From contig NZ_JACJOU010000014.1 in assembly GCF_014695725.1 (NCBI RefSeq), forward strand, positions 62,001-126,000: a DNA stretch of 64,000 bases. Direction: 5' to 3'. The stretch is from Microcoleus sp. FACHB-672 (GTDB lineage Bacteria > Cyanobacteriota > Cyanobacteriia > Cyanobacteriales > Oscillatoriaceae). Both the position numbers and the translations under genes were made by a program. Within the stretch, counting starts at the first letter, position 1; every line of letters starts with the position of its first letter. Shown here in pieces: positions 1 to 64,000 of the stretch. The notes under the pieces are model-generated. The model was given only the letters and a program-made list of their open reading frames with translations. It made no database searches and was not told the origin of the DNA.

Positions 1-545
1 AAGTTAACGCTATCCAGTTCGTCTGCTCCGCTTGGCATCGGGAAACGAGTGAGTTCAATGTTACGTTTAATTTGCTCAACATCGATCAGTTTGTGACCGC
101 CAAAGCGTTCATCAACAAATAGTTTTCCCCGATCCACACGGTAGGGGGTAAGGCTAGCATCAGTGGAACCATCGGGCAGGACGACGGTTTTCCCGTCTTT
201 TCCGGTTGCGTAAGAACCGGCTTGATCCTGCCGGCAAACGCCTTTAACATAGCCAATGTTATGGCACACTAAGGAGATAATAAAATGCAACCAATCCTCA
301 CAGGTAACTCCTCCTTCACGGATGTGTTTGCCCCGCAGAATTTCTTGCCCAACTAAGCTAACTAAAATGGTGTGTTCCATGTTGTGATAGAGAGCATCGC
401 TGTTGGCGAGGTTCTCTAACGCCATGTTGCCGGCCCAACCGATGATATCTTCATACTGAGGTTTGTAGCCCCCATAAGTTCGGTGGTAGCCGGCTTTCAG
501 TTTTTCCACGAATGCATCTATCAGCAGTTCAACGGTATTGAGCAT
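1..545 (-). CDS. HD-domain metal-dependent phosphohydrolase, partial (runs off left edge)
   Basis: The reading frame opens with ATG at 545 and stays open to base 1, giving 181 visible residues; the C-terminus lies outside the window. A purine-rich AAGGAG lies about 8 nt before the ATG. The visible part resembles a cyanobacterial HD-superfamily phosphohydrolase: His54 and His58 (YHNMEH) supply early metal ligands, and a second motif CHNIGY (His95-Asn96) sits where HD proteins normally have His-Asp. Substrate unknown; the superfamily hydrolyses phosphate esters of nucleotides or signalling nucleotides. The Asn in place of Asp is worth noting because that Asp usually ligates metal. No adjacent gene shares its strand closely (870 bp spacer to its right), so it looks monocistronic on this side. 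Confidence 0.75.
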   Translation of the reverse strand, partial: MLNTVELLIDAFVEKLKAGYHRTYGGYKPQYEDIIGWAGNMALENLANSDALYHNMEHTILVSLVGQEILRGKHIREGGVTCEDWLHFIISLVCHNIGYVKGVCRQDQAGSYATGKDGKTVVLPDGSTDASLTPYRVDRGKLFVDERFGGHKLIDVEQIKRNIELTRFPMPSGADELDSVN

Positions 546-1413
546 ATTTTGTTCTCCTTTTATACCAATTTCCTGTAAATGATCAATCTTTAATGTCTGG
601 TTGCTGTCTGGGATTTAACTTATTAATCGAAACATCTCCCATTGATTAAATATTTGTTTTTCCACGGCAGCACTGGATACGCGCTCGCTTTTAAAGTAAC
701 TCATGCCGTCAAATTATCTACAGGTGCTGTTAGTGTCATAGCGCTAGCCAAACTGGCGGTAGAGAAGAGCAGAGTCCTTTAAACACTCACCCACTCACAC
801 TGAGCCGATTCTGTCTGCATCAGATGACGCTGATGGATGTAACTGAACCGAAAGGGGGGTTTCATCCAGTAGAACTCTCTCCTGGTCACATACAAATCTA
901 GACGTATCACAGAGCGATTGTCTAGGTTGTCGGACTTCCTTTACGCGATTTCCCGGATAAGTCTGTAAAAATACCGAGATCTCTCTTCGTTAGTTTCACG
1001 CAACAACCGTCTTTTCACCGCAAGCTAGCACCGAATTTCTTTAATTGCCCCGAATTCATGCAACTTTGGCCAGTTCAAGCCGGCTACTTCGTTAAGGCTG
1101 CCGGTTAGCACGACATTGTTGCGATTGGAAATATCGCTATATTTCATTGTAGTAAATCTATCTGCCGGTAGATCAAAATAACTCGATTGTTGTCAGCGAT
1201 ACCATTTGTGATTCTTAAGATATTAGTTGTGGGTTAAAATGCCTCAGTTTCAATTCATAAAACTCTAAACTTTTACTTATTAAAGCAGGAAATCATCAGA
1301 AGCATTTAAGCAACAAATCAAAAAAATTTAAAGAATTTTCGTATAGCTGAAACCCTTGACTAATTAAATATCAATTTTTTATCACTAAAACCTGGCGCTA
1401 CTTTTAAACCGGA
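546..1413. other. 868-bp spacer with no convincing gene
   Basis: This spacer lies between the HD-domain gene and the MDR oxidoreductase, both on the minus strand. It has many stops in all frames. The only coding-like stretch is a 40-codon frame at 1025-1147 on the minus strand (listed separately). The region 1200-1400 is AT-rich and could hold transcription signals, but I could not pick out a convincing terminator or promoter. Confidence 0.5.
1025..1147 (-). CDS. possible 40-residue ORF (orphan or gene remnant)
   Basis: An ATG at 1147 opens 40 codons ending in TAG at 1025-1027. The peptide begins MKYSDISNRN and ends KEIRC, with a balanced composition and codons like those of neighbouring genes (two GCCGGC/ACCGGC sites in frame). 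There is no clear ribosome binding site and I recognise no family. It could be a real small protein, the surviving start of a decayed gene, or chance. Listed only because it is the one coding-like frame in an 868-bp spacer. Confidence 0.2.
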   Translation of the reverse strand: MKYSDISNRNNVVLTGSLNEVAGLNWPKLHEFGAIKEIRC

Positions 1414-2445
1414 TTAGGTAGGTTCTTCTGAAACTTTAACAAGTAGTTTTCCCTTCTTATTCCCGTCGAACAGTTTTAGAAGAGCTAAGGGTGCATTTTC
1501 TAAGCCCTCGACAATCTCAACAGCATATTTAATTTTACCTTGGTTGAGCCATAGTCCCATATCGGTTATGGCTTCAGACAACCTAGGCAAATAATCAAGA
1601 ATAATAAACCCTTGTACGCGAACACGCTTCATCAAAATCTGACTGTAATTATACGGGCCGGGAACAGGCTCGGTTGCATTATAAGCTGAAATTAATCCAC
1701 ATAGAGGAATGCGTGCATTCAGATTAACCTTCATTAACACGGCATCCAGAATAGAACCCCCAACATTATCAAAATACACATCAATTCCATTGGGACACGA
1801 TTCAGCAAGCGCACTTTCTAAATCAACTGTTTTATAGTTAATCGCTGCATCAAAGCCAAGTTCTTGTGTCAACCAATGGCATTTTTCATCACTGCCGGTT
1901 ATACCAACAACACGGCAACCTTTTATCTTGGCAATTTGTCCAGCAACCGAACCCACTGCTCCTGATGCTGCGGAAATAACCACCGTTTCACCTTCTTTCG
2001 GCTGTCCTATATCTAAAAGTCCAAAATAAGCTGTCCAACCCGTCAGTCCGAGTGGTCCAAGAAATGCGGTGAGGGGATAAGGTAGAGGGCTAGGGAGTCG
2101 TGTGACAGAAAGAATGTTGTTTTCTTCAACAAGGGTGTAATCTTGCCAACCAAGCGCACCAGAAACCAGATCCCCTCGTTGTAAATTAGGATTTTTAGAT
2201 TCTTCTACCACACCAAGAACAATACCGCGCATAATTTGTCCAATTTCAACCGGCGGCATATATTGCGGTATATCGCTCATCCAGAGGCGATTAGTAGGAT
2301 CTAGCGAAAGATATATATTGCGTACCAGCACCTCACCCTCAGTCGGGTTAGGAATTGGCTCTTCTCGGTACTCAAAATCGCTTTCCTTGATATCACCAAC
2401 AGGACGAGCGGCTAAGCGAAACTGTCGATTGATTCTTGTTATCAT
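1414..2445 (-). CDS. NADP-dependent MDR-family oxidoreductase (CurA/LTB4 dehydrogenase-like)
   Basis: A 343-residue member of the zinc-independent medium-chain dehydrogenase/reductase group that includes E. coli CurA and leukotriene B4 12-hydroxydehydrogenase; these reduce the C=C bond of alpha,beta-unsaturated carbonyls with NADPH. Seen directly: the N-terminal GroES-like half with LSLDPTNRLWM, the Rossmann glycine motif SGAVGSVAGQIAK near residues 158-170, a following VGITGSDEKC segment fitting NADP ribose-phosphate binding, and the C-terminal EGLENAPLALLKLFDGNKKGK typical of the family. Length matches (about 335-345). AAGGAA lies shortly upstream of the ATG at 2445. It stands alone on the minus strand. 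The physiological substrate cannot be told from sequence; a detoxifying role against reactive carbonyls is inference. Confidence 0.9.
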   Translation of the reverse strand: MITRINRQFRLAARPVGDIKESDFEYREEPIPNPTEGEVLVRNIYLSLDPTNRLWMSDIPQYMPPVEIGQIMRGIVLGVVEESKNPNLQRGDLVSGALGWQDYTLVEENNILSVTRLPSPLPYPLTAFLGPLGLTGWTAYFGLLDIGQPKEGETVVISAASGAVGSVAGQIAKIKGCRVVGITGSDEKCHWLTQELGFDAAINYKTVDLESALAESCPNGIDVYFDNVGGSILDAVLMKVNLNARIPLCGLISAYNATEPVPGPYNYSQILMKRVRVQGFIILDYLPRLSEAITDMGLWLNQGKIKYAVEIVEGLENAPLALLKLFDGNKKGKLLVKVSEEPT

Positions 2446-2639
2446 TGAAGGTTCCTTTGTCTAATTATTTTTAATGAGCTACAAACATAATATATTAAAA
2501 TTGTTATTAAAATATCATTCAATAATCTATTCAGTTATTAACTCAAATAATACTTGCTAGAAAGCTTAATGTCTTCGGTGCAAAAAGTTTTTTGACTAAT
2601 GAGGCGATTACCCGGAAGGGGTAACGGCTTCGTAATGCT

Positions 2640-3086
2640 TCAGGGTTTCTGGCAATTGGAACCGGCAGAAGCATCAGCTTCACGCATGGACAAGGTGACT
2701 TCCCAGCCGGCTAGATTCCACCAATTAACACGCTTGTTCGGCTGTATCCAGAAATCCAATTGTTTAATCTTGCCATTCTCAAACACAAGCTTTGGAAATT
2801 CGGGATAGCTGGTATCGTCAGTTTCGCTGTAGTTACGTCCAAAATAATTCATGCAAGCAGTTAATCCCTCAGCAACTCCCAATTCCTCGATTCCATTGCC
2901 TTTCAAGGTTGCATCATCATAGCTGAATGTGCCATTGAATGTCTTACCTGCTAAGGCCCCTTTAGTCACGTTGACTGTGAAATCATAGGTAATGGTCGAA
3001 GCTTGGGCTTGACTGGTTGTTATTACAGCAGTGCAGAGAGTGGCACTGGCGAATGCAAATGAGTGTTTTGAGAATAGGTTAAACAT
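2640..3086 (-). CDS. secreted hypothetical protein
   Basis: A 148-residue protein beginning with a Sec-type signal peptide: a short basic start, a hydrophobic core (FAFASATLCTAVITT) and a probable cleavage after AQA near residue 29. The mature part starts TITYDFTVNVTKGALAGK and is rich in aromatic and acidic residues, a style seen in cyanobacterial exported proteins of the PEP-CTERM type, but no PEP-CTERM anchor is present: it ends SNCQKP. Two cysteines (in LTACMNYFG and at the C-terminus) could form a disulfide after export. I do not recognise a catalytic motif. Isolated on its strand between two larger spacers. Confidence 0.7.
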   Translation of the reverse strand: MFNLFSKHSFAFASATLCTAVITTSQAQASTITYDFTVNVTKGALAGKTFNGTFSYDDATLKGNGIEELGVAEGLTACMNYFGRNYSETDDTSYPEFPKLVFENGKIKQLDFWIQPNKRVNWWNLAGWEVTLSMREADASAGSNCQKP

Positions 3087-3513
3087 TGCAAGATTAATGT
3101 GTTGAGATTTAGCTAATTTTAATCGTTTTTGGCGGTATTATCTAAAAGTTTGAACGTCTTTCTTTGGAACTTGTCTATGAGCCGGTATCAATCGCAACTT
3201 AATCGAAATAATGCAGATCAGGACAGGTCAACTAAGGAAGAGGCGCTACAGCTCAGCAGGACGGTATCGGTCAACTCAAAGGTGGCATCGTCAGCCTTGC
3301 CTAGATAATTGCAGGCTGCTTGACCAAATTGCGAGCGCTTGAGTAGTATTTGCTAACTCTTTCATCTAAACTCAATCCCTGAGAGGGATGAACAGAAATC
3401 ATGCCTTTGCCTTAGGGTTCTCCCAGTTTAATGGTTTCCGAGATTGGCAGAATCGGCATTAAGCAAGAGTGATGCCATAACGCTGAAAATAATCTATATA
3501 CACTGAGAGTTTT
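3087..3513. other. divergent intergenic region
   Basis: A 427-bp spacer between the divergently oriented secreted-protein gene (minus) and the alpha/beta hydrolase gene (plus), so both promoters should lie here. No frame longer than a few dozen codons and no strong hairpin stand out. An AT-rich stretch TATATACACTGAG immediately precedes the hydrolase start. Confidence 0.4.
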
Positions 3514-4611
3514 GTGATGTTGCCAGAATTATTGATCGCTATTTTAGAGCAAGCACCTGTCAATCAGGAAATCATAGAAACGCCACAAAAACCACGAATT
3601 GAGCTTCTGGCAAGTGGTCTGGATAATCCCCAAAAGCTGACCTTTGGCCCTTATATTTCAAACAAGGGCTTGATCGCAGGACAAGGAGAGGTGCTTCAGA
3701 TTAGTCCACAGAATAATACTGCTTTCAGTCCCGATCCGGTGTATGACCAGGTGAGGTACTACACGACAACGATTGCCGGCGATGGCGAGCCGGCAGATGT
3801 GTATTACCCAGTTTTGCCAAACTCAAGTGCCGATCAACTGCCGATAGCGCTTATGCTACAGGGTGCTTTGGTAGATAAAGCAGACTATTCTAGCTATGCA
3901 AAAGAAGTTGCTAGCTACGGATTTGTAGTCGTTGTGCCGAATAATGAACGAACGACAACAGGCCCAAATGGACAGATAATTACCGGACTTCTAGCAGAAC
4001 AACAAAATGTGAATGATGTGCTTGATCAGATGAAAGTGGAAGATGCTGATTCTGACTCACCCATTTTTGAAATTATAGATACTGAAAAGTTAGGACTCTT
4101 GGGGCACTCATTTGGTGGTTATGCCGGCTTAGCCGTAATTCAAGACATTTGTGACCCGTTGGTGTGTTCGGGTGACTATACCCGACCTCCAGAACTGATG
4201 GCGGCTATCTTTTACGGCACCAACTTTCAGAATCCGCCTAATAGCGGAATGTTTGCACCCATTGACAATCAAGATATTCCAGTTGCCTTGATTGCAGGAA
4301 CTTTGGATGGTGTCGCTAATTTGGGGAAAGCGGCATCAACCTATATGCAAATTCAAGATGCACCGAAGGCGTTGATCGCGCTTAAAGGTGCTAATCACTA
4401 TGGCATCACGAATGAAGATAATGTTACCCGTGATCCCATTCGACCCACCCTAGATCAGGCAACAACAATAGGCGTGATCGGACGTTGGAGTGGGCTGTTC
4501 TTGCGAGCGCATTTACTCAATGATCAAGGAGCGTTTGATTATGTCTACAACACAGGTGATTGCCTTGAGCCAAATGTGAAAGTGATTAGTCAAACGCCAT
4601 CAACACTTTAG
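3514..4611 (+). CDS. alpha/beta hydrolase (chlorophyllase / PAF-acetylhydrolase-like fold)
   Basis: A 365-residue serine hydrolase of the alpha/beta fold. The nucleophile elbow GHSFGG lies near residue 198, a plausible acid in AGTLDGV near 265 and the catalytic His in GANHYG near 295, in the expected order. An oxyanion-side motif MLQGALVDKADYSSYAKEVASYGF precedes them, as in chlorophyllase-like and platelet-activating-factor-acetylhydrolase-like enzymes. The first 60 residues are unusual: RIELLASGLDNPQKLTFGP resembles the opening blade of secreted ScyD/ScyE-type propellers rather than a hydrolase. No signal peptide is evident. GTG (3514) and ATG (3517) are adjacent; the ATG may be the true start. 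Monocistronic; substrate unknown, an ester is likely. Confidence 0.75.
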   Translation: MMLPELLIAILEQAPVNQEIIETPQKPRIELLASGLDNPQKLTFGPYISNKGLIAGQGEVLQISPQNNTAFSPDPVYDQVRYYTTTIAGDGEPADVYYPVLPNSSADQLPIALMLQGALVDKADYSSYAKEVASYGFVVVVPNNERTTTGPNGQIITGLLAEQQNVNDVLDQMKVEDADSDSPIFEIIDTEKLGLLGHSFGGYAGLAVIQDICDPLVCSGDYTRPPELMAAIFYGTNFQNPPNSGMFAPIDNQDIPVALIAGTLDGVANLGKAASTYMQIQDAPKALIALKGANHYGITNEDNVTRDPIRPTLDQATTIGVIGRWSGLFLRAHLLNDQGAFDYVYNTGDCLEPNVKVISQTPSTL

Positions 4612-4807
4612 CCGGTGAAACTGTTATCATGACCTAGAAATCGAGTTTGCGCTTTTCATGCCGGTGATCGGCCTCCCAAGGTTTCGCAAATGATTTATGC
4701 GAATTCTGCTAATGCTAGAAATATCCAACAACCTTGCTCAATTTCAACACAATTATTACATGATTTAAAGCAACAATATTTTTACAAATGTCCGCTGAAA
4801 CGATATT

Positions 4808-6193
4808 TTAGCCGGCAGAAACAACTTTACCCTCTTTAGCTAAAGTCTTACGATAGTCGGCAGCTTCAGCGACTTTGGTAAATTTAACTTCCGACTTACA
4901 AATTTTGAGTTCCTGATCAATCTCTGCTACAACCTTAACTATTTCTTCTAATGAAACCCGGAAAAATTCTTTTCTATCATTTATCTTATTCATTCTCCTA
5001 GAGTCAAAACGTCTATGAAGGCGAGATTCAAGTTCTGGAGCATCTTCACAAAATATCATGGCATGAACATCAAACGGAAAAGGCACAGAAGCATCACTCA
5101 ATTCTTTAACTCGATCCATTGGTTCTAGGCGTCGTGTCATTCCAATTTTATAGATATCTTCACCAAATGAGCCAATGTTTGAAACAATATAAATATGTCC
5201 AGATTTAGTCATTTGAGCCTGAGACATCGTTCTTTTTTTATTAGCTTCAGCCTCCGCCAGCCGTTGCTGTAATTCCTCGATTTTGCCAAAGAGTTTCTCT
5301 TGGGCTTTACCTGTAGCATTTTCTACGTCTTGGCGAGCTTTTTCTAGGGCTTCTTGATAACGACGTTCTTCTCGCTCAACCTCTTGCTTTGCTTTCTCAA
5401 TTTCACGCAATACTTTTTCTTCTTCACGCATTTGTTCACGGATAATGCGTTGCTCTTCCTGTTCCTGATATTTCTTTTCCTGATATTCGTGAGTTAGCCA
5501 AAGTTCTTGTAACTTTAAGTCTAGATAGCGCTCTGTAATTTCACAATTGGTACTCTGAGATATTTTGTTTAACTCTTCATAGGTTTTTCTAATACGATTT
5601 TCCATTGTTTGCACATTGTTGTACTTTACCTTAGTAACAGAGGCATCGCATTCACCGTTGAAGGCACGTAGGACTAATTTAAGGAAATTATCTGTCATCT
5701 TTTTGCCTTCTTTATAGCTGCCGCCGACTGACCATTCAGTATTGCAGACAGCAGCATTTTTATCCTTGATCATCTGCTTCTGTTCGGCACGAATTATATC
5801 CAATCGTTGCTTATATTCTTCACTATCCTGAAAATTATACTTAGAGTCATAAAACCCAGATGCTTGAATAATATCTTTTTCTTCAAGTTCTTGAAGTTTG
5901 CTTTTTAAGACTAAAATCTTACTAGATAGCTCTTGTTCTTCGATTTCTGATTGTTTATTCAGTTGTTTAAGCCGATCTGTCAAAACAGAGATTTGAGCAT
6001 CTAGATTACTGACGACACCCTCTCTAGAGATGATGCCACCATATTTTTTTTCGGTTTCTTGTATCTGCGTGTCAGCTTCTTTTAGGCGTTGCTGCACGAC
6101 TAAATATTCATTTTGGTGTTTTTGTAGTCGCTTAATGACTACAGCCAGGGCAGTCGCTAATCCAATAGAGAGAAAAAACAGTAAGTAAGTCAT
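4808..6193 (-). CDS. membrane-anchored coiled-coil protein with DUF4041 and T5orf172 (GIY-YIG) domains
   Basis: 461 residues. One N-terminal membrane helix (about residues 3-20, [17 protein letters not shown]), then a long coiled coil rich in E, K and Q (about 25-125), a DUF4041-like segment (about 125-240, including [19 protein letters not shown]), a second coiled coil (about 240-325), and a C-terminal T5orf172/MUG113 GIY-YIG-type nuclease domain (about 333-425) with [18 protein letters not shown] and a DRKEFFRV segment. This domain order is widespread in bacteria and phages and often occurs in accessory DNA; a role in DNA metabolism or phage interaction is inference. The gene has only one GCCGGC-type site, at its stop end, whereas flanking genes have several, suggesting different ancestry. 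Monocistronic, minus strand. Confidence 0.8.
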
Positions 6194-6256
6194 AGTAGTA
6201 AGCTGGAATCATCTCCTGCAAGGTTTCTCGAATTATTATCCTTTTGCATCAAAATT

Positions 6257-6379
6257 CAGATATTGGTTGAAAAGTTTAATTTTCAATGTTGGGGTTATTT
6301 AGCCGCAGTTGCAGAACTCGATGGAATTGGGCGGGATTTAATCATTATGGGTCGGAAGATTGAAGCCGAAAATTCTTAA
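6257..6379 (+). pseudogene. C-terminal remnant of a GNAT acetyltransferase, paralogous to the gene at 7404-7940
   Basis: Read in frame, this stretch gives [38 protein letters not shown] and a TAA stop at 6377. That matches the C-terminus of the intact acetyltransferase downstream (FEKFGFQRWGYLPEVAELDG ... RDLMIMGRKIEV), and the bases themselves are largely identical from TTGAAAA through GGTCGGAAGATTGAAG. Upstream of 6257 similarity fades, with a stop (TGA) in a shifted frame. It has no start and no N-terminal domain, so it is a decayed partial copy, from duplication or from an older paralogue. Confidence 0.75.
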
Positions 6380-6397
6380 TTTAGAGCCGGCATAATT

Positions 6398-6445
6398 TGT
6401 TGGATTACGCTTCGCGTACCCTCCGTTTCACTCCGCCCAACCTAC
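6398..6445. repeat. dispersed cyanobacterial intergenic repeat (TTGGATTACGC...CCCAACCTAC type)
   Basis: The reverse strand reads GTAGGTTGGGCGGAGTGAAA then CGGAGGGTACGCGAAGCGTA and ATCCAAC, a well-known type of short interspersed repeat in filamentous cyanobacteria, here complete with the internal GTACGCGAAGCGTA near-palindrome. It lies between the acetyltransferase remnant and the 3' end of the HhH-like gene. Only one copy is visible in this window; identification rests on recognising the repeat family. Confidence 0.55.
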
Positions 6446-6463
6446 CTCAATGGGTTACTAGAA

Positions 6464-7069
6464 TTAGCCTAAACGGTTTTTGTATATGCACAAAAAATTC
6501 TCAGCATGAGCCGCCCCTAACTCTTGAATTTCTGGAGGAAAAGCGCTTAGAAGAGCAATCTTTCCTTCAATACCAAATTTTTTTGCAGCGTCAGCCGTTC
6601 CTGCGTGAAGGTAGACAACGTTGGGTGATAAGTCCAGCCACATCCCTAGACGTTGAGCGACATCGTAAGCCGTCATGTCTCCAAGACCCTTGACCCGATA
6701 GGCAACGTATTCTAACCATTTGTAAAGTTCCTCGAACGTCTCGAAGTGCTCAGGCAGCGCAGCATCTTCTTGCGAAACTTTCAATCCTTGCGCCAAGTTA
6801 GATGAGACTCGACGTTGATGTGGGTGCATTTTGCGATCTGCAAACCGAGAAATCCAAGCTCTCTCTAATGCACCATCCCAATTGAGAGTTTTGTCACCCC
6901 ACCATTCTTTTTGCGTTTGGTAGAAATCGTTGTAATTTTTTAGATAATCTTTCACCCAATATGAAAGCGTTTTTGCCTCGCCTAAAAGTGTCGCATCATC
7001 AGAATTACAAGACTTTTTACACTGATTTACAGATTGATTTGCTGGATTTTTCTTTTTGCGGCAGCTCAT
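6464..7069 (-). CDS. hypothetical protein with helix-hairpin-helix-like segment
   Basis: I do not recognise a named family. Counting from ATG 7069 (AGGTGA 5 nt upstream; the GTG codon just before it is less likely) it has 201 residues: a basic, cysteine-containing start (SCRKKK ... CKKSC), a helical middle (LSYWVKDYLKNYNDFYQTQ), KMHPHQRRV, then VKGLGDMTAYDVAQRLGMWL, which looks like a helix-hairpin-helix of the kind that contacts DNA backbone, and a conserved-looking C-terminus YLHAGTADAAKKFGIEGK ... HAENFLCIYK. The gene has no GCCGGC motif at all, unlike most neighbours. It is flanked by a gene remnant and a dispersed repeat, a typical setting for acquired DNA. A DNA-related role is inference. 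Confidence 0.65.
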   Translation of the reverse strand: MSCRKKKNPANQSVNQCKKSCNSDDATLLGEAKTLSYWVKDYLKNYNDFYQTQKEWWGDKTLNWDGALERAWISRFADRKMHPHQRRVSSNLAQGLKVSQEDAALPEHFETFEELYKWLEYVAYRVKGLGDMTAYDVAQRLGMWLDLSPNVVYLHAGTADAAKKFGIEGKIALLSAFPPEIQELGAAHAENFLCIYKNRLG

Positions 7070-7403
7070 CACTTCACCTTGGCAGCAATATTTATATTAT
7101 GGCATAATTTTGGATTTTTTGCCATACCAAAAGATGTCTAGACTCACTCACTATTAATCCTCATTCCAGTCTCCCTTTCTCAATGTGGTGACCGCATATA
7201 CTGGCCTCATCACATGAGCCAATATCCACCAAAGATTGAGAATTCTACCAATTTTCTCTCGCCATAACCCAACTTTCCAAGTGCAATAGTCGCTAATATC
7301 TGAAATGTCATTATTTAATAAAAAAACTACAACTGAGGTACAATAATAAACTCTTAGATTCTGCAAATTTAAGAAAGATTGATCAAAGAGTAATTGAAAA
7401 GAT
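7070..7403. other. divergent spacer, no gene
   Basis: A 334-bp AT-rich spacer between the HhH-like gene (minus) and the GNAT gene (plus). It holds the inverted repeat at 7098-7126. A 99-codon minus-strand frame here runs into the antisense of the GNAT gene and has no family resemblance. Confidence 0.4.
7098..7126. promoter_or_regulatory. operator-like inverted repeat upstream of HhH-like gene
   Basis: TATGGCA (7098-7104) and TGCCATA (7120-7126) form a perfect 7-bp inverted repeat with centres 22 bp apart, two DNA turns. It sits 29 bp upstream of the HhH-like gene's ATG, where a repressor or autoregulator would act. Function is inferred from position and symmetry only. Confidence 0.35.
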
Positions 7404-7940
7404 ATGACGATCCGTGATGCTGTTGAAAGTGACTTGCCGGCCATTATTGCCATCTACAATGCTTCCATTCCTAGCCGGATGGCAACCGCTGATTTAGAGC
7501 CGGTTTCAGTGGATAGTCGCCTTGCTTGGTTCGCCGAACACAGCCCCACCCGTCGCCCGCTTTGGGTGATGGAAATAGACGGGTGGGTGGCTGGGTGGCT
7601 AAGTTTTCGATCGTTTTATGGAAGACCGGCTTACCAGGCAACTGCGGAACTTGGTATTTATGTTGACCCAACTTATCAGTGTAGTGGAGTTGGCCGGCAA
7701 CTTTTGTCACGGGCAATTGAGCAAAGTCCAACTTTGAATCTTAAGACTTTGCTGGGCTTTATTTTTGCCCACAATCATCCGAGTTTATTATTATTTGAAA
7801 AATTTGGGTTTCAACGCTGGGGCTATTTGCCGGAAGTTGCAGAACTCGATGGTATTGAGCGAGATTTGATGATTATGGGTCGGAAGATTGAAGTCGGCAT
7901 TAGGAAATTAGGGGAGGACGAGACAGGGGGGAAAAGATAG
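7404..7940 (+). CDS. GNAT N-acetyltransferase, phosphinothricin acetyltransferase-like
   Basis: 178 residues. Starts MTIRDAVESDLPAIIAIYNA, as do many phosphinothricin-type acetyltransferases, followed by AELGIYVDPTYQCSGVGRQL (the acetyl-CoA pyrophosphate loop, about residues 82-101) and FAHNHPSLLLFEKFGFQRWG (about 123-142), the family's C-terminal signature. It would transfer acetyl from acetyl-CoA to a small amine in the cytoplasm. The last 15 residues (GIRKLGEDETGGKR) run past the usual end; the upstream remnant stops ten residues earlier, so this tail may come from loss of an older stop. No strong ribosome binding site; ATG at 7404 begins the conserved domain. Stands alone. Confidence 0.85.
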   Translation: MTIRDAVESDLPAIIAIYNASIPSRMATADLEPVSVDSRLAWFAEHSPTRRPLWVMEIDGWVAGWLSFRSFYGRPAYQATAELGIYVDPTYQCSGVGRQLLSRAIEQSPTLNLKTLLGFIFAHNHPSLLLFEKFGFQRWGYLPEVAELDGIERDLMIMGRKIEVGIRKLGEDETGGKR

Positions 7941-8157
7941 ATATTTTTTTATTAGTAATTAGAAAATTAGAGGCTCATGTATTATACTTACTTAATTTGA
8001 TTTACATACCTCTCTTTCTTAAGTTTGCACCGGCAGACTTTATTTAAGCGAATTCAGTCACTCAGGCAAAATGAATTCTTAATAAGAAAACACCTCCCAG
8101 AAAGGAAGATGATTTAATTTGCAGAGGTTGAAAATTTCTTACAGCACCCAATAAGAA

Positions 8158-8178
8158 GGGCGACCGTAAAAATCGCCC
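8158..8178 (-). terminator. weak hairpin downstream of debranching-enzyme gene
   Basis: GGGCGA (8158-8163) pairs with TCGCCC (8173-8178) around a 9-nt loop, 27 nt beyond the minus-strand stop of the glucosidase gene. A proper U-run is missing on either strand, so it may only stabilise the 3' end of the transcript. Confidence 0.35.
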
Positions 8179-8204
8179 CTCCTATTGCACAAAACAAGTG
8201 AAAC

Positions 8205-10517
8205 CTAAGCTTCAATCACAACCCGCAAGTTGCCCCGTTTCTTAGCAACGCGGCAGGCAGTGGTTGTGCCGGCTCGCTCAAATTCCAGATCGAGTAAAGT
8301 ATTGCCAATTTTCAGGTTATGCAATGACAGCTTATTGATCGACTCTGGCAAAGCGGGGTCAACAATTCGCAAGCAATTATTGTGGGCATCGGGCACCAAA
8401 TGAACCATCATTTGCAGCAGTTGAAACACACTGCCGGTGGCCCAAGCTTGGGGAGAGCAGGCAACTGGATACTGCACCGGCTCGTCATCCCCTGTGCGTT
8501 CATAACCGCAGAACAATTCAGGAGGACGCTTGTAGGGTTGCTTGCGAGTCATATCGAGCAATCCCTTGGCAATTTCTAAGGCTTGGTCAACTTGACCCAG
8601 GGAGCGCAAACCCATTGCAATTAAAGCATTATCGTGGGGCCAAACCGAACCGATGTGATAGCCCATTGGATTGTAAGCCGGCGACAGACTGCTGAGGGTG
8701 CGAATGCCCCAGCCATTAAACATATCTGGCGCAAGTAGCCGCTCCGCCACGCTCAGGGCTTTATCCTGAGTAAGAATGCCCAGACTCAGACAATGGCCTG
8801 GATTGGAGGTAATGCCGTCTATTTGGTTGCCATCGCCATCCAAGGCGGCAGCGCAGTAGCCTTCTTCTTCCATCCAAAAATCCCGGTTGAAGCGGGTTTT
8901 TAGCTCGCGTGCTTCCTCTAGCCACCGATCAGCCAAGTCGAGGCGCTTCTTCATCCGGGCAATTTCGCTGAGGCGCATTTTCGCTGCATAGACATAGGCT
9001 TGCACTTCAGATAGGGTGATCGGGCCTGCCGGCTGCACGCCTTGGCGGTTAACGATACAGTTTTCCGAGTCTTTCCAACCCTGATTTGCTAAACCGCGAC
9101 TTGATTGCCGGTCATAGCTGAGGTAGCCGGTATGTTTACAATTGCGATCAATCCAATCCATTGCCGCCAAAGCATTGGGCCACAGATGCTCTAGGGTGTC
9201 TTTATCTGCTGTCCAGGCGTAGTATTCGGCGTAGAGCATCACCCACAACGGCGTAGCGTCTACCGTGCCATAGTAAGGTGTGTGCGGAACTTCCTGACAT
9301 CTCGCCATTTCCCCCAAGCGCAGTTCGTGCAAGATTTTGCCGGGTTGTTCATCGCGCCAGTCATCGTCTTTTTGACCTTGGTATTCCGCTAAGATGCTCA
9401 ACGTTTCACGAGCAATTGTCGGGTTGAGCATTAAAATTTGCGAGGCGGCGATAATCGAGTCCCGACCAAAAAGGGTGGAAAACCAAGGGACGCCGGCAGA
9501 GAGTACGGTGTTTTTGCCAATCGACTGCCGCATCACATAAAGGTCTTGCTCTGCTCGCTCGATAACTTGATTGAAAGTGTTTTTATCTGAGCGAATGCTA
9601 GTAATTTCGTGCTTCCACTGTTCCTCTTCTAAATATTCAGCGGCTTTGGCTTGCACAAAAGTAGCCGGGGGATTCACTTTAGAAGTAGGCCGACCATTGG
9701 TGAACATTTGCAGCCGGTAGCCCAATTTTTGGGTTTCGTGGGTCGCCAGTTCTATTTGCCAAATGGCTGTGTAACCTTGAAAATGATCGGGATGCCGGTG
9801 ATCGAAACGAATGCGAGATTCCATCAGGCAACCATCTAAACCTTGGTATGCTAGAACTAATTCTTCCTGTTCGAGGAGGGAGGGAGGAGGACTGAGAACT
9901 GAGGTGTGAGTTGCGAATTCTGCTTCCTCCGATCCCCGATTGGAGAGATCCTGGGAACCTGTGATCGTGCGTTCTCCTGTTAGGGGAATTCGTCTTAATA
10001 TTTGCCCGCGTTTTTCCCGGTAAAACCCGCGCACTTCAAATAAATCAACAAAATCGGCATCAAAACTAATGCTGATTTGAAAACTCACAGTCTCGGTGCT
10101 GTAATTAGAGATTTCAATTTCTGAAAAGAGCGCTCCATTCAGCATTAAATCCCGCTTAATTCCGATCGTTTCCGGCGGGAGATGATTCTCAATTTTAGGA
10201 TTCGTACACAAAACCGACAGCCCAAATCCTTTATCGGCAGTGCTGCTGAGTAAAACCGGCGATCGCCCTTCAATCTGCAACTCTAAACGATTTAAAAACC
10301 GCGTATCGCAGCAGAACAGCCCCATACTGGCATTCGTGTCATCGCCCAAACAGCCGGCGATATTACCCAAAGTATCGGTGACTAAAAACATATCATTGTC
10401 TTTGATAGTGAGCGTTGGCTGGGGACGCTCACTCAAGACGCAAGGCCATTCTGGAATTGGAAGATGTTCGGCTGCGACAAAAGATTTACCGTCTAGTTCA
10501 ATGGTATCCGGGGTCAT
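8205..10517 (-). CDS. amylo-alpha-1,6-glucosidase / glycogen debranching-type enzyme
   Basis: 770 residues in two parts: an N-terminal beta-rich domain of the GDE_N_bis type (about 35-275; DTRFLNRLELQIEGRSPVLL) and a C-terminal (alpha/alpha)6 glucosidase barrel (about 300-740) with VPWFSTLFGRDSIIAASQIL, TVDATPLWVMLYAEYYAWT, GWKDSENCIV and GYHIGSVWPHDNALIAMGL. Such proteins are annotated as amylo-alpha-1,6-glucosidases that trim branched alpha-glucans; in a cyanobacterium this would serve glycogen turnover in the cytoplasm. Residues about 200-215 (THTSVLSPPPSLLEQEE) are a low-complexity insert encoded by heptamer repeats. Upstream on the same strand, 80 bp away, is the ICMT-like gene, so co-transcription is possible. 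The exact linkage hydrolysed is not proven by sequence. Confidence 0.88.
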   Translation of the reverse strand: MTPDTIELDGKSFVAAEHLPIPEWPCVLSERPQPTLTIKDNDMFLVTDTLGNIAGCLGDDTNASMGLFCCDTRFLNRLELQIEGRSPVLLSSTADKGFGLSVLCTNPKIENHLPPETIGIKRDLMLNGALFSEIEISNYSTETVSFQISISFDADFVDLFEVRGFYREKRGQILRRIPLTGERTITGSQDLSNRGSEEAEFATHTSVLSPPPSLLEQEELVLAYQGLDGCLMESRIRFDHRHPDHFQGYTAIWQIELATHETQKLGYRLQMFTNGRPTSKVNPPATFVQAKAAEYLEEEQWKHEITSIRSDKNTFNQVIERAEQDLYVMRQSIGKNTVLSAGVPWFSTLFGRDSIIAASQILMLNPTIARETLSILAEYQGQKDDDWRDEQPGKILHELRLGEMARCQEVPHTPYYGTVDATPLWVMLYAEYYAWTADKDTLEHLWPNALAAMDWIDRNCKHTGYLSYDRQSSRGLANQGWKDSENCIVNRQGVQPAGPITLSEVQAYVYAAKMRLSEIARMKKRLDLADRWLEEARELKTRFNRDFWMEEEGYCAAALDGDGNQIDGITSNPGHCLSLGILTQDKALSVAERLLAPDMFNGWGIRTLSSLSPAYNPMGYHIGSVWPHDNALIAMGLRSLGQVDQALEIAKGLLDMTRKQPYKRPPELFCGYERTGDDEPVQYPVACSPQAWATGSVFQLLQMMVHLVPDAHNNCLRIVDPALPESINKLSLHNLKIGNTLLDLEFERAGTTTACRVAKKRGNLRVVIEA
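9891..9911. repeat. three tandem heptamers inside the debranching-enzyme gene
   Basis: On the plus strand ACTGAGA, ACTGAGG and TGTGAGT follow each other without a gap. They belong to the same loose CTGAGT/ACTCAGC heptamer family as the spacer repeats at 27218-27238, 35057-35077 and 48306-48326. Three heptamers equal 21 nt, so the insertion keeps the reading frame and adds seven residues. Confidence 0.5.
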
Positions 10518-10597
10518 GCTGGAAATTCTTCTTTGAGGTTACAGGTTTCTACATTCACTTCGAGTCAAAAACAAATTCTCGGAAAACAATGGCTGTT

Positions 10598-11113
10598 TTA
10601 GTACAACCAAGGAATCAGCTTTTTGACACGGTTTTGATAATTTGGGTAGTCTGGATATTTCTGGCTTAGCCAAGCTTCTTCTCGGCTGGCTTTGGCATTC
10701 AGAAAGACAAGCAGAACTGCTGCGCCGGCTAGGTGAAACAAGCTCTGTTGCCAAATTGCCCAGCTCAGTGCTGCTAAAATTAAGCCACTGTAAAGCGGAT
10801 GACGCACTAAGCTGTAGATGCCGGTTTGGACAAGTTGGCCATTCTCTTTAGGATAGGGTAAGGGTGTGAGGTTGCTTCCTAAATCCAACAGTCCTTTAAT
10901 GATTAGAACGAATGCCCCCACGCCTAGGATCGCTGCGATGCCCCAAATCCCATACAATAGTGCCGGCGAGTTGATGTTTAACCCAGCAGGCCGGTAGACC
11001 GGCAGCATCACAAGCGCGATCAGCAGCAAGCCCTGAATTAATACCAAATATTCACCGCGCTCACCACTTCGCCACCCTTGGCGGGTAAAACCCCAATCTC
11101 TCAAAAGTTTCAT
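10598..11113 (-). CDS. isoprenylcysteine carboxyl methyltransferase (ICMT/PEMT)-family membrane protein
   Basis: 171 residues with about four to five membrane helices and the family's C-terminal signature: GIYSLVRHPLYSGLILA (about 107-123; His and Tyr of the cofactor site), then an acidic pair in ASREEAWLSQKYPDYPNYQNRVKKLIPW. The family transfers methyl groups from S-adenosylmethionine at the membrane; bacterial members' substrates are mostly unknown, and lipids or quinone-related compounds are possibilities. It lies 80 bp upstream of the glucosidase gene on the same strand and downstream of the aldo/keto reductase gene, a loose minus-strand cluster. Start ATG at 11113 gives a normal family length. 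Confidence 0.8.
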   Translation of the reverse strand: MKLLRDWGFTRQGWRSGERGEYLVLIQGLLLIALVMLPVYRPAGLNINSPALLYGIWGIAAILGVGAFVLIIKGLLDLGSNLTPLPYPKENGQLVQTGIYSLVRHPLYSGLILAALSWAIWQQSLFHLAGAAVLLVFLNAKASREEAWLSQKYPDYPNYQNRVKKLIPWLY

Positions 11114-11337
11114 GAGAATTTGTGGTTACCTCCCCTAATTTTGTCCGATATTATCTGTCATTTATCCTGTGTGATTCGTTCAGGCGAGATGTGAGCTTTT
11201 GAAGACTCAATCTTGACAAATTTGTGATTTTGCGGATTAACTGAACAGTTTTACGGACGAGGGCAAGCAAACTGAGGTGGGAACCCAAATTAACAGACAC
11301 GCACCCGTCCGCTACACACGTAACACAGCTGTTGAGT

Positions 11338-12282
11338 TTAGCTCAGCCAAGGCCGGCTAACCTCTTCCAGACGGAGGATTTCCACTGGAGAGAGTTGCCA
11401 ACCCAATGCGCCGGCATTCTGCTGCGCTTGCTGGGCTGTTTTTGCCCCTGGAATTGGAATCACGCCGCCTTGGGCAATTAACCAGTTGAGGGCAACTTGT
11501 GCCGGTGTGCGTTGGTGTTTTTCACCAAGTTGACGCAACAGAGAAAGCACCGGCTCAATTTTCTGCAAGCCGCTGCGGCTAAATTTGGGGTCCCATTGAC
11601 GAGGGCCGGCAGGCGGTTTTTCAGCAGTATACTTGCCGGTGAGCAATCCTTGCGCCAAAGGGCTGTAGGCGAGGAGGGTAATGCCTAACTGATGCGCCGC
11701 ACTCAGGATACCTTGGCTTTCAATTTGCCGAGTCAGCAAAGAATAGCGCACCTGATTCACGGCTAAAGGTACGCCTCGCTTCGCTAATAACTGGTGAGCT
11801 TCCCGCATCTGATCCGCTGAGTAATTACTCACACCGACGGCTTCAATTCTACCCCGCCGTACCTCCTCGGCTAAGGCATTCATCAGGGTTTCCTGACTCA
11901 TAAAAAAAGTGAACGGCCAGTGTACCTGATAAAGGGTGACGCGATCCATCTGTAGGCGCTTTAAACTGTCTGTCAGGGCATCAGAAACCGAGTCGCCGTT
12001 AAAGCGCCAAGGAAGCGGGGCAAATTTGGTTGCAATACACACCGGCTGTCCGCTTTCTTTGATAAACTGCCCCAAGAGTTTTTCTGACTCACCAGGGCCG
12101 TAAACTTCGGCGGTGTCAAAGAAGGTAATGCCGGCGGCGAGTGCGGCCTTAAAAGCTTCTCGTACCTGCGCTTCGCCGTAGTCGCTGCCGTAGTTCCAAA
12201 ACAGCTTATCACCCCACGACCAAGCGCCAATGCCCAAGGCGGTGACAGCCGGCCCGTTTTGTCCTAAAGTTGTTGTTTGCAT
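11338..12282 (-). CDS. aldo/keto reductase
   Basis: 314 residues, a full-length (beta/alpha)8 NADPH-dependent oxidoreductase. The catalytic tetrad is visible: Asp56 (FFDTAEVYG), Tyr61, Lys86 (IATKFAP) and His121 (YQVHWP). The phosphate-binding end appears as VIPIPGAKTAQQAQQNAGAL. The sequence is closest in style to plant and cyanobacterial AKRs of the pyridoxal-reductase/perakine-reductase group. It would reduce carbonyls to alcohols in the cytoplasm; the substrate cannot be assigned. The ATG at 12282 begins MQTTTLGQNGPAVTALGIG, the normal family start. Divergent from the PucC-like gene across a 219-bp spacer. Confidence 0.9.
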   Translation of the reverse strand: MQTTTLGQNGPAVTALGIGAWSWGDKLFWNYGSDYGEAQVREAFKAALAAGITFFDTAEVYGPGESEKLLGQFIKESGQPVCIATKFAPLPWRFNGDSVSDALTDSLKRLQMDRVTLYQVHWPFTFFMSQETLMNALAEEVRRGRIEAVGVSNYSADQMREAHQLLAKRGVPLAVNQVRYSLLTRQIESQGILSAAHQLGITLLAYSPLAQGLLTGKYTAEKPPAGPRQWDPKFSRSGLQKIEPVLSLLRQLGEKHQRTPAQVALNWLIAQGGVIPIPGAKTAQQAQQNAGALGWQLSPVEILRLEEVSRPWLS

Positions 12283-12501
12283 CTTTGATTTGATGAGTGC
12301 TAATACTTAACGTTTAAAAGTGTAGCGCTGTCGGCAGTTTGTCGTCTTTTGTACAGTTGAGTGAGAAGATTGCCGGGATTAGAGGATTTGGAAACGTCCC
12401 AGTTGTGGGGAAATTTACAGGTGAACGCTTTCTAACCGGCAATCCGCGCATATAAAATACAAAAGACTGTTAATGCTTGATCAATTAGGTGGGGTATAGG
12501 G

Positions 12502-13968
12502 ATGAATCGCGATTATTTGTCAGATTCTGAGCCGGTTGAATCAGAGAAGTTACTGCCTAAACTTAATCTACTGACAATGTTCCGACTGAGCTTATTCCAG
12601 ATGGGATTAGGCATTATGTCACTCCTAACTTTAGGGGTGATCAACCGGGTGATGATTGATGAGTTAAACGTGCTGCCATTAATTGCTGCTTGTACGATTG
12701 CCATGCACCAATTTGTTGCGCCGGCACGCATTTGGTTTGGTCAATTATCCGATTCTAAACCGCTTTTGGGCTACCACCGCACCGGCTTTGTTTGGATTGG
12801 GGCAGCGGTATTTGCAATTACCTCTTTTATTGCAGTACAAGTGGTGTGGCAACTCGGCGGCAGTTTGCAAGCAACCGGCTGGAGTTTTTCAACCTATGCT
12901 TGGGTTGCAGTTCTGGCTTTAGTTTTTGCGATTTACGGATTAGCCTTGAGTGCAAGTTCCACTCCGTTTGCAGCTTTACTGGTAGATGTTTCAGATGACG
13001 ATAATCGCTCTAAATTAATTGGCATCGTTTGGTCGATGTTGATGGTGGGAATTGTGATTGGGGCGATTACAATTTCTAAGTTATTACAGATGCCAGAAGC
13101 AGGCGAAGAAGCGATTGTAAATTCCGCATCGGTAAAACTTGCAGATATTCCTCAATTACAAGCCACCATTAATCCAGTTTTTATGATAGTGCCGGCTGTG
13201 GTATTTGGATTGAGTGTCTTAGCAACTGTTGGAGTCGAGAAAAAATATTCTCGCTACAACTCTCGCTCAACTTTAGTGGATCGAGAAGATAAAATTACCT
13301 TGAGCCATGCGCTGCGGATTTTAACAGCTAACCGCCAAACCGGGTTATTTTTTAGTTTCTTGTTGGTGCTGACAACAAGCCTGTTTATGCAAGATCCCGT
13401 GTTGGAACCCTATGGTGGGGAAGTGTTTGGCATGAGTGTTTCACAAACAACTCAACTGAATGCCTTTTTTGGCATGGGAACCCTGATCGGCATTGCTTCC
13501 ACCGGCTTTTTACTTTTGCCCCGTTTAGGTAAACATAGAACAACAAAATATGGATGTACAGCCGCAGCAATTAGTTCAGGATTAATTATTATTGCAGGAT
13601 TTACAGCTAATCCAGGAATGCTGAAAGGTAGCTTATTAATGTTTGGGTTAGCATCAGGAGTTTTGACTGCCGGCGCAACCAGTTTAATGCTAGATTTAAC
13701 AGCGGCAGAAACAGCAGGAACCTTTATTGGTGCTTGGGGTTTATCTCAAGCAATGGCGAGGGGTTTAGCAACTGTATTTGGTGGTGCAGTTTTAAATTTA
13801 GGTAAGAATTTGTTTCCTGTGCCGGTGTTGGCTTATAGCTTAGTTTTTGCACTGCAAGCGGTGGGAATGATTGTTGCAATTTTTCTATTGCGGCGCGTTA
13901 ATATTAAAGAATTCCGCGAGAATGCAAAGAGCGCAATTGCTGCGGTAATGGCAGGGGAATTAGATTAA
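12502..13968 (+). CDS. BCD-family chlorophyll carrier (PucC/LhaA-like MFS protein)
   Basis: 488 residues with about twelve membrane helices. The loop APARIWFGQLSDSKPLLGYHRTGFVWIG is the hallmark of the PucC/LhaA group (bacteriochlorophyll delivery in purple bacteria); cyanobacterial members are called BCD-family chlorophyll transporters and are thought to aid (bacterio)chlorophyll-protein assembly. Also seen: LLVDVSDDDNRSKLIGIVWSMLMVGIVIG and FGLASGVLTAGATSLMLDLTAAETAGTFIGAWGL. Located in the thylakoid or cytoplasmic membrane. The stop is 14 bp before the next ATG, so it is in an operon with the inositol monophosphatase-like gene. Chlorophyll as the ligand is by family, not shown here. Confidence 0.88.
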   Translation: MNRDYLSDSEPVESEKLLPKLNLLTMFRLSLFQMGLGIMSLLTLGVINRVMIDELNVLPLIAACTIAMHQFVAPARIWFGQLSDSKPLLGYHRTGFVWIGAAVFAITSFIAVQVVWQLGGSLQATGWSFSTYAWVAVLALVFAIYGLALSASSTPFAALLVDVSDDDNRSKLIGIVWSMLMVGIVIGAITISKLLQMPEAGEEAIVNSASVKLADIPQLQATINPVFMIVPAVVFGLSVLATVGVEKKYSRYNSRSTLVDREDKITLSHALRILTANRQTGLFFSFLLVLTTSLFMQDPVLEPYGGEVFGMSVSQTTQLNAFFGMGTLIGIASTGFLLLPRLGKHRTTKYGCTAAAISSGLIIIAGFTANPGMLKGSLLMFGLASGVLTAGATSLMLDLTAAETAGTFIGAWGLSQAMARGLATVFGGAVLNLGKNLFPVPVLAYSLVFALQAVGMIVAIFLLRRVNIKEFRENAKSAIAAVMAGELD

Positions 13969-13982
13969 TTTAGGAGAATTTG

Positions 13983-14834
13983 ATGGAGGCGAGACTTGAG
14001 GAATTAGGGGATTTTTGGGCGCAAGTTTTAGACTTTGCTGAGAAGACTGCTGTGCGGGTTGGCAGTCAGTTAATGGCTGATTTCGGTCAAGTTCAAGCAG
14101 CAGAAAAATTAGATGGAAGTTTAGTTACCCAATCGGATAAATGGGCAGATCAGGAAATTCGAGAAGCCATCGCTGCTGCTTTTCCCACTCACGGAGTTTT
14201 AAGTGAAGAAGGAGAACACATTTTTCCAGATACTGAATGGTGCTGGATTATCGATCCTTTAGATGGCACAACAAATTTTGCTAGAGGAATTCCGATTTGG
14301 GGAATTTCAATCGGATTATTTCATCAAGGTTTTCCTGTGTTCGGGTATGTTTATTTACCGCCGTTAAAGCAAACTTTCTCTGCATTTTGGAACGAGAAAT
14401 CAGAAAATTCTTTAACCGAAAATCCTCAAGGCGCTTTTCTGAATTCTCAGCCCATTCATACAAGCCAAGATGATTTATCTAAAAATCACTTTTTTAGTTT
14501 TTGCACTCGCAGCATTTCCGCAATTGAACATCCCTTCCCCTGCAAAATCCGAATGCTAGGCGTAGCAACGTATAACTTTTTAATGGTAGCCGCCGGCATC
14601 ACTTTAGGCGGCGTAGAAGCAACCCCCAAAATTTGGGATATTGCCGCAGTTTGGACAATTATTAACGCCGCCGGTGGCGCTTGGGTTCCCCTAGAACAAG
14701 AATCCATCTTTCCCTTAGAAGCCGGCAAAGATTATAGCAATCGATCTTACCCAACCTTAGTCTTAAGCCGGCCCGATTTAGTGCCGGTGTTTCAACCCTT
14801 AGTACAATCACTCAGTCAATCTGCCAAACCTTAG
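13983..14834 (+). CDS. inositol monophosphatase family protein
   Basis: 283 residues. The Mg2+-binding signature of the Li+-sensitive phosphatase fold is complete: SEEGEH (Glu75-Glu76), DPLDGTTNFARGIPIWG (Asp91, Asp94) and the C-terminal KIWDIAAVWTIINAAGG. It would hydrolyse a phosphate monoester such as inositol phosphate, histidinol phosphate or PAP; which one is not decidable here. A TTG precedes the ATG at 13983, but AGGAGA at 13972-13977 is spaced correctly for the ATG. It follows the PucC-like gene directly and is probably its operon partner. Followed by a short decamer repeat and a convergent lipoprotein gene. Confidence 0.9.
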   Translation: MEARLEELGDFWAQVLDFAEKTAVRVGSQLMADFGQVQAAEKLDGSLVTQSDKWADQEIREAIAAAFPTHGVLSEEGEHIFPDTEWCWIIDPLDGTTNFARGIPIWGISIGLFHQGFPVFGYVYLPPLKQTFSAFWNEKSENSLTENPQGAFLNSQPIHTSQDDLSKNHFFSFCTRSISAIEHPFPCKIRMLGVATYNFLMVAAGITLGGVEATPKIWDIAAVWTIINAAGGAWVPLEQESIFPLEAGKDYSNRSYPTLVLSRPDLVPVFQPLVQSLSQSAKP

Positions 14835-14850
14835 ATCCAACAAATAAACC

Positions 14851-14880
14851 ATCTGTGTCTATCTGTGTGCATCTGTGGTT
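14851..14880. repeat. three tandem decamers, ATCTGTGT type
   Basis: ATCTGTGTCT, ATCTGTGTGC and ATCTGTGGTT follow each other between convergent genes. On the reverse strand this is the ACCACAGATGCACACAGATA type that also occurs at 57682-57715, a known style of interspersed short repeat in filamentous cyanobacteria. Confidence 0.65.
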
Positions 14881-14912
14881 AATAAAAATAAATATTTGCT
14901 TTTGCAAAAAAA

Positions 14913-15830
14913 CTACTCACTCTTCCAAAAAAAATCAGCAACCGGCTTATCTGAAACCACTGGAAAATCCGAGTTAGAGTTAAGCAAAATTAACCGTTGC
15001 TGAAAAGACTTACCGGCAACCCCAGTCATCCGCCTTTCAACCCGACTAGGAATCCCATATCCATAAATAACATGACCTTGGCCGGCCAACACAACCACTT
15101 GATAGCCTAGGTTCTGCTTTAAAAATTGAGCAATCACATCTGCCATTGTTTCATCCCACAGCACTTGCGCCAGAAAAAATCGCTCAAAATCAGCACTAGA
15201 ACCATGACCGGCTTGTTGATGCTGCTTAAAAGAATCTAACACCATTTGCCGGTATTCCTTATTGCTAAGGTCAATTTCCGAAGCCGTGGGAATATACTGC
15301 CGATCCGTTTCAGTTAAACCTTCTAAACCTTCACGGACAACTTTTCGAGTCAATTCTGACGGCGTATTTAAAGCTAATACCGGCAGCTTATTTTCCTTCG
15401 CAAACTGCAACATCGGCGCATAATATTCCCAAGGAAACCCCCAGCGCTTTTCGTACTCACTTTTTTCTACCAGTTCCGTTTCTGTGAGCTTGCCGGCAAG
15501 ATATTTGTCAATAATATTTTGATAGGGACGCTGAAACATTTCCATTGCAATCGCAATTTTGGGATTTTGCCGGTGCAATTCTTTCAAAATTTCTAACTGA
15601 GCTTTATGATCCTCAGCGCTATCATGGGTTTCTCCCAGATACACAACATTTGCCTTGCTGAGTTCCTGCAAGACTTCTTGTCGGCTGTGGGACTCCTGGA
15701 GAGGGCTAGAAATTCGTTGAGCGCAAGCAGTGCCGGTGTACAATAGAACCAGTCCCAACGACCAAGCAAACAGTTTAGAAATTTGGGATATTTTCATAAA
15801 ATTATTTTGCTTCATGAGACTAACCGACAT
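14913..15830 (-). CDS. ChaN-family (TIKI superfamily) lipoprotein
   Basis: 305 residues from ATG 15830; internal ATGs at 15815 and 15797 are equally possible starts. A hydrophobic segment ending LLYTGTAC is a signal peptide with a lipobox-like cysteine. The mature domain carries VVYLGETHDSAEDHKAQLEI near the N-terminus and GQGHVIYGYGIPSRV near the C-terminus, the signature of ChaN-like proteins (haem-binding/iron-linked lipoproteins, related to the TraB/TIKI fold). Expected in the cell envelope. A role in haem or iron handling is by family only. Convergent with the phosphatase gene; no operon partner evident. Confidence 0.85.
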   Translation of the reverse strand: MSVSLMKQNNFMKISQISKLFAWSLGLVLLYTGTACAQRISSPLQESHSRQEVLQELSKANVVYLGETHDSAEDHKAQLEILKELHRQNPKIAIAMEMFQRPYQNIIDKYLAGKLTETELVEKSEYEKRWGFPWEYYAPMLQFAKENKLPVLALNTPSELTRKVVREGLEGLTETDRQYIPTASEIDLSNKEYRQMVLDSFKQHQQAGHGSSADFERFFLAQVLWDETMADVIAQFLKQNLGYQVVVLAGQGHVIYGYGIPSRVERRMTGVAGKSFQQRLILLNSNSDFPVVSDKPVADFFWKSE

Positions 15831-15983
15831 TGCAAGATTATTGCATAGAAATTCCAGATGCCGGCACTACAAATTTACTAGAAACACACAGAACAAAACT
15901 AGCAATTTTAATCAAAAATCCATTAAAAATAGGGGCAATTAATAAACTGCCCCTATCGCATAAAATCTGATTATCTTAAATTT

Positions 15984-16289
15984 TTAAGCGTCGTCGCGAG
16001 CTTGGTTAGGAGAACCTGGAGAAGAATTATAGAGAGCGTCTAAATGTTCGCGGGCATCTTCTACCGTCATTGACTTCATCACCATCAGCGGCTCATTCAC
16101 CATTTTCCCATTAGAATCGAGTAATTCTGGATGAGGTGTTCCCCCATATCCCCGTGATGCCGGCGATCCTGATATGGGTGAGTAAGGGCGTTGAGACTCG
16201 GCACTCAAGCTGATCAAGCTACGAATTAAATTACCGACCGCCAAGAAAGCCAAGGTCGTAAAAGCAAGAATGTATAGCAAGTGTAACAT
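15984..16289 (-). CDS. DUF2973 family protein
   Basis: 101 residues beginning MLHLLYILAFTTLAFLAVGN, one N-terminal membrane helix, then a soluble tail with GYGGTPHPELLDSNGKMVNE and MKSMTVEDAREHLDALY. This is the cyanobacteria-specific DUF2973 pattern; no function is known. GGAGGA lies about 7 nt before the ATG at 16289, so the upstream in-frame start at 16310 is not preferred. It lies just downstream of a DUF2605 gene on the same strand, a pairing usual in cyanobacteria, which suggests a joint role at the membrane. Confidence 0.85.
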   Translation of the reverse strand: MLHLLYILAFTTLAFLAVGNLIRSLISLSAESQRPYSPISGSPASRGYGGTPHPELLDSNGKMVNEPLMVMKSMTVEDAREHLDALYNSSPGSPNQARDDA

Positions 16290-16425
16290 CGCATTTTCCT
16301 CCAGCAACACAGTTTATTTACAAGTTTGAACAGAAGTTTAAGAACAAAACCGCTGTTAAATGGACGTTTGTTTAAATAGGCGGGTTTTGCTAGACCTTTA
16401 ATTTATAGTCTTAGACGCCTTTTGC

Positions 16426-16767
16426 TCAGCCCACTTGTGGTGGCTGCGCGTTGTTAGACTTTTCCATGCGGTTACGCATCGACACCTGCCAGCATTCGGT
16501 GAGCAGTTTGTGCCAGGGCATTAAGACTTCCATTTCCACCCCCACTTTGCCATCGGTGGCGTTTAGAAGCATTTTAGCCGTACTCACTTCCTGCTGAGCC
16601 TGCATCACTCTTGCCAGTAAGTCAGCTTGCCCGTCGCTGCCGAGAAAAGAAATTTCTTCGGCTTCCAAAAGCGAGCGCGAGCGCCCAAACCAATACTGAA
16701 AGTCTTCTAAGAGCGGCTGTAAAACCGTCTTGAGTAAGTCGGGTTCAGGCAGATTTGGATTCAGCAT
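16426..16767 (-). CDS. DUF2605 family protein
   Basis: 113 residues, soluble and helical: LLKTVLQPLLEDFQYWFGRS, then FLGSDGQADLLARVMQAQQE, then EMEVLMPWHKLLTECW. This matches the cyanobacterial DUF2605 pattern of unknown function. The gene precedes DUF2973 by 136 bp on the same strand and the two are usually neighbours. Start ATG at 16767 gives the expected length. Confidence 0.85.
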   Translation of the reverse strand: MLNPNLPEPDLLKTVLQPLLEDFQYWFGRSRSLLEAEEISFLGSDGQADLLARVMQAQQEVSTAKMLLNATDGKVGVEMEVLMPWHKLLTECWQVSMRNRMEKSNNAQPPQVG

Positions 16768-17135
16768 AAATTAAAAATGAGTGACTCAGCTAACCTAATC
16801 TTAACGCAATTTACAATTTGTAACATTTACCGCACTTTTTTTTCAATCACAGAGCTGTCAGTCAGGATCGCAACATCGGCACCTTAATTCCAGCTAGAGA
16901 GGATTGACATTTAAAGCAAAATATGAATTGGAAACAAATAAAATCAGCGGCTGAGCAACCGCAGCTAAGTTAAGCGGTTAAGCTTGATTGAAATTGACGC
17001 AAGCAAACAATCCAAAAACAGTATTTTGCTGAAAACCGGCAATTTTCCTTAAAACCCATCAAGCCTTGAAATGCAATAAAATAAAACAGCAAAACAGTAA
17101 ATCCTGCTCTGGGATTGGAACGAAATCAACAGCCG
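16768..17135. other. divergent spacer before thrS
   Basis: A 368-bp spacer holding the start regions of the DUF2605 gene (minus) and thrS (plus). It is AT-rich with no recognisable RNA element; no T-box features are visible. Confidence 0.4.
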
Positions 17136-18962
17136 ATGGTTACCTCATCTCCCGCTTCCCCAGAAGAACAACCCGAAAAAATCCATCTGCCGCGCACCGG
17201 CGAATCAGTAGCATTGCAAAAAATTCGCCACACCGCTTCCCATGTGATGGCAATGGCAGTGCAAAAGCTGTTTCCCAAAGCGCAAGTCACGATTGGCCCT
17301 TGGATAGACTACGGCTTTTACTACGACTTTGACCATCCAGAATCGTTTACGGAAAAGGATCTCAAGGCGATCAAAAAAGAGATGATTAAGATCGTCAACC
17401 GTAAACTGCCGGTGGTTCGGGAAGAAGTGAGCCGTGAGGAAGCCAGAAAGCGGATCGAGGCAATTAATGAGCCTTACAAACTAGAAATATTAGAAGGCAT
17501 TCAAGAACCGATCACCATCTACCATTTGGGTGAAGAGTGGTGGGATTTGTGTGCCGGCCCTCATGTCGAAAACACCAGCGAACTCAACCCCAAGGCATTT
17601 GAACTCGAAAGTGTTGCCGGTGCCTATTGGCGCGGAGATGCCACCAAACAACAGCTACAACGCATTTACGGCACCGCTTGGGAAACACCAGAACAACTCG
17701 CAGAATACAAACGCCGCAAGGAAGAAGCACTCAAGCGCGACCACCGCAAACTGGGTAAAGAACTCGGCTTATTTATCTTCGCCGATCCCGTAGGCCCAGG
17801 ATTACCCCTGTGGACACCGAAAGGCACCATTTTGCGGTCAATTCTTGAAGATTTCCTCAAACAAGAACAAATCAAACGCGGTTACCAGCAAGTCGTCACC
17901 CCTCACATCGGCAGAGTGGACTTGTTTAAAATTTCCGGTCACTGGCAGAAATATAAAGAGGATATGTTCCCCATGATGGCGGAGGACGCAGAAGCCGCCG
18001 CCGCCGAACAGGGTTTCGCCCTCAAGCCGATGAATTGCCCTTTCCATATCCAAATTTACAAGAGCGAGTTGCATTCCTATCGGGAATTGCCAATACGTTT
18101 AGCTGAATTTGGCACCGTCTACCGCTACGAACAATCAGGCGAACTCGGCGGCTTAACGCGGGTACGCGGCTTTACCGTTGATGACTCTCACCTATTTGTC
18201 ACGCCAGAACAACTGGATGATGAATTCCTGAAAGTGGTGGATTTGATTCTGTCGGTGTTCAAAAGTCTGCAACTGAAGAACTTTAAGGCAAGGCTGAGTT
18301 TCCGCGATCCTGCCTTAGATAAGTACATCGGCTCAGATGAAGCGTGGGAGAAAGCCCAAGGTGCGATCCGTCGCGCCGTGGAAACCCTCGGCATGAACTA
18401 CTTTGAGGGAATTGGAGAAGCGGCATTTTACGGGCCAAAACTCGATTTTATCTTCCAAGATGCTCTGGATCGCGAGTGGCAGTTGGGAACCGTTCAAGTT
18501 GATTACAACCTGCCGGAACGCTTTGATTTAGAGTATGTAGCGGCAGATGGTTCCCGTCAGCGTCCAGTAATGATTCACCGTGCTCCGTTTGGATCTTTGG
18601 AACGGCTGATCGGGATTTTGATTGAAGAATATGCCGGCGATTTTCCGCTTTGGTTAGCGCCAGTGCAGGTTCGCTTGCTGCCGGTGAGTGATGAGTTTCT
18701 GCCTTTTGCTGAAAACGTAGCTGCTCAGATGAAAGCGCTGGGGATTCGTGCTGAAGCAGATGCCAGCTATGAGCGTCTAGGTAAACTCATTCGCAATGCA
18801 GAGAAAGATAAAATTCCCGTGATGGCAGTGGTGGGAGAGAAGGAGGTTTCTTCAAATAGCCTTAGCATCCGCACCCGCGCTTCTGGGGAATTAGGTTCGA
18901 TGCCGGTGCCTGATGTGATTGAGCGAATGAAAAGCGCGATCACGGATTACAGCAACTTTTAG
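17136..18962 (+). CDS. thrS: threonyl-tRNA synthetase, TGS-less cyanobacterial form
   Basis: 608 residues from ATG 17136 (an in-frame TTG at 17115 would add seven). Charges tRNA-Thr with threonine in the cytoplasm. The N-terminal TGS domain of E. coli ThrRS is absent: the protein goes straight into the editing domain, with HTASHVMAM and DLCAGPH supplying its His/Cys ligands. The class II catalytic core follows: MNCPFHIQIYKSELHSYREL with the zinc Cys and His, RYEQSGELGGLTRVRGFTVDDSH (motif 2 and third zinc ligand), then the C-terminal anticodon domain from about residue 505 (WLAPVQVRLLPVSDE). A GGTGGGCAA hairpin follows the stop. Monocistronic. Confidence 0.97.
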   Translation: MVTSSPASPEEQPEKIHLPRTGESVALQKIRHTASHVMAMAVQKLFPKAQVTIGPWIDYGFYYDFDHPESFTEKDLKAIKKEMIKIVNRKLPVVREEVSREEARKRIEAINEPYKLEILEGIQEPITIYHLGEEWWDLCAGPHVENTSELNPKAFELESVAGAYWRGDATKQQLQRIYGTAWETPEQLAEYKRRKEEALKRDHRKLGKELGLFIFADPVGPGLPLWTPKGTILRSILEDFLKQEQIKRGYQQVVTPHIGRVDLFKISGHWQKYKEDMFPMMAEDAEAAAAEQGFALKPMNCPFHIQIYKSELHSYRELPIRLAEFGTVYRYEQSGELGGLTRVRGFTVDDSHLFVTPEQLDDEFLKVVDLILSVFKSLQLKNFKARLSFRDPALDKYIGSDEAWEKAQGAIRRAVETLGMNYFEGIGEAAFYGPKLDFIFQDALDREWQLGTVQVDYNLPERFDLEYVAADGSRQRPVMIHRAPFGSLERLIGILIEEYAGDFPLWLAPVQVRLLPVSDEFLPFAENVAAQMKALGIRAEADASYERLGKLIRNAEKDKIPVMAVVGEKEVSSNSLSIRTRASGELGSMPVPDVIERMKSAITDYSNF

Positions 18963-19006
18963 GAATACGCTTTGCGGTGGGCAAAACAATTGCCCACCCA
19001 ATTCCT
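18961..19006 (+). terminator. nested hairpin after thrS
   Basis: GGTGGGCAA (18976-18984) pairs perfectly with TTGCCCACC (18990-18998), and the flanking AGGAAT/ATTCCT (18961-18966, 19001-19006) can close an outer stem. It overlaps the thrS stop. There is no U-run, so it may act as a transcript-stabilising repeat; the GTGGGCA...TGCCCAC pattern is common in cyanobacterial spacers. Confidence 0.5.
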
Positions 19007-19486
19007 AATGGGAAATCAGCGCATCCTAACGATTGCAAAGGCTGTTAAAATTGCAGATTTCATTAATTTATTTCTATTTAATCTGTCATAGTTTTATAAA
19101 AATTAAATTAATCGAACAGCCTCATTTTCTAGGTTTTATTGCACCTATTTTAAATTTAGTTAAGGCTGGAAATATCTAGTAGATTTTTAACGATTGCCGG
19201 CTTTCAACTAGACGACACAAAAGCCAAATAATGCCGGCAGCAAAGCAAAATCGGCTTGATTGTCATCTTTGTGCCAAAATACGGCGGAATAACCGTACTC
19301 AGCAATTTATTAAAAAATACTTAAGAATTTATAACTAGCTCTGAAATTGTTACTTAAGTAGTAGCAACGGGGAACTCTAGGGACGAATATGAGGCATGGC
19401 GCGCTCATCCGATAAAAACTGACATCGGCTGTATTGCCAAACAGGGTAGCAACTACGACGCATTAAATTAACTAAGGGGACAATTA
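18999..19486. other. leader region of the permease-kinase operon
   Basis: About 490 bp without a gene. It contains two TACTTAAG boxes (19318-19325 and 19351-19358) 33 bp apart, the second a perfect palindrome TACTTAAGTA, and a CCGAT...ATCGG short hairpin near 19407. AAGGGG precedes the ATG at 19487 by 7 nt. Confidence 0.4.
19318..19360. promoter_or_regulatory. paired TACTTAAG boxes upstream of permease-kinase gene
   Basis: TACTTAAG occurs at 19318-19325 and 19351-19358, the second extended to the palindrome TACTTAAGTA. The 33-bp repeat distance places both on the same face of the helix. They could be binding sites for the co-encoded regulators; this is positional inference only. Confidence 0.25.
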
Positions 19487-22465
19487 ATGCACCTAGACGC
19501 TGGCAACGAACAGATTCATGCCTACCCACCAGACAAACCTGTTCTGGGTGTCAAGCAAAATTCGCCAACGCCCTTAAGACTCCAGCGCAGCCTCAGTTTC
19601 CTTGAAACTTGGGGCTTTGGTCTAAGTGGTCACATTGCCTGGATTGGCACGGCAACGGCAATGCACGCCGCACTTGGCCCAGGCGCGATTGTTGTGTGGT
19701 TGCCGACTGTATTTATCGGGATACTACTAAACCGGCAAGTGAAACGGTTAGGTGAACAGTGGCCAGAGATGTCAGGCGGAACGCCCAACTATATCACCAG
19801 GCTGCTGAAAGACTATCCAGGGCTAGGTCGTTATGCGGCGCTTGCTTACTTCATCAGCTGGGCAACCTATCTGCCGGTGAACGCGATCATCCTCACAGAC
19901 TTAATCCAAGCCAACTTGGAACCTTTGGGGATTGCTTGCCCCAAAACGCTGCTCAGAATTGGATTTACCGTTATCGCTTATATCATGGCGTTTAGCGGCA
20001 CCCGCGCCTTAGCAATTTTGCACGCAGTTTTCATTTTCCCAGCCGTCGGGTTTCTACTGCTATTTGGCATTCAAGGGATGGGATGGTTAGCCTTCTCCCC
20101 AGACAGTCCTGGACTTTTTCCGAGCGCTTGGCCAACCCTAACCTTTGTTGACTGGGCCAAGTGGTCATTTTTCGGGGTCTACGGGGCTTGTTCCTGTGAA
20201 AACGCGTCCGCCTTTGTCGCCGATAGCCGGCAGCCCAATAAAACGTTGCAATGTCTAACCTTTGCCGGCTGGTTGCTAGTGCCGGTGTTTCTAGGCAACT
20301 CCTGGGTTTTAGCACGCTTAGCCACCTCTCCCGGACTTGGGGAGGACTCGTTTGCCAACTTATTAACAGCAGCTTCACCATTCTGGGGTTCCTCGGCGAC
20401 ATTCCTAGTCACGCTGCTATTGGCTTCTAGCTGTCTTCTGCTTCCCGCCACAGCCGTTTCCACCTGTCCCCGCATTTTGTACCAACTTGCTTTAGACGGA
20501 CACCTCGCACCCGTATTCACGGTTGTCTCTCCCCAAGGCGTTTTGGGTCCGGGTCTGATATTTTCACTTTTATTCAGTTTAATCAGCCTGTTGTGGGGAG
20601 ATGTCGCCCGCATCGTGGTTGTCGGTTGCGCCGGCTACATGGTGACTTTAATGGCATTCCATCTGGGATTTTGGCTGCGGCGAAAGTTCCCAGAAGTGCG
20701 CTTGCCTCCTGCATCCGGGAGTGCTGCCGGTGGCAAGCGCTTCGCGTTTTTGCCTTGGTTGTCTCTTGGTTTCTTCGCAGTCGATGCCGTTTTCTTAGTG
20801 GTGGGAGGCTTAGCCTGGAGTCGGGAAGACGTGCTGATCGGCTTAATGCTACCTGTGGTGACTTTGGCAGTGGATGCGGCGATCCGTCGTAGCCGGTTTG
20901 GGCTATTTCGCCCGAACTGGTGGATTCAGCGTTACCGGGGACGACACCACAACCTATTTCCAGATTTTGTCGCGTTTCAGGTTGTCATTCTCATCTTTTT
21001 GATCTGTAGTGCCGTTGCTGTGGGTTGGGCTTTTGGCCTCAGATTATATTCTCACTCAAGTATTTTTTCTAATTTCTTGGTGGTACTGCTATTGACAGCC
21101 GCCTTTGTTGGAGTCGCGATTGCGTGCTGGACAAGCTTACCCCAGGTTTTCGCGATGAACCAGGCGCGAGAGGCTGCGGAACATCTGTTTACAATTGCCT
21201 TGGATGCAATTGTGGTGTTGGATGAAAATGGCATGATCCGGCAAGCCAATCCAGCCGCCGAACGTTTATTTGAAATTAGTTCTAACCACTTGGTCGGATG
21301 TCACCTAAATCAATGGCTGCCCGGATTGGCAAATGATCCAGAACAGTGGCTGAGCCGCAGCGAACAAACTTTGAATCAACCCAATACAGATCCGTCGAAC
21401 TCAACGTCTTTAAGCATTCTTGAAGTTGCAATTTCAGACCGATTCTCCCAAGACGCTTCACTTTCAAACCGGGATTTACAAGAATATGTGGTAATTTTGC
21501 GCGATATTACCGAGCGCAAGCAGGCAGAAGAGGCGTTGCAAAAAGCGAATGAGAAGCTAGAAACCCGGGTTGAAAAGCGCACAAATGAACTGAGGAAAAC
21601 TGTTGAGCAATTGCAGACGGAAATCCAAGAGCGTCAGCGGGTGGAAGAAAATCTCAGGGCAATGCAAAATCAAATTGTCGTGCAAGAAAAGCTGGCTTCT
21701 TTGGGAAGTTTAACTGCCGGCATTGCTCATGAAATTAGAAATCCTTTAAACTTTGTCACCAATTTTTCTGAACTTTCTGCGGAATTAGCACAAGAACTGT
21801 TTGAAGAAATTGAAAATCAAGCAGAGCGATTGGATGCAACGACAATTGAATATTTTGCAGAGCTGTTAAATGACCTCAAACAAAATCTTCAAAAAATCAA
21901 TCATCACGGCCAGCGAGCTGATAGCATTGTCAGCAATATGCTTTTGCATTCTCGCGGTCAGAGTGGTCACTGGGAACCGACAGATATCAATAAGTTGCTT
22001 GCAGACTATGTCAATCTTGCTTATCATGGAATGCGAGCTAAGGAAGGCACTTTTAATTTAAGTATAGAAACCGATTATGACGCTGAAATAGGCAAAATAG
22101 AGGTGGTGCCACAAGATATCAGCCGGGTTTTCCTGAACATTATCAACAACGCTTGTTATTCAACCCATAAAAAGAAACAAACGCTGGAAAATGATTTTTC
22201 ACCTGTGCTGTGTGTAAAAACTAAAAATCTGGAAGATCGGGTGGAAATTCGTATCCGCGATAATGGCAAAGGGATGACGTCAGAAGTGCAAGATAAAATT
22301 TTTAATCCCTTCTTTACAACTAAGCCGGCAGGAGAAGGAACCGGCTTGGGTTTATCGCTCAGTCACGATATTATTGTCGGGCAGCATCGAGGAGAACTCT
22401 CTGTTGAATCAGAAGCAGAGGAATATGCGGAGTTTATTATTGTTTTGCCGAAAAAGCCGGCCTAA
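19487..22465 (+). CDS. APC-type amino acid permease fused to PAS and histidine kinase (transporter-sensor kinase)
   Basis: 992 residues in one frame. Residues about 35-555 form an amino-acid/polyamine permease-like region with twelve or more membrane helices (SFLETWGFGLSGHIAWIGTA, PEMSGGTPNYITRLLKDYPG, YGACSCENASAFVADSRQPN). About 563-680 is a PAS domain (LFTIALDAIVVLDENGMIRQANPAAERLF ... DITERKQAEEAL), then a coiled coil (680-735), the phospho-acceptor helix with His748 in GIAHEIRNP, and an HATPase domain (NIINNACYS, DNGKGM, GTGLGLSLS). The arrangement parallels CbrA, a transporter-kinase of pseudomonads, but CbrA uses a different (SSS) transporter fold. It presumably senses or transports an amino acid at the cytoplasmic membrane and phosphorylates the regulator encoded 17 nt downstream. 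Substrate unknown. Confidence 0.9.
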   Translation: MHLDAGNEQIHAYPPDKPVLGVKQNSPTPLRLQRSLSFLETWGFGLSGHIAWIGTATAMHAALGPGAIVVWLPTVFIGILLNRQVKRLGEQWPEMSGGTPNYITRLLKDYPGLGRYAALAYFISWATYLPVNAIILTDLIQANLEPLGIACPKTLLRIGFTVIAYIMAFSGTRALAILHAVFIFPAVGFLLLFGIQGMGWLAFSPDSPGLFPSAWPTLTFVDWAKWSFFGVYGACSCENASAFVADSRQPNKTLQCLTFAGWLLVPVFLGNSWVLARLATSPGLGEDSFANLLTAASPFWGSSATFLVTLLLASSCLLLPATAVSTCPRILYQLALDGHLAPVFTVVSPQGVLGPGLIFSLLFSLISLLWGDVARIVVVGCAGYMVTLMAFHLGFWLRRKFPEVRLPPASGSAAGGKRFAFLPWLSLGFFAVDAVFLVVGGLAWSREDVLIGLMLPVVTLAVDAAIRRSRFGLFRPNWWIQRYRGRHHNLFPDFVAFQVVILIFLICSAVAVGWAFGLRLYSHSSIFSNFLVVLLLTAAFVGVAIACWTSLPQVFAMNQAREAAEHLFTIALDAIVVLDENGMIRQANPAAERLFEISSNHLVGCHLNQWLPGLANDPEQWLSRSEQTLNQPNTDPSNSTSLSILEVAISDRFSQDASLSNRDLQEYVVILRDITERKQAEEALQKANEKLETRVEKRTNELRKTVEQLQTEIQERQRVEENLRAMQNQIVVQEKLASLGSLTAGIAHEIRNPLNFVTNFSELSAELAQELFEEIENQAERLDATTIEYFAELLNDLKQNLQKINHHGQRADSIVSNMLLHSRGQSGHWEPTDINKLLADYVNLAYHGMRAKEGTFNLSIETDYDAEIGKIEVVPQDISRVFLNIINNACYSTHKKKQTLENDFSPVLCVKTKNLEDRVEIRIRDNGKGMTSEVQDKIFNPFFTTKPAGEGTGLGLSLSHDIIVGQHRGELSVESEAEEYAEFIIVLPKKPA

Positions 22466-22482
22466 GAAAGGAAATTTTAAAT

Positions 22483-22851
22483 ATGAAAATCATGGTTGTG
22501 GACGATGAAGAAGATATCCAATTGCTATTCAAGCAAAAATTTAGAAAAGAAATCAAAGCCGGCGAAGTTGAATTTATTTTTGTCCTCTCCGCAGAGACGG
22601 CGATAGATTACTTGCAAAACCAGGGAAAAGCCTGCGTAGTCCTGATTCTCTCAGATATTAATATGCCAGGGATGAACGGGCTAGAACTCCTGAAAATTAT
22701 CAAACAAAACTTTTCGGAGATAAAAGTATTTATGATTACGGCTTATAGCGATGAGGAAAATTATCAAATAGCGAAAGCGAATGGAGCAAATGATTATATC
22801 AAAAAACCTGTTAATTTTGAAATATTGAAAGAAAAAATATTTAGTTTATAA
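22483..22851 (+). CDS. single-domain response regulator
   Basis: 122 residues, receiver domain only: acidic pocket VDDEED (residues 6-11), phospho-acceptor Asp58 in LILSDINMPGMNG, Thr86 in MITAYS and Lys108 in KKPV. There is no output domain, so it must act through a partner, as CheY or Spo0F do. It starts 17 nt after the permease-kinase stop with AAAGGA upstream, and 37 nt before the receiver-kinase hybrid, so the three form one operon and probably a phosphorelay. The sequence resembles the receiver of the next gene (both keep SDINMP/TDINMP), suggesting duplication. Confidence 0.92.
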   Translation: MKIMVVDDEEDIQLLFKQKFRKEIKAGEVEFIFVLSAETAIDYLQNQGKACVVLILSDINMPGMNGLELLKIIKQNFSEIKVFMITAYSDEENYQIAKANGANDYIKKPVNFEILKEKIFSL

Positions 22852-22888
22852 ATTATTTATTACAAACCGCCTGTTTAGGGAGCGATTT

Positions 22889-24301
22889 ATGCCAATAAAA
22901 ATCTTATTTGTAGATGATGAACCAGATCTAGAGCTGCTAATCTCTCAGAAATTTAAGAAAAAGGTTCATTTAGGAGAATTGCAGCTAGTTTTTGCCCGAA
23001 ATGGTGCGGAAGCACTGGAAAAGTTGCAAGAGCATCCAGATACAGATATGGTATTGACCGACATTAATATGCCGGTGATGGATGGCCTAGCTTTGCTGGC
23101 TAAACTTAATGATATAAATCCCACGATTAAAACAGTGGTTATGTCCGCCTATGGCGACATGAAAAATATTAGAAAGGCGATGAACTGTGGAGCTTTTGAT
23201 TTTTTAACTAAACCCATCGATTTTCAGGATTTAGAACTTACGATTAACAAAACCTGGCAATGCGTACAGGAGATTAAACAAAACTTGCGGGTGCAACAAG
23301 AACAACAGGAAAAATTACAACAATCAGAAGCTTGCGCCAGAGAACAAGCAACCAACCTAGAAAAAGCCCTGCAAGATTTACGACGAACCCAAGGGCAATT
23401 AATTCAAACTGAGAAAATGTCTCTTCTCGGCCAATTGGTTGCAGGCGTGGCTCATGAAATTAATAACCCAGTTAACTTTATTTATGGCAATCTGGCTCAC
23501 GTTAGCGAAACTGCTCAAAATTTGCTTGGTTTAATTGAGTTGTACCAGCAGTGCTATCCCTCTCCCACTCCTGAAATTCAAAATGAGACTGAAGAGATCG
23601 ACCTTGATTTTTTAAGCGAAGATTTGCCAAAAATGCTGTCTTCAATGCAAGTTGGGGCTGAGCGTATTCGTCAAATTGTGCTGACGCTGCGGAACTTCTC
23701 ACGGGTTGATGAAGCGGAGAAGAAGCCGGTCAATATTCATGAGGGGATTGATAGCACACTCATGATTTTGCAGAATCGCCTTAAGGCTAACGCCGAGCAG
23801 GCTGCTATTGAAGTTGTTAAGGAATATGGGGATTTACCAAAGGTAGAATGCTATGCCGGCCAATTGAATCAGGTATTTATGAATATCATCGGCAATGCCA
23901 TTGATGCCTTGAACCAGTCTAACAAAAGTCGCGCTCCTACAGAAATTAAAAATTGTCCGAGTACAATTACAATTTCCACCCAAGTTATCAACTCTGATAG
24001 CGTAAGAGTCAGTATTAAGGATAATGGGCCAGGAATGCCGGCAAGGGTCAAAGAACGATTGTTTGACCCCTTCTTCACGACTAAACCAAGCGGTGAGGGC
24101 ACCGGCTTGGGATTATCTATTAGTTATCAAATCGTTGTAGACAAGCACTACGGGCAGTTGCAGTGCTTCTCAGAAATCGGACAAGGGGCTGAGTTTGTGA
24201 TAGAAATTCCTATCAAGCAAAGTTGTGAGATGCGGATGCAGGTGAGTTCAGCGCCGGCAGAGATGACGGATGAGCAGCGACATGGGATGCTGGTAGATTG
24301 A
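22889..24301 (+). CDS. hybrid response regulator-histidine kinase
   Basis: 470 residues. An N-terminal receiver (Asp58 in VLTDINMPVMDG, MSAYGD, Lys in LTKPID) is followed by a coiled coil (about 125-175), a HisKA helix with His189 in GVAHEINNP, and an HATPase domain (NIIGNAIDAL, DNGPGMP, GEGTGLGLSIS). With the receiver placed before the kinase, phosphorylation could gate kinase output. The core from NFIYGNLAHV to RNFSRVDEAEKK closely matches the LOV kinase at 27419. Cytoplasmic; no membrane segment. Third gene of the permease-kinase operon. The stop at 24301 is 18 nt before the homoserine kinase ATG, so thrB may be co-transcribed. Confidence 0.92.
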   Translation: MPIKILFVDDEPDLELLISQKFKKKVHLGELQLVFARNGAEALEKLQEHPDTDMVLTDINMPVMDGLALLAKLNDINPTIKTVVMSAYGDMKNIRKAMNCGAFDFLTKPIDFQDLELTINKTWQCVQEIKQNLRVQQEQQEKLQQSEACAREQATNLEKALQDLRRTQGQLIQTEKMSLLGQLVAGVAHEINNPVNFIYGNLAHVSETAQNLLGLIELYQQCYPSPTPEIQNETEEIDLDFLSEDLPKMLSSMQVGAERIRQIVLTLRNFSRVDEAEKKPVNIHEGIDSTLMILQNRLKANAEQAAIEVVKEYGDLPKVECYAGQLNQVFMNIIGNAIDALNQSNKSRAPTEIKNCPSTITISTQVINSDSVRVSIKDNGPGMPARVKERLFDPFFTTKPSGEGTGLGLSISYQIVVDKHYGQLQCFSEIGQGAEFVIEIPIKQSCEMRMQVSSAPAEMTDEQRHGMLVD

Positions 24302-24319
24302 TTATTGAGTGTTGAAAGG

Positions 24320-25243
24320 ATGTCTGCTGTTTCCACCGTTACTGTTAGCGTGCCGGCTACTACTGCTAACTTAGGGCCGGGTTTTGATTGCATTGGGGCC
24401 GCTTTAACGCTTTACAATCAATTTCAGTTCACCCGTCTCGATACAACTGAACCGGCGCTTAAAATTACTGTCACCGGCATTGAGGCTGAGCGAGTTAAGA
24501 CAGATGACAGCAATCTGGCTTATCAAGCATTTGTGCATCTTTACCAAAAACTCGCTCAAACGCCGCCGGCAGTCCACATCGAGATTGTGTTAGGCGTTCC
24601 CCTAGCCAGAGGTTTAGGCAGTTCTGCAACCGCGATTGTTGGTGGGTTAGTGGGTGCGAATCAGCTAGCCGGTGCGCCTTTAAGTGAAATTGAAGTGATG
24701 CAACTGGCAATCGCAATGGAGGGACACCCAGATAATGTGGTGCCGGCGCTTTTGGGCGGTTGCCGTCTCGCCGCAACAGCATCAGACGGTGGTTGGGAAA
24801 TATGCGAGATTCCCTGGCACTCTAATATTGTGCCGGTGGTGGCGATTCCCAATTTTGAACTTTCTACCGCAGAAGCGCGGCGGGTGTTGCCGGCCAATTA
24901 TTCTCGTACTGATGCGATTTTCAATACTGCTCATCTTGGTTTATTGCTGCGCGGCTTAGAAACCGGCACCGGCAGTTGGCTACGCGCGGCAATGCAAGAT
25001 CGCATTCACCAACCTTATCGACAAGCTTTGATTGCTGGTTACGAAGCCGTATTTGCGGCTGCTTTGGATGTCGGTGCTTATGGCATGGTGATTAGCGGCG
25101 CTGGGCCAACGCTTTTAGCACTTGTTGAGACGCAATTGGGCGAATCAGTTGCAGCCGCAATGAAGGCAGCGTGGGCACACCAGGGGGTTAGCGCTGAAGT
25201 TATGTCAGTAAAGCTTGACACCCAAGGAGCAAGATTCTCCTAA
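24320..25243 (+). CDS. thrB: homoserine kinase
   Basis: 307 residues from ATG 24320; an in-frame TTG at 24305 is not preferred because the family starts directly with [20 protein letters not shown]. It is a GHMP kinase: the ATP-binding [20 protein letters not shown] lies about residues 94-113, and [17 protein letters not shown] near the C-terminus. It phosphorylates L-homoserine for threonine synthesis in the cytoplasm. Its start lies 18 nt after the hybrid-kinase stop, with no room for a terminator. A clear intrinsic terminator follows. The position next to an amino-acid permease-kinase is suggestive of shared regulation, but chance adjacency is possible. Confidence 0.96.
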
Positions 25244-25277
25244 CTGTCGTTGACAAATGGGCCTAGTTTTCCCCACA

Positions 25278-25305
25278 ACGGTAGCAAAAGCTACCGTCTT
25301 TTTTT
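25278..25305 (+). terminator. intrinsic terminator after thrB
   Basis: ACGGTAGC (25278-25285), loop AAAA, GCTACCGT (25290-25297), then C and a run of seven T: a textbook Rho-independent terminator closing the kinase-thrB unit. Confidence 0.92.
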
Positions 25306-25595
25306 ACTTCATCGCTCCTTTACAAAACTTAATTTATTAATTTCCGTTTAATTTGTTATTGAATTTATTTTACATAAGTTCATTGATAATTGATTTATAA
25401 AAGCCTAAAGCAATCTACTTACGAAACTAAAATTTAACATTAATCAAGCGGGAAATTCCTTAATTTAACTAGAAGCGGCTCTTTTATCAGCCCAGCGAAA
25501 TATAAAGATTGCTTTTTTGCGTGAACTTACCTTTGCAAAAGTTCATCTAACTTAATAAAATATAAGACGTATGGAATAGGTATTTATTCTCAATC
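25306..25595. other. ndhD upstream region
   Basis: A 290-bp AT-rich spacer between the thrB terminator and ndhD. The promoter should lie here; no repeats or hairpins of note. Confidence 0.4.
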
Positions 25596-27215
25596 ATGCT
25601 GCTCATGGAAATGCCCTGGCTAAGCACTATTATTTTGTTGCCCCTAATCGCTGCCCTCGCTATCCCCTTCATACCGGATAAAAACGGCAAAACCGTTCGC
25701 TGGTATGCCTTGGGGGTTGGCATAGCAGACTTGGCGCTGACTGTCTATGCCTTTTGGCAACACTACGATTTACAAAATCCAGACTTTCAACTTGCTGAAA
25801 CCTATGCCTGGGTGCCGCAACTGGGGCTAAATTGGTCGGTAGCGGTGGATGGACTCTCGATGCCGCTGATTGTCTTAACCGGCTTAGTCACCACCTTGGC
25901 AATGCTGGCCGGTTGGAACGTTACCACCAAGCCGCGCTTGTTTTACTTCCTGATGCTTGCAATGTATAGCGCCCAGATAGGCGTGTTTGCCGCCCAGGAT
26001 ATGCTTTTGTTCTTCCTGATGTGGGAACTAGAGTTAGTGCCGGTGTACTTGCTGATTTCCATTTGGGGCGGCCCAAAGCGGCAGTATGCGGCAACCAAAT
26101 TCATTCTTTACACAGCATTAGGGTCAATTTTCATACTGCTAGCCGGCCTGACAATGGCCTTCTATGGCAGTAATGTCACCTTTAATATGGTGGAAATTGG
26201 ACAGAAATATTTCCCCATGTCGTTGGAAGTGTTACTCTACGCCGCTTTACTGATTGCCTTCGGGGTTAAACTGCCGATCTTCCCTCTGCACACTTGGCTA
26301 CCCGATGCACATGGCGAAGCTTCAGCCCCCGTGTCAATGATTTTGGCCGGCGTTTTATTAAAAATGGGTGGCTATGCGTTAATCCGCATGAATGTTGAGA
26401 TGCTGCCTCATGCCCACATTTACTTCGCGCCGGTTTTAGCCATTCTCGGTGTCGTCAATATTGTTTACGGGGCTTTAACCGCCTTTGCCCAAGATAATCT
26501 TAAGCGCCGGCTGGCTTGTTCCTCCATTTCCCACATGGGCTTTGTTCTCATCGGAATCGCCTCCTTAACCGATGTCGGACTCACCGGCGCGATCCTGCAA
26601 ATGCTTTCCCACGGCTTGATTGCAGCCGCGCTGTTCTTCCTCTCCGGCGTGACTTACGAACGGACTCACACCCTGGCGATGGAAAAAATGGGCGGCATGG
26701 CTAAATCGATGCCGAAAGTGTTTGCCTTATTCACCGCCGGCTCAATGGCATCTCTGGCATTACCGGGAATGAGCGGCTTTATCGGTGAACTGACGGTATT
26801 CCTCGGCTTTGCAACCAGTGATGCGTTTAACCCCACCTTCAAGGCTGTGGTGATTGTGTTGGCGGCAGTTGGATTAATTGCCACGCCGGTTTACTTACTC
26901 TCCATGTTGCGCCGAGTCTTTTATGGGCCAGAAAATGCCCAGCTCACGATTGATCCGTGGTTGCTTGTCGATGCCAAACCACGTGAAATTTTGATTACGC
27001 TGTGCCTGATCCTTCCGATTATCGGAATTGGCTTGTATCCCAAGATTGCCACTCAAACCTACGATGTGAAGGTAGTAGAAGTAGCGGCGAACGTCCGTGA
27101 TGCGCTGCCGGTGGTGGCGCAACAGCGAGAACGTCTCTACTCTGGCTATATCGCACCCAAATTAGGGGAACCCACTCAAGGATTAGTTGTGGCGGATTTG
27201 GGCAAAGGTGCGTAA
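25596..27215 (+). CDS. ndhD: NAD(P)H-quinone oxidoreductase subunit 4 (NDH-1 subunit D)
   Basis: 539 residues, about fourteen membrane helices of the antiporter-like proton-channel fold. Conserved features include [21 protein letters not shown] (key Glu), [44 protein letters not shown] split across the proton path, and [12 protein letters not shown]. It is a membrane-arm subunit of thylakoid NDH-1, which takes electrons from ferredoxin to plastoquinone and pumps protons in respiration and cyclic electron flow. The length and the absence of CO2-uptake-type features point to the NdhD1/D2 (respiratory/cyclic) group rather than D3/D4, though that distinction needs a tree. ndhF is not adjacent. 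A strong terminator follows. Confidence 0.95.
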
Positions 27216-27217
27216 GA

Positions 27218-27238
27218 CTGAGTCCTGAGTTCTGAACT
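27218..27238. repeat. three tandem heptamers, CTGAGT type
   Basis: CTGAGTC, CTGAGTT and CTGAACT lie directly after the ndhD stop, in the style of cyanobacterial short tandemly repeated repetitive (STRR) heptamers. Confidence 0.55.
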
Positions 27239-27270
27239 GCCTCAGATTAGTTAAGATAATACGAACAAAA

Positions 27271-27303
27271 AGAAAGCCTGTCTGTACGGGCTTTCTTTTT
27301 TTT
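27271..27303 (+). terminator. intrinsic terminator after ndhD
   Basis: AGAAAGCC (27271-27278) pairs with GGCTTTCT (27289-27296) around a 10-nt loop, followed by a run of T to 27303. Confidence 0.92.
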
Positions 27304-27418
27304 GGCTGTTATTCTTTAATAGCTTTTTATTTTCTTTACATTTGTTTACCATTTAAGAGAAGGGGCACGCATCAATACGCACGATCTCTCGGATTTAACC
27401 TTCACAACCGGCCAAGCT

Positions 27419-29287
27419 ATGCTCAAAAAGATATCAGAAATTTCCGAACACCGGCAAGCCCTGGAAATGCTATGGCTGTGCGATCGCGCGATGGCAGCAA
27501 CCAGCACCGGCATAGTTATTGCCGATGCCACCAAACCGGGTAGACCCCTTATTTACTGCAATTCAGGCTTCGAGCGGATGACAGGTTACTCCCGCGATGA
27601 AGTGATCGGGCGCAATTGCAAGTTTTTGCAGGGATCTGATAATGATCAACCGGCTATTGAGCAAATTCGCCAAGCCTTACGTGATCAAACTGAATGCCGG
27701 GTCATCTTAAAAAATTATCGCAAAGATGGCACTTTATTTTGGAATGAATTAACCATTTCGCCGGTGTTCGACAGTAACGGACAATTAACTCACTTTATTG
27801 GAGTGCAAAACGACATAACCGAACGCGTAGAAGCAGAAGCCGCGCTTAAGCGAACAACCCAAGAGTTAGCCGATTCTGAAGCCGCGTTACGCAAGCAAAC
27901 CAACATTTTGCAATCCCTCCTCGACAACCTGGCTGAAGGTGTCGTTGTTGCCGATGAAGGCGGTCAGTTTGTGCTATTTAATCCCGCAGCACAAGAGGTG
28001 CTAGGCAAAGGTTTAATTAATGTCTCATCTGAAGCATGGACAGATCAATACGGATGCTATTTGCCCGATAAATTGACCCCCTATCCTCCTCAAGAATTGC
28101 CCCTAGCACAAGCAATTCAGGGAAAATCTGTTGATTCGGCAGAAATTTTTATCCAGCCATCACCAAATTCCGAAGGGGTGTTTATTTGTGTGAATGCGAG
28201 GCCATTAAAAGATGAAACCGGCAGTTTAAAAGGTGGTGTTGCAGTCTTTCGCGATATTACTGAACGAAAGCGTTCTGAGGTAGCTTTGCAGCAATCGGAA
28301 GCGCAATTAAGAGAACACACCAATCAGCTCAAACAAGCTTTACACGACTTACAACAAACCCAAGCGCAACTGATTCAATCTGAAAAAATGTCAAGTTTGG
28401 GGCAATTGGTTGCCGGCATTGCTCATGAAGTTAACAATCCTGTTAGTTTTATTTATGGCAATCTTGCTTATGCCAATGAATACATTCAAGATCTGCTAAA
28501 ATTGCTAAATCTCTACCAGCAGCAGTACCCAAATCCGGGGGAAGAAATTGAAGAGGAAATCGAAGAAGTTGGCTTAAACTTTTTGCTAGAAGATCTGCCA
28601 AAGTTAATGTCTTCCATGAAACAGGGAGCCGAACGCATCCGTCAAATTGTGATTAGCTTGCGTAACTTTGCCCGTTTGGATGAAGCTGAAATGAAAACAG
28701 TGAATATTCACGAAGGCATTGACAGTACATTGCTGATTTTGCAACACCGGCTCAAACAACCGCTAGATTCTGAGATTGAGATTATTAAAGAATACAGCAA
28801 ATTACCCATAGTTGAATGCTATCCAGGGCAACTCAACCAAGTTTTTATCAATATCCTCAATAATGCAATTGATGCTGTAGAAGAATCAGCACTGAAGGGA
28901 GTGGAAAAAGGGCAAATTATCATTCGCACCGGCATCCAAGATGAGCGCGTATTTATCAGCATTGCCGACAATGGAGCGGGCATGAGCGAAGAAGTGAGCC
29001 GGCACATCTTTGAACCCTTCTATACAACTAAGCCGGTAGGAAAAGGCACCGGCTTGGGATTATCGATTAGTTACCAGGTTGTGGTAGAAAAACATGGAGG
29101 CCGGCTGCAATGTATTTCCGCCCCCGGAAAAGGAACCGAACTGAGAATTGAAATACCATTGCGCCAAAAAAATCTTACATCCTTTGCCGTCCCAGATTAC
29201 CTATCGGGAAACGGGAAAAAGGTGGAAAAAGAAAGAGTGGGAGAGAAAAGAACCGGGGTCAGTAATCTTATGTCCCAAAGAGAGTAA
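27419..29287 (+). CDS. LOV-domain (blue-light) PAS histidine kinase
   Basis: 622 residues. Residues about 25-135 are a LOV domain with GRNCKFLQG: Cys67 is in place for the flavin adduct, and Asn99 (NYRKDG), Asn109 (FWNE) and Gln130 (GVQND) are the flavin-contacting residues. A second PAS follows (about 165-285; EGVVVADEGGQFVLFNPAAQ), then a coiled coil, His336 in GIAHEVNNP and an HATPase domain (ILNNAIDAV, DNGAGMS, GKGTGLGLSIS). It should bind FMN and change kinase output in blue light. Soluble. No receiver gene is adjacent; its kinase core is near-identical in layout to the hybrid kinase at 22889, so they may share a partner. The start ATG lacks a clear ribosome binding site. Confidence 0.93.
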   Translation: MLKKISEISEHRQALEMLWLCDRAMAATSTGIVIADATKPGRPLIYCNSGFERMTGYSRDEVIGRNCKFLQGSDNDQPAIEQIRQALRDQTECRVILKNYRKDGTLFWNELTISPVFDSNGQLTHFIGVQNDITERVEAEAALKRTTQELADSEAALRKQTNILQSLLDNLAEGVVVADEGGQFVLFNPAAQEVLGKGLINVSSEAWTDQYGCYLPDKLTPYPPQELPLAQAIQGKSVDSAEIFIQPSPNSEGVFICVNARPLKDETGSLKGGVAVFRDITERKRSEVALQQSEAQLREHTNQLKQALHDLQQTQAQLIQSEKMSSLGQLVAGIAHEVNNPVSFIYGNLAYANEYIQDLLKLLNLYQQQYPNPGEEIEEEIEEVGLNFLLEDLPKLMSSMKQGAERIRQIVISLRNFARLDEAEMKTVNIHEGIDSTLLILQHRLKQPLDSEIEIIKEYSKLPIVECYPGQLNQVFINILNNAIDAVEESALKGVEKGQIIIRTGIQDERVFISIADNGAGMSEEVSRHIFEPFYTTKPVGKGTGLGLSISYQVVVEKHGGRLQCISAPGKGTELRIEIPLRQKNLTSFAVPDYLSGNGKKVEKERVGEKRTGVSNLMSQRE

Positions 29288-29323
29288 AACTACAGGGCCG
29301 GCAGGAACTGTAAGTTTTGAAGA

Positions 29324-29692
29324 TCAGCCCCCACTAATTTTGGCTTTATAGCCTAATTGAGTCAGAAATTGCAGAAGTTTTTGGGTGTGATCGCCCTGAA
29401 TTTCAATTTCTCCATCTTTAATCGTACCGCCGGCACCACATTGAGTTTTCATCTGCTTAAGTAGGGATTCCAAAGTTTCAGGTTTAACTTGAAAACCGTT
29501 GATAACAGTGACCGTTTTTCCCTTACGCCCCTTTCGGGATGCCTGCACCCTGACATTTTGCTGAGATGCCGGCAGTTCTGTTACAGGGCGTTCTAGGGCA
29601 GATGGATTGACATCAGTGCCAAATTCTTTATAAATAAAGCGATCGCCGGTGGAAGCATTGCTATCGTTGGATTTGCGCTTGGAAGTTGCCAT
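29324..29692 (-). CDS. SUI1/YciH-family translation factor
   Basis: 122 residues. The C-terminal SUI1 domain (about 50-120) is clear: RKGRKGKTVTVINGFQ, LESLLKQMKTQCGAGGTIKDG and the final GDHTQKLLQFLTQLGYK. It is the bacterial counterpart of eukaryotic eIF1, which in E. coli (YciH) influences start-site fidelity on the 30S subunit. The N-terminal 45 residues are a polar linker. The gene is convergent with the LOV kinase, with 36 bp between the stops. Confidence 0.92.
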   Translation of the reverse strand: MATSKRKSNDSNASTGDRFIYKEFGTDVNPSALERPVTELPASQQNVRVQASRKGRKGKTVTVINGFQVKPETLESLLKQMKTQCGAGGTIKDGEIEIQGDHTQKLLQFLTQLGYKAKISGG

Positions 29693-29801
29693 AACAGTGA
29701 GCGGGGGCTAGGAGCAAAAAGAAAACTGTTTGCAGTTTTTGTGGATACCTACTCAAAGCATAAATCAGTAACCGAAATCTTGTACCAGCATCACGCAGAT
29801 A

Positions 29802-30176
29802 ATGAATATGGCCGGCATAACCCACATAACCGGCCTAACCCACATAGCCGGCATCGATGCACCGGCACACGAGTCAGCTAAACTGAGTCAGAAGCAAGCT
29901 TTGTTGGAGCACCGGCAGATGGAATCGAAACGACATCCCATAGAACAGCAAGTAGAGGAAGGCAGACAGCGTGCTCACGTTCATGCAGAACGAATTAATG
30001 AACTTGCAGAAGAACTTGCCCAGGAACTAAAAGCCCTCAAAGACATTGCAGATGAAATCAGCCCCAGTTACTGGCAAGTCTATTACAAACCTTTCATCAC
30101 CGGCTTTAGCAGCATCTCAGTTCCCTACGTCCGTTCCGACGGGGATGTTTGGACAGTCTTTAACCGAGTCGTTTAA
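29802..30176 (+). CDS. conserved-looking hypothetical protein with repeat-encoded N-terminus
   Basis: 124 residues from ATG 29802. Residues 4-18 (AGITHITGLTHIAGI) are encoded by an 18-bp tandem repeat carrying GCCGGC/ACCGGC; the rest is a helical, charged segment (about 40-85, EELAQELKALKDIADE) and an ordered-looking end PSYWQVYYKPFITGF with VPYVRSDGDVWTVFNRVV. No named family comes to mind. No ribosome binding site fits the first ATG, and an in-frame ATG at 29919 (MESKRHPIEQQ) may be the older start, in which case the repeat part is 5' leader. Same strand as trpB, 91 bp upstream. Confidence 0.6.
   Translation: MNMAGITHITGLTHIAGIDAPAHESAKLSQKQALLEHRQMESKRHPIEQQVEEGRQRAHVHAERINELAEELAQELKALKDIADEISPSYWQVYYKPFITGFSSISVPYVRSDGDVWTVFNRVV
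29811..29860 (+). repeat. 18-bp tandem repeat bearing GCCGGC
   Basis: GCCGGCATAACCCACATA (29811-29828) is followed by ACCGGCCTAACCCACATA (29829-29846) and the start of a third unit GCCGGCATCGATGC. Only two bases differ between units 1 and 2. The 18-bp period keeps the reading frame. Confidence 0.8.
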
Positions 30177-30267
30177 GACTAAGCCCAGGGACATCTGCAT
30201 CAACCTTTATCTGAGCCGGCAAAACAGGGACTTATAATGAAATCTGTCCAGTCATTTCCCTGTTGCC

Positions 30268-31521
30268 GTGACCGCTACCCCCCTTTCCTCCAACGCCCAA
30301 ATCGATGCCTCCAGCGACGCCCAAAGACCTGACTCATTAGGTCGCTTTGGTCGCTTTGGCGGCAAGTATGTGCCTGAAACCTTAATGCCGGCTTTGACTG
30401 AGTTAGAAGCCGCATTTAAGCAATATTGCCATGATGCCGATTTTCAAGCAGAACTTCAGCAACTGTTGCGCGACTATGTGGGACGCCCCAGCCCTCTGTA
30501 TTTCGCTGAACGTCTCACCAGTCATTACGCCCGTCCCGATGGCAGTGGCCCTCAAATTTACCTCAAACGGGAAGACTTAAACCACACCGGCGCTCATAAA
30601 ATTAACAATGCTATCGCTCAAGCATTGTTGGCAAAGCGCATGGGCAAACAGCGCATCATTGCCGAAACAGGTGCCGGTCAGCATGGCGTCGCCACAGCCA
30701 CCGTGTGCGCCCGGTTTGGTCTGGATTGCGTGATTTATATGGGCGTTCACGATATGGAACGACAAGCCCTTAACGTATTTCGGATGCGCTTAATGGGGGC
30801 AGAAGTGCGCCCCGTAGCAGCCGGCACCGGCACCCTCAAAGATGCTACATCAGAAGCCATTCGCGACTGGGTGACGAACGTAGAAAGCACCCACTATATC
30901 CTCGGTTCAGTGGCCGGCCCTCATCCCTACCCGATGATGGTGCGTGACTTCCATGATGTCATTGGCTTGGAAACCCGCGCCCAATGTCTGGAGAAATGGG
31001 GAGGACTGCCGGATATTCTCCTCGCCTGTGTAGGCGGCGGTTCCAATGCAATGGGACTATTTCACGAATTTGTTAGTGAATCCGAAGTGCGGTTAATTGG
31101 CGTTGAAGCTGCCGGTGAGGGCGTTGAGACAGACAAACACGCCGCCACCTTAACACGCGGACAAGTCGGTGTTTTGCACGGCGCAATGAGCTATTTACTG
31201 CAAGATGACGATGGTCAGGTTGTGGAAGCCCATTCAATTAGCGCCGGCTTAGATTATCCCGGTGTCGGGCCAGAACACAGCTATTTAAAGGATCTCGGTC
31301 GCGCTGAATATTACAGCGTTACGGATGAACAAGCTTTAGACGCCTTTAAGCGCTTGTCTCTACTCGAAGGAATTATCCCAGCCTTAGAAACCGCCCACGC
31401 GATCGCTTACTTAGAAACCCTTTGCCCTCAACTTGCCGGTAATCCCCGCATCGTGATTAACTGTTCCGGTCGCGGCGATAAAGATGTGCACACGGTTGCC
31501 AAATTCCTCAATCCAGCTTAA
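30268..31521 (+). CDS. trpB: tryptophan synthase beta chain
   Basis: 417 residues from GTG 30268. Joins indole, made by the alpha subunit, to L-serine to give tryptophan, using pyridoxal phosphate in the cytoplasm. Seen: [20 protein letters not shown] at the start, the PLP lysine Lys111 in [10 protein letters not shown], the active-site Glu region [13 protein letters not shown], the phosphate loop [10 protein letters not shown] and the C-terminal NCSGRGDKD. No trpA is nearby, as is usual in cyanobacteria where trp genes are scattered. The CAP-domain gene follows after 8 nt and is probably co-transcribed. No ribosome binding site is obvious before the GTG. Confidence 0.97.
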
Positions 31522-31529
31522 TCGCTTGA

Positions 31530-32159
31530 ATGCTCATACCTAATTTCGTTTCTTACACTTTAAAAAAGCAAAAAAGTCAACAGATACAAGGTAAAAGACA
31601 ACCAAAGAGTTATCTCTTTCTTTTACCTTTTTACTGTTTCCTTTTAACGTTGTTTGCCGGTGGCTGTGTTGTCGTCCTCGACAGCTCTAAAACCCCAAAA
31701 GAAGAACCTACACAGCCGGTGACAACAACCGCACCCGAATCAGCGTCTAAACCCTTAACAGCCACCGAATTTGCTGCCTTGGAACAGTCAATTCATGACC
31801 AAGTGAATCAGTATCGCGCCTCCCAGAAATTGCCGCCGCTGAAGCTCGATCCTCGAATCAGCGAAGTGTGCCGGCAACACAGCAAAGGAATGGCTAGCGA
31901 GGGCGTTCCCTTTGGCCATGAAGGATTTGAGCAAAGAGCCAACGCAATTGAGAAAAGCATTGCTTATCGCTCAGTTGCAGAAAATGTTGCCTATAATTTT
32001 GGCTATAGCAATCCCGGTAAACAAGCCGTTGAAGGATGGATTAAGAGTCCGGGGCATCAGAAAAATATGGTAGGTGATTTTGATTTAACCGGCATCGGCA
32101 TTGTTAAAAATGCGAAAGGAGAATATTACTTTACTCAGATTTTTGTGCGCCGGCAGTAA
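31530..32159 (+). CDS. CAP (SCP/PR1)-domain protein, probable lipoprotein
   Basis: 209 residues. A basic start precedes a hydrophobic stretch (YLFLLPFYCFLLTLFAGGC) ending in a lipobox-like cysteine near residue 46, then a Thr/Pro linker and a CAP domain (about 75-205) with VNQYRASQKLPPLKLDP, HSKGMASEG, YRSVAENVAYNFGYSN, and the end WIKSPGHQKNM ... YYFTQIFV. The two His and two Glu typical of the CAP cavity are present. The domain occurs in secreted proteins of varied function; none can be assigned. The lipobox is atypical (AGGC), so plain secretion is possible. Starts 8 nt after trpB. Confidence 0.85.
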   Translation: MLIPNFVSYTLKKQKSQQIQGKRQPKSYLFLLPFYCFLLTLFAGGCVVVLDSSKTPKEEPTQPVTTTAPESASKPLTATEFAALEQSIHDQVNQYRASQKLPPLKLDPRISEVCRQHSKGMASEGVPFGHEGFEQRANAIEKSIAYRSVAENVAYNFGYSNPGKQAVEGWIKSPGHQKNMVGDFDLTGIGIVKNAKGEYYFTQIFVRRQ

Positions 32160-32163
32160 GAAT

Positions 32164-32184
32164 GGGGCATGGGGCATGGGGCAT
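32164..32184. repeat. three tandem GGGGCAT heptamers
   Basis: GGGGCAT occurs three times in direct succession just after the CAP-gene stop. Degenerate relatives (ATGCCCC) occur at 50615-50627. This is the STRR type typical of filamentous cyanobacteria. Confidence 0.75.
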
Positions 32185-32322
32185 AGGATTACTTTGAGTG
32201 AGGGCTGCCGGGTTCGGCTTTTTTAGGTTTTTGTATCAGCAGATTTTTTAAACAATTAAAAATGATTTTAGATAATTTAAACAATTCAAGACTCGAATTT
32301 TAATTGCTGCGAAGGTGAACTT

Positions 32323-33480
32323 ATGAACACACAAATTGAGCATTCTTTACTTCCAAAAGCGAACCACGATGAGCTGGCACGACAAAATTTTGTGGCAAGT
32401 TTGAAAGTTTATGTATCTAGAAATATTACAGCGGGAAATAAGATTGTTTATGAAAAAGTAGCAAAACCTAAGTTTGAGAAAGAACACCAACGTGCGCCAC
32501 AAAACCGTCATGAAATTCGGCGGCTGATGGAAAATGAATCTTACTATCGCTGGTGGAGTGCTTTGCGGCGCACGACTCAGGAGATGCTGTGGGATTCTGT
32601 AAACAGCAGTATTGAGCGCCAACTGCCTGAATTGGTAGAGTGTGCTCGCCGGCAAGGAAATAAGCTTGGTTCATTAACATTAAATCCCGAACTGACGATT
32701 CCCGCTTACCAAACTGCCGTAGATATTCACTGTATGCCGGGAGGGTATCAAGGCGAATTTACAGAAGATGATGTGGCTGCCGGCGCGTTATATGATCGCG
32801 GGGTTTATTTGTATGTCTTAGGACAGTTAGGCCCATTGAATGATGATATGGGTCAGTCTGTGGTTCAAAATTATTTGAAAAAGCAATATCCTGACTTTCA
32901 ACCGGCACGCATTCTTGATTTGGGTTGTACAGTGGGTCACAGCACTTTGCCTTATGTGGATGCTTACCCGGATGCGGAAGTCTATGCGATCGATACCGGC
33001 GCGGCGCTGTTGCGTTATGCTCATGCACGGGCAGAGGCAATGGGTAAGCGCGTTCACTTCTCGCAGCAAAATGCTGAGCGTACTAACTTTGCCGATGGGT
33101 CATTTGATTTAATTGTTTCCCATATTCTGTTACATGAAATGCCGGTGTCTGCGATTCGTAATGTTTTGCAAGAGTGTTACCGGCTGCTGGCTCCCGGTGG
33201 GATGATGGTTCATGCTGAGGCTCCCCTCTATGGCAATATGGAAGCCTTTAATGCTTTCATGTTCGATTGGGAAACCAAGAATAACAACGAACCATTCTGG
33301 AGTGCGATGCGGGATCTCGACTGGATGGAAGTCGCTGTTGGTGCCGGTTTTGAGAGCGAAAAGGTGATTCAATCCTCTGCTGCTAATGGTGTCTGGAAAG
33401 AAAAGATGGCCGGTGGCAAGTCTCAAAATGACGGTTTTGGCCGGCGCGGCAGTTGGTTGATTTTAGCTGCTAGCAAATAA
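32323..33480 (+). CDS. class I SAM-dependent methyltransferase
   Basis: 385 residues. An N-terminal helical region of about 185 residues (VSRNITAGNKIVYEKVAKPKF..., not recognised) is followed by a Rossmann methyltransferase: ARILDLGCTVGHSTLPYVDA (motif I, about 196-215), EVYAIDTGAALLRYAHARAE (motif II), FDLIVSHILLHEMPVSAIRN (motif IV) and CYRLLAPGGMMVHAEAP (post-motif). The LLHEMP segment resembles small-molecule methyltransferases of secondary metabolism. The substrate is unknown. The 94-residue protein starts 15 nt downstream, and RNase D shortly after, so a three-gene unit is likely. Confidence 0.85.
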   Translation: MNTQIEHSLLPKANHDELARQNFVASLKVYVSRNITAGNKIVYEKVAKPKFEKEHQRAPQNRHEIRRLMENESYYRWWSALRRTTQEMLWDSVNSSIERQLPELVECARRQGNKLGSLTLNPELTIPAYQTAVDIHCMPGGYQGEFTEDDVAAGALYDRGVYLYVLGQLGPLNDDMGQSVVQNYLKKQYPDFQPARILDLGCTVGHSTLPYVDAYPDAEVYAIDTGAALLRYAHARAEAMGKRVHFSQQNAERTNFADGSFDLIVSHILLHEMPVSAIRNVLQECYRLLAPGGMMVHAEAPLYGNMEAFNAFMFDWETKNNNEPFWSAMRDLDWMEVAVGAGFESEKVIQSSAANGVWKEKMAGGKSQNDGFGRRGSWLILAASK

Positions 33481-33495
33481 TACGGCACAACGGTT

Positions 33496-33780
33496 ATGGC
33501 AAAGAAGGCAAAAGGCAAACGACCGATTTATTTTGATGACCCTCAAACCGACAAGTTGCTAACCATAATTTTGGCACTTGCCGGCGAGGTTTCTGTGCTG
33601 CACGAACGTCTCGACACCTTAGAACGTCTAACTGAAGCGAAAGGTTTAGTTAACCTTCAAGAAATCGAGACTTACGAGCCAGATGAGCAAGTGGCCCAAG
33701 AGCGAGAACAGTGGCGTCAGGCTTATCTTGAGCGCGTGTTGCGGGTGGTGAGAGAGGAGTTGGAAGCCTTGAACGGATGA
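33496..33780 (+). CDS. hypothetical protein (methyltransferase partner)
   Basis: 94 residues, not recognised. A basic start (MAKKAKGKRPIYFDDPQTDK) is followed by a hydrophobic-helical part (LLTIILALAGEVSVLHERLDTLERL) and a charged coiled coil ending LRVVREELEALNG. The look is of a small adaptor or oligomerising subunit. It starts 15 nt after the methyltransferase stop; translational coupling and physical partnership are plausible. Confidence 0.7.
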   Translation: MAKKAKGKRPIYFDDPQTDKLLTIILALAGEVSVLHERLDTLERLTEAKGLVNLQEIETYEPDEQVAQEREQWRQAYLERVLRVVREELEALNG

Positions 33781-33854
33781 TCGGTGCGATCTCTTCAACA
33801 GAGAATGGGAAAATTATATTCCCTAGCAGATGAACATTATTGAGGAGTGAACTG

Positions 33855-34478
33855 TTGGAAGATTTTCAGGTTTGCGAACGTGATCTTTCTGATGCCTATT
33901 TATCTCAGTATTTAGAAGCTGAAGCGCTGGCAGTCGATACGGAAACAATGGGATTGTTACCTTGGCGAGATCGCTTGTGTTTGGTGCAACTGTGCGATCC
34001 TCAAGGTCGGGTAACGGTGGTTCGCATTGAGCGAGGACAGAAAGAAGCGCCGAATTTAAAAAAGCTGATGGAAGCCACCGGCATTCTCAAAGTCTTTCAT
34101 TTTGCTCGTTTTGACATGGCAACAATGCGCCACAATTTGGGTATTGAGGTTGCGCCGGTGTTCTGCACGAAGATAGCGAGTAAGCTTGCTAGAACCTACA
34201 CCCCGAAACATGGTCTTAAAGAAGTGGTGCAAGAACTCGAACGGGTGGAACTCGACAAAAGCGCTCAAAGTTCTGACTGGGGAAATGCTGCCAACCTTTC
34301 TGAGAATCAGCTCAGTTATGCGGCGAATGATGTGCGCTATTTGCTCAGTGTTCAGCAAAAATTGATGGGGATGCTGCAACGGGAAGAACGCTGGGAACTA
34401 GCGCAGCAGTGCTTTCAGTCCTTGCCGGTGTTCGTTTCCTTAGATTTGCTGCAATACAAGGATATTTTTGAGCATTAA
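33855..34478 (+). CDS. ribonuclease D-like 3'-5' exonuclease
   Basis: 208 residues from TTG 33855, preceded by GAGGAG at 33842-33847 with 7-nt spacing; the in-frame TTG at 33840 overlaps that site and is less likely. DEDDy exonuclease motifs are in order: AVDTETMG (Asp28, Glu30), FHFARFDMATM (Asp) and SYAANDVRYLL (Tyr, Asp). Length (about 210) fits the short cyanobacterial RNase D form without the HRDC domains of E. coli RNase D. Trims 3' ends of structured RNA in the cytoplasm. Likely co-transcribed with the two genes before it. Confidence 0.9.
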   Translation: MEDFQVCERDLSDAYLSQYLEAEALAVDTETMGLLPWRDRLCLVQLCDPQGRVTVVRIERGQKEAPNLKKLMEATGILKVFHFARFDMATMRHNLGIEVAPVFCTKIASKLARTYTPKHGLKEVVQELERVELDKSAQSSDWGNAANLSENQLSYAANDVRYLLSVQQKLMGMLQREERWELAQQCFQSLPVFVSLDLLQYKDIFEH

Positions 34479-34498
34479 GCACCCTGTCTATTGCTTTT

Positions 34499-34879
34499 TT
34501 AAATGTTGGGTCTCTGAAGAATTGACTCAATGGGAAAGCCGACTGCTTTCCATGCGGCAACGCCACCTCTGAGTTCAGATACGTTGTCATAGCCGGCTGA
34601 GCGCAGTTGCTCGGCAGCTTCGGCGGTTTCCTCGTCGGTTTCACCATAGAGGTAGATATCGCGACTGCGTTCAAGCGCTGTGAAGGCACGTTCGACCAAT
34701 TCGCTCGCCGGCATGGAAATCGCGCCGGTGATGCGACTGGTATTAAATAGGTTGCGCTCTCGCACATCAATAATCGTTAATGCTGGATCACCCCAGTCGA
34801 GCCGATCTTTGAGGTCATAAACCAGGGATTTGGCTTGCAGTGGCGGCGGGATGGGGATGAGGCCGAAGAAGTTAGGCAT
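34499..34879 (-). CDS. rhodanese-like domain protein without catalytic Cys (paralogue A)
   Basis: 126 residues from ATG 34879 (an upstream in-frame start at 34921 is possible). A single rhodanese fold: LTIIDVRERNLFNTSRITGA, ELVERAFTALERSRDIYLYG, then ETDEETAEAAEQLRSAGYDN and LRGGVAAWKAVGFP. Where sulfurtransferases have the Cys-containing loop (CxxGxR/S), this one reads YGETDEET with no cysteine, so sulfur transfer is unlikely and a binding or regulatory role is inferred. A paralogue lies 315 bp further on the same strand. Confidence 0.88.
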   Translation of the reverse strand: MPNFFGLIPIPPPLQAKSLVYDLKDRLDWGDPALTIIDVRERNLFNTSRITGAISMPASELVERAFTALERSRDIYLYGETDEETAEAAEQLRSAGYDNVSELRGGVAAWKAVGFPIESILQRPNI

Positions 34880-35056
34880 GATGAGCGAAGACCTATTACA
34901 TTCTCCTCTGCAATGTAACAAGATATTTTAAATTTTGCAAAGTTTTAATCAAATTAACTTTACAACGGTATCTATTTATGCATTTACACCTAGCTTGGGT
35001 CAGTAAGCTCTTTTTTTAGCGAGTTTCTAACGCTCTAATTCTCTAACCCTGCCGGC

Positions 35057-35077
35057 ACTCAACACTCAGCACTCAGC
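35057..35077. repeat. three tandem heptamers, ACTCAGC type
   Basis: ACTCAAC, ACTCAGC and ACTCAGC in succession in the spacer between the two rhodanese paralogues; same style as the heptamers at 9891, 27218 and 48306. Confidence 0.6.
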
Positions 35078-35098
35078 CATTTCCTAAAAAATTAGGAG

Positions 35099-35119
35099 GC
35101 AACCCTAGAAGGATTGCCC
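35099..35119 (-). terminator. candidate hairpin downstream of rhodanese paralogue B
   Basis: GGCAACC and GGATTGCC pair with one bulged base around CTAGAA, about 75 bp beyond the minus-strand stop of the gene at 35194. No U-run, hence weak. Confidence 0.3.
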
Positions 35120-35193
35120 CAATAAAGCCACTGCCTGAATTTCTCTCACTTAATTAGCTGACAGCGACGTAATATTAAACTGCTAAGCAAAGC

Positions 35194-35676
35194 TTAAACA
35201 TCATTTGATTGCGTCTCTGCATGATGCTTGAGGTTTGATGCGACGTTGTAGGCTTCATCGGGAGCCGGATCTTTTGCGTCATCAGTGCCTTCTGTGGAGC
35301 CGGCAATTGCTCTCCATGCATCCAAGCCACCTGTTATTTCTGCCACATTGGTAAACCCAGCTGAACGCAACAGATTTGCAGCTTCGGCGGTTTCTGCGTC
35401 GGAGCCGCCATAAATATAAATGTCGCGGCTGGGTTCTAGACTAGATTTAGCCCGCTCTACCAAGTCCTCCTTTGGAAACGGCATTGCTCCCATAATGTGC
35501 CCCTTATTGTAAGCAGTCCGCTCACGCACATCCAGAATCGTCAAAGCCGGCTCACCCCACTCCAAACGAGCTTTGAGATCGTGTGCAGAGGACTGGGCTT
35601 TCAGTCCTGGGGGGGTCGGGGTCACATTGGGCATTTTTTCTTTGGCATCTTGAATTTGATCGGGAATATTTTTCAT
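35194..35676 (-). CDS. rhodanese-like domain protein without catalytic Cys (paralogue B)
   Basis: 160 residues. The core parallels paralogue A: LTILDVRERTAYNKGHIMGA, DLVERAKSSLEPSRDIYIYG, GSDAETAEAANLLRSAGFTN, ITGGLDAWRAIAGS. Again no cysteine in the active-site loop (YGGSDAET). It has 14 extra residues at the start (KNIPDQIQDAKEK) before a shared MPN...KAQS...DLKARLEWG segment, and a C-terminal acidic, disordered tail (TDDAKDPAPDEAYN...). The tandem arrangement and shared N-terminal region show gene duplication. Function unknown; sulfurtransferase activity is not expected. Confidence 0.88.
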   Translation of the reverse strand: MKNIPDQIQDAKEKMPNVTPTPPGLKAQSSAHDLKARLEWGEPALTILDVRERTAYNKGHIMGAMPFPKEDLVERAKSSLEPSRDIYIYGGSDAETAEAANLLRSAGFTNVAEITGGLDAWRAIAGSTEGTDDAKDPAPDEAYNVASNLKHHAETQSNDV

Positions 35677-36133
35677 GATGAACTTTAACCAATTACTTCA
35701 ATTTGGAATATAACAAGGTCGTTTGGTACCCCGAATCCTTCTAGGGAGAGAGCGTTCGCTTATCTTCGGGCAGAATTAAGTAATCCTACTGTTAGGACTT
35801 AAGCAGCAAGTCGTCTACGCCAAGTCCCAATAAGTTAAAGTTATCATTCCTTTATGGCCTGTCCTTGCAAAGGTAGGCGGTATAGATGCTCGCATTTAGC
35901 CTCAAATTTCACTCTGTTTCTATTAAGCGTTGTGGCTATGGCGATGCTCATAGCTAATACATTTAATATATATTTAAAATATAAACTGAAATTTAGTTTT
36001 GCCTTTAATCAAGACATATAAATCGTTTAATTTTATGATAATTTTTTGCAATTTAAGTGCAGATTGGCTAAGCATGAACTTAGCCTAATCTATCCCCTTA
36101 ATGCTCAGAAGGAATCATCCACAAGAAACAGTG
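35677..36133. other. 457-bp spacer, no gene
   Basis: Lies upstream of the rhodanese paralogue B (minus) and downstream of the hypothetical at 36134 (minus). AT-rich around 35940-36050. I see no gene, repeat or strong hairpin. Confidence 0.4.
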
Positions 36134-37081
36134 TTATTCCGTTTCACAAGGGTTCAAAGCCGGCAGTTCTGTTGTTTCTATTAACTTTGCCGGTTGAGAA
36201 GATTCGCCGACAGAACCATGTAACTCAACGAATCTTCTAAAAAGCCGCATGGTTTCGTGAGTTGAAACCTTATTTAAGTTAACCAAGCCGGCTAGATTTT
36301 TTTGGGAGATTTTTTGTAAATAGGGGAGATCCTCAAATAACGTTAAACAAGAAGCGAAATGCAAGAGCATTTGCAATAACGGCTTGGGCCATTCCAGGTT
36401 GGTGTAAATATCGATCAATAACTTGTGTTCAGTCTCGCTGATAGGCTGCACGTTAAACATGACAACGATCTTCTTGCCGTTGTAAACTGGGATGCAGAGT
36501 TCAACGGTATAAGGCGCGTACAAAATTAAAATAACTTCAACAACTGGTAGTCTCCAAATTCTCAAAATATTGAAGGGAGAATCTAGAATTGTTTGAAATT
36601 TAATAATTCCGCCAGTTGCTGTCGGCTGGAAATGAGTAACTTTCAGGATTTTTAAGTTGTTGAGACTGAAAGCATGAATGGATTCCAGATGCTTTAAGTT
36701 TAATAGATGATAAATTTGGCAGACATAGGAAAAGGGTAAAATATATTCTTGACTGATTGCGTGATAAGCTTGCAACTCAAACATTCTGGCTTGAGCTTCC
36801 CTTAAAGCGAATTCTGGTTGGTTGGGTTGGGCGTTAAACCGGCATCTGCTAAGCTCTCCTGTGTTTAGGCTTTCTTCCGGCTTCAAAGACAGCCAAGCTA
36901 AAAGCAAGAAAGAGGCTGTAAATAACTGCGTTAAGTCAATTGCAGATAAATACCCATCAGCCAGGGAAGCCAGACTTCTATCGGTAATTCCAAATAAACA
37001 AGAGGGAATTCCTAAAATCCAAATACTGTTTCTGATATGGGCGATGAAAAGAGAAACTTTTGCTGATGTATCGTTATTCAT
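36134..37081 (-). CDS. hypothetical protein, unknown family
   Basis: 315 residues, not recognised with confidence. The first 65 residues contain two hydrophobic segments (NSIWILGIPSCLFGITD and LTQLFTASFLLLAWLSL), possibly a membrane hairpin. The middle and end are soluble: IIKFQTILDSPFNILRIWRL, VVMFNVQPISETEHKLLIDIYT, then HFASCLTLFEDLPYLQKISQ. The latter part recalls the helix-grip C-terminal domain of Rieske-type oxygenases (pheophorbide oxygenase-like), but no Rieske CxH or iron-binding motif is present, so this is a loose resemblance. Divergent from the stress-protein gene across a long spacer. Confidence 0.55.
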   Translation of the reverse strand: MNNDTSAKVSLFIAHIRNSIWILGIPSCLFGITDRSLASLADGYLSAIDLTQLFTASFLLLAWLSLKPEESLNTGELSRCRFNAQPNQPEFALREAQARMFELQAYHAISQEYILPFSYVCQIYHLLNLKHLESIHAFSLNNLKILKVTHFQPTATGGIIKFQTILDSPFNILRIWRLPVVEVILILYAPYTVELCIPVYNGKKIVVMFNVQPISETEHKLLIDIYTNLEWPKPLLQMLLHFASCLTLFEDLPYLQKISQKNLAGLVNLNKVSTHETMRLFRRFVELHGSVGESSQPAKLIETTELPALNPCETE

Positions 37082-37826
37082 GGATTTAAAAAAACTTGTT
37101 ATTTTAGCGATTCACAGAGTTAAGGAGTTTTTTTGTTTTTCTGCCGAGGCGAAGTGTATCTAACAAAGAGACTTTAAGTAAAAGCGCTCATTTCTAGCTA
37201 TGAAGTATAAATCTGTAGAATAAATTCCTTGACTTTTTGCTTTTTATTTGCTCTTCTATTTAAAAAGATAAAACTCAAAATTCTTTCCGACCTCTATCGC
37301 AAGATGGGTGTCTTAATTCAAAAAATTTAGTTAAAAAAAGCTAAAAATACCCGTTCCTATTTCTTAAAGGGAGTTATCACTTGCCGGCCTATATGTCTGA
37401 GGGATGAGAGGCAGGATTATCCCTGTTGCCGGCAGCCATGCAAACTTATCAATCTAGAATGGTTATTTAACTGAGAGACGAGCTTTCTGTCCGCCGTCAA
37501 ATTATATTATTTCTGTTGATGAGTGGCTATCGCGGTAGCAGTTGAAAGAACCATTAGGTGACGAACTTGAGCTTTTAACCGCAGGGGATCGCTGAGTTCG
37601 TCGTAAAATCTGGCTTAGCAGCCACATCAGCTAAGTAAATTTGTGTATTGATACTTACTAAGGCAATTAATACAAATTTATTCCTTAAGGAAAGGTGAGA
37701 TGTGTTCTCTAGGCTACATCTATAGAGCGATGAATATCTTCAGTAAATCTACAAAAATAAGAATGTAAATAACAGAATAATTCTGCCTCTCTATGAGTTC
37801 ATCTGAGATGGCAGAAGGAGGAAAAT
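37082..37826. other. long divergent spacer with inverted repeats
   Basis: A 745-bp spacer between the hypothetical (minus) and the YflT-like stress gene (plus). It contains AGGGAT...ATCCCT (37400 region), GACGAACT (37560-37567) with AGTTCGTC (37595-37602), and CTTAGC...GCTAAG near 37613-37636. It may hold a long structured leader or a small RNA; no ORF is convincing. GGAGGA precedes the stress-gene ATG. Confidence 0.4.
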
Positions 37827-38381
37827 ATGGTAGTAAGCGAGCAAAGGCGTGCAGTAGGAGTCTTTTCTGAACGGCAACAGGCAGAGCAAGCACTCAATGA
37901 ATTGAAAGCTTCAAACTTTTCGATGGACAAAGTTTCCTTGATTGCCAAGGAGACAGAGGAAGGCGACCAGGTGAGCGGTACTCAAGTCAGCGAACGCATT
38001 GGCAATCAAAATGTCGAAAGTGGAACAGCCGTAGTTGCCGATGCGGCAACAAGCAGTGCTTGGGGTAGCGTACTTGTTGGCTTAGGAAGTTTGGCAATTC
38101 CCGGACTCGGCCCTTTGATCGCCGCCGGTTCCGTTGGGGTAGCACTCGTAACAACCTTAGCCGGCATTGGTTTGGGAACCCTGGCAACGGGTAATTTAGT
38201 TAAAGCACTAACTGATTTAGGCATTTCCCAAGAATCAGCAAGCGCTTATGCAGATAGCCTGGAACAAGGCAATTACTTGGTCATCGTCGATGGCACACAA
38301 GAAGAGATTGGTCGTGCGGAAGCCGTTTTTAGTAATGGTGGAATTCAAAATTGGGGCATTTATAATTCCCCACAGGTTTAG
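37827..38381 (+). CDS. YflT-like general stress protein with glycine-zipper segment
   Basis: 184 residues. The N-terminal part (AVGVFSERQQAEQALNELKASNFSMDKVSLIAKE) is the pattern of the YflT/heat-induced stress protein domain. A central glycine/alanine-rich hydrophobic block (about 72-125; LVGLGSLAIPGLGPLIAAGS, VTTLAGIGLGTLATGN) could insert in or lie on a membrane, and the end GNYLVIVDGTQEEIGRAEAV completes a ferredoxin-like half. Cyanobacterial relatives are linked to cold or salt stress; the biochemical role is unknown. GGAGGA lies 5-6 nt before the ATG. Monocistronic, with a long upstream region. Confidence 0.78.
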   Translation: MVVSEQRRAVGVFSERQQAEQALNELKASNFSMDKVSLIAKETEEGDQVSGTQVSERIGNQNVESGTAVVADAATSSAWGSVLVGLGSLAIPGLGPLIAAGSVGVALVTTLAGIGLGTLATGNLVKALTDLGISQESASAYADSLEQGNYLVIVDGTQEEIGRAEAVFSNGGIQNWGIYNSPQV

Positions 38382-38475
38382 ATGAACGCGATTTGCTGGA
38401 TGCACAAGGTGGCCCATTTAAATCCTCAACCGGCCTCCTGACATTCGAGTGGAACTCTGACCTACACTTGATTGT

Positions 38476-40185
38476 ATGGCTCAGCGTATCCAACCTCTAC
38501 CAGCAGAAGTTGTTCATCTTATCGCCGCCGGTGAAGTCATTGACTCCCTGGCGGCTGTCGTGCGGGAATTAGTGGAAAATGCCCTAGATGCCGGCGCGAC
38601 ACGCATTGCGGTTTCAGTTTGGCCGGAACAATGGCGTGTGCGGGTGGCAGACAATGGCACCGGCATGGATTTGGCTAACTTGCAATGCTGTGCCACTGCC
38701 CACAGTACCAGCAAAATCCATAGCAGCGAGGATCTCTGGAAAATTACCAGTTTGGGGTTTCGCGGGGAAGCGTTGCACAGTTTGGCCCAGTTGGCCGATT
38801 TGGAGATTTTAAGCCGGCCCACAAATCCGGCGAAAGAGCAAGGCAGTTGGCGCGTTGTCTATAACTCCCAAGGCGAACCGATTCAAATTGAGCCGGCAGC
38901 CATTGCTTATGGGACTGTGGTGGATGTCTGCAATCTATTCGGCACTTGGCAAGCGCGGCGGCAAGGTTTACCCTCGCCGGCACAACAGTTGCGATTGGTA
39001 CAACTCACGATTCACCAACTGGCACTGTGCCACCCCCATGTCAACTGGCAAGTCGAGCAAAACGAGCGCCGGTGGTTTAATTTAACTCCCGGTCAAACCC
39101 CACAATACATCCTGCCGCAGTTGTTACGGGATGTGCGCTGGGATGATTTGCACCAGTTGAAAGTTGAAGTGCCGGCACCTTCAGAAACCGAAGCCGAAAC
39201 TTTCCCCCTATCACCCTCTCAATCTTTAGAATTAGTCCTCGGTTTGCCTGATCGCTGCCACCGCCGGCGTCCTGACTGGGTGAAAGTTGCCATAAATGGG
39301 CGAATGGTGCGAACACCGGAACTTGAGCAAACCCTGCTTAGCAGTTTTGCACGAACACTGCCGCGCGATCGCTATCCGGTTTGTTTCCTGCATTTGCGGA
39401 TTTCCCCGGAGGGAATTGACTGGAACCGGCACCCCGCGAAGGCGGAAATTTATTTGCAGCATTTGAGTTATTGGCAAGAACAGATTGCTGGTGCCACCCT
39501 GACGGCGCTACAACTCAGTCGCGCAAATTTGCCGGCTGCCGGTCAAGAACGGGTGAGCAAATTGCTCAAGGCATCAGAAGAGAAGGGGATTTATAGTGCC
39601 GGTCGTTCGATTGAGCCGGCACAAAGTCAAGAGATGTTGCCAACACGTCTCTATCTGCGTGCGATCGCCCAAGTTCACAACACCTATATCTTGGCGGAAC
39701 ATTCAGGCGGCTTGTGGTTAGTCGAACAGCACATCGCGCACGAGCGGGTTTTGTATGAACAGTTGTGTGATCGTTGGCACCTCGTCCCCTTGGAAGCGCC
39801 GGCAATTCTTAGCCAACTAACGCCTAAACAGGTCGAACAATTGCAACGCATTGGCATAGAAGTTGATTTATTTGGCGAACAAGTTTGGGCAGTTCGCACC
39901 GCGCCGGCACTGTTAGCTGAACGAGAGGATTGTACAGAAGCGTTGCGGGAACTGAGTTCTGGTGATTTGCAAGCCGCTCAAGTTGCTACTGCCTGCCGTA
40001 GTGCGATTCGTAACGGCACGCCTCTGAGTTTGCCGGAAATGCAAACCCTTTTAGATCGCTGGCAAAGTACGCGTCATCCCCGCACTTGTCCCCACGGACG
40101 ACCGATTTATTTATCTTTAGAAGAGACAGATCTCGCCCGTTTTTTCCGCCGGCATTGGGTGATTGGCAAAAGTCACGGAATTTAA
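38476..40185 (+). CDS. mutL: DNA mismatch repair protein MutL
   Basis: 569 residues. The GHKL ATPase half is complete: VVRELVENALDAGAT (catalytic Glu), VADNGTGMD, TSLGFRGEALHSLA. The C-terminal half has VEQHIAHERVLYE at about residues 416-428, the place of the MutL endonuclease motif DQHA(X)2E(X)4E; here the first Asp is Glu and the Ala is Ile, while His, both Glu and spacing are kept. ATACRSAIRNG and CPHGRPIYL also match nicking MutL proteins. It couples mismatch recognition by MutS to strand removal. Convergent with a GNAT gene 10 bp downstream. mutS is not in the window. Confidence 0.95.
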   Translation: MAQRIQPLPAEVVHLIAAGEVIDSLAAVVRELVENALDAGATRIAVSVWPEQWRVRVADNGTGMDLANLQCCATAHSTSKIHSSEDLWKITSLGFRGEALHSLAQLADLEILSRPTNPAKEQGSWRVVYNSQGEPIQIEPAAIAYGTVVDVCNLFGTWQARRQGLPSPAQQLRLVQLTIHQLALCHPHVNWQVEQNERRWFNLTPGQTPQYILPQLLRDVRWDDLHQLKVEVPAPSETEAETFPLSPSQSLELVLGLPDRCHRRRPDWVKVAINGRMVRTPELEQTLLSSFARTLPRDRYPVCFLHLRISPEGIDWNRHPAKAEIYLQHLSYWQEQIAGATLTALQLSRANLPAAGQERVSKLLKASEEKGIYSAGRSIEPAQSQEMLPTRLYLRAIAQVHNTYILAEHSGGLWLVEQHIAHERVLYEQLCDRWHLVPLEAPAILSQLTPKQVEQLQRIGIEVDLFGEQVWAVRTAPALLAEREDCTEALRELSSGDLQAAQVATACRSAIRNGTPLSLPEMQTLLDRWQSTRHPRTCPHGRPIYLSLEETDLARFFRRHWVIGKSHGI

Positions 40186-40195
40186 GGGTCGTTTT

Positions 40196-40711
40196 TTAAA
40201 CATCATCAAATGCCGGTGGATATTTAACCATTCCCGTAATTCCTTCCAAGGCTGCCGGTGCGAGTTCCAGCACCATAAATGCCTCATCGGGAACTGGAAA
40301 GGGCGCTTCTAATCCTTTTGCTCTAGCCGGAGAAAACCCAAAGCGCGTGTAGTAATTGGGATGACCTACAACAACAACAATTTTATGCCCTAAACGCTGG
40401 CAATCTTTTAATCCCTGCTGAATTAGTTGAGAGCCAATCCCTTGATTTTGAAATTCTGGATGAACCGCTAAAGGCGCTAACGCTAATGCCGGCACATCTT
40501 TGTTTTCTGTTTGAATAATTATATCACTAAATAGCAAGTGACCAACAATTTTTTCATCTTGAATTGCAACAAGAGATAGCTCTGGATTAAAGTTATCTGA
40601 CCGTCGAATTGCGTCAACGAGTTGAGCTTCGCCTTCTTGTCCGAATGCCAGCTTATTGACTTCGTAAATTCCTGCAAAATCATCGGAGGTTTCAGGGCGT
40701 ATTATTATCAT
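40196..40711 (-). CDS. GNAT N-acetyltransferase (YhbS-like)
   Basis: 171 residues from ATG 40711, preceded by GGAAGG; the earlier in-frame start at 40732 is less likely. Acetyl-CoA motif LAPLAVHPEFQNQGIGSQLI (about 80-99), then KIVVVVGHPNYYTRFGFSPA, as in YhbS and related acetyltransferases. The substrate is unknown. It follows another GNAT gene on the same strand with about 21 bp between, so the two form an operon. Confidence 0.88.
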   Translation of the reverse strand: MIIIRPETSDDFAGIYEVNKLAFGQEGEAQLVDAIRRSDNFNPELSLVAIQDEKIVGHLLFSDIIIQTENKDVPALALAPLAVHPEFQNQGIGSQLIQQGLKDCQRLGHKIVVVVGHPNYYTRFGFSPARAKGLEAPFPVPDEAFMVLELAPAALEGITGMVKYPPAFDDV

Positions 40712-40732
40712 TAAAATCCTTCCATCGCTCAA

Positions 40733-41278
40733 TTACTTTTGTTTCACCGGCTTTGCCATGTAAATATCTGGTTTTCCCAGCCCATTAGCATCTGGCATTA
40801 CCCCTACAATCGTAAACCCGCATTTTTGATAAAACTCATAGGGATGACCGACTAAGTTTTTTATATTCGTAATTTTTTCCCAAGGATTAGAGTATAAATC
40901 AACACCTGAAAGCGTTGTTTGATTCTCCTCATCATCAGTACCCACCCAAATTGTCAGGCCGGCACGTTCTCTTACCAGCGTTTCTAAATCAGCAATCAAC
41001 GCACTGCCAATTCCCCGACCTCGACAAGTTTTGCTTACAATTAAAGGGTGTAATTCCCATACATTACCGTTGTATTGCGAAATTCCCCCAATCCATCCTA
41101 AAACGCTGCCGGTTTCATCAACCGCGACGCGGCTAATTCTGTCCTCTCCCAAAGATTCACGCACCTCTTGCAGACCACTTTTTATATCTGGCCAGCTATT
41201 GGGCCACTGCTCAACCAGCCAACCGGCTAGCTGCTGAATGATTTTATCGTCATCCGGAGACAGATCAATTATTTGCAT
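40733..41278 (-). CDS. GNAT acetyltransferase, AAC(6')-like
   Basis: 181 residues from ATG 41278 (GAGGAA 8 nt upstream; an in-frame TTG at 41293 overlaps it). The sequence follows the aminoglycoside 6'-N-acetyltransferase pattern: GWIGGISQYNGNVWELHPLI, SKTCRGRGIGSALIADLETL (acetyl-CoA loop), LTIWVGTDDEENQTTLSGVD, then GHPYEFYQKCGFTIVGVMPD and GKPDIYMAK. Chromosomal relatives occur in many environmental bacteria and their natural substrates are often unknown, so resistance cannot be claimed. First gene of a two-GNAT operon. Confidence 0.85.
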   Translation of the reverse strand: MQIIDLSPDDDKIIQQLAGWLVEQWPNSWPDIKSGLQEVRESLGEDRISRVAVDETGSVLGWIGGISQYNGNVWELHPLIVSKTCRGRGIGSALIADLETLVRERAGLTIWVGTDDEENQTTLSGVDLYSNPWEKITNIKNLVGHPYEFYQKCGFTIVGVMPDANGLGKPDIYMAKPVKQK

Positions 41279-41423
41279 GAGATGCTTCCTCAAGCAAGGC
41301 GCTGATTCATAAATTCATTTCTAGGCGCTAAAATTATAGCAATTTGTCAAACACTTGCTTCCCTATTATTTAATTTAAAATTCAAAATGCTATAAGAGAT
41401 AAGGAGAGAAGAAACAAAACATT

Positions 41424-42404
41424 ATGCAACTGAGATTTTTTGCGAGTCTACTGCTTTTGAGTGCTTTTTGGTTAGGGATGCCGGCGCAAGCAGCAAATCC
41501 CAAACACGTTGAACAGTTACTTAAAACCAATCAGTGTCCTAAGTGTGACTTAAAGGGTGCGGATCTTAAAGGTGCTCAACTAGCCGGCGCTAATTTAAGT
41601 GAGGCGAATTTAAGTGAGAGTAACTTGGAAGCCGCTAACTTAAGGGGTGCGAATTTGCGGGGTGTTCAACTTCAGTCTGCTTTACTGCGGGGTGCCATTT
41701 TGGAGGAAGCAAACCTGGAAAATGCCAAGATGAGAGATGCCAAAATGAGGGATGCCAAGCTTAGGCGTGCTAACCTCAGTTACGCTAGGCTTCGTGATGC
41801 CAGACTCCGAGGTGCTGATCTTACAGAAGCTAAGTTGTTCGCAACTTTCTTGAATAATGTTGTTTTAATAGATGCGAAACTCAAGTTAGCGAAGTTAGAG
41901 GGTGCAGATTTAACGGGTGCTAAACTCAATCAGGCAGACTTGGATACTGCGAATTTAGATAGTGCTAATTTAACGAATGCTGATTTAAGCGCCGCCTACC
42001 TTCCTGATGCCGATCTTAGGGGTGCTAACTTAAGTAATGCAAATCTAGCCGGCGCTAAATTAATGTCTGCCGGCTTAGTTAGGGCAAAACTCAATAATGC
42101 TGACCTTAGTTTAACAAATTTAAGCCGCGCAAACTTAAGTTATACCGACTTAAGCGGTGCAAAATTAATCAATGCCAACTTAACGAAAGCAGTAATCACT
42201 AAAGCCAACCTGACAGGTGCGGATCTAACAGGTGCGAACCTTAGCAATACTTATTTATATCAAGCAAACTTAGAACGTGCAAACCTCACGAGTGCAAATT
42301 TAGAACGTGCCAACTTAGCCAGTGCTAATTTAAAAGATGCCAATTTAGATAAAGCCAATTTAACCAACGCCAACGTCACCGGCACAAGTTTAAGTGAGCG
42401 CTAA
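41424..42404 (+). CDS. secreted pentapeptide-repeat protein
   Basis: 326 residues. A Sec signal peptide (hydrophobic LLLLSAFWLGMPAQA, cleavage near residue 23) precedes NPKHVEQLLKTNQCPKCDL and then about 55 pentapeptide repeats of the A(D/N)LxX form, predicting a right-handed quadrilateral beta-helix for almost the whole mature protein. The paired Cys (CPKC) at its mouth may form a disulfide. Expected in the periplasm or thylakoid lumen. Function unknown; cyanobacteria carry many such proteins. AAGGAGA lies rather far (17 nt) from the ATG. Confidence 0.92.
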   Translation: MQLRFFASLLLLSAFWLGMPAQAANPKHVEQLLKTNQCPKCDLKGADLKGAQLAGANLSEANLSESNLEAANLRGANLRGVQLQSALLRGAILEEANLENAKMRDAKMRDAKLRRANLSYARLRDARLRGADLTEAKLFATFLNNVVLIDAKLKLAKLEGADLTGAKLNQADLDTANLDSANLTNADLSAAYLPDADLRGANLSNANLAGAKLMSAGLVRAKLNNADLSLTNLSRANLSYTDLSGAKLINANLTKAVITKANLTGADLTGANLSNTYLYQANLERANLTSANLERANLASANLKDANLDKANLTNANVTGTSLSER

Positions 42405-42485
42405 AGTCAGAAAAATCTTCTTTAATTATGAGTCATAAAATGTAAAGAACCAGGAAAAAAATAAGAGAATCCTACGATGAAATTT

Positions 42486-44108
42486 TTAGCCTAATGTATA
42501 CATCCAACCATCTCTGGCGCAAATTCTAATGAGACCATCCCAAACAATTGGGGTCGATTCAAAAGAGGCTTCTGGCTTAAATCTGGCAGCTTCTTCGACG
42601 ATAACGCGATAAAATTCTCCTTTGGAGTTTTTGAGGGCGTTTTTATCATTTGGGTTTGCCGGCTCAAAATAAAGATTAAATAAATACACGCCACTGTAAC
42701 AGGCAGCAATCAGTTTATTCCCATCAGTAAAGATGGGGGTTGAAATTGAGCCGCCTATTCTTTGTTTAAATACGATTAATGGCGTATTATATTCTTTATC
42801 TAGCAATGGCCCTTTAACTTTTTGGCCGGTTGTGGTGGTTTGAGAACCGATATAGACGTTTCCATCAATGGCACAGGTGGCAAAGAGTGCCGGCATTTCT
42901 TCTGTGCGGTATTCATCATTTAATGCAACGGAACCAATGATTCCTCCTTTCCAATCGTCTAAGCGAGCGTTATTGGTAGGAAAGAACCATTCAACAGATT
43001 CACTTTCTTTCTTGGCTGGATTGAGTTTTAAAACACCGCCGTTACCGGGAATGTATTGTTTTTCTATGGCGCAAAAAAGTTTTTCATCTTTGGAGATGGC
43101 AACAGTTCCATCCATGTCAGAACCTGTATAAAAGTCCCAAACTATTTTACGGTCTTTAATACTAATTCCATAAATGTGTCCAGAACCGGCAGCCATATAA
43201 ATTCTATCTTTGAGAACTGCCGGTGAGGATTCCGCAACTAAGTTTCCCGAATGTCTGCCAATGTCTGCCGGCTGATAAAGTTGAACTTCATCCAAAATTT
43301 GTGGCTGAATGATGCCATCTTTTTTAGCAGCGGTACGTGTTGAGCTGTTCAGAAAATAGCCAATCGCATTTTCACCGGCATTAAATATCACGCCACTGCC
43401 CAAATCAATTGGGCTGCTATCGTTATCTCTACTATAACTCGCCGTTTTTCTAATATTTAGTTTCCAAAGTTCCTTGCCGGTTCTAAAGGAAATTGCTCGA
43501 AAACTAGGTACAGGTGCCGATGTAAATAAAGAATTTCTGACTCCCAGTCGGCTTCCCTGTAGAACCACAATTCGATTTTCTTCGCTCGCTGTTGGGTCAA
43601 TATAAATCGTTGAAGACCCTTTTAAAATATCATCATATTTATATCTCCACACCACTTCATTTGTTTCAATATCTATTTTTCTTAAGCTGTGATCGTATGC
43701 CCCAATAACCAAATAGGTTTTCCCGCGATCTTTGGTAATAGTTGGCTGTCCTGTCCAGCCGGCACCACTCCAGGTTCCATACCCTCTAAAAGCTGTTATC
43801 CCACTTCCCAGTTCAAATCGATCAAGCAGATTCAGTCCTTCCGGAGTTCCCCTCCCATAAAATCTTCGCTTTTCATTCCCTAAATAGGTGGGAATTAAAA
43901 GTTCTATTTCTGGGTTCATGTCAGTGAGAATATTATTCACTTGACGGTTAACTGCCTCTGAAAGTGGGTCGGCATTGACCGTATTCGCACTGACTGGAGT
44001 TCCCACAGATTTCTGCGCTTTAAATTCTTTGAAAATTAACGGAGAGATGGAGCTTGCTAGCAGTAGTTGGATCGCTCGTTTATTAAAATTTTTTCTTGAT
44101 AAAAGCAT
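42486..44108 (-). CDS. exported PQQ-type beta-propeller protein
   Basis: 540 residues. The N-terminus (RKNFNKRAIQLLLASSISPLIF) looks like an export signal, possibly uncleaved. The rest is a WD/PQQ-like propeller: TYLVIGAYDHSLRKIDIETN, EVVWRYKYDD, GKELWKLNIRKT, RIYMAAGSGHIYGISIKDRKIVWDFYTGSD and VYIGSQTTTTG are successive blades with the W-docking style. No quinoprotein dehydrogenase catalytic Asp-Glu set or haem motif (CxxCH) is visible, so a binding or scaffolding role is more likely than an enzyme. Monocistronic on the minus strand, between a pentapeptide gene and murF. Confidence 0.75.
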   Translation of the reverse strand: MLLSRKNFNKRAIQLLLASSISPLIFKEFKAQKSVGTPVSANTVNADPLSEAVNRQVNNILTDMNPEIELLIPTYLGNEKRRFYGRGTPEGLNLLDRFELGSGITAFRGYGTWSGAGWTGQPTITKDRGKTYLVIGAYDHSLRKIDIETNEVVWRYKYDDILKGSSTIYIDPTASEENRIVVLQGSRLGVRNSLFTSAPVPSFRAISFRTGKELWKLNIRKTASYSRDNDSSPIDLGSGVIFNAGENAIGYFLNSSTRTAAKKDGIIQPQILDEVQLYQPADIGRHSGNLVAESSPAVLKDRIYMAAGSGHIYGISIKDRKIVWDFYTGSDMDGTVAISKDEKLFCAIEKQYIPGNGGVLKLNPAKKESESVEWFFPTNNARLDDWKGGIIGSVALNDEYRTEEMPALFATCAIDGNVYIGSQTTTTGQKVKGPLLDKEYNTPLIVFKQRIGGSISTPIFTDGNKLIAACYSGVYLFNLYFEPANPNDKNALKNSKGEFYRVIVEEAARFKPEASFESTPIVWDGLIRICARDGWMYTLG

Positions 44109-44245
44109 AACTTGCTAGCTCCATTTATTATCTAAATACCAGAATTTTTATCTGATTTTTAGATAATAAATTTTAGATTGTCTTCAGTCCTTTGTCAAGA
44201 AAGTTAGTGACAAAAGACAATCCAAAATTCGACAATGAAAACTAC

Positions 44246-45622
44246 CTAGTTTTCAGACACAAACTCAGTCCGAAACTGATCAACAATTTTATCTAAAGCG
44301 ACTGCATGGGAAGCTTTAAACAAAACACGATCACCGGGTTGCACAAAGTCCTTCAAACACTCTACTAATGCCTCTTTGGCATGGATGTAGGTACTCAATC
44401 GCGTCTCGATTAAAGGCACCCCAACCGCACCGGCAGCCAAGGCTTCTGCTTCCGCAGCGTCTGCCAAAATAAACAAAGCGTCAAGATTGAGATGGCTGGC
44501 GGTAACACCTACTTGCCGGTGAAATTCTAGAGAGCGATCGCCCAATTCCCGCATCGTCCCTAACACGGCAATATGCCGCCTTCCCGGTGTTTGCGCCAGT
44601 AGTTGCAGCGCGGCTTCCATCGATTCCAGACCGGCATTATAACTCTCATCCAGAATCATCACATCATCCGCCAACTCATAGCGCCGCGCCCGTCCCTCTG
44701 GCAATTCCACAGATACACCGGCACTCAGAGGCTCCCAGCTAATATTGAGGACTTTCGCAACGGCTAGCGCTGCTAAATAATTACTCGCATTATGACGACC
44801 GGGAAGCGGGATTGGCAATTGAACGTCCTCAACTATCAAGCGTTCGGCATTAATTAGCATCCCGCGCACATCGCCCCCTTCCAACCCATAAGTTAGGGTT
44901 TTCCCTTTCCAAACCGTGGCAGCCGTTGTCATTAACCGCTTGTTATCGTGATTGAGAATTGCGGTGCCAGTGAGAGGCATTTCCGCTAGTAACTCGCACT
45001 TGGCTTTGGCGATTGCTTCTTCAGATCCCAACAAACCGATATGTGCGGTGCCGGCATTCGTAATCACGCCGATCGTTGGGCGGGCTATTTGCGTCAAGAG
45101 GGCAATCTGACCACTGCCACGCATTGCCATTTCAATCACAGCATAATCGTGTTCGGAAGAAAGTTCTAGCAGCGTTTTAGGCACCCCAATTTCGTTGTTG
45201 TAGTTTAGCTGGGTTTTCAGGACTTTTCCCTGAGTGCCTAAAATTGCTGCAATCAGTTCTTTCGTGGTGGTTTTGCCAAATGAGCCAGTTACAGCAATCA
45301 CTGGAATTTTAAATTGCTCGCGCCACCAACGCGCGATCGCTTGATATGCCTGTAGTGTGTCTTTTACCTGTAGCTGCGGCACCGGCACCGGCAGAGGACG
45401 TTCGACAATTGCAGCAATTGCGCCTTTTTCAATTGCCTGGGAAACAAAATCATGGCCATCAAAATTTTCGCCTCGCAATGCCACAAACACCTCGTCGGTT
45501 TTGATGCTGCGGGTGTCTGTAGTAATGCCGGTTACTGGGGTTTTTAGGAGCTTATCCGGTATATTTGCCGGCGTGGCGTGCAGAATATCAATGAGTTGAG
45601 TGAGGGTGGCACGAAAGGTCAT
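44246..45622 (-). CDS. murF: UDP-N-acetylmuramoyl-tripeptide--D-alanyl-D-alanine ligase
   Basis: 458 residues. A cytoplasmic Mur ligase that adds D-Ala-D-Ala to the UDP-MurNAc-tripeptide, the last soluble step of peptidoglycan precursor synthesis. Seen: substrate domain TDTRSIKTDEVFVALRGENFDGHDF, ATP loop VTGSFGKTTTKE (residues 111-122), NYNNEIGVPKTLLEL, EMAMRGSGQIALLT, and in the C-terminal domain DESYNAGLESMEAALQLL. The length matches the family (about 450). Other mur genes are not nearby, which is usual in cyanobacteria. Its upstream region is an 856-bp spacer. Confidence 0.96.
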   Translation of the reverse strand: MTFRATLTQLIDILHATPANIPDKLLKTPVTGITTDTRSIKTDEVFVALRGENFDGHDFVSQAIEKGAIAAIVERPLPVPVPQLQVKDTLQAYQAIARWWREQFKIPVIAVTGSFGKTTTKELIAAILGTQGKVLKTQLNYNNEIGVPKTLLELSSEHDYAVIEMAMRGSGQIALLTQIARPTIGVITNAGTAHIGLLGSEEAIAKAKCELLAEMPLTGTAILNHDNKRLMTTAATVWKGKTLTYGLEGGDVRGMLINAERLIVEDVQLPIPLPGRHNASNYLAALAVAKVLNISWEPLSAGVSVELPEGRARRYELADDVMILDESYNAGLESMEAALQLLAQTPGRRHIAVLGTMRELGDRSLEFHRQVGVTASHLNLDALFILADAAEAEALAAGAVGVPLIETRLSTYIHAKEALVECLKDFVQPGDRVLFKASHAVALDKIVDQFRTEFVSEN

Positions 45623-46478
45623 AAGGCATTTGGGATTTTTAGCTTTCAGATTTTAGATTGTAAATTGAATCCAAAATCGATGAACAACTAAAATGCCACC
45701 GGCAGCCCTAATGTTAACAAATATAAACGCTTCAAGGGGCCATTTTATCCGGTTCCCGCCGGGGCGCTAACATCGCACAACCCTCTCGCTTTGTATCAAT
45801 TTTTAAACTCCACTTTTTTGTGGCCGAAAATATGCGTAATTCACTCAAAGAAATTTTCATAATAACCCTACAATTTAAAGCCCAATCTTTACTGTTTCTT
45901 TACCAACTTTTGAGACCGAGTCGGGTACATTGGAATTGTAACCCCATCTAGCTTAGGTAAACCCTTCTGTTCATGCCCAAATTAACTCTAAATCAAGTTC
46001 CTTGATTCATCAAAACTGAATTAGAGCGAAGACAAATCGGGTTCGCAGATGCAGCTCAATCCCGAAACTAAGCAGTCTATTCAGCAATTACTCAGTGATC
46101 TGGATCACCGCAATGAACTGATAAAAGGCACATTTATTCTTTCTAAGGTCAGAGTATGATAGCTAGTGGGGGAGGCATCTTTAATTTGTGCAAGAACTAC
46201 CTAAAATTTCTTAATACAGAGAAAATACCGGCAGTAATTGAGCCTCTACTTTATTAAAAGTTTCGTAGCGCGGAAAGCCTACTTTGATCAGCCGGTGCCG
46301 CCTACTTGGAACTAAAGATTACAGGGGTGCGTCTGCGAGTGAAGCAGCACAAAGCTTTATATTTATGTTTGAGATTAAGCACATCGGTTTGTGAGCGTTT
46401 GCAGCTAAATTCCTCAGATGTGAGATGAACAAAAGTAGCGTCGCTTGAACCGGACACCAGGGCGGAGTTACTATCACT
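45623..46478. other. 856-bp divergent spacer with hairpin and one small ORF
   Basis: Lies between murF (minus) and the 427-residue hypothetical (plus). A hairpin AATCAAG/CTTGATT (45991-46007, loop TTC) is enclosed by CTCTAA...TTAGAG. A 36-codon frame lies at 46049-46159. The remainder shows no gene. The length suggests complex regulation of one or both flanking genes. Confidence 0.4.
46049..46159 (+). CDS. possible 36-residue peptide ORF
   Basis: ATG 46049 to TGA 46157-46159, beginning MQLNPETKQSIQQLLSDLDH, an amphipathic-helix-like and coding-like composition. No ribosome binding site is clear. It could be a small regulatory peptide, an upstream ORF for the 427-residue gene, or the remains of a larger gene. 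I recognise no family. Confidence 0.25.
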   Translation: MQLNPETKQSIQQLLSDLDHRNELIKGTFILSKVRV

Positions 46479-47762
46479 ATGTATAACTCAATAGACAATT
46501 CCCAGCGGCATAGTAATTCAGACGAGCAGATTTTGTACAACCATCTGCTCGAATGCGTAAAAGTGGAAACGCCCTCTGAGCTGATTGAGCGCTTCCGAAG
46601 CTTATTTATTGCAGGGGTGGGCTACCCTGATCGTGAAGTGGCCGCTGCTGTTGAGAGGATAACAGCCTCGAAGCAAGCTGAGCATGAATTTAAATTTATT
46701 TTAAATCGCTGCTGCCACATTCTGATTAATCGTTGGCAAATGCAAACCCAGCAGCATGGAGCAATTTCTGAGTTAATCGCCCTGTTTGAAGGAAATCGCA
46801 CCAGAAACGGGCTTTACTCATTACCCATGCGTGGAGTGAGACGCTTGCATGAGTTGGTGCGTTTGTTCACCCAAAGCGAACAGTTTTTGACGCTGCACCG
46901 CTTGGTGCGAGTCATGAACCAACCCTCAGAAAGCAATAGCAGTCCAGAAACCAAACCCTTGGGCAGCTTAATCAGCCAATATCCTTACCTCTATGAACAC
47001 TGCCTGCTCAGTGAAGGTAGCACTTACGAGCATCAGCAAACGGTTCGGCAACTACAATCGAGCCGGCAGAAGCAATTTGAGATCAATCTGTCGCAATATG
47101 TAACTTATCAGGTGCGACGCTCGCAGCAAGCCCGTCAAGCTTCCCCTGCGCCGGCGGGACGGATTATTCAAACAGTTAGCAATCCCACCTTATTAAGTGA
47201 TCGTGAATTGTATGTTGCCCTCAAACACTTTGTCGGCAAAGTTGAAGGCTGTCATACCTATCGCGACTTATCTCAAAGCTTTCTTACCCATAGCAGCCAA
47301 ACCCGCACCTACGGAACATTTAAAAAAGAATTATACGACTACCTGATCCCATCAATTGATTCCGCTTACGGCAAGCGTCAATTTAATGAACGCTTGTATA
47401 AGCAGCTAACCAATATTTTGCCCCAAAGCGATTCCCAAAAGTTCAGTGATTTCCTGTTAGTGAGAACTTGCAGCCAATTATTAAACTTTTTGGTGGTAGA
47501 AACCCCGCAACGCCCTAACCATTTTGTCTTAATTGACCTGATTTCAAACATCGGTCCCACCCTCACCACCGGCTTGCTATTAAAGATCGTGCTGCTGTGC
47601 CGCAAAGTCAAACCCTATTTGGAAAAACGATTTGCAATTTTGTTTAACCACTACGAGTCCTCCACGAGAGACTCGGTGCATTGGTTAGTCAAAGGACTGG
47701 AAAATGTTAACATCGCCCTAAGTACGAATTTTGGAGCGGTGGATCTCTCCTTCATCCGCTAA
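46479..47762 (+). CDS. hypothetical protein, unknown family, all-helical
   Basis: 427 residues; I do not recognise a domain. It is largely helical and soluble: QILYNHLLECVKVETPSELIERFRSLFIAG, RCCHILINRWQMQTQQHGAI, GVRRLHELVRLFTQSEQFL, LGSLISQYPYLYEHCLLSEG, then after a Pro/Ala linker (about 220-235) YVALKHFVGKVEGCHTYRDL and TYGTFKKELYDYLIPSIDSAYGKRQF. There are no membrane segments, nucleotide-binding loop or metal motif. The linker suggests two domains. It is followed at 189 bp by the RNA-binding-protein gene on the same strand. The balanced composition and length argue that it is real. Confidence 0.75.
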   Translation: MYNSIDNSQRHSNSDEQILYNHLLECVKVETPSELIERFRSLFIAGVGYPDREVAAAVERITASKQAEHEFKFILNRCCHILINRWQMQTQQHGAISELIALFEGNRTRNGLYSLPMRGVRRLHELVRLFTQSEQFLTLHRLVRVMNQPSESNSSPETKPLGSLISQYPYLYEHCLLSEGSTYEHQQTVRQLQSSRQKQFEINLSQYVTYQVRRSQQARQASPAPAGRIIQTVSNPTLLSDRELYVALKHFVGKVEGCHTYRDLSQSFLTHSSQTRTYGTFKKELYDYLIPSIDSAYGKRQFNERLYKQLTNILPQSDSQKFSDFLLVRTCSQLLNFLVVETPQRPNHFVLIDLISNIGPTLTTGLLLKIVLLCRKVKPYLEKRFAILFNHYESSTRDSVHWLVKGLENVNIALSTNFGAVDLSFIR

Positions 47763-47950
47763 ATATTTTTGGTGCCAAGCGCAGTTTTTGCATCCCACAG
47801 CAGACAATTCTGTGTTAAAGTCCCTGTTGTAAATCAGATTCGGTAGTAGGATTTTTTTCTTGGTTGCAGAATCGCCAGTAGCCCCGTTCTGTACCGGCAG
47901 GCATATCTCCGAAGCTGAATCTCAAATCTCTCTGACTTTGGAGTTATCCC

Positions 47951-48292
47951 ATGTCAATTTATGTCGGTAATTTGTCTTACGACGTTTCGCAAGAAGACAT
48001 CACCGCTGTCTTCGCCGAATACGGCAGCGTCAAGCGGGTTAATCTGCCTACAGACCGTGAAACAGGCCGTCCGCGCGGGTTTGGTTTTGTGGAAATGGAA
48101 ACCGAGGCCGAAGAAAACGCAGCCATTGAAGCGTTAGATGGCGCTGAGTGGATGGGTCGCGACCTCAAAGTGAATAAAGCCAAGCCTCGTGAAGATCGAG
48201 GAGGCGGTGGTGGCGGTCGCAGCGGTGGAGGAAACCGAGGAGGAGGAGGCGGCGGCGGCTACGGAGGAAAATCTTCTCGAGGAAGGTATTAA
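47951..48292 (+). CDS. RRM RNA-binding protein, glycine-rich (Rbp family)
   Basis: 113 residues. One RRM: RNP2 IYVGNL (residues 3-8) and RNP1 RGFGFVEM (42-49), followed by a Gly/Arg/Ser-rich tail from about residue 85. It belongs to the cyanobacterial Rbp group, several members of which rise in the cold (for example rbpA1 of Anabaena); it likely binds mRNA in the cytoplasm. GGAG lies 7 nt before the ATG after a roughly 190-nt leader, in line with cold-controlled relatives. rpsU follows at 155 bp, the order known from Anabaena rbpA1-rps21. Cold induction here is inference. Confidence 0.95.
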
Positions 48293-48305
48293 AATAGCTT
48301 TGGGG

Positions 48306-48326
48306 GTCAGCACTCAGCGCTCAGCA
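48306..48326. repeat. three tandem heptamers in the rbp-rpsU spacer
   Basis: GTCAGCA, CTCAGCG and CTCAGCA in succession shortly after the rbp stop; same loose family as the other heptamers in this window. Confidence 0.55.
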
Positions 48327-48447
48327 GTCGGCCTTCAGCAATTGAGAAATTGATGGCTCACAGCTATATGCTTCTCAATGAACAAGCTGACGGTGGGGAT
48401 CTGAATAGCTGACCATTCAATCACAGTTAGTTATCAAGAAATAAAGA

Positions 48448-48627
48448 ATGACCCAAGTTGTTCTCGGCGAAAACGAAGGAATTGATTCAGCTCTACGCCG
48501 GTTTAAACGCCAAGTATCGAGAGCCGGCATTTTGGCAGATGCAAAAAATCGGCGGCATTTTGAAACGCCGGTGGAAAAGCGCAAGCGCAAAGCTGTTGCA
48601 GCTAGACGGAAAAAACGGTTCACTTAA
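48448..48627 (+). CDS. rpsU: 30S ribosomal protein S21
   Basis: A 59-codon gene, ATG 48448 to TAA 48625-48627. It begins [20 protein letters not shown] and ends in a strongly basic stretch rich in RKR and KKRF, the standard S21 pattern. S21 helps the 30S subunit base-pair with mRNA at initiation. It follows an rbp gene, the arrangement described as cold-regulated in Anabaena, and is closed by a strong terminator at 48703. Short genes of this size are easily missed in automated calls. Confidence 0.95.
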
Positions 48628-48702
48628 GATGGTTACAGCTTGCACTGATTGATAGAAGCAAGCTCGTGAACAACAGCAACTATTTTTAAATTTGTTAGCA
48701 AG

Positions 48703-48736
48703 GTGGGCTTGTCTGTGATGAGAAGCCCACTTTTTT
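48703..48736 (+). terminator. intrinsic terminator after rpsU
   Basis: GTGGGCTT (48703-48710), a 12-nt loop, AAGCCCAC (48723-48730), then six T. Confidence 0.92.
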
Positions 48737-48917
48737 ATAAAGAAGCAACCCTACAACCGTTGATGTTTATGGGTTCTGTCCTTTTCTGTGCCCAGTCACC
48801 GTTCAAAACCAAACCGGAAAAAACGAACCTGTGTGCCGGCAAAATGCGTGATTTTCCGTAAATCGCCAAATCTGCTTTCCCAATTCGATAGGATCAAAGA
48901 AGGATGCCCTAGGTCGT

Positions 48918-50483
48918 GTGTCGGCTTTCGGCAACCTGGAAGCATCTTCAAACCCTGCTCTCATGGGAGGTTCAGCTTTGACATCTTCTTCGCCTGACTT
49001 TGAATTCGCTCCCGATCCAAAGCAAAGTGATACACCGGCAACCAACCTAGCCGAGGAACTGGATCGGGCCATTTTTAGCTTTTCAGATATTCAGGCGGAA
49101 CTGAACTACAAACAAGCAAAAGACGCCCTGCAAGACTTGGTGGCAAACCTGGATCTCACCGTGGAAGAACGAGCCGGCTTAGAGGGCGAAATCGGGGGTT
49201 TAGAGGTGATGCTGGACAAATTAGAACGCACTTGTGTCCAGATTGCCGTCTTTGGCATGGTAGGACGGGGTAAATCTTCAGTTCTCAACGCCCTGCTAGG
49301 CCAGCCGGTGTTTGAAACCGGCCCACTTCATGGCGTCACCCGCAGCACAAAAGTTGGGACGTGGGAAGTAAAAGACTCCCCATCCTCACTTCCCACTGCC
49401 CAACCGACCATTACCTACCGCCTCTCTCAAGTTGAGCTAATTGACACCCCAGGCATTGACGAAGTCGATGGGCAAACCCGCGAAGCCTTGGCCCGTCAAG
49501 TGGCATCGCAAGCAGATCTGATTTTGTTTGTGGTTGCCGGCGACATCACCAAAGTTGAATATGAAGCGCTTTCGCAACTGCGCGATGCCGGTAAACCCAT
49601 GTTGCTTGTATTTAACAAGATCGATCAATATCCCGATGCAGATCGGCTTGCCATTTATCAAAAAATCCGAGATGAGCGCGTACGCGAGTTGCTATCACCG
49701 GATGAAATTGTCATGGCTGCTGCCTCGCCCATCATCGCCCAGGCAGTGCGTCGCTCAGATGGCACAAGAGGCGTCCAGCTCAACCGGGGACTGCCTCAAG
49801 TTGAAGAGTTGAAGCTGAAAATCTTAGAAATTTTAGACCGAGAAGGCAAATCTCTGGTTGCGCTCAACACTATGCTCTTTGCCGGCGATGTGAACGAGCA
49901 GCTGGTGCAGCGGAAAATGGAGATTCGCGAACGCAGCGCCAACCGAATGATCTGGAATGCTGTGATGGCCAAAGCCCTCGCCATCGCCCTCAACCCTTTT
50001 ACTGTGGTCGATATTCTTAGTGCCGCCGTAATCGATGTGGCGCTGATATTAACATTGTCTAAGATTTATGGAATATCAATGACCCAAGCCGGTGCCGTAG
50101 GTTTGTTACAAAAAATTGCTATCAGTATGGGGAGTATTAGTGCCAGCGAACTGGTGGCAACCTTGGGTCTGTCGTCCCTCAAAGGATTGCTGGGAATCGC
50201 CACACCGGCAACAGGTGGGGCAGCTTTAGCACCCTATCTTTCCGTCGCTGTCACCCAAGCCGGGGTTGCCGGTGTTTCCTCCTATGGAATTGGCCAGGTC
50301 ACCAAAGCGTACCTGGCCAATGGGGCTTCCTGGGGTCCTGATGGCCCAAAAGCCGTCGTCAGTCGGATTCTCTCAACCCTCGATGAAACCTCCATTCTCA
50401 GTCGCATCAAGGATGAACTGCGAGAAAAACTCTCAGGCGTCAGAAAAGCAGCAACTGGGCAGGCAGGGAAGCAAGAAAATTGA
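48918..50483 (+). CDS. Era-like/dynamin-like GTPase with C-terminal membrane-associating region
   Basis: 521 residues from GTG 48918; ATG 48963 is an alternative. After a disordered start, a GTPase domain (about 108-295) carries G1 GMVGRGKSS, G3 DTPGID and G4 NKID, with G2 Thr likely in GVTRSTK. Beyond about residue 330 come hydrophobic helices (MIWNAVMAKALAIALNPFTV, ILSAAVIDVALILTLSKIYG, GLLGIATPATGGAALAPYLS) in the style of DUF697-type GTPases, so it probably sits on or in the membrane. Role unknown; cyanobacterial relatives are uncharacterised. Convergent with the TM-helix protein gene; the spacer holds repeats. Confidence 0.85.
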   Translation: MSAFGNLEASSNPALMGGSALTSSSPDFEFAPDPKQSDTPATNLAEELDRAIFSFSDIQAELNYKQAKDALQDLVANLDLTVEERAGLEGEIGGLEVMLDKLERTCVQIAVFGMVGRGKSSVLNALLGQPVFETGPLHGVTRSTKVGTWEVKDSPSSLPTAQPTITYRLSQVELIDTPGIDEVDGQTREALARQVASQADLILFVVAGDITKVEYEALSQLRDAGKPMLLVFNKIDQYPDADRLAIYQKIRDERVRELLSPDEIVMAAASPIIAQAVRRSDGTRGVQLNRGLPQVEELKLKILEILDREGKSLVALNTMLFAGDVNEQLVQRKMEIRERSANRMIWNAVMAKALAIALNPFTVVDILSAAVIDVALILTLSKIYGISMTQAGAVGLLQKIAISMGSISASELVATLGLSSLKGLLGIATPATGGAALAPYLSVAVTQAGVAGVSSYGIGQVTKAYLANGASWGPDGPKAVVSRILSTLDETSILSRIKDELREKLSGVRKAATGQAGKQEN

Positions 50484-50505
50484 GGGCATGGGGACATTCG
50501 GCATT

Positions 50506-50561
50506 GGGCAAGGCTTCGCCAACCTAAAGGTATGGGCAAGGCTTCACTAACCTAAAGCTAT
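50506..50561. repeat. 28-bp tandem duplication
   Basis: TGGGCAAGGCTTCGCCAACC at 50506 and its partner at 50534 begin two adjacent 28-bp units ending CTAAAGGTA and CTAAAGCTA; they differ at three positions (519/547, 521/549, 531/559). Located between convergent genes, followed by GGGCAT (50579-50584) and ATGCCCC repeats (50615-50627) that can pair weakly and may end both transcripts. Confidence 0.8.
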
Positions 50562-50635
50562 GGGGATTGGTGGGAATGGGGCATTCTTTCCTTCTCCTCC
50601 TAGTCCCATGCGCCATGCCCCATGCCCCTATCTTC

Positions 50636-52336
50636 TTACTTCCTCTGCTTAAACTCGGTCAGCCATTCCCGGATTTGCTGAGTAGCGATCTCGCGACCAC
50701 CTAAGCCAAAGGCGAGGGCGAGAGCAATGGCAATTGCACCCAGCAGCAATCCAAATGCCAAATTGACAATGTTGCTGGCGATGCCCATTTGTTGCAGTGC
50801 CATTGCAGACACCAAGGCGATGATCGCAATGCGAGCGATTTGACCAAGTATCCGCGCTTGATGAGAACCTGAACTGGTAATCAGGGAGAAGGCGAGGTTG
50901 GCAAAGTACAAGCCGATGGCAAACACCACTAACCCAGCCAGAATGCGGCCAGCAACGATGACAAGGCCGGTGACAATGGCTGTGAGTGCCCCAATATTTA
51001 AGATATTGGTGGCGGCAACTGTTGCCAAAAGTAGGATGCCAACGAGTACGACAATGCCGACAAATTCAGAAGGTGTCCGCGTGGTAGAGGCGGGGGTGGT
51101 GTCCTGAATGACGGTTTGTTGTTGGTAGTCTGGCGGAATATTTGGATCAAGTGGCGGCGTGACGGGCCGACGAGGAGTATTAACGGGTCGGGTATCCAAA
51201 CCCAGCCAGCGGAAGATGTTGTTGAAGCCTAAACCTGTGAGAATGTTGGTGACTATATCTGCCACGAAACGGCCCAAGAGGTAAGCACCAATCAGAACCA
51301 GCGCCGCTGTGAAAATTTGGGGGATGGCGTTGAGAATCTGGGTTAGCATCGAGATCGCCGGCCTGGAGATGGCCTCAATCCCCAAAGCATTGAGGGCTGC
51401 GATCGCGGTTGGGATCAGGATTAAGACATAGACGATGGTGCCAATAATCCAGGAAAGCGACTGGCCGCCAGTGGTCTGACTGACGCCAAAGCGTGCTCCC
51501 AATCGGTCTGTGCCGGTGGCGGCTAACAGATTTGTGACAATTCGACGTACCACCTGAGCCAGTAACCAGCCGGCTGCGGCAATGATGATCGCCTCTAGAA
51601 TCTTGGGAAGTGCTGAGAGGATTTGATTGAGCAGGTTTTGCACGGGTGCGAGTGCCTGCTGCAATCCCAAGGTATCTAGGATTGGGGTGAGAAACAGTAA
51701 AAAGATGAACCAATACAGGGCATTGCCGAGGGTGTCGCTCAGCATCAGTTGGTTCGTTCCGGGTGTGGTGCCGGCCTGCCGATTCAAGCGCTCATCCAAA
51801 CCAAATGCTCGCAATCCTCGCGTTACCACGAGTTTTGAGATAGTGGCAATCACCCATGCGATGGCCAGTAAAATCAAAGCTCCGACTAACTTGGGTAAGA
51901 AGCCGGTGACTTGAGTGAGAAATGTGTTTAGTGGTTGCGAAACAGCCGGCAGATCGAGCCGGTTGAAGAAGGCCACCAAGACAAATATCATGATCACCCA
52001 AAAAACCGCAGTGGAAATCCACTTCTCTACCTGTAGCCCATCTGGGTCATCCGGGCGACCTGTTACCCAGCCGGCTAGCCGATTATCGATGTTGGTGCGC
52101 TTGAGCAGTCCCCCTACCACGGCAGCAGCAATGGTGGCGATGAGCCAGCCAATCACCAAGATGGCGATTGCGATGCCGAGATTGATGAGGTAGGGTGCAA
52201 GGTTGTTAGTGTTTACGCCGGGGAGAATTTCCCCAGCTCGGTTGGTGGCCGGTCTGGCTTGTGCCAAAAACTCAGTCAATGAGATAGGCATCCTCATGCC
52301 TATTATTTGTGTAATACTTGGCGATGTTCCATTCAT
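50636..52336 (-). CDS. TM-helix repeat protein (mechanosensitive channel-like)
   Basis: 566 residues with about eleven to twelve membrane helices arranged as repeated units of the conserved TM-helix type (GLLKRTNIDNRLAGWVTGRP; GLRAFGLDERLNRQAG; LLAATGTDRLGARFGVSQ). Each unit pairs hydrophobic helices with a GxxDR-like loop. Relatives are annotated as mechanosensitive ion channel family/CmpX-like proteins. The MscS beta domain is not obvious, so channel activity is inference. The region 375-405 (Pro/Thr-rich, NTPRRPVTPPLDPNIPP) is a soluble linker. ATG 52336 lies within 80 bp of the divergent SRPBCC gene. It faces the GTPase gene tail to tail. Confidence 0.82.
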   Translation of the reverse strand: MNGTSPSITQIIGMRMPISLTEFLAQARPATNRAGEILPGVNTNNLAPYLINLGIAIAILVIGWLIATIAAAVVGGLLKRTNIDNRLAGWVTGRPDDPDGLQVEKWISTAVFWVIMIFVLVAFFNRLDLPAVSQPLNTFLTQVTGFLPKLVGALILLAIAWVIATISKLVVTRGLRAFGLDERLNRQAGTTPGTNQLMLSDTLGNALYWFIFLLFLTPILDTLGLQQALAPVQNLLNQILSALPKILEAIIIAAAGWLLAQVVRRIVTNLLAATGTDRLGARFGVSQTTGGQSLSWIIGTIVYVLILIPTAIAALNALGIEAISRPAISMLTQILNAIPQIFTAALVLIGAYLLGRFVADIVTNILTGLGFNNIFRWLGLDTRPVNTPRRPVTPPLDPNIPPDYQQQTVIQDTTPASTTRTPSEFVGIVVLVGILLLATVAATNILNIGALTAIVTGLVIVAGRILAGLVVFAIGLYFANLAFSLITSSGSHQARILGQIARIAIIALVSAMALQQMGIASNIVNLAFGLLLGAIAIALALAFGLGGREIATQQIREWLTEFKQRK

Positions 52337-52413
52337 GGTTTTCTCGCGTTAAGGTTAGTTTCAGCAGAAAAAATACGAAAATCGTGATATACGCCTCTAG
52401 CTTGAGGGTTAGG

Positions 52414-52875
52414 ATGTCATCTCGTCAAGTTTTCGAGCAATCAATCCAGATTAACGCTAGTGCAACCGTGGTTGAGCGCTGTATCACGGATAACGTTTTC
52501 ATGCACCGTTGGCTAAATCCGGCTTTGCGGTGTGAGCCGATCGGCGAGTGGAGTACCGATGTGGGTGCCCAGAGCCGATTTGTCATTCAAATTCCCTTAA
52601 TACAGCCGGCATTAAAGAGTGTAGTGCTGGAGCGGGAGCCGGGGCTGATTGTCTGGGGGTTTGAAGGATTTTTCTCAGGCTGTGATCGCTGGGAATGTCT
52701 ACCGGCAGCGAAAGGAACGCAACTGCTCAACCGATTTGAGTTTGAAATTCCCAATCCTTTGATTCGGTTTGGTTTCAATCGTTTTGCTGCTACTTGGACG
52801 CGTGAGGATATGCAAGCCCAACTGCGCCGGCTTAAACGCGTGGCGGAGGAAGCCTCCCAAGGCTTGCGAACTTGA
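52414..52875 (+). CDS. SRPBCC-family (START-like) protein
   Basis: 153 residues from ATG 52414; an upstream in-frame ATG at 52318 overlaps the divergent gene and lacks domain support. Helix-grip pattern: QVFEQSIQINASATVVERCI, HRWLNPALRCEPIGEWSTDV, RFVIQIPLIQPALKSVVLER, VWGFEGFFSGCDRWECLPA and a long C-terminal helix WTREDMQAQLRRLKRVAEEA. Such proteins bind hydrophobic ligands in a cavity. The ligand is unknown. The gene is convergent with the SirB1-family gene, 8 bp between stops. Confidence 0.8.
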   Translation: MSSRQVFEQSIQINASATVVERCITDNVFMHRWLNPALRCEPIGEWSTDVGAQSRFVIQIPLIQPALKSVVLEREPGLIVWGFEGFFSGCDRWECLPAAKGTQLLNRFEFEIPNPLIRFGFNRFAATWTREDMQAQLRRLKRVAEEASQGLRT

Positions 52876-52883
52876 TGATTCGC

Positions 52884-53708
52884 TTAACTGTTATCCTGCA
52901 TTCGCTCTAGTAACTTGCGAATCACACTGCCATCTTCTGCACCCGGAACTTGAGTCAGATATATCTGTAGATCCTGAACAGCTTTTGGCCACTGACCCAG
53001 TTGATAATAGAGGATGCCCCGATCTCGCAATTCGATGGGCGCACCTGGAAACAGCAGCAGAATTCGCTCAACCGCAGCCAGAGATTTTAAGACATCTCCT
53101 TGGTTGAGATAAATTAATTTGAGGTTGGAAAGCATTCGCCCTAAGAAGCGTCGCCGGCCCACGGGTTCTAGAAATGCCGGCAGTAGCTGCACCGGCTGAC
53201 CGTAAATTTGGGCGAGTCGTTGCTGGCAATCTTCTGGAAATAGCACCTCGCCCCGATTGAAGGGGTCCACATAGATGCCGGCACCTTCAAAGTCTGGACG
53301 GATCAGGAAGTGTCCGGGCATTCCGACGCCGACCATCGGAAAGTCAAGACGCCGCGCCAGTTCCAGGTACACCAGCGATAGGGTGAGGGGGATGCCGGTG
53401 CGCCGATCAATTACATCATTGAAAAAGCTATTACGCGGATCGTAATAATTCTCACCATTGCCGGTGAATCCCAAATCATCGTAGAGATATTGATTGATGG
53501 CTTGGATAATCCGCATCGGATACCGTTCAGCCGGCAGGCGATCTCCCACCTCAGATGCCATCGTGTCGAGCGCATCAAGATATTCTGCCGGATCGAGTTC
53601 TGGATATTCTTCTTGAGCTATGTACAGAGAAGCTTTCGCCAAATCAATTTGTGGATCTGGCTGATAAATTTCTTTATAAAAAAATTGCCGCGCTAGGGGG
53701 AAGTCCAT
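52884..53708 (-). CDS. SirB1-family protein (transglutaminase-like fold with TPR)
   Basis: 274 residues. The N-terminal transglutaminase-like region (about 25-165) has YDPRNSFFNDVIDRRTGIPL, TLSLVYLELARRLDFPMVGV and GMPGHFLIRPD; a cysteine nucleophile is not seen at the usual place, as is typical of SirB1 proteins. The C-terminal part (about 185-270) is TPR-like (LNQGDVLKSLAAVERILLLF, ELRDRGILYYQLGQWPKAVQDL). Function unknown; likely a protein-protein interaction module in the cytoplasm. Upstream lies the long structured spacer before hflX. Confidence 0.88.
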   Translation of the reverse strand: MDFPLARQFFYKEIYQPDPQIDLAKASLYIAQEEYPELDPAEYLDALDTMASEVGDRLPAERYPMRIIQAINQYLYDDLGFTGNGENYYDPRNSFFNDVIDRRTGIPLTLSLVYLELARRLDFPMVGVGMPGHFLIRPDFEGAGIYVDPFNRGEVLFPEDCQQRLAQIYGQPVQLLPAFLEPVGRRRFLGRMLSNLKLIYLNQGDVLKSLAAVERILLLFPGAPIELRDRGILYYQLGQWPKAVQDLQIYLTQVPGAEDGSVIRKLLERMQDNS

Positions 53709-53796
53709 ATTGGCTCACTGATGCACTGCTACAATTCTCCTATTTTTTGCCAAGACGCTTTGCCTAACACCATATCCGCTCTATTAAAGGACTTAG

Positions 53797-53919
53797 TTGT
53801 TACCGGCGACTTTAACAATTCACTCTGGTGAATCCTCACCGACAATAGCCTAGAGGTCGCGGCTCTGGCCATCCTCCCTAGGAGAGGGATACATCCGTCA
53901 CCTTTATTGTTTCACGGAT
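53797..53919. ncRNA. candidate structured RNA (five local hairpins)
   Basis: Within 123 nt five inverted repeats follow one another: TTGTTA/TAACAA (53797-53818), GGTGA/TCACC (53827-53840), AGCC/GGCT (53847-53864), CTCC/GGAG (53874-53884) and ATCCGT/ACGGAT (53893-53919). Individually short, together more than I would expect in such a spacer. The strand is undecided; I recognise no Rfam-type family. Confidence 0.25.
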
Positions 53920-54186
53920 TACTTGAGGTGCCCTTCATGCTTCTTATTATTACTCCAATCAGTTTCAAGAAAACTGGGAAAATATATCCTCTCAAGCCGC
54001 ACTTTTAAAATATATAAATATTAATAAGTGTTAATTTATCTTATTAATTTACTGAGAGAAAAATTTAAAGATACTATAAAACCCTTCTTGGAAAATATTT
54101 GGATGATTAATCAAAATTCATTCTGATTATTAAAAACAATGAATCAGCTAAAAGGTTTAATTTTTACCAAAAAAGCAGGAGAGCGA

Positions 54187-54243
54187 GGGTGAGATTCCAT
54201 ACAGTCCTGGAATAGATGAGTTTGGTTCAGTCCGCTTTCACCC
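54187..54243 (+). promoter_or_regulatory. candidate folded leader element upstream of hflX
   Basis: GGGTGA (54187-54192) and TCACCC (54238-54243) can close a stem around an inner perfect hairpin ATTCCA/TGGAAT (54194-54199, 54208-54213) and a GGTTCAGTCC segment. A tRNA was considered and rejected (too short, no anticodon arm). Could be part of the hflX 5' leader. Confidence 0.3.
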
Positions 54244-54379
54244 CAAGATTTTCAAGGCAGAGTTACAGCGGATACAACCGTTTTTGCACTGCACTTATAC
54301 CCAAAGAAAGATAAGTTTAAAAAGAAATTCAGGCAATATAGAATTTATGGATTTAACAGCCAATTTTCTATTTCGGCTT

Positions 54380-56095
54380 ATGGAAACTATTTACGGACAT
54401 ATTCAAGGATTAAAATCCAGCCATATCAAGCAACTAGAGCGATTATACGAACATCGGGAACCCAGTGATCGCGCAATTACGGCTGAGTTTGCCCAGCGCC
54501 TCGCAGCAGTTAGTACAGAAATTCATCACCCGGTGTGTGCTTATGTTAACCGGCGTGGACAGGTGTTTCGAGTCGCAGTAGGGACACCCAGCCAAACTCA
54601 AATTGCCCCCCAACAATTGCCCCGGCATAGCGCTGAACGCTTGAGTGGAATTCGCTGTATTGCCACTCAAATCAAATCAGATCCACCAGACACAGCCGCA
54701 CTAACAGCAATGGCACGGCAGCGCTTAGACGCTTTAGTGGTCTTAAATTTAACAAAAGAAGGTGTTGAACGACCGGGAAAAGGAGCAACCGGCTATGTCA
54801 AAGAAGCTTTCTTGGCTCATTTAATCCCCGATACTGAAACATCCTGGAGCGTTTCTCCACCTCTGAGTTTAGATGACCTCAGCGAACAAGACTTTGGCGA
54901 CTTAATAGATGAATGGGAAAGTGATTTTTCTCAATCAGGCTACGGCGCATTTCAGTTTGAGGAAGCCGGCACTGACGAAGATAAAGTTCTGCTGGTTGGA
55001 TTAATGACGGATGATATTTCTGTGCAACGCTTTCAAGATGGGTTGGAAGAACTAACCCGCTTAGTTGAAAGTGCGAAGGGAACCGTACTCGACACGATAC
55101 AGCAGAAGCGATCGCGCCCCCATCCTCAAACCGTTGTGGGGGAGGGAAAAATAGAAGAAATTGCTCTGCAAGCGCATAAGTTGAAAGCGAATTTGATTGT
55201 CTTTGACCGAGATATCTCTGCCTCTCAAGTCCGCAACCTGGAAGCCCAGATTCACATCCCAGTCGTAGATCGCACAGAAGTCATTTTAGATATTTTCGCT
55301 CAACGTGCTCAATCCCAGGCCGGCAAATTGCAAGTCGAACTGGCGCAACTAGAATATATGCTGCCTCGGCTGAGAGGACGGGGTCAGCAGATGTCTCGGT
55401 TAGGTGCCGGCATCGGGACGCGAGGGCCGGGTGAAACGAAACTAGAGACGGAACGGCGAGTCATTCAGCGACGCATTGCCCAACTTCAGCAGGAAGTTAA
55501 TCAATTACAAGCGCATCGTGCGCGTTTGCGGCAGCAGCGACAGCAGCAAGAAATTCCCACGATTGCAGTCGTTGGCTATACCAATGCCGGTAAATCAACG
55601 CTGCTGAATGTGTTAACTCATGCTGAGGTTTACACAGCGGATCAGCTCTTTGCTACCTTAGATCCGACTACGCGAAAGCTGGTGATTACAGATCCAGAAA
55701 CCCAGGAACGGCAGTCAGTTCTGCTAACAGATACCGTAGGGTTTATTCACGAACTTCCGCCACCACTTATGGATGCTTTCCGAGCTACTTTAGAGGAAGT
55801 GACGGAGGCTGATGCGTTGCTTCATGTCGTCGATCTTTCCCATCCAGCTTGGACAAGTCATATCCATTCAGTAGACGAAGTGTTAGGAGAAATGCCGGCG
55901 CTTCCCGGCAAAGCTTTGATTGCGTTTAACAAGATCGATCAAGTCGATAGTGAAACTTTAGCGCAAGCTCAACAAACCTATCCCGAAGCCGTGTTTATTT
56001 CAGCCACTCAACGCTTAGGTTTAGAGACTCTGCGGCAGCGAATGATCCAGCTGATTGATGAAGCTGCTTCAGCGCCGGTACTTGCCGAAATGTAG
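54380..56095 (+). CDS. hflX: ribosome-associated GTPase HflX
   Basis: 571 residues from ATG 54380 (METIYGHIQGLKSSHIKQLE), the usual start of cyanobacterial HflX; an in-frame ATG at 54284 adds 32 residues unlike the family. It splits stalled or stressed ribosomes. Seen: N-terminal HflX domain with VGEGKIEEIALQAH and FDRDISASQVRNLEAQ, the linker GAGIGTRGPGETKLETERR, GTPase G1 VVGYTNAGKST (about 396), G3 LTDTVGFI and G4 FNKIDQ. It is longer than E. coli HflX (about 426) because of a cyanobacterial N-terminal extension of about 190 residues. Confidence 0.95.
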   Translation: METIYGHIQGLKSSHIKQLERLYEHREPSDRAITAEFAQRLAAVSTEIHHPVCAYVNRRGQVFRVAVGTPSQTQIAPQQLPRHSAERLSGIRCIATQIKSDPPDTAALTAMARQRLDALVVLNLTKEGVERPGKGATGYVKEAFLAHLIPDTETSWSVSPPLSLDDLSEQDFGDLIDEWESDFSQSGYGAFQFEEAGTDEDKVLLVGLMTDDISVQRFQDGLEELTRLVESAKGTVLDTIQQKRSRPHPQTVVGEGKIEEIALQAHKLKANLIVFDRDISASQVRNLEAQIHIPVVDRTEVILDIFAQRAQSQAGKLQVELAQLEYMLPRLRGRGQQMSRLGAGIGTRGPGETKLETERRVIQRRIAQLQQEVNQLQAHRARLRQQRQQQEIPTIAVVGYTNAGKSTLLNVLTHAEVYTADQLFATLDPTTRKLVITDPETQERQSVLLTDTVGFIHELPPPLMDAFRATLEEVTEADALLHVVDLSHPAWTSHIHSVDEVLGEMPALPGKALIAFNKIDQVDSETLAQAQQTYPEAVFISATQRLGLETLRQRMIQLIDEAASAPVLAEM

Positions 56096-56158
56096 GAAGG
56101 AGCCGGTTGTGCCGGCATTCATTTTAATGACTTCATAATTGTTAGAGGATAACCAAAA

Positions 56159-57190
56159 ATGGTAGAAACTCTTGATGACACTAAGCGCCTTGCAATTGCC
56201 ACAAAATTGTCAGAGATGAAAGCATTGCAAAATCTACTGATTAGCAATGAGCAGCAATTCATTCAGGATTGTACAGATGATGAGATTCGTAAGCGCTTGC
56301 AAAAGATGGTCGAGGACGATGAAAAAAATTTAGGCGTTCTTGATACGGTGATTGTTCAGTACGGTGTCCAGGCAGAGCAAAAAGAAACAACCCAGCAGAT
56401 GATTGAGGAAGTTCAGAAACTCATGAAAGGTTCTGAGCTAACTTTGTTTGAGAAAGTATCTCAGCAGGAATTACTCAAACACCGGCAGACAATGGCGGGA
56501 CTGTTAATTCACAAAGCTGCTCAAATTATTGGTGCTGATGTTGAAACTGCGATCACACCTTTAAATACTGTTAATTTCGAGAACCGCGCCCATCAAGAGC
56601 AACTCAAAGGAATCCTAGAGATTTTGGGTGTTCGTGAGTTAACCGGACTTGAGCCACATCAGGGAATTTGGGCGCGGGTTCAAGATGCTGTTGCAGCATT
56701 TACTGGAGTTGCCGGCAGTGTAATAACGCGCACCGATGATGAGATGAGCATTCGTGATCTTCTCCTCATGGATCATACTAAGGCTGATACTCTATTTGCA
56801 GAAATTTTAGGTTCTGACGATCCTGAAAAAATCCAAGAGTATTTTGGGCAACTTTATAAAGACATCAAAGCTCACGGTACAGCCGAAGAACAAGTTGTCT
56901 ATCCGGCAATTCGTTCTGATTATGAACACACGCAAGAAATTTACGAACAGACGGATGAAGTGATGGAGATGTTAGACGAGATCACACCTCTCGATCCGGC
57001 TTCATCTGAATTTAAAGCAGCGATTGAACGGTTAAGAACTGCGGTGCGAACTCATATCGATCAAGAAGAGAGCGATATATTCCCCAGACTCCGCAACAAC
57101 TTCAGCGATGAACAGCAGAAGCAAATGGCTAGCGAATTTAAAAATGCTAAAAGCCGGCTGCAAGATGAAATGGCTGCTGCAACTCATTAA
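56159..57190 (+). CDS. hemerythrin HHE-domain protein
   Basis: 343 residues. The C-terminal hemerythrin-like four-helix bundle (about 200-335) carries the di-iron ligands: LLLMDHTKADTLF, KAHGTAEEQVVYPAIR, THIDQEESDIFPRL. The N-terminal 165 residues form another helical bundle (MKALQNLLISNEQQFIQDCT; LLKHRQTMAGLLIHKAAQII), probably a degenerate repeat of the fold. It may bind oxygen, NO or iron in the cytoplasm. GAGGA lies about 9 nt before ATG 56159. It heads a same-strand series that runs to 60582, with gaps of 40-200 bp. Confidence 0.88.
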   Translation: MVETLDDTKRLAIATKLSEMKALQNLLISNEQQFIQDCTDDEIRKRLQKMVEDDEKNLGVLDTVIVQYGVQAEQKETTQQMIEEVQKLMKGSELTLFEKVSQQELLKHRQTMAGLLIHKAAQIIGADVETAITPLNTVNFENRAHQEQLKGILEILGVRELTGLEPHQGIWARVQDAVAAFTGVAGSVITRTDDEMSIRDLLLMDHTKADTLFAEILGSDDPEKIQEYFGQLYKDIKAHGTAEEQVVYPAIRSDYEHTQEIYEQTDEVMEMLDEITPLDPASSEFKAAIERLRTAVRTHIDQEESDIFPRLRNNFSDEQQKQMASEFKNAKSRLQDEMAAATH

Positions 57191-57236
57191 AACAAAAGTT
57201 TGTAGCTAAGTAAAACTATCCCAATTTGTGCAAATT

Positions 57237-57632
57237 ATGAACAATCCAACGACGTGGAAGTACATATTTTACCTCAAGGCTGTGATCAATTGGGTCGAAT
57301 CTCTGGCTTTGCTGTTTGCAGATCGCTGGATTCGTGAGTTACTTGGTGAAAAACCTCTGACTAACCCTGAATATTTACAACTATTTCTTGTGTTGGTAAT
57401 TGTGATTGGGATCGGCTATTGGTGGGTTGGCAACGACATTTCCCGCAATCACAACATCGTAAAGCTTGGAATTTACGCACAATTTTCTGTATTTGGGGTG
57501 CTGGCTTATCAGACGTTGGCCGGCAATGTTCACCCATTTTATTTAATTCCGGGCGTCATTGATCTGACGTTTGCCATTCTCTTTGTTGTGTTTCTATCTT
57601 CTTACGGTCGAATTAAGCAGGCTTTGGAGTGA
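57237..57632 (+). CDS. small four-helix membrane protein
   Basis: 131 residues from ATG 57237 (an in-frame GTG at 57228 adds three). Four membrane helices are visible: NWVESLALLFADRWI, LFLVLVIVIGIGYWWVG, LGIYAQFSVFGVLAYQTLAG and IDLTFAILFVVFLSSYG. No family assigned. Helix 2 ends in VGNDISRNHNIVKLG, a conserved-looking cytoplasmic loop. Its position 46 bp after the hemerythrin gene suggests co-transcription. Confidence 0.7.
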   Translation: MNNPTTWKYIFYLKAVINWVESLALLFADRWIRELLGEKPLTNPEYLQLFLVLVIVIGIGYWWVGNDISRNHNIVKLGIYAQFSVFGVLAYQTLAGNVHPFYLIPGVIDLTFAILFVVFLSSYGRIKQALE

Positions 57633-57681
57633 TTTTTCAACAGTCTTACACAGGGCATCTGGATAGGGGTTTCGGATTTTT

Positions 57682-57760
57682 TAACCACAGATGCACGCAG
57701 ATGAACGCAGATGATAGCGTTAGCGTGCCGACAGATATATGCAGATAAATACAGATGATA
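57682..57760. repeat. CAGATGAACG-type dispersed repeat
   Basis: ACCACAGATGCACGCAGATG (from 57683), AACGCAGATG, then GATAGCGTTAGCGTGCCGAC and TACAGATGATAGCGTTAGG. This is the same interspersed type as 14851-14880 on the opposite strand. It leads into the perfect palindrome at 57761. Confidence 0.7.
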
Positions 57761-57786
57761 GCGTTAGGCTGCCGGCAGCCTAACGC
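57761..57786. promoter_or_regulatory. 26-bp perfect palindrome upstream of Nudix gene
   Basis: GCGTTAGGCTGCC joined directly to its reverse complement GGCAGCCTAACGC, centred on GCCGGC, 24 bp before the Nudix ATG. In RNA it could only form a hairpin with an enlarged loop; in DNA it is an ideal dimeric operator or a cruciform. It may also be the end of the neighbouring dispersed repeat. Confidence 0.45.
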
Positions 57787-57810
57787 ACATGAATAATTAG
57801 GGAATTTATC

Positions 57811-58365
57811 ATGAGTCAAAAACACGGCCCTTGGACGATAGAAGAAACTTCTCAAAAATACGAAAATTCGTTTATAAATGTTCGTGAAGATCAAGTTCTT
57901 CAACCTGACGGGAAACCGGGTATGTACGCGACCGTCAAGATGAAAGCCGTTGTTGCTATTCTACCAATAGATAGCGACGGCACTGTATATCTTACCCGGC
58001 AATTTCGCTACGCACTTGGAAAAGAGAGTATCGAAGTGGTATGCGGTGCACTTGAGGAAAATGAACCGGCATTGGATGCAGCAAAGCGAGAAGTTGAAGA
58101 AGAATTGGGAATTAAAGCAGATGAATGGATCGAGTTGGGATTCTTTGATTTAGATACCTCGATTGTGCATTGTCCGGTTTATCTATTTTTGGCAAAGCAG
58201 TTAACGTTTAGACAAGCCCATCAAGAGGGAACGGAAACCATAGAGAAACTCCAGATTCCTTTGAACGCAGCCCTGCAAAAGGTGATGGATAACGCGATCA
58301 CACACGCGCATAGCTGTGTGCTGATTCTCAAAGCTGGCAGCACTACGCTCTCGTCTGGCGATTAA
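57811..58365 (+). CDS. Nudix hydrolase (ADP-ribose pyrophosphatase-like)
   Basis: 184 residues. Complete Nudix box at about 79-101: G, then Glu, AAKREVEEELGI, following the GX5EX7REUXEEXGU rule (GALEENEPALDAAKREV...). The preceding RQFRYALGKESIEVVCGAL is typical of ADP-ribose/sugar-nucleotide hydrolases. It cleaves nucleoside diphosphate derivatives with Mg2+ in the cytoplasm; the substrate is not settled. AGGGA lies 8 nt upstream. The palindrome at 57761 is in its promoter region. Confidence 0.92.
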   Translation: MSQKHGPWTIEETSQKYENSFINVREDQVLQPDGKPGMYATVKMKAVVAILPIDSDGTVYLTRQFRYALGKESIEVVCGALEENEPALDAAKREVEEELGIKADEWIELGFFDLDTSIVHCPVYLFLAKQLTFRQAHQEGTETIEKLQIPLNAALQKVMDNAITHAHSCVLILKAGSTTLSSGD

Positions 58366-58529
58366 ATGTCCCTAGTATGAAATCTATCTGTGATTGAGAA
58401 TACTCTCTCTTCAGAGTAATATCAAAATTTATCAAGAATCGCTAACATTAATAATTATCGGCTCATTTGAAAACGCCTAATTGCCTAAAGATTAGGAAGC
58501 ATTTTAATGAACCGATAGCCAATATCAAT

Positions 58530-59126
58530 ATGGAACAAGGCGTTGCAAAAACTTGGGGTTCTACTCCTGAAGAAAGATTAATGTCGTTCCCTTGCGACCG
58601 CTACGTTGATAGTTCTGACGAGGCGTATTTCCGAGCGATAGATGTAAAAGCACCGGCTCCTATTTTATTCCGGTGGTTATGCCAACTAAAAGTTGCATCT
58701 TACAGTTACGACTGGATTGACCGGCTCGAAAAGATATTTTTCAACGTTCAAGCGTCGCTCTCAGATCGTCCGAGTCCAGAACAACTGCTCCCCGGAGTAG
58801 AAAATCTAGCGCTTGGTCAAAGAGTGATGGGCATCTTTAAACTTGTTGAGTTTGAAGAAAATCGGCATTTAACCCTAGTGATGGATGACAAACTAGCCAT
58901 CGCAATGTTTGGCAACATCGTTGCAAGTTATGTCGTTTTTCCGGTGACGCAAGACACTTGCCGCCTTGTTCTCAAAGGGCATATTTTCTATCCGAGAAAT
59001 CGCTTTTTATCATGGATGCCCTGGGTGCTGCCGTGGGGAGATTTACTCATGATGCGCCAGCAGTTCTTGAGGCTTAGAAATTTGGCACAAAACCAAGTTG
59101 ACTGTATCTCAGAGGTGAAAATTTAG
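58530..59126 (+). CDS. SRPBCC-like hypothetical protein
   Basis: 198 residues from ATG 58530; an in-frame TTG at 58467 adds a non-domain extension. The pattern FRAIDVKAPAPILFRWLCQL, SYSYDWIDRLEKIFFNVQAS, LGQRVMGIFKLVEFEENRHL, then LVLKGHIFYPRNRFLSWMPW looks like a START/SRPBCC helix-grip with an elongated ligand cavity. It likely binds a hydrophobic molecule. Function unknown. Member of the same-strand series after the hemerythrin gene. Confidence 0.7.
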   Translation: MEQGVAKTWGSTPEERLMSFPCDRYVDSSDEAYFRAIDVKAPAPILFRWLCQLKVASYSYDWIDRLEKIFFNVQASLSDRPSPEQLLPGVENLALGQRVMGIFKLVEFEENRHLTLVMDDKLAIAMFGNIVASYVVFPVTQDTCRLVLKGHIFYPRNRFLSWMPWVLPWGDLLMMRQQFLRLRNLAQNQVDCISEVKI

Positions 59127-59195
59127 ATGTGAAAATTCAAAAATAAAAGCTGACCCGATCCTATTTAAAGATATTCTCTGAAACAGCCTTCAGCT

Positions 59196-59567
59196 ATGAA
59201 GCGGTACAAAAGAGTTTTCCAAATCATACTTGCCCTAGGAATGGTAGTCATCGGTGCGTGGCATTTTACCAGCCCAGAACCATTTGAGAAAATTGTGCCC
59301 GCCTTTCTTCCCTATCATCTGGCACAGGTTTACATCAGCGGATTTCTGGAAATTTTGGGTGGAGTCGGATTATTAATTCCTCAAGTTAGTCGTAGCGCTG
59401 CTTGGCTTCTCGCTGTACTTTTTATTGCTGTTTTTCCAGCCAATCTTTATCAGGCGATCAATAACATTGAAGTTCCAGCGCTGCCGCACGATCCGCCACT
59501 GATTTGGTTGCGACTTCCGTTTCAGGCGCTTTTAGCCGCTTGGGCTTGGTGGTTCACCAGAGAATAA
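59196..59567 (+). CDS. DoxX-family membrane protein
   Basis: 123 residues, four membrane helices with the DoxX pattern: FQIILALGMVVIGAWHFTSP, YISGFLEILGGVGLLIPQVS, AWLLAVLFIAVFPANLYQAI and a final FQALLAAWAWWF. DoxX-type proteins occur in oxidative-stress and quinone-related contexts; no specific activity can be given. It is followed 61 bp later by the isoaspartyl peptidase gene. Confidence 0.85.
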   Translation: MKRYKRVFQIILALGMVVIGAWHFTSPEPFEKIVPAFLPYHLAQVYISGFLEILGGVGLLIPQVSRSAAWLLAVLFIAVFPANLYQAINNIEVPALPHDPPLIWLRLPFQALLAAWAWWFTRE

Positions 59568-59628
59568 GGTTTACGTCAATTGCGACGATCTACAAAAGTT
59601 TACTCAGGTTCAAAATAAGGAGCTACAA

Positions 59629-60582
59629 ATGACTCTCAGTATTATTGTTCATGGTGGAGCAAAAACCATCACAGACGAAAAGATTGATGCCAACCACGCC
59701 GGCTGCATCGCAGCAGTAGAAGCGGGCTGGGCAGTGCTTCGCAGTGGAGGCAGTGCCGGAGAAGCCGTTGAGGTGGCGATCCGTGTTCTGGAAACTGACC
59801 AGACATTTAACGCCGGCTTTGGCGCAACCCTCAACAGTGAGGGAGAAGTTGAGCTAGACGCGGCGATGATGGAAGGTGCCAAGTTAGGTTGGGGGGCAGT
59901 GGCAGCCGTTCAAGGGGTGCGCCATCCCATCTCAGTTGCACACAAGATTATGGATGAAAAAGCCCGGTTATTAGTCGCGCGCAGTGGCGAACGCTTTGCT
60001 GCTGAACATGGGTTGGAGATGTGTCCAAAAGAAGATTTGATTAGTGAGGAGCAGCGGCAGGAGTGGGAAGAGGAGCAGAAAGTTCTTGATCGCCCCAACA
60101 CCGTCGGCTGTGTGGCGATAGATGCCACCGGCACTGTCGTTGCCGGCACCTCAACTGGGGGCACAACAGGTCAACCACAGGGTCGTGTTGGTGACACTGC
60201 CTTGGTTGGCTGTGGCTTGTACGCTGATAACCACCTGGGCGCTTGCTCAACCACAGGTGATGGCGAGTCAATTATCCCAGTGGTTCTTGCCAAAACGGCG
60301 ATTGATTTTATGGCGGGAGATACCCATCCAGAAGAAGCATCGCGGAAGGCAATTGACACTTTGATCTCTAAGGTTGAAGGAGAGGCCGGCTGCATCCTCG
60401 TAGACCGGCAGGGACGCATTGGCTGGGCGTACAACTCAGATCACATGGCAGTTGCTTATATGACGCAAGACATGGACAAACCGGCTGCGTTTATTAGCAA
60501 AGAAGAAGAATATAGCTCAAAAGCACAAGGCGTTCCCTCCGGTACAAAAGAGATGATGACGGTTCACTCACCCTCGGAATAA
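59629..60582 (+). CDS. isoaspartyl peptidase / L-asparaginase (Ntn-hydrolase, type III)
   Basis: 317 residues. Made as a precursor that cuts itself before Thr158 in RPNTVGCVAID, the new N-terminal Thr being the nucleophile. Seen: MTLSIIVHGGAKTITDEKID at the start, FNAGFGATLNSEGEVELDAA, and after the cut GTSTGGTTGQPQGRVGDTALVGCG and STTGDGESI. It repairs or degrades isoaspartyl dipeptides and hydrolyses asparagine; in cyanobacteria it can also finish cyanophycin breakdown, but no cyanophycin genes are nearby. AAGGAG lies 7 nt before the ATG. A strong terminator follows at 60695. Confidence 0.95.
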   Translation: MTLSIIVHGGAKTITDEKIDANHAGCIAAVEAGWAVLRSGGSAGEAVEVAIRVLETDQTFNAGFGATLNSEGEVELDAAMMEGAKLGWGAVAAVQGVRHPISVAHKIMDEKARLLVARSGERFAAEHGLEMCPKEDLISEEQRQEWEEEQKVLDRPNTVGCVAIDATGTVVAGTSTGGTTGQPQGRVGDTALVGCGLYADNHLGACSTTGDGESIIPVVLAKTAIDFMAGDTHPEEASRKAIDTLISKVEGEAGCILVDRQGRIGWAYNSDHMAVAYMTQDMDKPAAFISKEEEYSSKAQGVPSGTKEMMTVHSPSE

Positions 60583-60694
60583 TCGAGCTTGCTCGCTTAC
60601 GGTGTAGATGCCTAAAGCGACCAAACACGAATAAGTAGAAGCATTTGGGTAAAGCTCAGGGCTATTTATTTATGCCGGTAGGCGCAGGCTTAAC

Positions 60695-60726
60695 AAATCC
60701 TCTTTCACTCTGAAAGAGGATTTTTT
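60695..60726 (+). terminator. strong intrinsic terminator
   Basis: AAATCCTCTTTCA (60695-60707), loop CTC, TGAAAGAGGATTT (60711-60723), continuing into T to 60726: a 13-bp perfect stem. Confidence 0.9.
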
Positions 60727-60728
60727 GT

Positions 60729-60751
60729 CGAAACCCGCCCCTACAGGAATA
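60729..60751. repeat. dispersed CGAAACCCGCCCCTACAGG-type repeat
   Basis: CGAAACCCGCCCCTACAGGA is a short sequence type scattered in many filamentous cyanobacterial genomes, often next to hairpins as here. One copy only in this window. Confidence 0.4.
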
Positions 60752-60852
60752 CTTATTCCCTTGTCTGGTTTTACCTAAATAGCCCACAGGGAGATGATAG
60801 AAAAATCACTTGTTGAGACAATACCTATTATTTCGTTTGCAGCCTTCTTTTT

Positions 60853-62130
60853 ATGAACTCAACATCCGACTTTAAATATTTTCAGGGTAATTCTTTTTCC
60901 GATTTGTTTGCTCAAGACATCACGGATGCGCGTTATGCGTTCCTACTAAATTACCCTGCAACTGCAAGCTGGGCGGCTTACCCCAACCGGCAGAAATATT
61001 TTATTCAAGACGGCAGTAGTGAAGCCACTAAAACCACCTTCGACAAGATTTGCCAGAAGGAACCTTGGAAAAATCTGGCGGTGCTAGGTGATGCCATTCC
61101 AGGGATTATTATCACCGATCCGCCAAATTCGCTGCTTGACTACTGGCGCGAGCATTTTGGCTTTAGCTATTCCAATATTATGAAGAGAATAGACTGCGCG
61201 ACGTATCTTGATGAGCTTAGTGAGAGTGATGAGTTTGACAAACTCATCAGTTTATTTCCCTTCGATCATCTCAAACCTGAAAAACACGCCGTCCATCCAG
61301 ACAATCATTACCACTTGCTCAGCAAAGCAACCCTAGCCAAATTGGGGGTGCAATGCCCGAAATTTTCAAGCTACAACCTGCACGAAATCAGTATCGAAGA
61401 CATTGTATTACCAGAGGAATTTCCCTTCTTAATTAAAACCTCTCACGGACTATCAGGAGAAGGCACTTATATTATTAAAAGCGACAGCGAGCTAGACTAC
61501 TGTTTGCGGGAAGTGAAGAAATATCTCGATATTAAGTTGCTCGATACGATTATTGTCTCGGAATTCGTCAAGAATGTCGTGGAAAACTACTGCGTGCAGT
61601 TCTACGTCAGTAAGGCGGGAGATATTACGCTCATCGGCACAACCGGCCAACTTGTTACCCCAGAAGGTAGCTATTTAGGGGGAGTAATTGACTACCGGCA
61701 AACCGACATGACCAAATTCTATGACATGATTGCCGCCATTGGCCAATCTGCAAATAAACAGGGATATTTTGGTGTTATTGGCTTCGATGTCCTTGAAGAT
61801 AAAGACGGACAGATGTATGTGATCGATGCCAATTTCCGAGTCAATGGTTCAACTCCCCTTTGCTTGCAACGCCATACTCTGCTAGGGCTAGGAAAGGAGG
61901 TGGCAAAATATTCCAGTGACTACCGAATGGATGGCACATTAGACTCGATTCTAGCCACCCTGAAGCCAGAACTAGAGCGCAAAGACTTTATCATTTTGTC
62001 CGCTTTAGATAAGGTTAAATACGGAAAAATTCACACCGATATTTACGGGATTGTTGCTGGAGAAACGCTGGAGGAAGTGCAGCACATTGAGAAGAATTTA
62101 AAAGAGAAAGGGTTGCAGGGACTAAGCTAA
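60853..62130 (+). CDS. orphan ATP-grasp ligase
   Basis: 425 residues. The ATP-grasp core is visible: FPFLIKTSHGLSGEGTYIIK (phosphate-gripping loop, about 193-212), DTIIVSEFVKNVVENYCVQF (adenine/ribose side), GGVIDYRQTDM, and the metal site GFDVLEDKDGQMYVIDANFR VNG split near 310-335 (Asp, Asn ligands). An N-terminal domain of about 140 residues (YAFLLNYPATASWAAYPNRQ) is of the pre-ATP-grasp kind. Such enzymes couple a carboxylate to an amine using ATP. No peptide precursor, biosynthetic cluster or carrier protein is adjacent, so the substrate is unknown. Promoter region lies between the 60695 terminator and its start. Confidence 0.82.
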   Translation: MNSTSDFKYFQGNSFSDLFAQDITDARYAFLLNYPATASWAAYPNRQKYFIQDGSSEATKTTFDKICQKEPWKNLAVLGDAIPGIIITDPPNSLLDYWREHFGFSYSNIMKRIDCATYLDELSESDEFDKLISLFPFDHLKPEKHAVHPDNHYHLLSKATLAKLGVQCPKFSSYNLHEISIEDIVLPEEFPFLIKTSHGLSGEGTYIIKSDSELDYCLREVKKYLDIKLLDTIIVSEFVKNVVENYCVQFYVSKAGDITLIGTTGQLVTPEGSYLGGVIDYRQTDMTKFYDMIAAIGQSANKQGYFGVIGFDVLEDKDGQMYVIDANFRVNGSTPLCLQRHTLLGLGKEVAKYSSDYRMDGTLDSILATLKPELERKDFIILSALDKVKYGKIHTDIYGIVAGETLEEVQHIEKNLKEKGLQGLS

Positions 62131-62252
62131 ACAGTTTAATCGTCTCCTAGTTTTCTTCTGTAATCTTCATCCTGCTACCACCTGACAGAACGCACGCCCA
62201 GGATTTGCCTTGGTCGCCGGCTGCCGGTAAAGACTCTATGCTTTTGCAATTT

Positions 62253-62284
62253 CCTTATGTTCGCTAGCGTGCATAAGGTATAAT
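62253..62284 (+). promoter_or_regulatory. near-palindrome abutting a TATAAT box
   Basis: CCTTATG (62253-62259) and CATAAGG (62272-62278) flank CGCTAGCG; TATAAT follows at 62279-62284. A symmetrical site overlapping the -35 position of a sigma70-type promoter is what a repressor operator looks like. The promoter would drive the CheB-like gene with a leader of about 175 nt. Confidence 0.35.
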
Positions 62285-62404
62285 AGTAATAGTTTGCTAG
62301 TCTATGTGCCAATTCAAAGAGTTAGATAAATCCCACAGAATTACCCATGATTAGTAGGAATCAAGCTGATTTCTAAGAATGAGTAATTTAATGGAAATTG
62401 TCAT

Positions 62405-62451
62405 GATAGGTAGTTCACTAGCCCATAGCTTGCATTGGTGAGCTATCTATC
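62405..62451 (+). promoter_or_regulatory. hairpin directly upstream of the CheB-like ribosome binding site
   Basis: GATAGGTAGTTCAC (62405-62418) and GTGAGCTATCTATC (62438-62451) pair over 14 positions with two G-U pairs and a 19-nt loop. The Shine-Dalgarno AAGGA begins at 62452-62453, immediately after the stem. It could control ribosome access. Confidence 0.5.
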
Positions 62452-62463
62452 AAGGAAAAAAAC

Positions 62464-63087
62464 GTGATCAAGCAGGCACAATCGGCAATCTTATCTGATT
62501 TCCCCGCTGCCGATTTCTTTCTAATCGCAATCGGCGCTTCTCAGGGGGGGCTAAAAGCAGTTAGCGAGATTTTATCTGTCTTACCGGCAGACTTTCCCGC
62601 TGCGATTACTATAGTGCAGCATCTCAGTGCCGATTACCCTAACTATATGGCTGAAATCCTCACGAGGCGAACGGCTTTGCGCGTTAAGCCGGCAGAAGAC
62701 GGGGAACGGCTACGCCCAGGAACGGTTTACACTGCTGTTCCCAACAAGCACCTGATCGTTAAGGCAGACAAGACACTACGTTTGTCAAATCAACCAAAGG
62801 TGAATTTTGTGCGCCCCGCTGCCAATAAAATGTTTACCTCGGTAGCAGCCAGTTTTAAAACACGGGCGATTGCAGTTGTACTGACTGGCAATCAATGCGA
62901 TGGCGCTTTGGGGATAGTCGCCATTAAAAAGTATGGTGGCTTCGTGATCGCTCAGGATGAGGCTAGTTGCGAGTGTTTCAGTATGCCAAAGGCTGCCATT
63001 GCTACGGAAAAAGTAGATTTAATTCTTCCCTTAAGTGCGATTGCCGACACCCTGCTGGATCTGGTGATTTCAGCAAAAACTGCCTAG
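62464..63087 (+). CDS. stand-alone CheB methylesterase domain
   Basis: 207 residues from GTG 62464 (AAGGA 7 nt upstream). The CheB catalytic domain is complete: Ser26 in GASQGGLKA, His53 in VQHLSADYP and Asp146 in LTGNQCDGA, in the family order. The receiver domain that normally precedes and controls CheB is missing, so activity must be regulated otherwise. CheB domains remove methyl groups (or deamidate) on glutamates of chemoreceptors; no CheR, CheA or receptor gene is in the window. Single-domain CheB proteins occur in cyanobacteria and their targets are unclear. Confidence 0.92.
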   Translation: MIKQAQSAILSDFPAADFFLIAIGASQGGLKAVSEILSVLPADFPAAITIVQHLSADYPNYMAEILTRRTALRVKPAEDGERLRPGTVYTAVPNKHLIVKADKTLRLSNQPKVNFVRPAANKMFTSVAASFKTRAIAVVLTGNQCDGALGIVAIKKYGGFVIAQDEASCECFSMPKAAIATEKVDLILPLSAIADTLLDLVISAKTA

Positions 63088-63452
63088 CTTTGAGGGTGTG
63101 AACCAACAAAGGCGAAAAAGTTAATCGGAACAGGTGCCGGTTTTTTCAACCGCAAACGATTTGAAACTATAAGCGATTAAAATACAATCGCTGTCGCCTC
63201 AAACTTAAAAAGATTTGGTTTTCCTTAAATTTTCTATATAAATTGGCTGTAATTATTGTGGCGCTGCATAATTTATAGATAAGGATTTGTTGTGCCGGCA
63301 ACAAACAATAAAAAAATGACTCTATTTTTTTTATTTAAAATTAGAGGATTTACTTTGTCACAAATTAAAAACATTGAACGGCAAACCCAACAGAAGAGGG
63401 AAAAATTGGAAAGCCCTTGCTTGTTAAGCGTTAAGCAAGGGCTTTCAGAAAA
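63088..63452. other. 365-bp spacer between convergent genes
   Basis: AT-rich. A plus-strand frame (63292-63534) overlaps the terminator hairpin and the end of the minus-strand gene and has no protein-like character. The hairpin at 63409-63446 is the only clear element. Confidence 0.4.
63409..63446 (-). terminator. long hairpin downstream of the last gene
   Basis: GAAAGCCCTTGCTT (63409-63422) pairs perfectly with AAGCAAGGGCTTTC (63433-63446) around a 10-nt loop, starting 7 bp beyond the minus-strand stop. On the minus strand a short T-run (AATTTTT) follows at some distance. Confidence 0.75.
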
Positions 63453-63782
63453 TTACCACCAAACTCTATTGCCATCTTCATCAACGCGAGCTTGTCGGAT
63501 TACATCAGAAATTGCTTCAGCGTCGTGTACGTGATGGAGTGCCTTTTTCTCACCATCGGGGTATTCCACAATAAAGTAAGTCGGGACTGTAATCTGATCA
63601 CCTGTAATATCAGGTGAATCTACAGCGACTTGTTTAGCCTTTTCTTCAACAGTTTGAGGCTCTGGAGAAATTACATCTCCCGGATTTGCAGTTAAGTTTT
63701 TTTCCTTAGCTGTCGGCTCTGTGCGGGAGTGCCAATCTTCGCTGACTGGTTGATTTATTGGCTGTTTACTTTGTTGTTTCAT
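63453..63782 (-). CDS. hypothetical protein
   Basis: 109 residues, not recognised by name. The first 55 are polar and probably disordered (KQQSKQPINQPVSEDWHSRT, PEPQTVEEKAKQVAVDSPD); the ordered C-terminal half TYFIVEYPDGEKKALHHVHD and DVIRQARVDEDGNRVWW looks like a small beta/alpha domain ending in two tryptophans. The ATG at 63782 and the strong hairpin after the stop support a real gene. Confidence 0.65.
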   Translation of the reverse strand: MKQQSKQPINQPVSEDWHSRTEPTAKEKNLTANPGDVISPEPQTVEEKAKQVAVDSPDITGDQITVPTYFIVEYPDGEKKALHHVHDAEAISDVIRQARVDEDGNRVWW

Positions 63783-64000
63783 GGCTGTTTTAAGAGTTTC
63801 AAAACTTTTTACTTACTGAACTAAGTCTAGGTAATCTCACAGGAAAATGGCTCTTTCAAAAGAATGAGTTTCTAAAAAAAGCAAAATAATAAGGGTTAAA
63901 AGGCAAATATCTTTCAAACCTGTGGGGGCAAAATGTTCCAGCCTAACTTCATTCGGCGCGATTTGCTGTAAAGCATTTTTGATTAAAAAGCACATACAAA
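63783..64000. other. right-edge spacer
   Basis: 218 bp upstream of the last gene (minus strand) to the end of the window. AT-rich with no ORF of note; likely contains that gene's promoter. Confidence 0.4.

Follow-up and report, generated by a model that had tools for sequence, protein, structure and literature searches.

The histidine kinase LOV-HK of Brucella abortus consists of a LOV domain, a J-alpha helix at residues 135-171 (five heptads), a PAS domain of unknown function and a kinase, and its full-length structure has been solved (PMC8092228). Among cyanobacteria, the LOV-adenylyl cyclase mPAC of Microcoleus chthonoplastes is a photoactive LOV sensor, according to PMC4526808, which cites Raffelberg 2013. 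We found no characterised cyanobacterial LOV-PAS-histidine kinase (LOV-PAS-HK) in the open literature. Here, we describe a gene of this layout in a 64,000-nucleotide stretch of Microcoleus DNA, which was analysed as a whole and is referred to below as the window.

A base-exact check of the open reading frame found the gene to be intact and uninterrupted, with a product of 622 aa (Table 1). Pfam assigned two PAS domains and a HATPase_c domain to this protein. HisKA was not called in it by Pfam at E 1e-3; the H-box and RIRQIVISLRNFAR are present. His336 is the same in all ten sequences aligned, as are residues of the four boxes N, G1, F and G2. Judged by its residues, the kinase part is catalytically complete, with a phospho-acceptor His plus all four ATPase boxes. 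We consider it highly probable that the protein is soluble and dimeric and serves as a blue-light receptor kinase with the LOV-PAS-HK layout; for it we infer flavin binding, a photocycle, dimerisation, a direction of signalling, a partner and an output.

Table 1. Positions in the window of the kinase gene, its parts and the upstream terminator; the last row concerns a related family
Feature	Position	Strand	Evidence
LOV-PAS-histidine kinase gene, 622 aa	27419..29287	+	ORF, Pfam domains, orthologues
LOV domain, residues 23-137	27485..27829	+	Pfam, solved-chain matches, structure model
Cys67, predicted flavin-adduct cysteine	27617..27619 (TGC)	+	GRNCKFLQG; aligned to YF1/YtvA cysteine
Arg84, position of flavin-phosphate arginine	27668..27670	+	residue check, orthologues, relatives alignment
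Asn99, predicted flavin contact	27713..27715	+	NYRKDG; Asn in 109/109 relatives
Asn109, predicted flavin contact	27743..27745	+	FWN; YF1 and relatives alignments
Gln130, predicted relay of flavin protonation	27806..27808	+	GVQND; YF1 and relatives alignments
J-alpha-like linker helix, residues 134-168, 35 residues, five heptads	27818..27922	+	low-confidence full-length model
Second PAS domain (PAS_4), residues 168-284	27920..28270	+	Pfam
Helical spine from second PAS (PAS2) to DHp domain	28259..28423	+	Thr281-His336 spacing, YF1 alignment
DHp domain, residues 323-420	28385..28678	+	H-box AHEVNNP and RIRQIVISLRNFAR; NCBIfam kinase matches
His336, predicted phospho-acceptor	28424..28426	+	H-box AHEVNNP; invariant column
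HATPase_c, residues 463-585, N/G1/F/G2 boxes	28805..29173	+	Pfam E 3e-25; invariant columns
C-terminal tail, residues 586-622, unconstrained	29174..29284	+	dN/dS; absent in G004
Intrinsic terminator of ndhD	27268..27299	+	folding: -17.5 kcal/mol, z -5.0, then T-run
Cys-less PAS-LOV-HK variants: L193, L196, L198 (Cys to Gly); L199 (Cys to Ser)			L158 family alignment

The predicted photosensor

The LOV assignment is not due to chance, because residues 1-137 match solved LOV chains with E-values down to 1.4e-38. The same residues match the YtvA blue-light family of NCBIfam (NF052652) at E 3e-49; the score of 167.8 bits covers the LOV part only and lies below the whole-protein cut-off of 250, as is expected because the architecture differs. 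Along its whole length, the 622-aa protein aligns with SB2F1 and YF1, two LOV kinases of solved structure, in three stretches, namely the LOV domain, the H-box and the ATPase. Cys67, Asn99, Asn109 and Gln130, which the earlier note had listed as the canonical LOV set, align one-to-one with the same residues of YF1 (4gcz), and their numbering proved exact. The extra PAS that the note had placed between light sensor and kinase was likewise recovered, as the PAS_4 domain that Pfam called at residues 168-285.

The putative adduct cysteine lies within G-x-N-C-R/K-F-L-Q. Adjoining it, residue 68 is a Lys, where 94 of 109 relatives have Arg, a point against the light-receptor reading; a sister species (G001) also has Arg there, and we read the change as a swap between similar residues. 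In LOV domains, an arginine at the position of Arg84 contacts the flavin phosphate. A LOV-only AlphaFold model, built from 63 aligned domains, confidently predicted a LOV-type PAS fold (pLDDT 92.9). The best 50 PDB matches listed for this model are LOV domains or LOV proteins, and the closest solved LOV structures among the matches listed lie at 1.2-1.4 A, with MrLOVe as the best (1.3 A). The model also matches PF5-LOV, PpSB2-LOV, the Brucella LOV-PAS construct and YF1, the last with a TM-score of 0.89-0.92 (by query length). We propose that the LOV domain would bind FMN, that blue light would lead to a Cys67-flavin C4a adduct with a protonated flavin, and that Gln130 would hand the flavin signal to the beta-sheet and to the J-alpha helix.

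Light-independent roles are known for some LOV kinases (review PMC4844311), which speaks against a role in light sensing. The main cellular task of the domain might be to sense flavin redox state (or oxygen), with light being secondary, as reduction of the bound flavin to the semiquinone would lead to the protonation signal that the adduct also gives; Cys-less YF1 and Vivid indeed keep signalling via photoreduction (PMC4682037). A related PAS-LOV-HK family points in the same direction: among the 26 L158 orthologues, which belong to another cyanobacterial genus, the photoactive Cys has changed to Gly in three and to Ser in one, and these four keep an open reading frame and the remaining flavin residues. 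The tree of these orthologues forces at least two Cys changes, and the dN/dS of LOV on the Cys-less branches is below one (0.12-0.30). Cys67, however, is retained in all four orthologues of the gene studied here, even at 65% identity, and redox selection alone would not require this. We regard a mainly redox role as very unlikely for this protein. The natural Cys-to-Gly/Ser kinases offer a direct test of whether LOV kinases can drop the adduct yet function. Since natural Cys-less LOV proteins are already known (PMC4682037), these kinases form a good natural series, not a new phenomenon.

Selection on the domains and a proposed route of the signal

Two sister species from the same genus have full-length orthologues, at 94 and 92% identity, and so does a member of another genus of the family (G004, 65%). 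The reading frame is intact in four genomes, with an overall dN/dS of about 0.11, and every photochemical and catalytic residue is retained in all four. Within the genus, dN/dS was 0.04-0.07 for LOV, 0.05-0.08 for DHp, 0.06-0.16 for PAS2 and 0.09-0.13 for the ATPase, and reached 0.36-1.0 in the last 37 residues (586-622), a tail that is missing in G004. By this measure, LOV evolves under strong constraint. The gene could still be a decaying or non-functional sensor, as its unconstrained tail might suggest; LOV domains do decay in the host lineage, because the same genome contains L122, whose LOV-like domain lacks both Cys and Asn109, and L125, in which half of the LOV domain is deleted. The intact frame, the low dN/dS and the full set of catalytic residues argue against decay, which we consider extremely unlikely.

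PAS2 is also conserved and lies nearer the kinase than LOV does, and LOV and PAS are cooperative in the engineered YHF kinase (PMC6798134). PAS2 may thus be the dominant physiological input, with light only modulating the response to a ligand. However, no other sensor of the protein is as conserved as LOV, both within the genus and in comparison to G004 (73% identity vs 64% for PAS2), and in relatives from other families (L158, L173 and L175) PAS2 is missing and LOV is joined straight to the same kinase. We hold a dominant PAS2 to be rather unlikely. A joint scheme is also conceivable, in which PAS2 reads a distinct signal (e.g. redox or a metabolite), the kinase serves as a two-input gate of blue light and metabolism on a shared regulator, and kinases of the related family are switching from light to redox by loss of the Cys; in our estimate this is unlikely.

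As a blue-light receptor, the kinase would pass the signal from J-alpha through PAS2, acting as a further input or as a relay, and a coiled-coil spine (281-335) would carry it onwards to shift the kinase/phosphatase balance at His336. In a full-length AlphaFold model, a 35-residue helix joins LOV to PAS2 and a single long helix runs from residue 281 into DHp. This model is poor (pLDDT 63, pTM 0.33) and no more than suggests the helical spine, and claims on domain packing were dropped on account of the pTM. Thr281, in the DIT motif of PAS2, precedes His336 by 55 residues; in YF1, the alignment places Thr127 34 residues ahead of His161. The spacing is therefore three heptads longer (34+21), and its register modulo 7 equals that of YF1. 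This register is common to 32 of 35 distinct relatives, 28 of which also have the exact length. The shared register supports a continuous coiled coil like that of YF1 (PMC6798134). We did not accept a light-on or light-off assignment by the heptad rule of YF1: with PAS2 between LOV and kinase, the register does not predict the sign of the light response.

Genomic context and the partner question

The strong terminator of ndhD, upstream of the kinase gene, was overlooked by a consensus terminator scan, because its stem runs into the T-run, and was found by RNA folding. The next gene on the 3' side is yciH/SUI1-like (29324-29692) and convergent. With this terminator upstream and a convergent gene downstream, the kinase gene is probably monocistronic and isolated from the upstream genes. 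The order ndhD - kinase - yciH is kept in the genus, and G004 retains only the yciH side.

The earlier note had seen no partner regulator next to the kinase, and our survey of the 64-kb window bears this out. The sole receiver-domain ORFs found in it (22483-22851 and 22889-24301) lie approximately 3.1 kb upstream of the kinase, with thrB and ndhD in between, and no receiver gene stands beside the kinase as it would in an adjacent two-component pair. We rejected the upstream receiver/kinase block (22483-24301) as an obligatory partner, as the sister species G002 is without the block here yet keeps the kinase. Because of this distance, and of the absence of the block from G002 at the same locus, the kinase is an orphan. 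The neighbourhoods of relatives L158-L163 and L165-L168 contained no receiver ORF; one lies 3.1 kb from the kinase in G004 and 1.9 kb in L172, and the neighbourhoods give no consistent partner. The phosphate would pass to a response regulator encoded elsewhere.

The thrS-thrB interval of the window holds a three-gene permease-kinase/receiver block (19487-24301). Its first gene (19487-22465) encodes a 992-aa protein in which an AA-permease-like membrane domain (AA_permease only at E 1e-4) is fused to a PAS and a histidine kinase; genes for a single receiver and for a receiver-kinase follow it. Three further copies of the fusion are clustered in the same genome (G000:C4:268-277 kb), and it is present in 7/8 genomes of the family. 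In G002 (L127), this locus lacks the block. The fusion is a transporter-sensor like CbrA in idea; the type of transporter differs.

Cyanobacterial relatives and known systems

LOV domains were detected in 119 of the 196 genomes of the order (E below 1e-30). At the same threshold the host genome has five, one of which (L122) is without the cysteine. The domain is thus common in the order and the arrangement is known from Brucella LOV-HK, neither of which the earlier note had named, and this makes the gene less surprising. As full-length orthologues, the exact LOV-PAS-HK order was found only in the window's own family. Other cyanobacterial kinases, namely L165/L172 (PAS-LOV-PAS-HK), L158 (PAS-LOV-HK) and L173/L175 (LOV-HK), share its LOV subfamily (about 58-70% identity in LOV) and its kinase family; they differ in that an N-terminal PAS is present or PAS2 is missing. 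A receiver in the N-terminal extension of these relatives was considered and rejected, since in L158, L165 and L172 the extension proved, by Pfam and by its sequence, to be a PAS-type domain, with no receiver present.

LOV relatives also carry other outputs, including GGDEF-EAL, HisKA_2 kinases and nucleotide cyclases. In the host genome, L122:2647-6882 (G000:C7) is a multi-PAS GGDEF-EAL protein whose LOV-like domain has Cys changed to Leu and FWN to MWL. L125:5440-8181 (G000:C15) has a LOV without its N-terminal half and with upstream stops in all frames, i.e., a decayed LOV. Elsewhere, LOV is fused to class III nucleotide cyclases (L174:5970-7454, L176:5527-7335 and L177:6448-7962), with a receiver, a double LOV or a PAS in front; these are candidate photoactivated cyclases.

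In itself the kinase gene is unsurprising: other bacteria already have kinases of this kind, and neither its layout nor its mechanism is new. It is a clean, compact cyanobacterial LOV-PAS-HK with a non-HWE kinase, and lends itself to comparisons of the ways in which light signals pass across an intervening PAS domain. YF1 (PDB 4gcz), an engineered YtvA-LOV/FixL fusion, shares the LOV residues, the LOV, H-box and ATPase matches and the spine register; it differs in being artificial, in having no second PAS and in its shorter spine. The cyclase mPAC is likewise a cyanobacterial LOV sensor, and in the source cited above its output is a cyclase, not a kinase. Brucella LOV-HK (PDB 6pps for LOV-PAS) has the same order of N-terminal LOV, five-heptad J-alpha, central PAS and C-terminal kinase, and its LOV is about 36-38% identical to the one described here by structural alignment. 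It is a parallel dimer, and by analogy a parallel dimer would be expected for the 622-aa kinase. In Brucella LOV-HK the kinase belongs to the HWE class, whereas here we find the H-box AHEVNNP, the motif R-I-R-Q-I-V-x-x-L-R-x-F-x-R and an ordinary HATPase_c. The match to the HWE-type blue-light-activated kinases of Brucella and Erythrobacter (NF052306) covers the LOV part only, with 139.5 bits against a whole-protein cut-off of 450. Because the kinase class differs and this score lies below the cut-off, the protein stands outside the Brucella kinase family; by analogy, it is predicted to work like Brucella LOV-HK.
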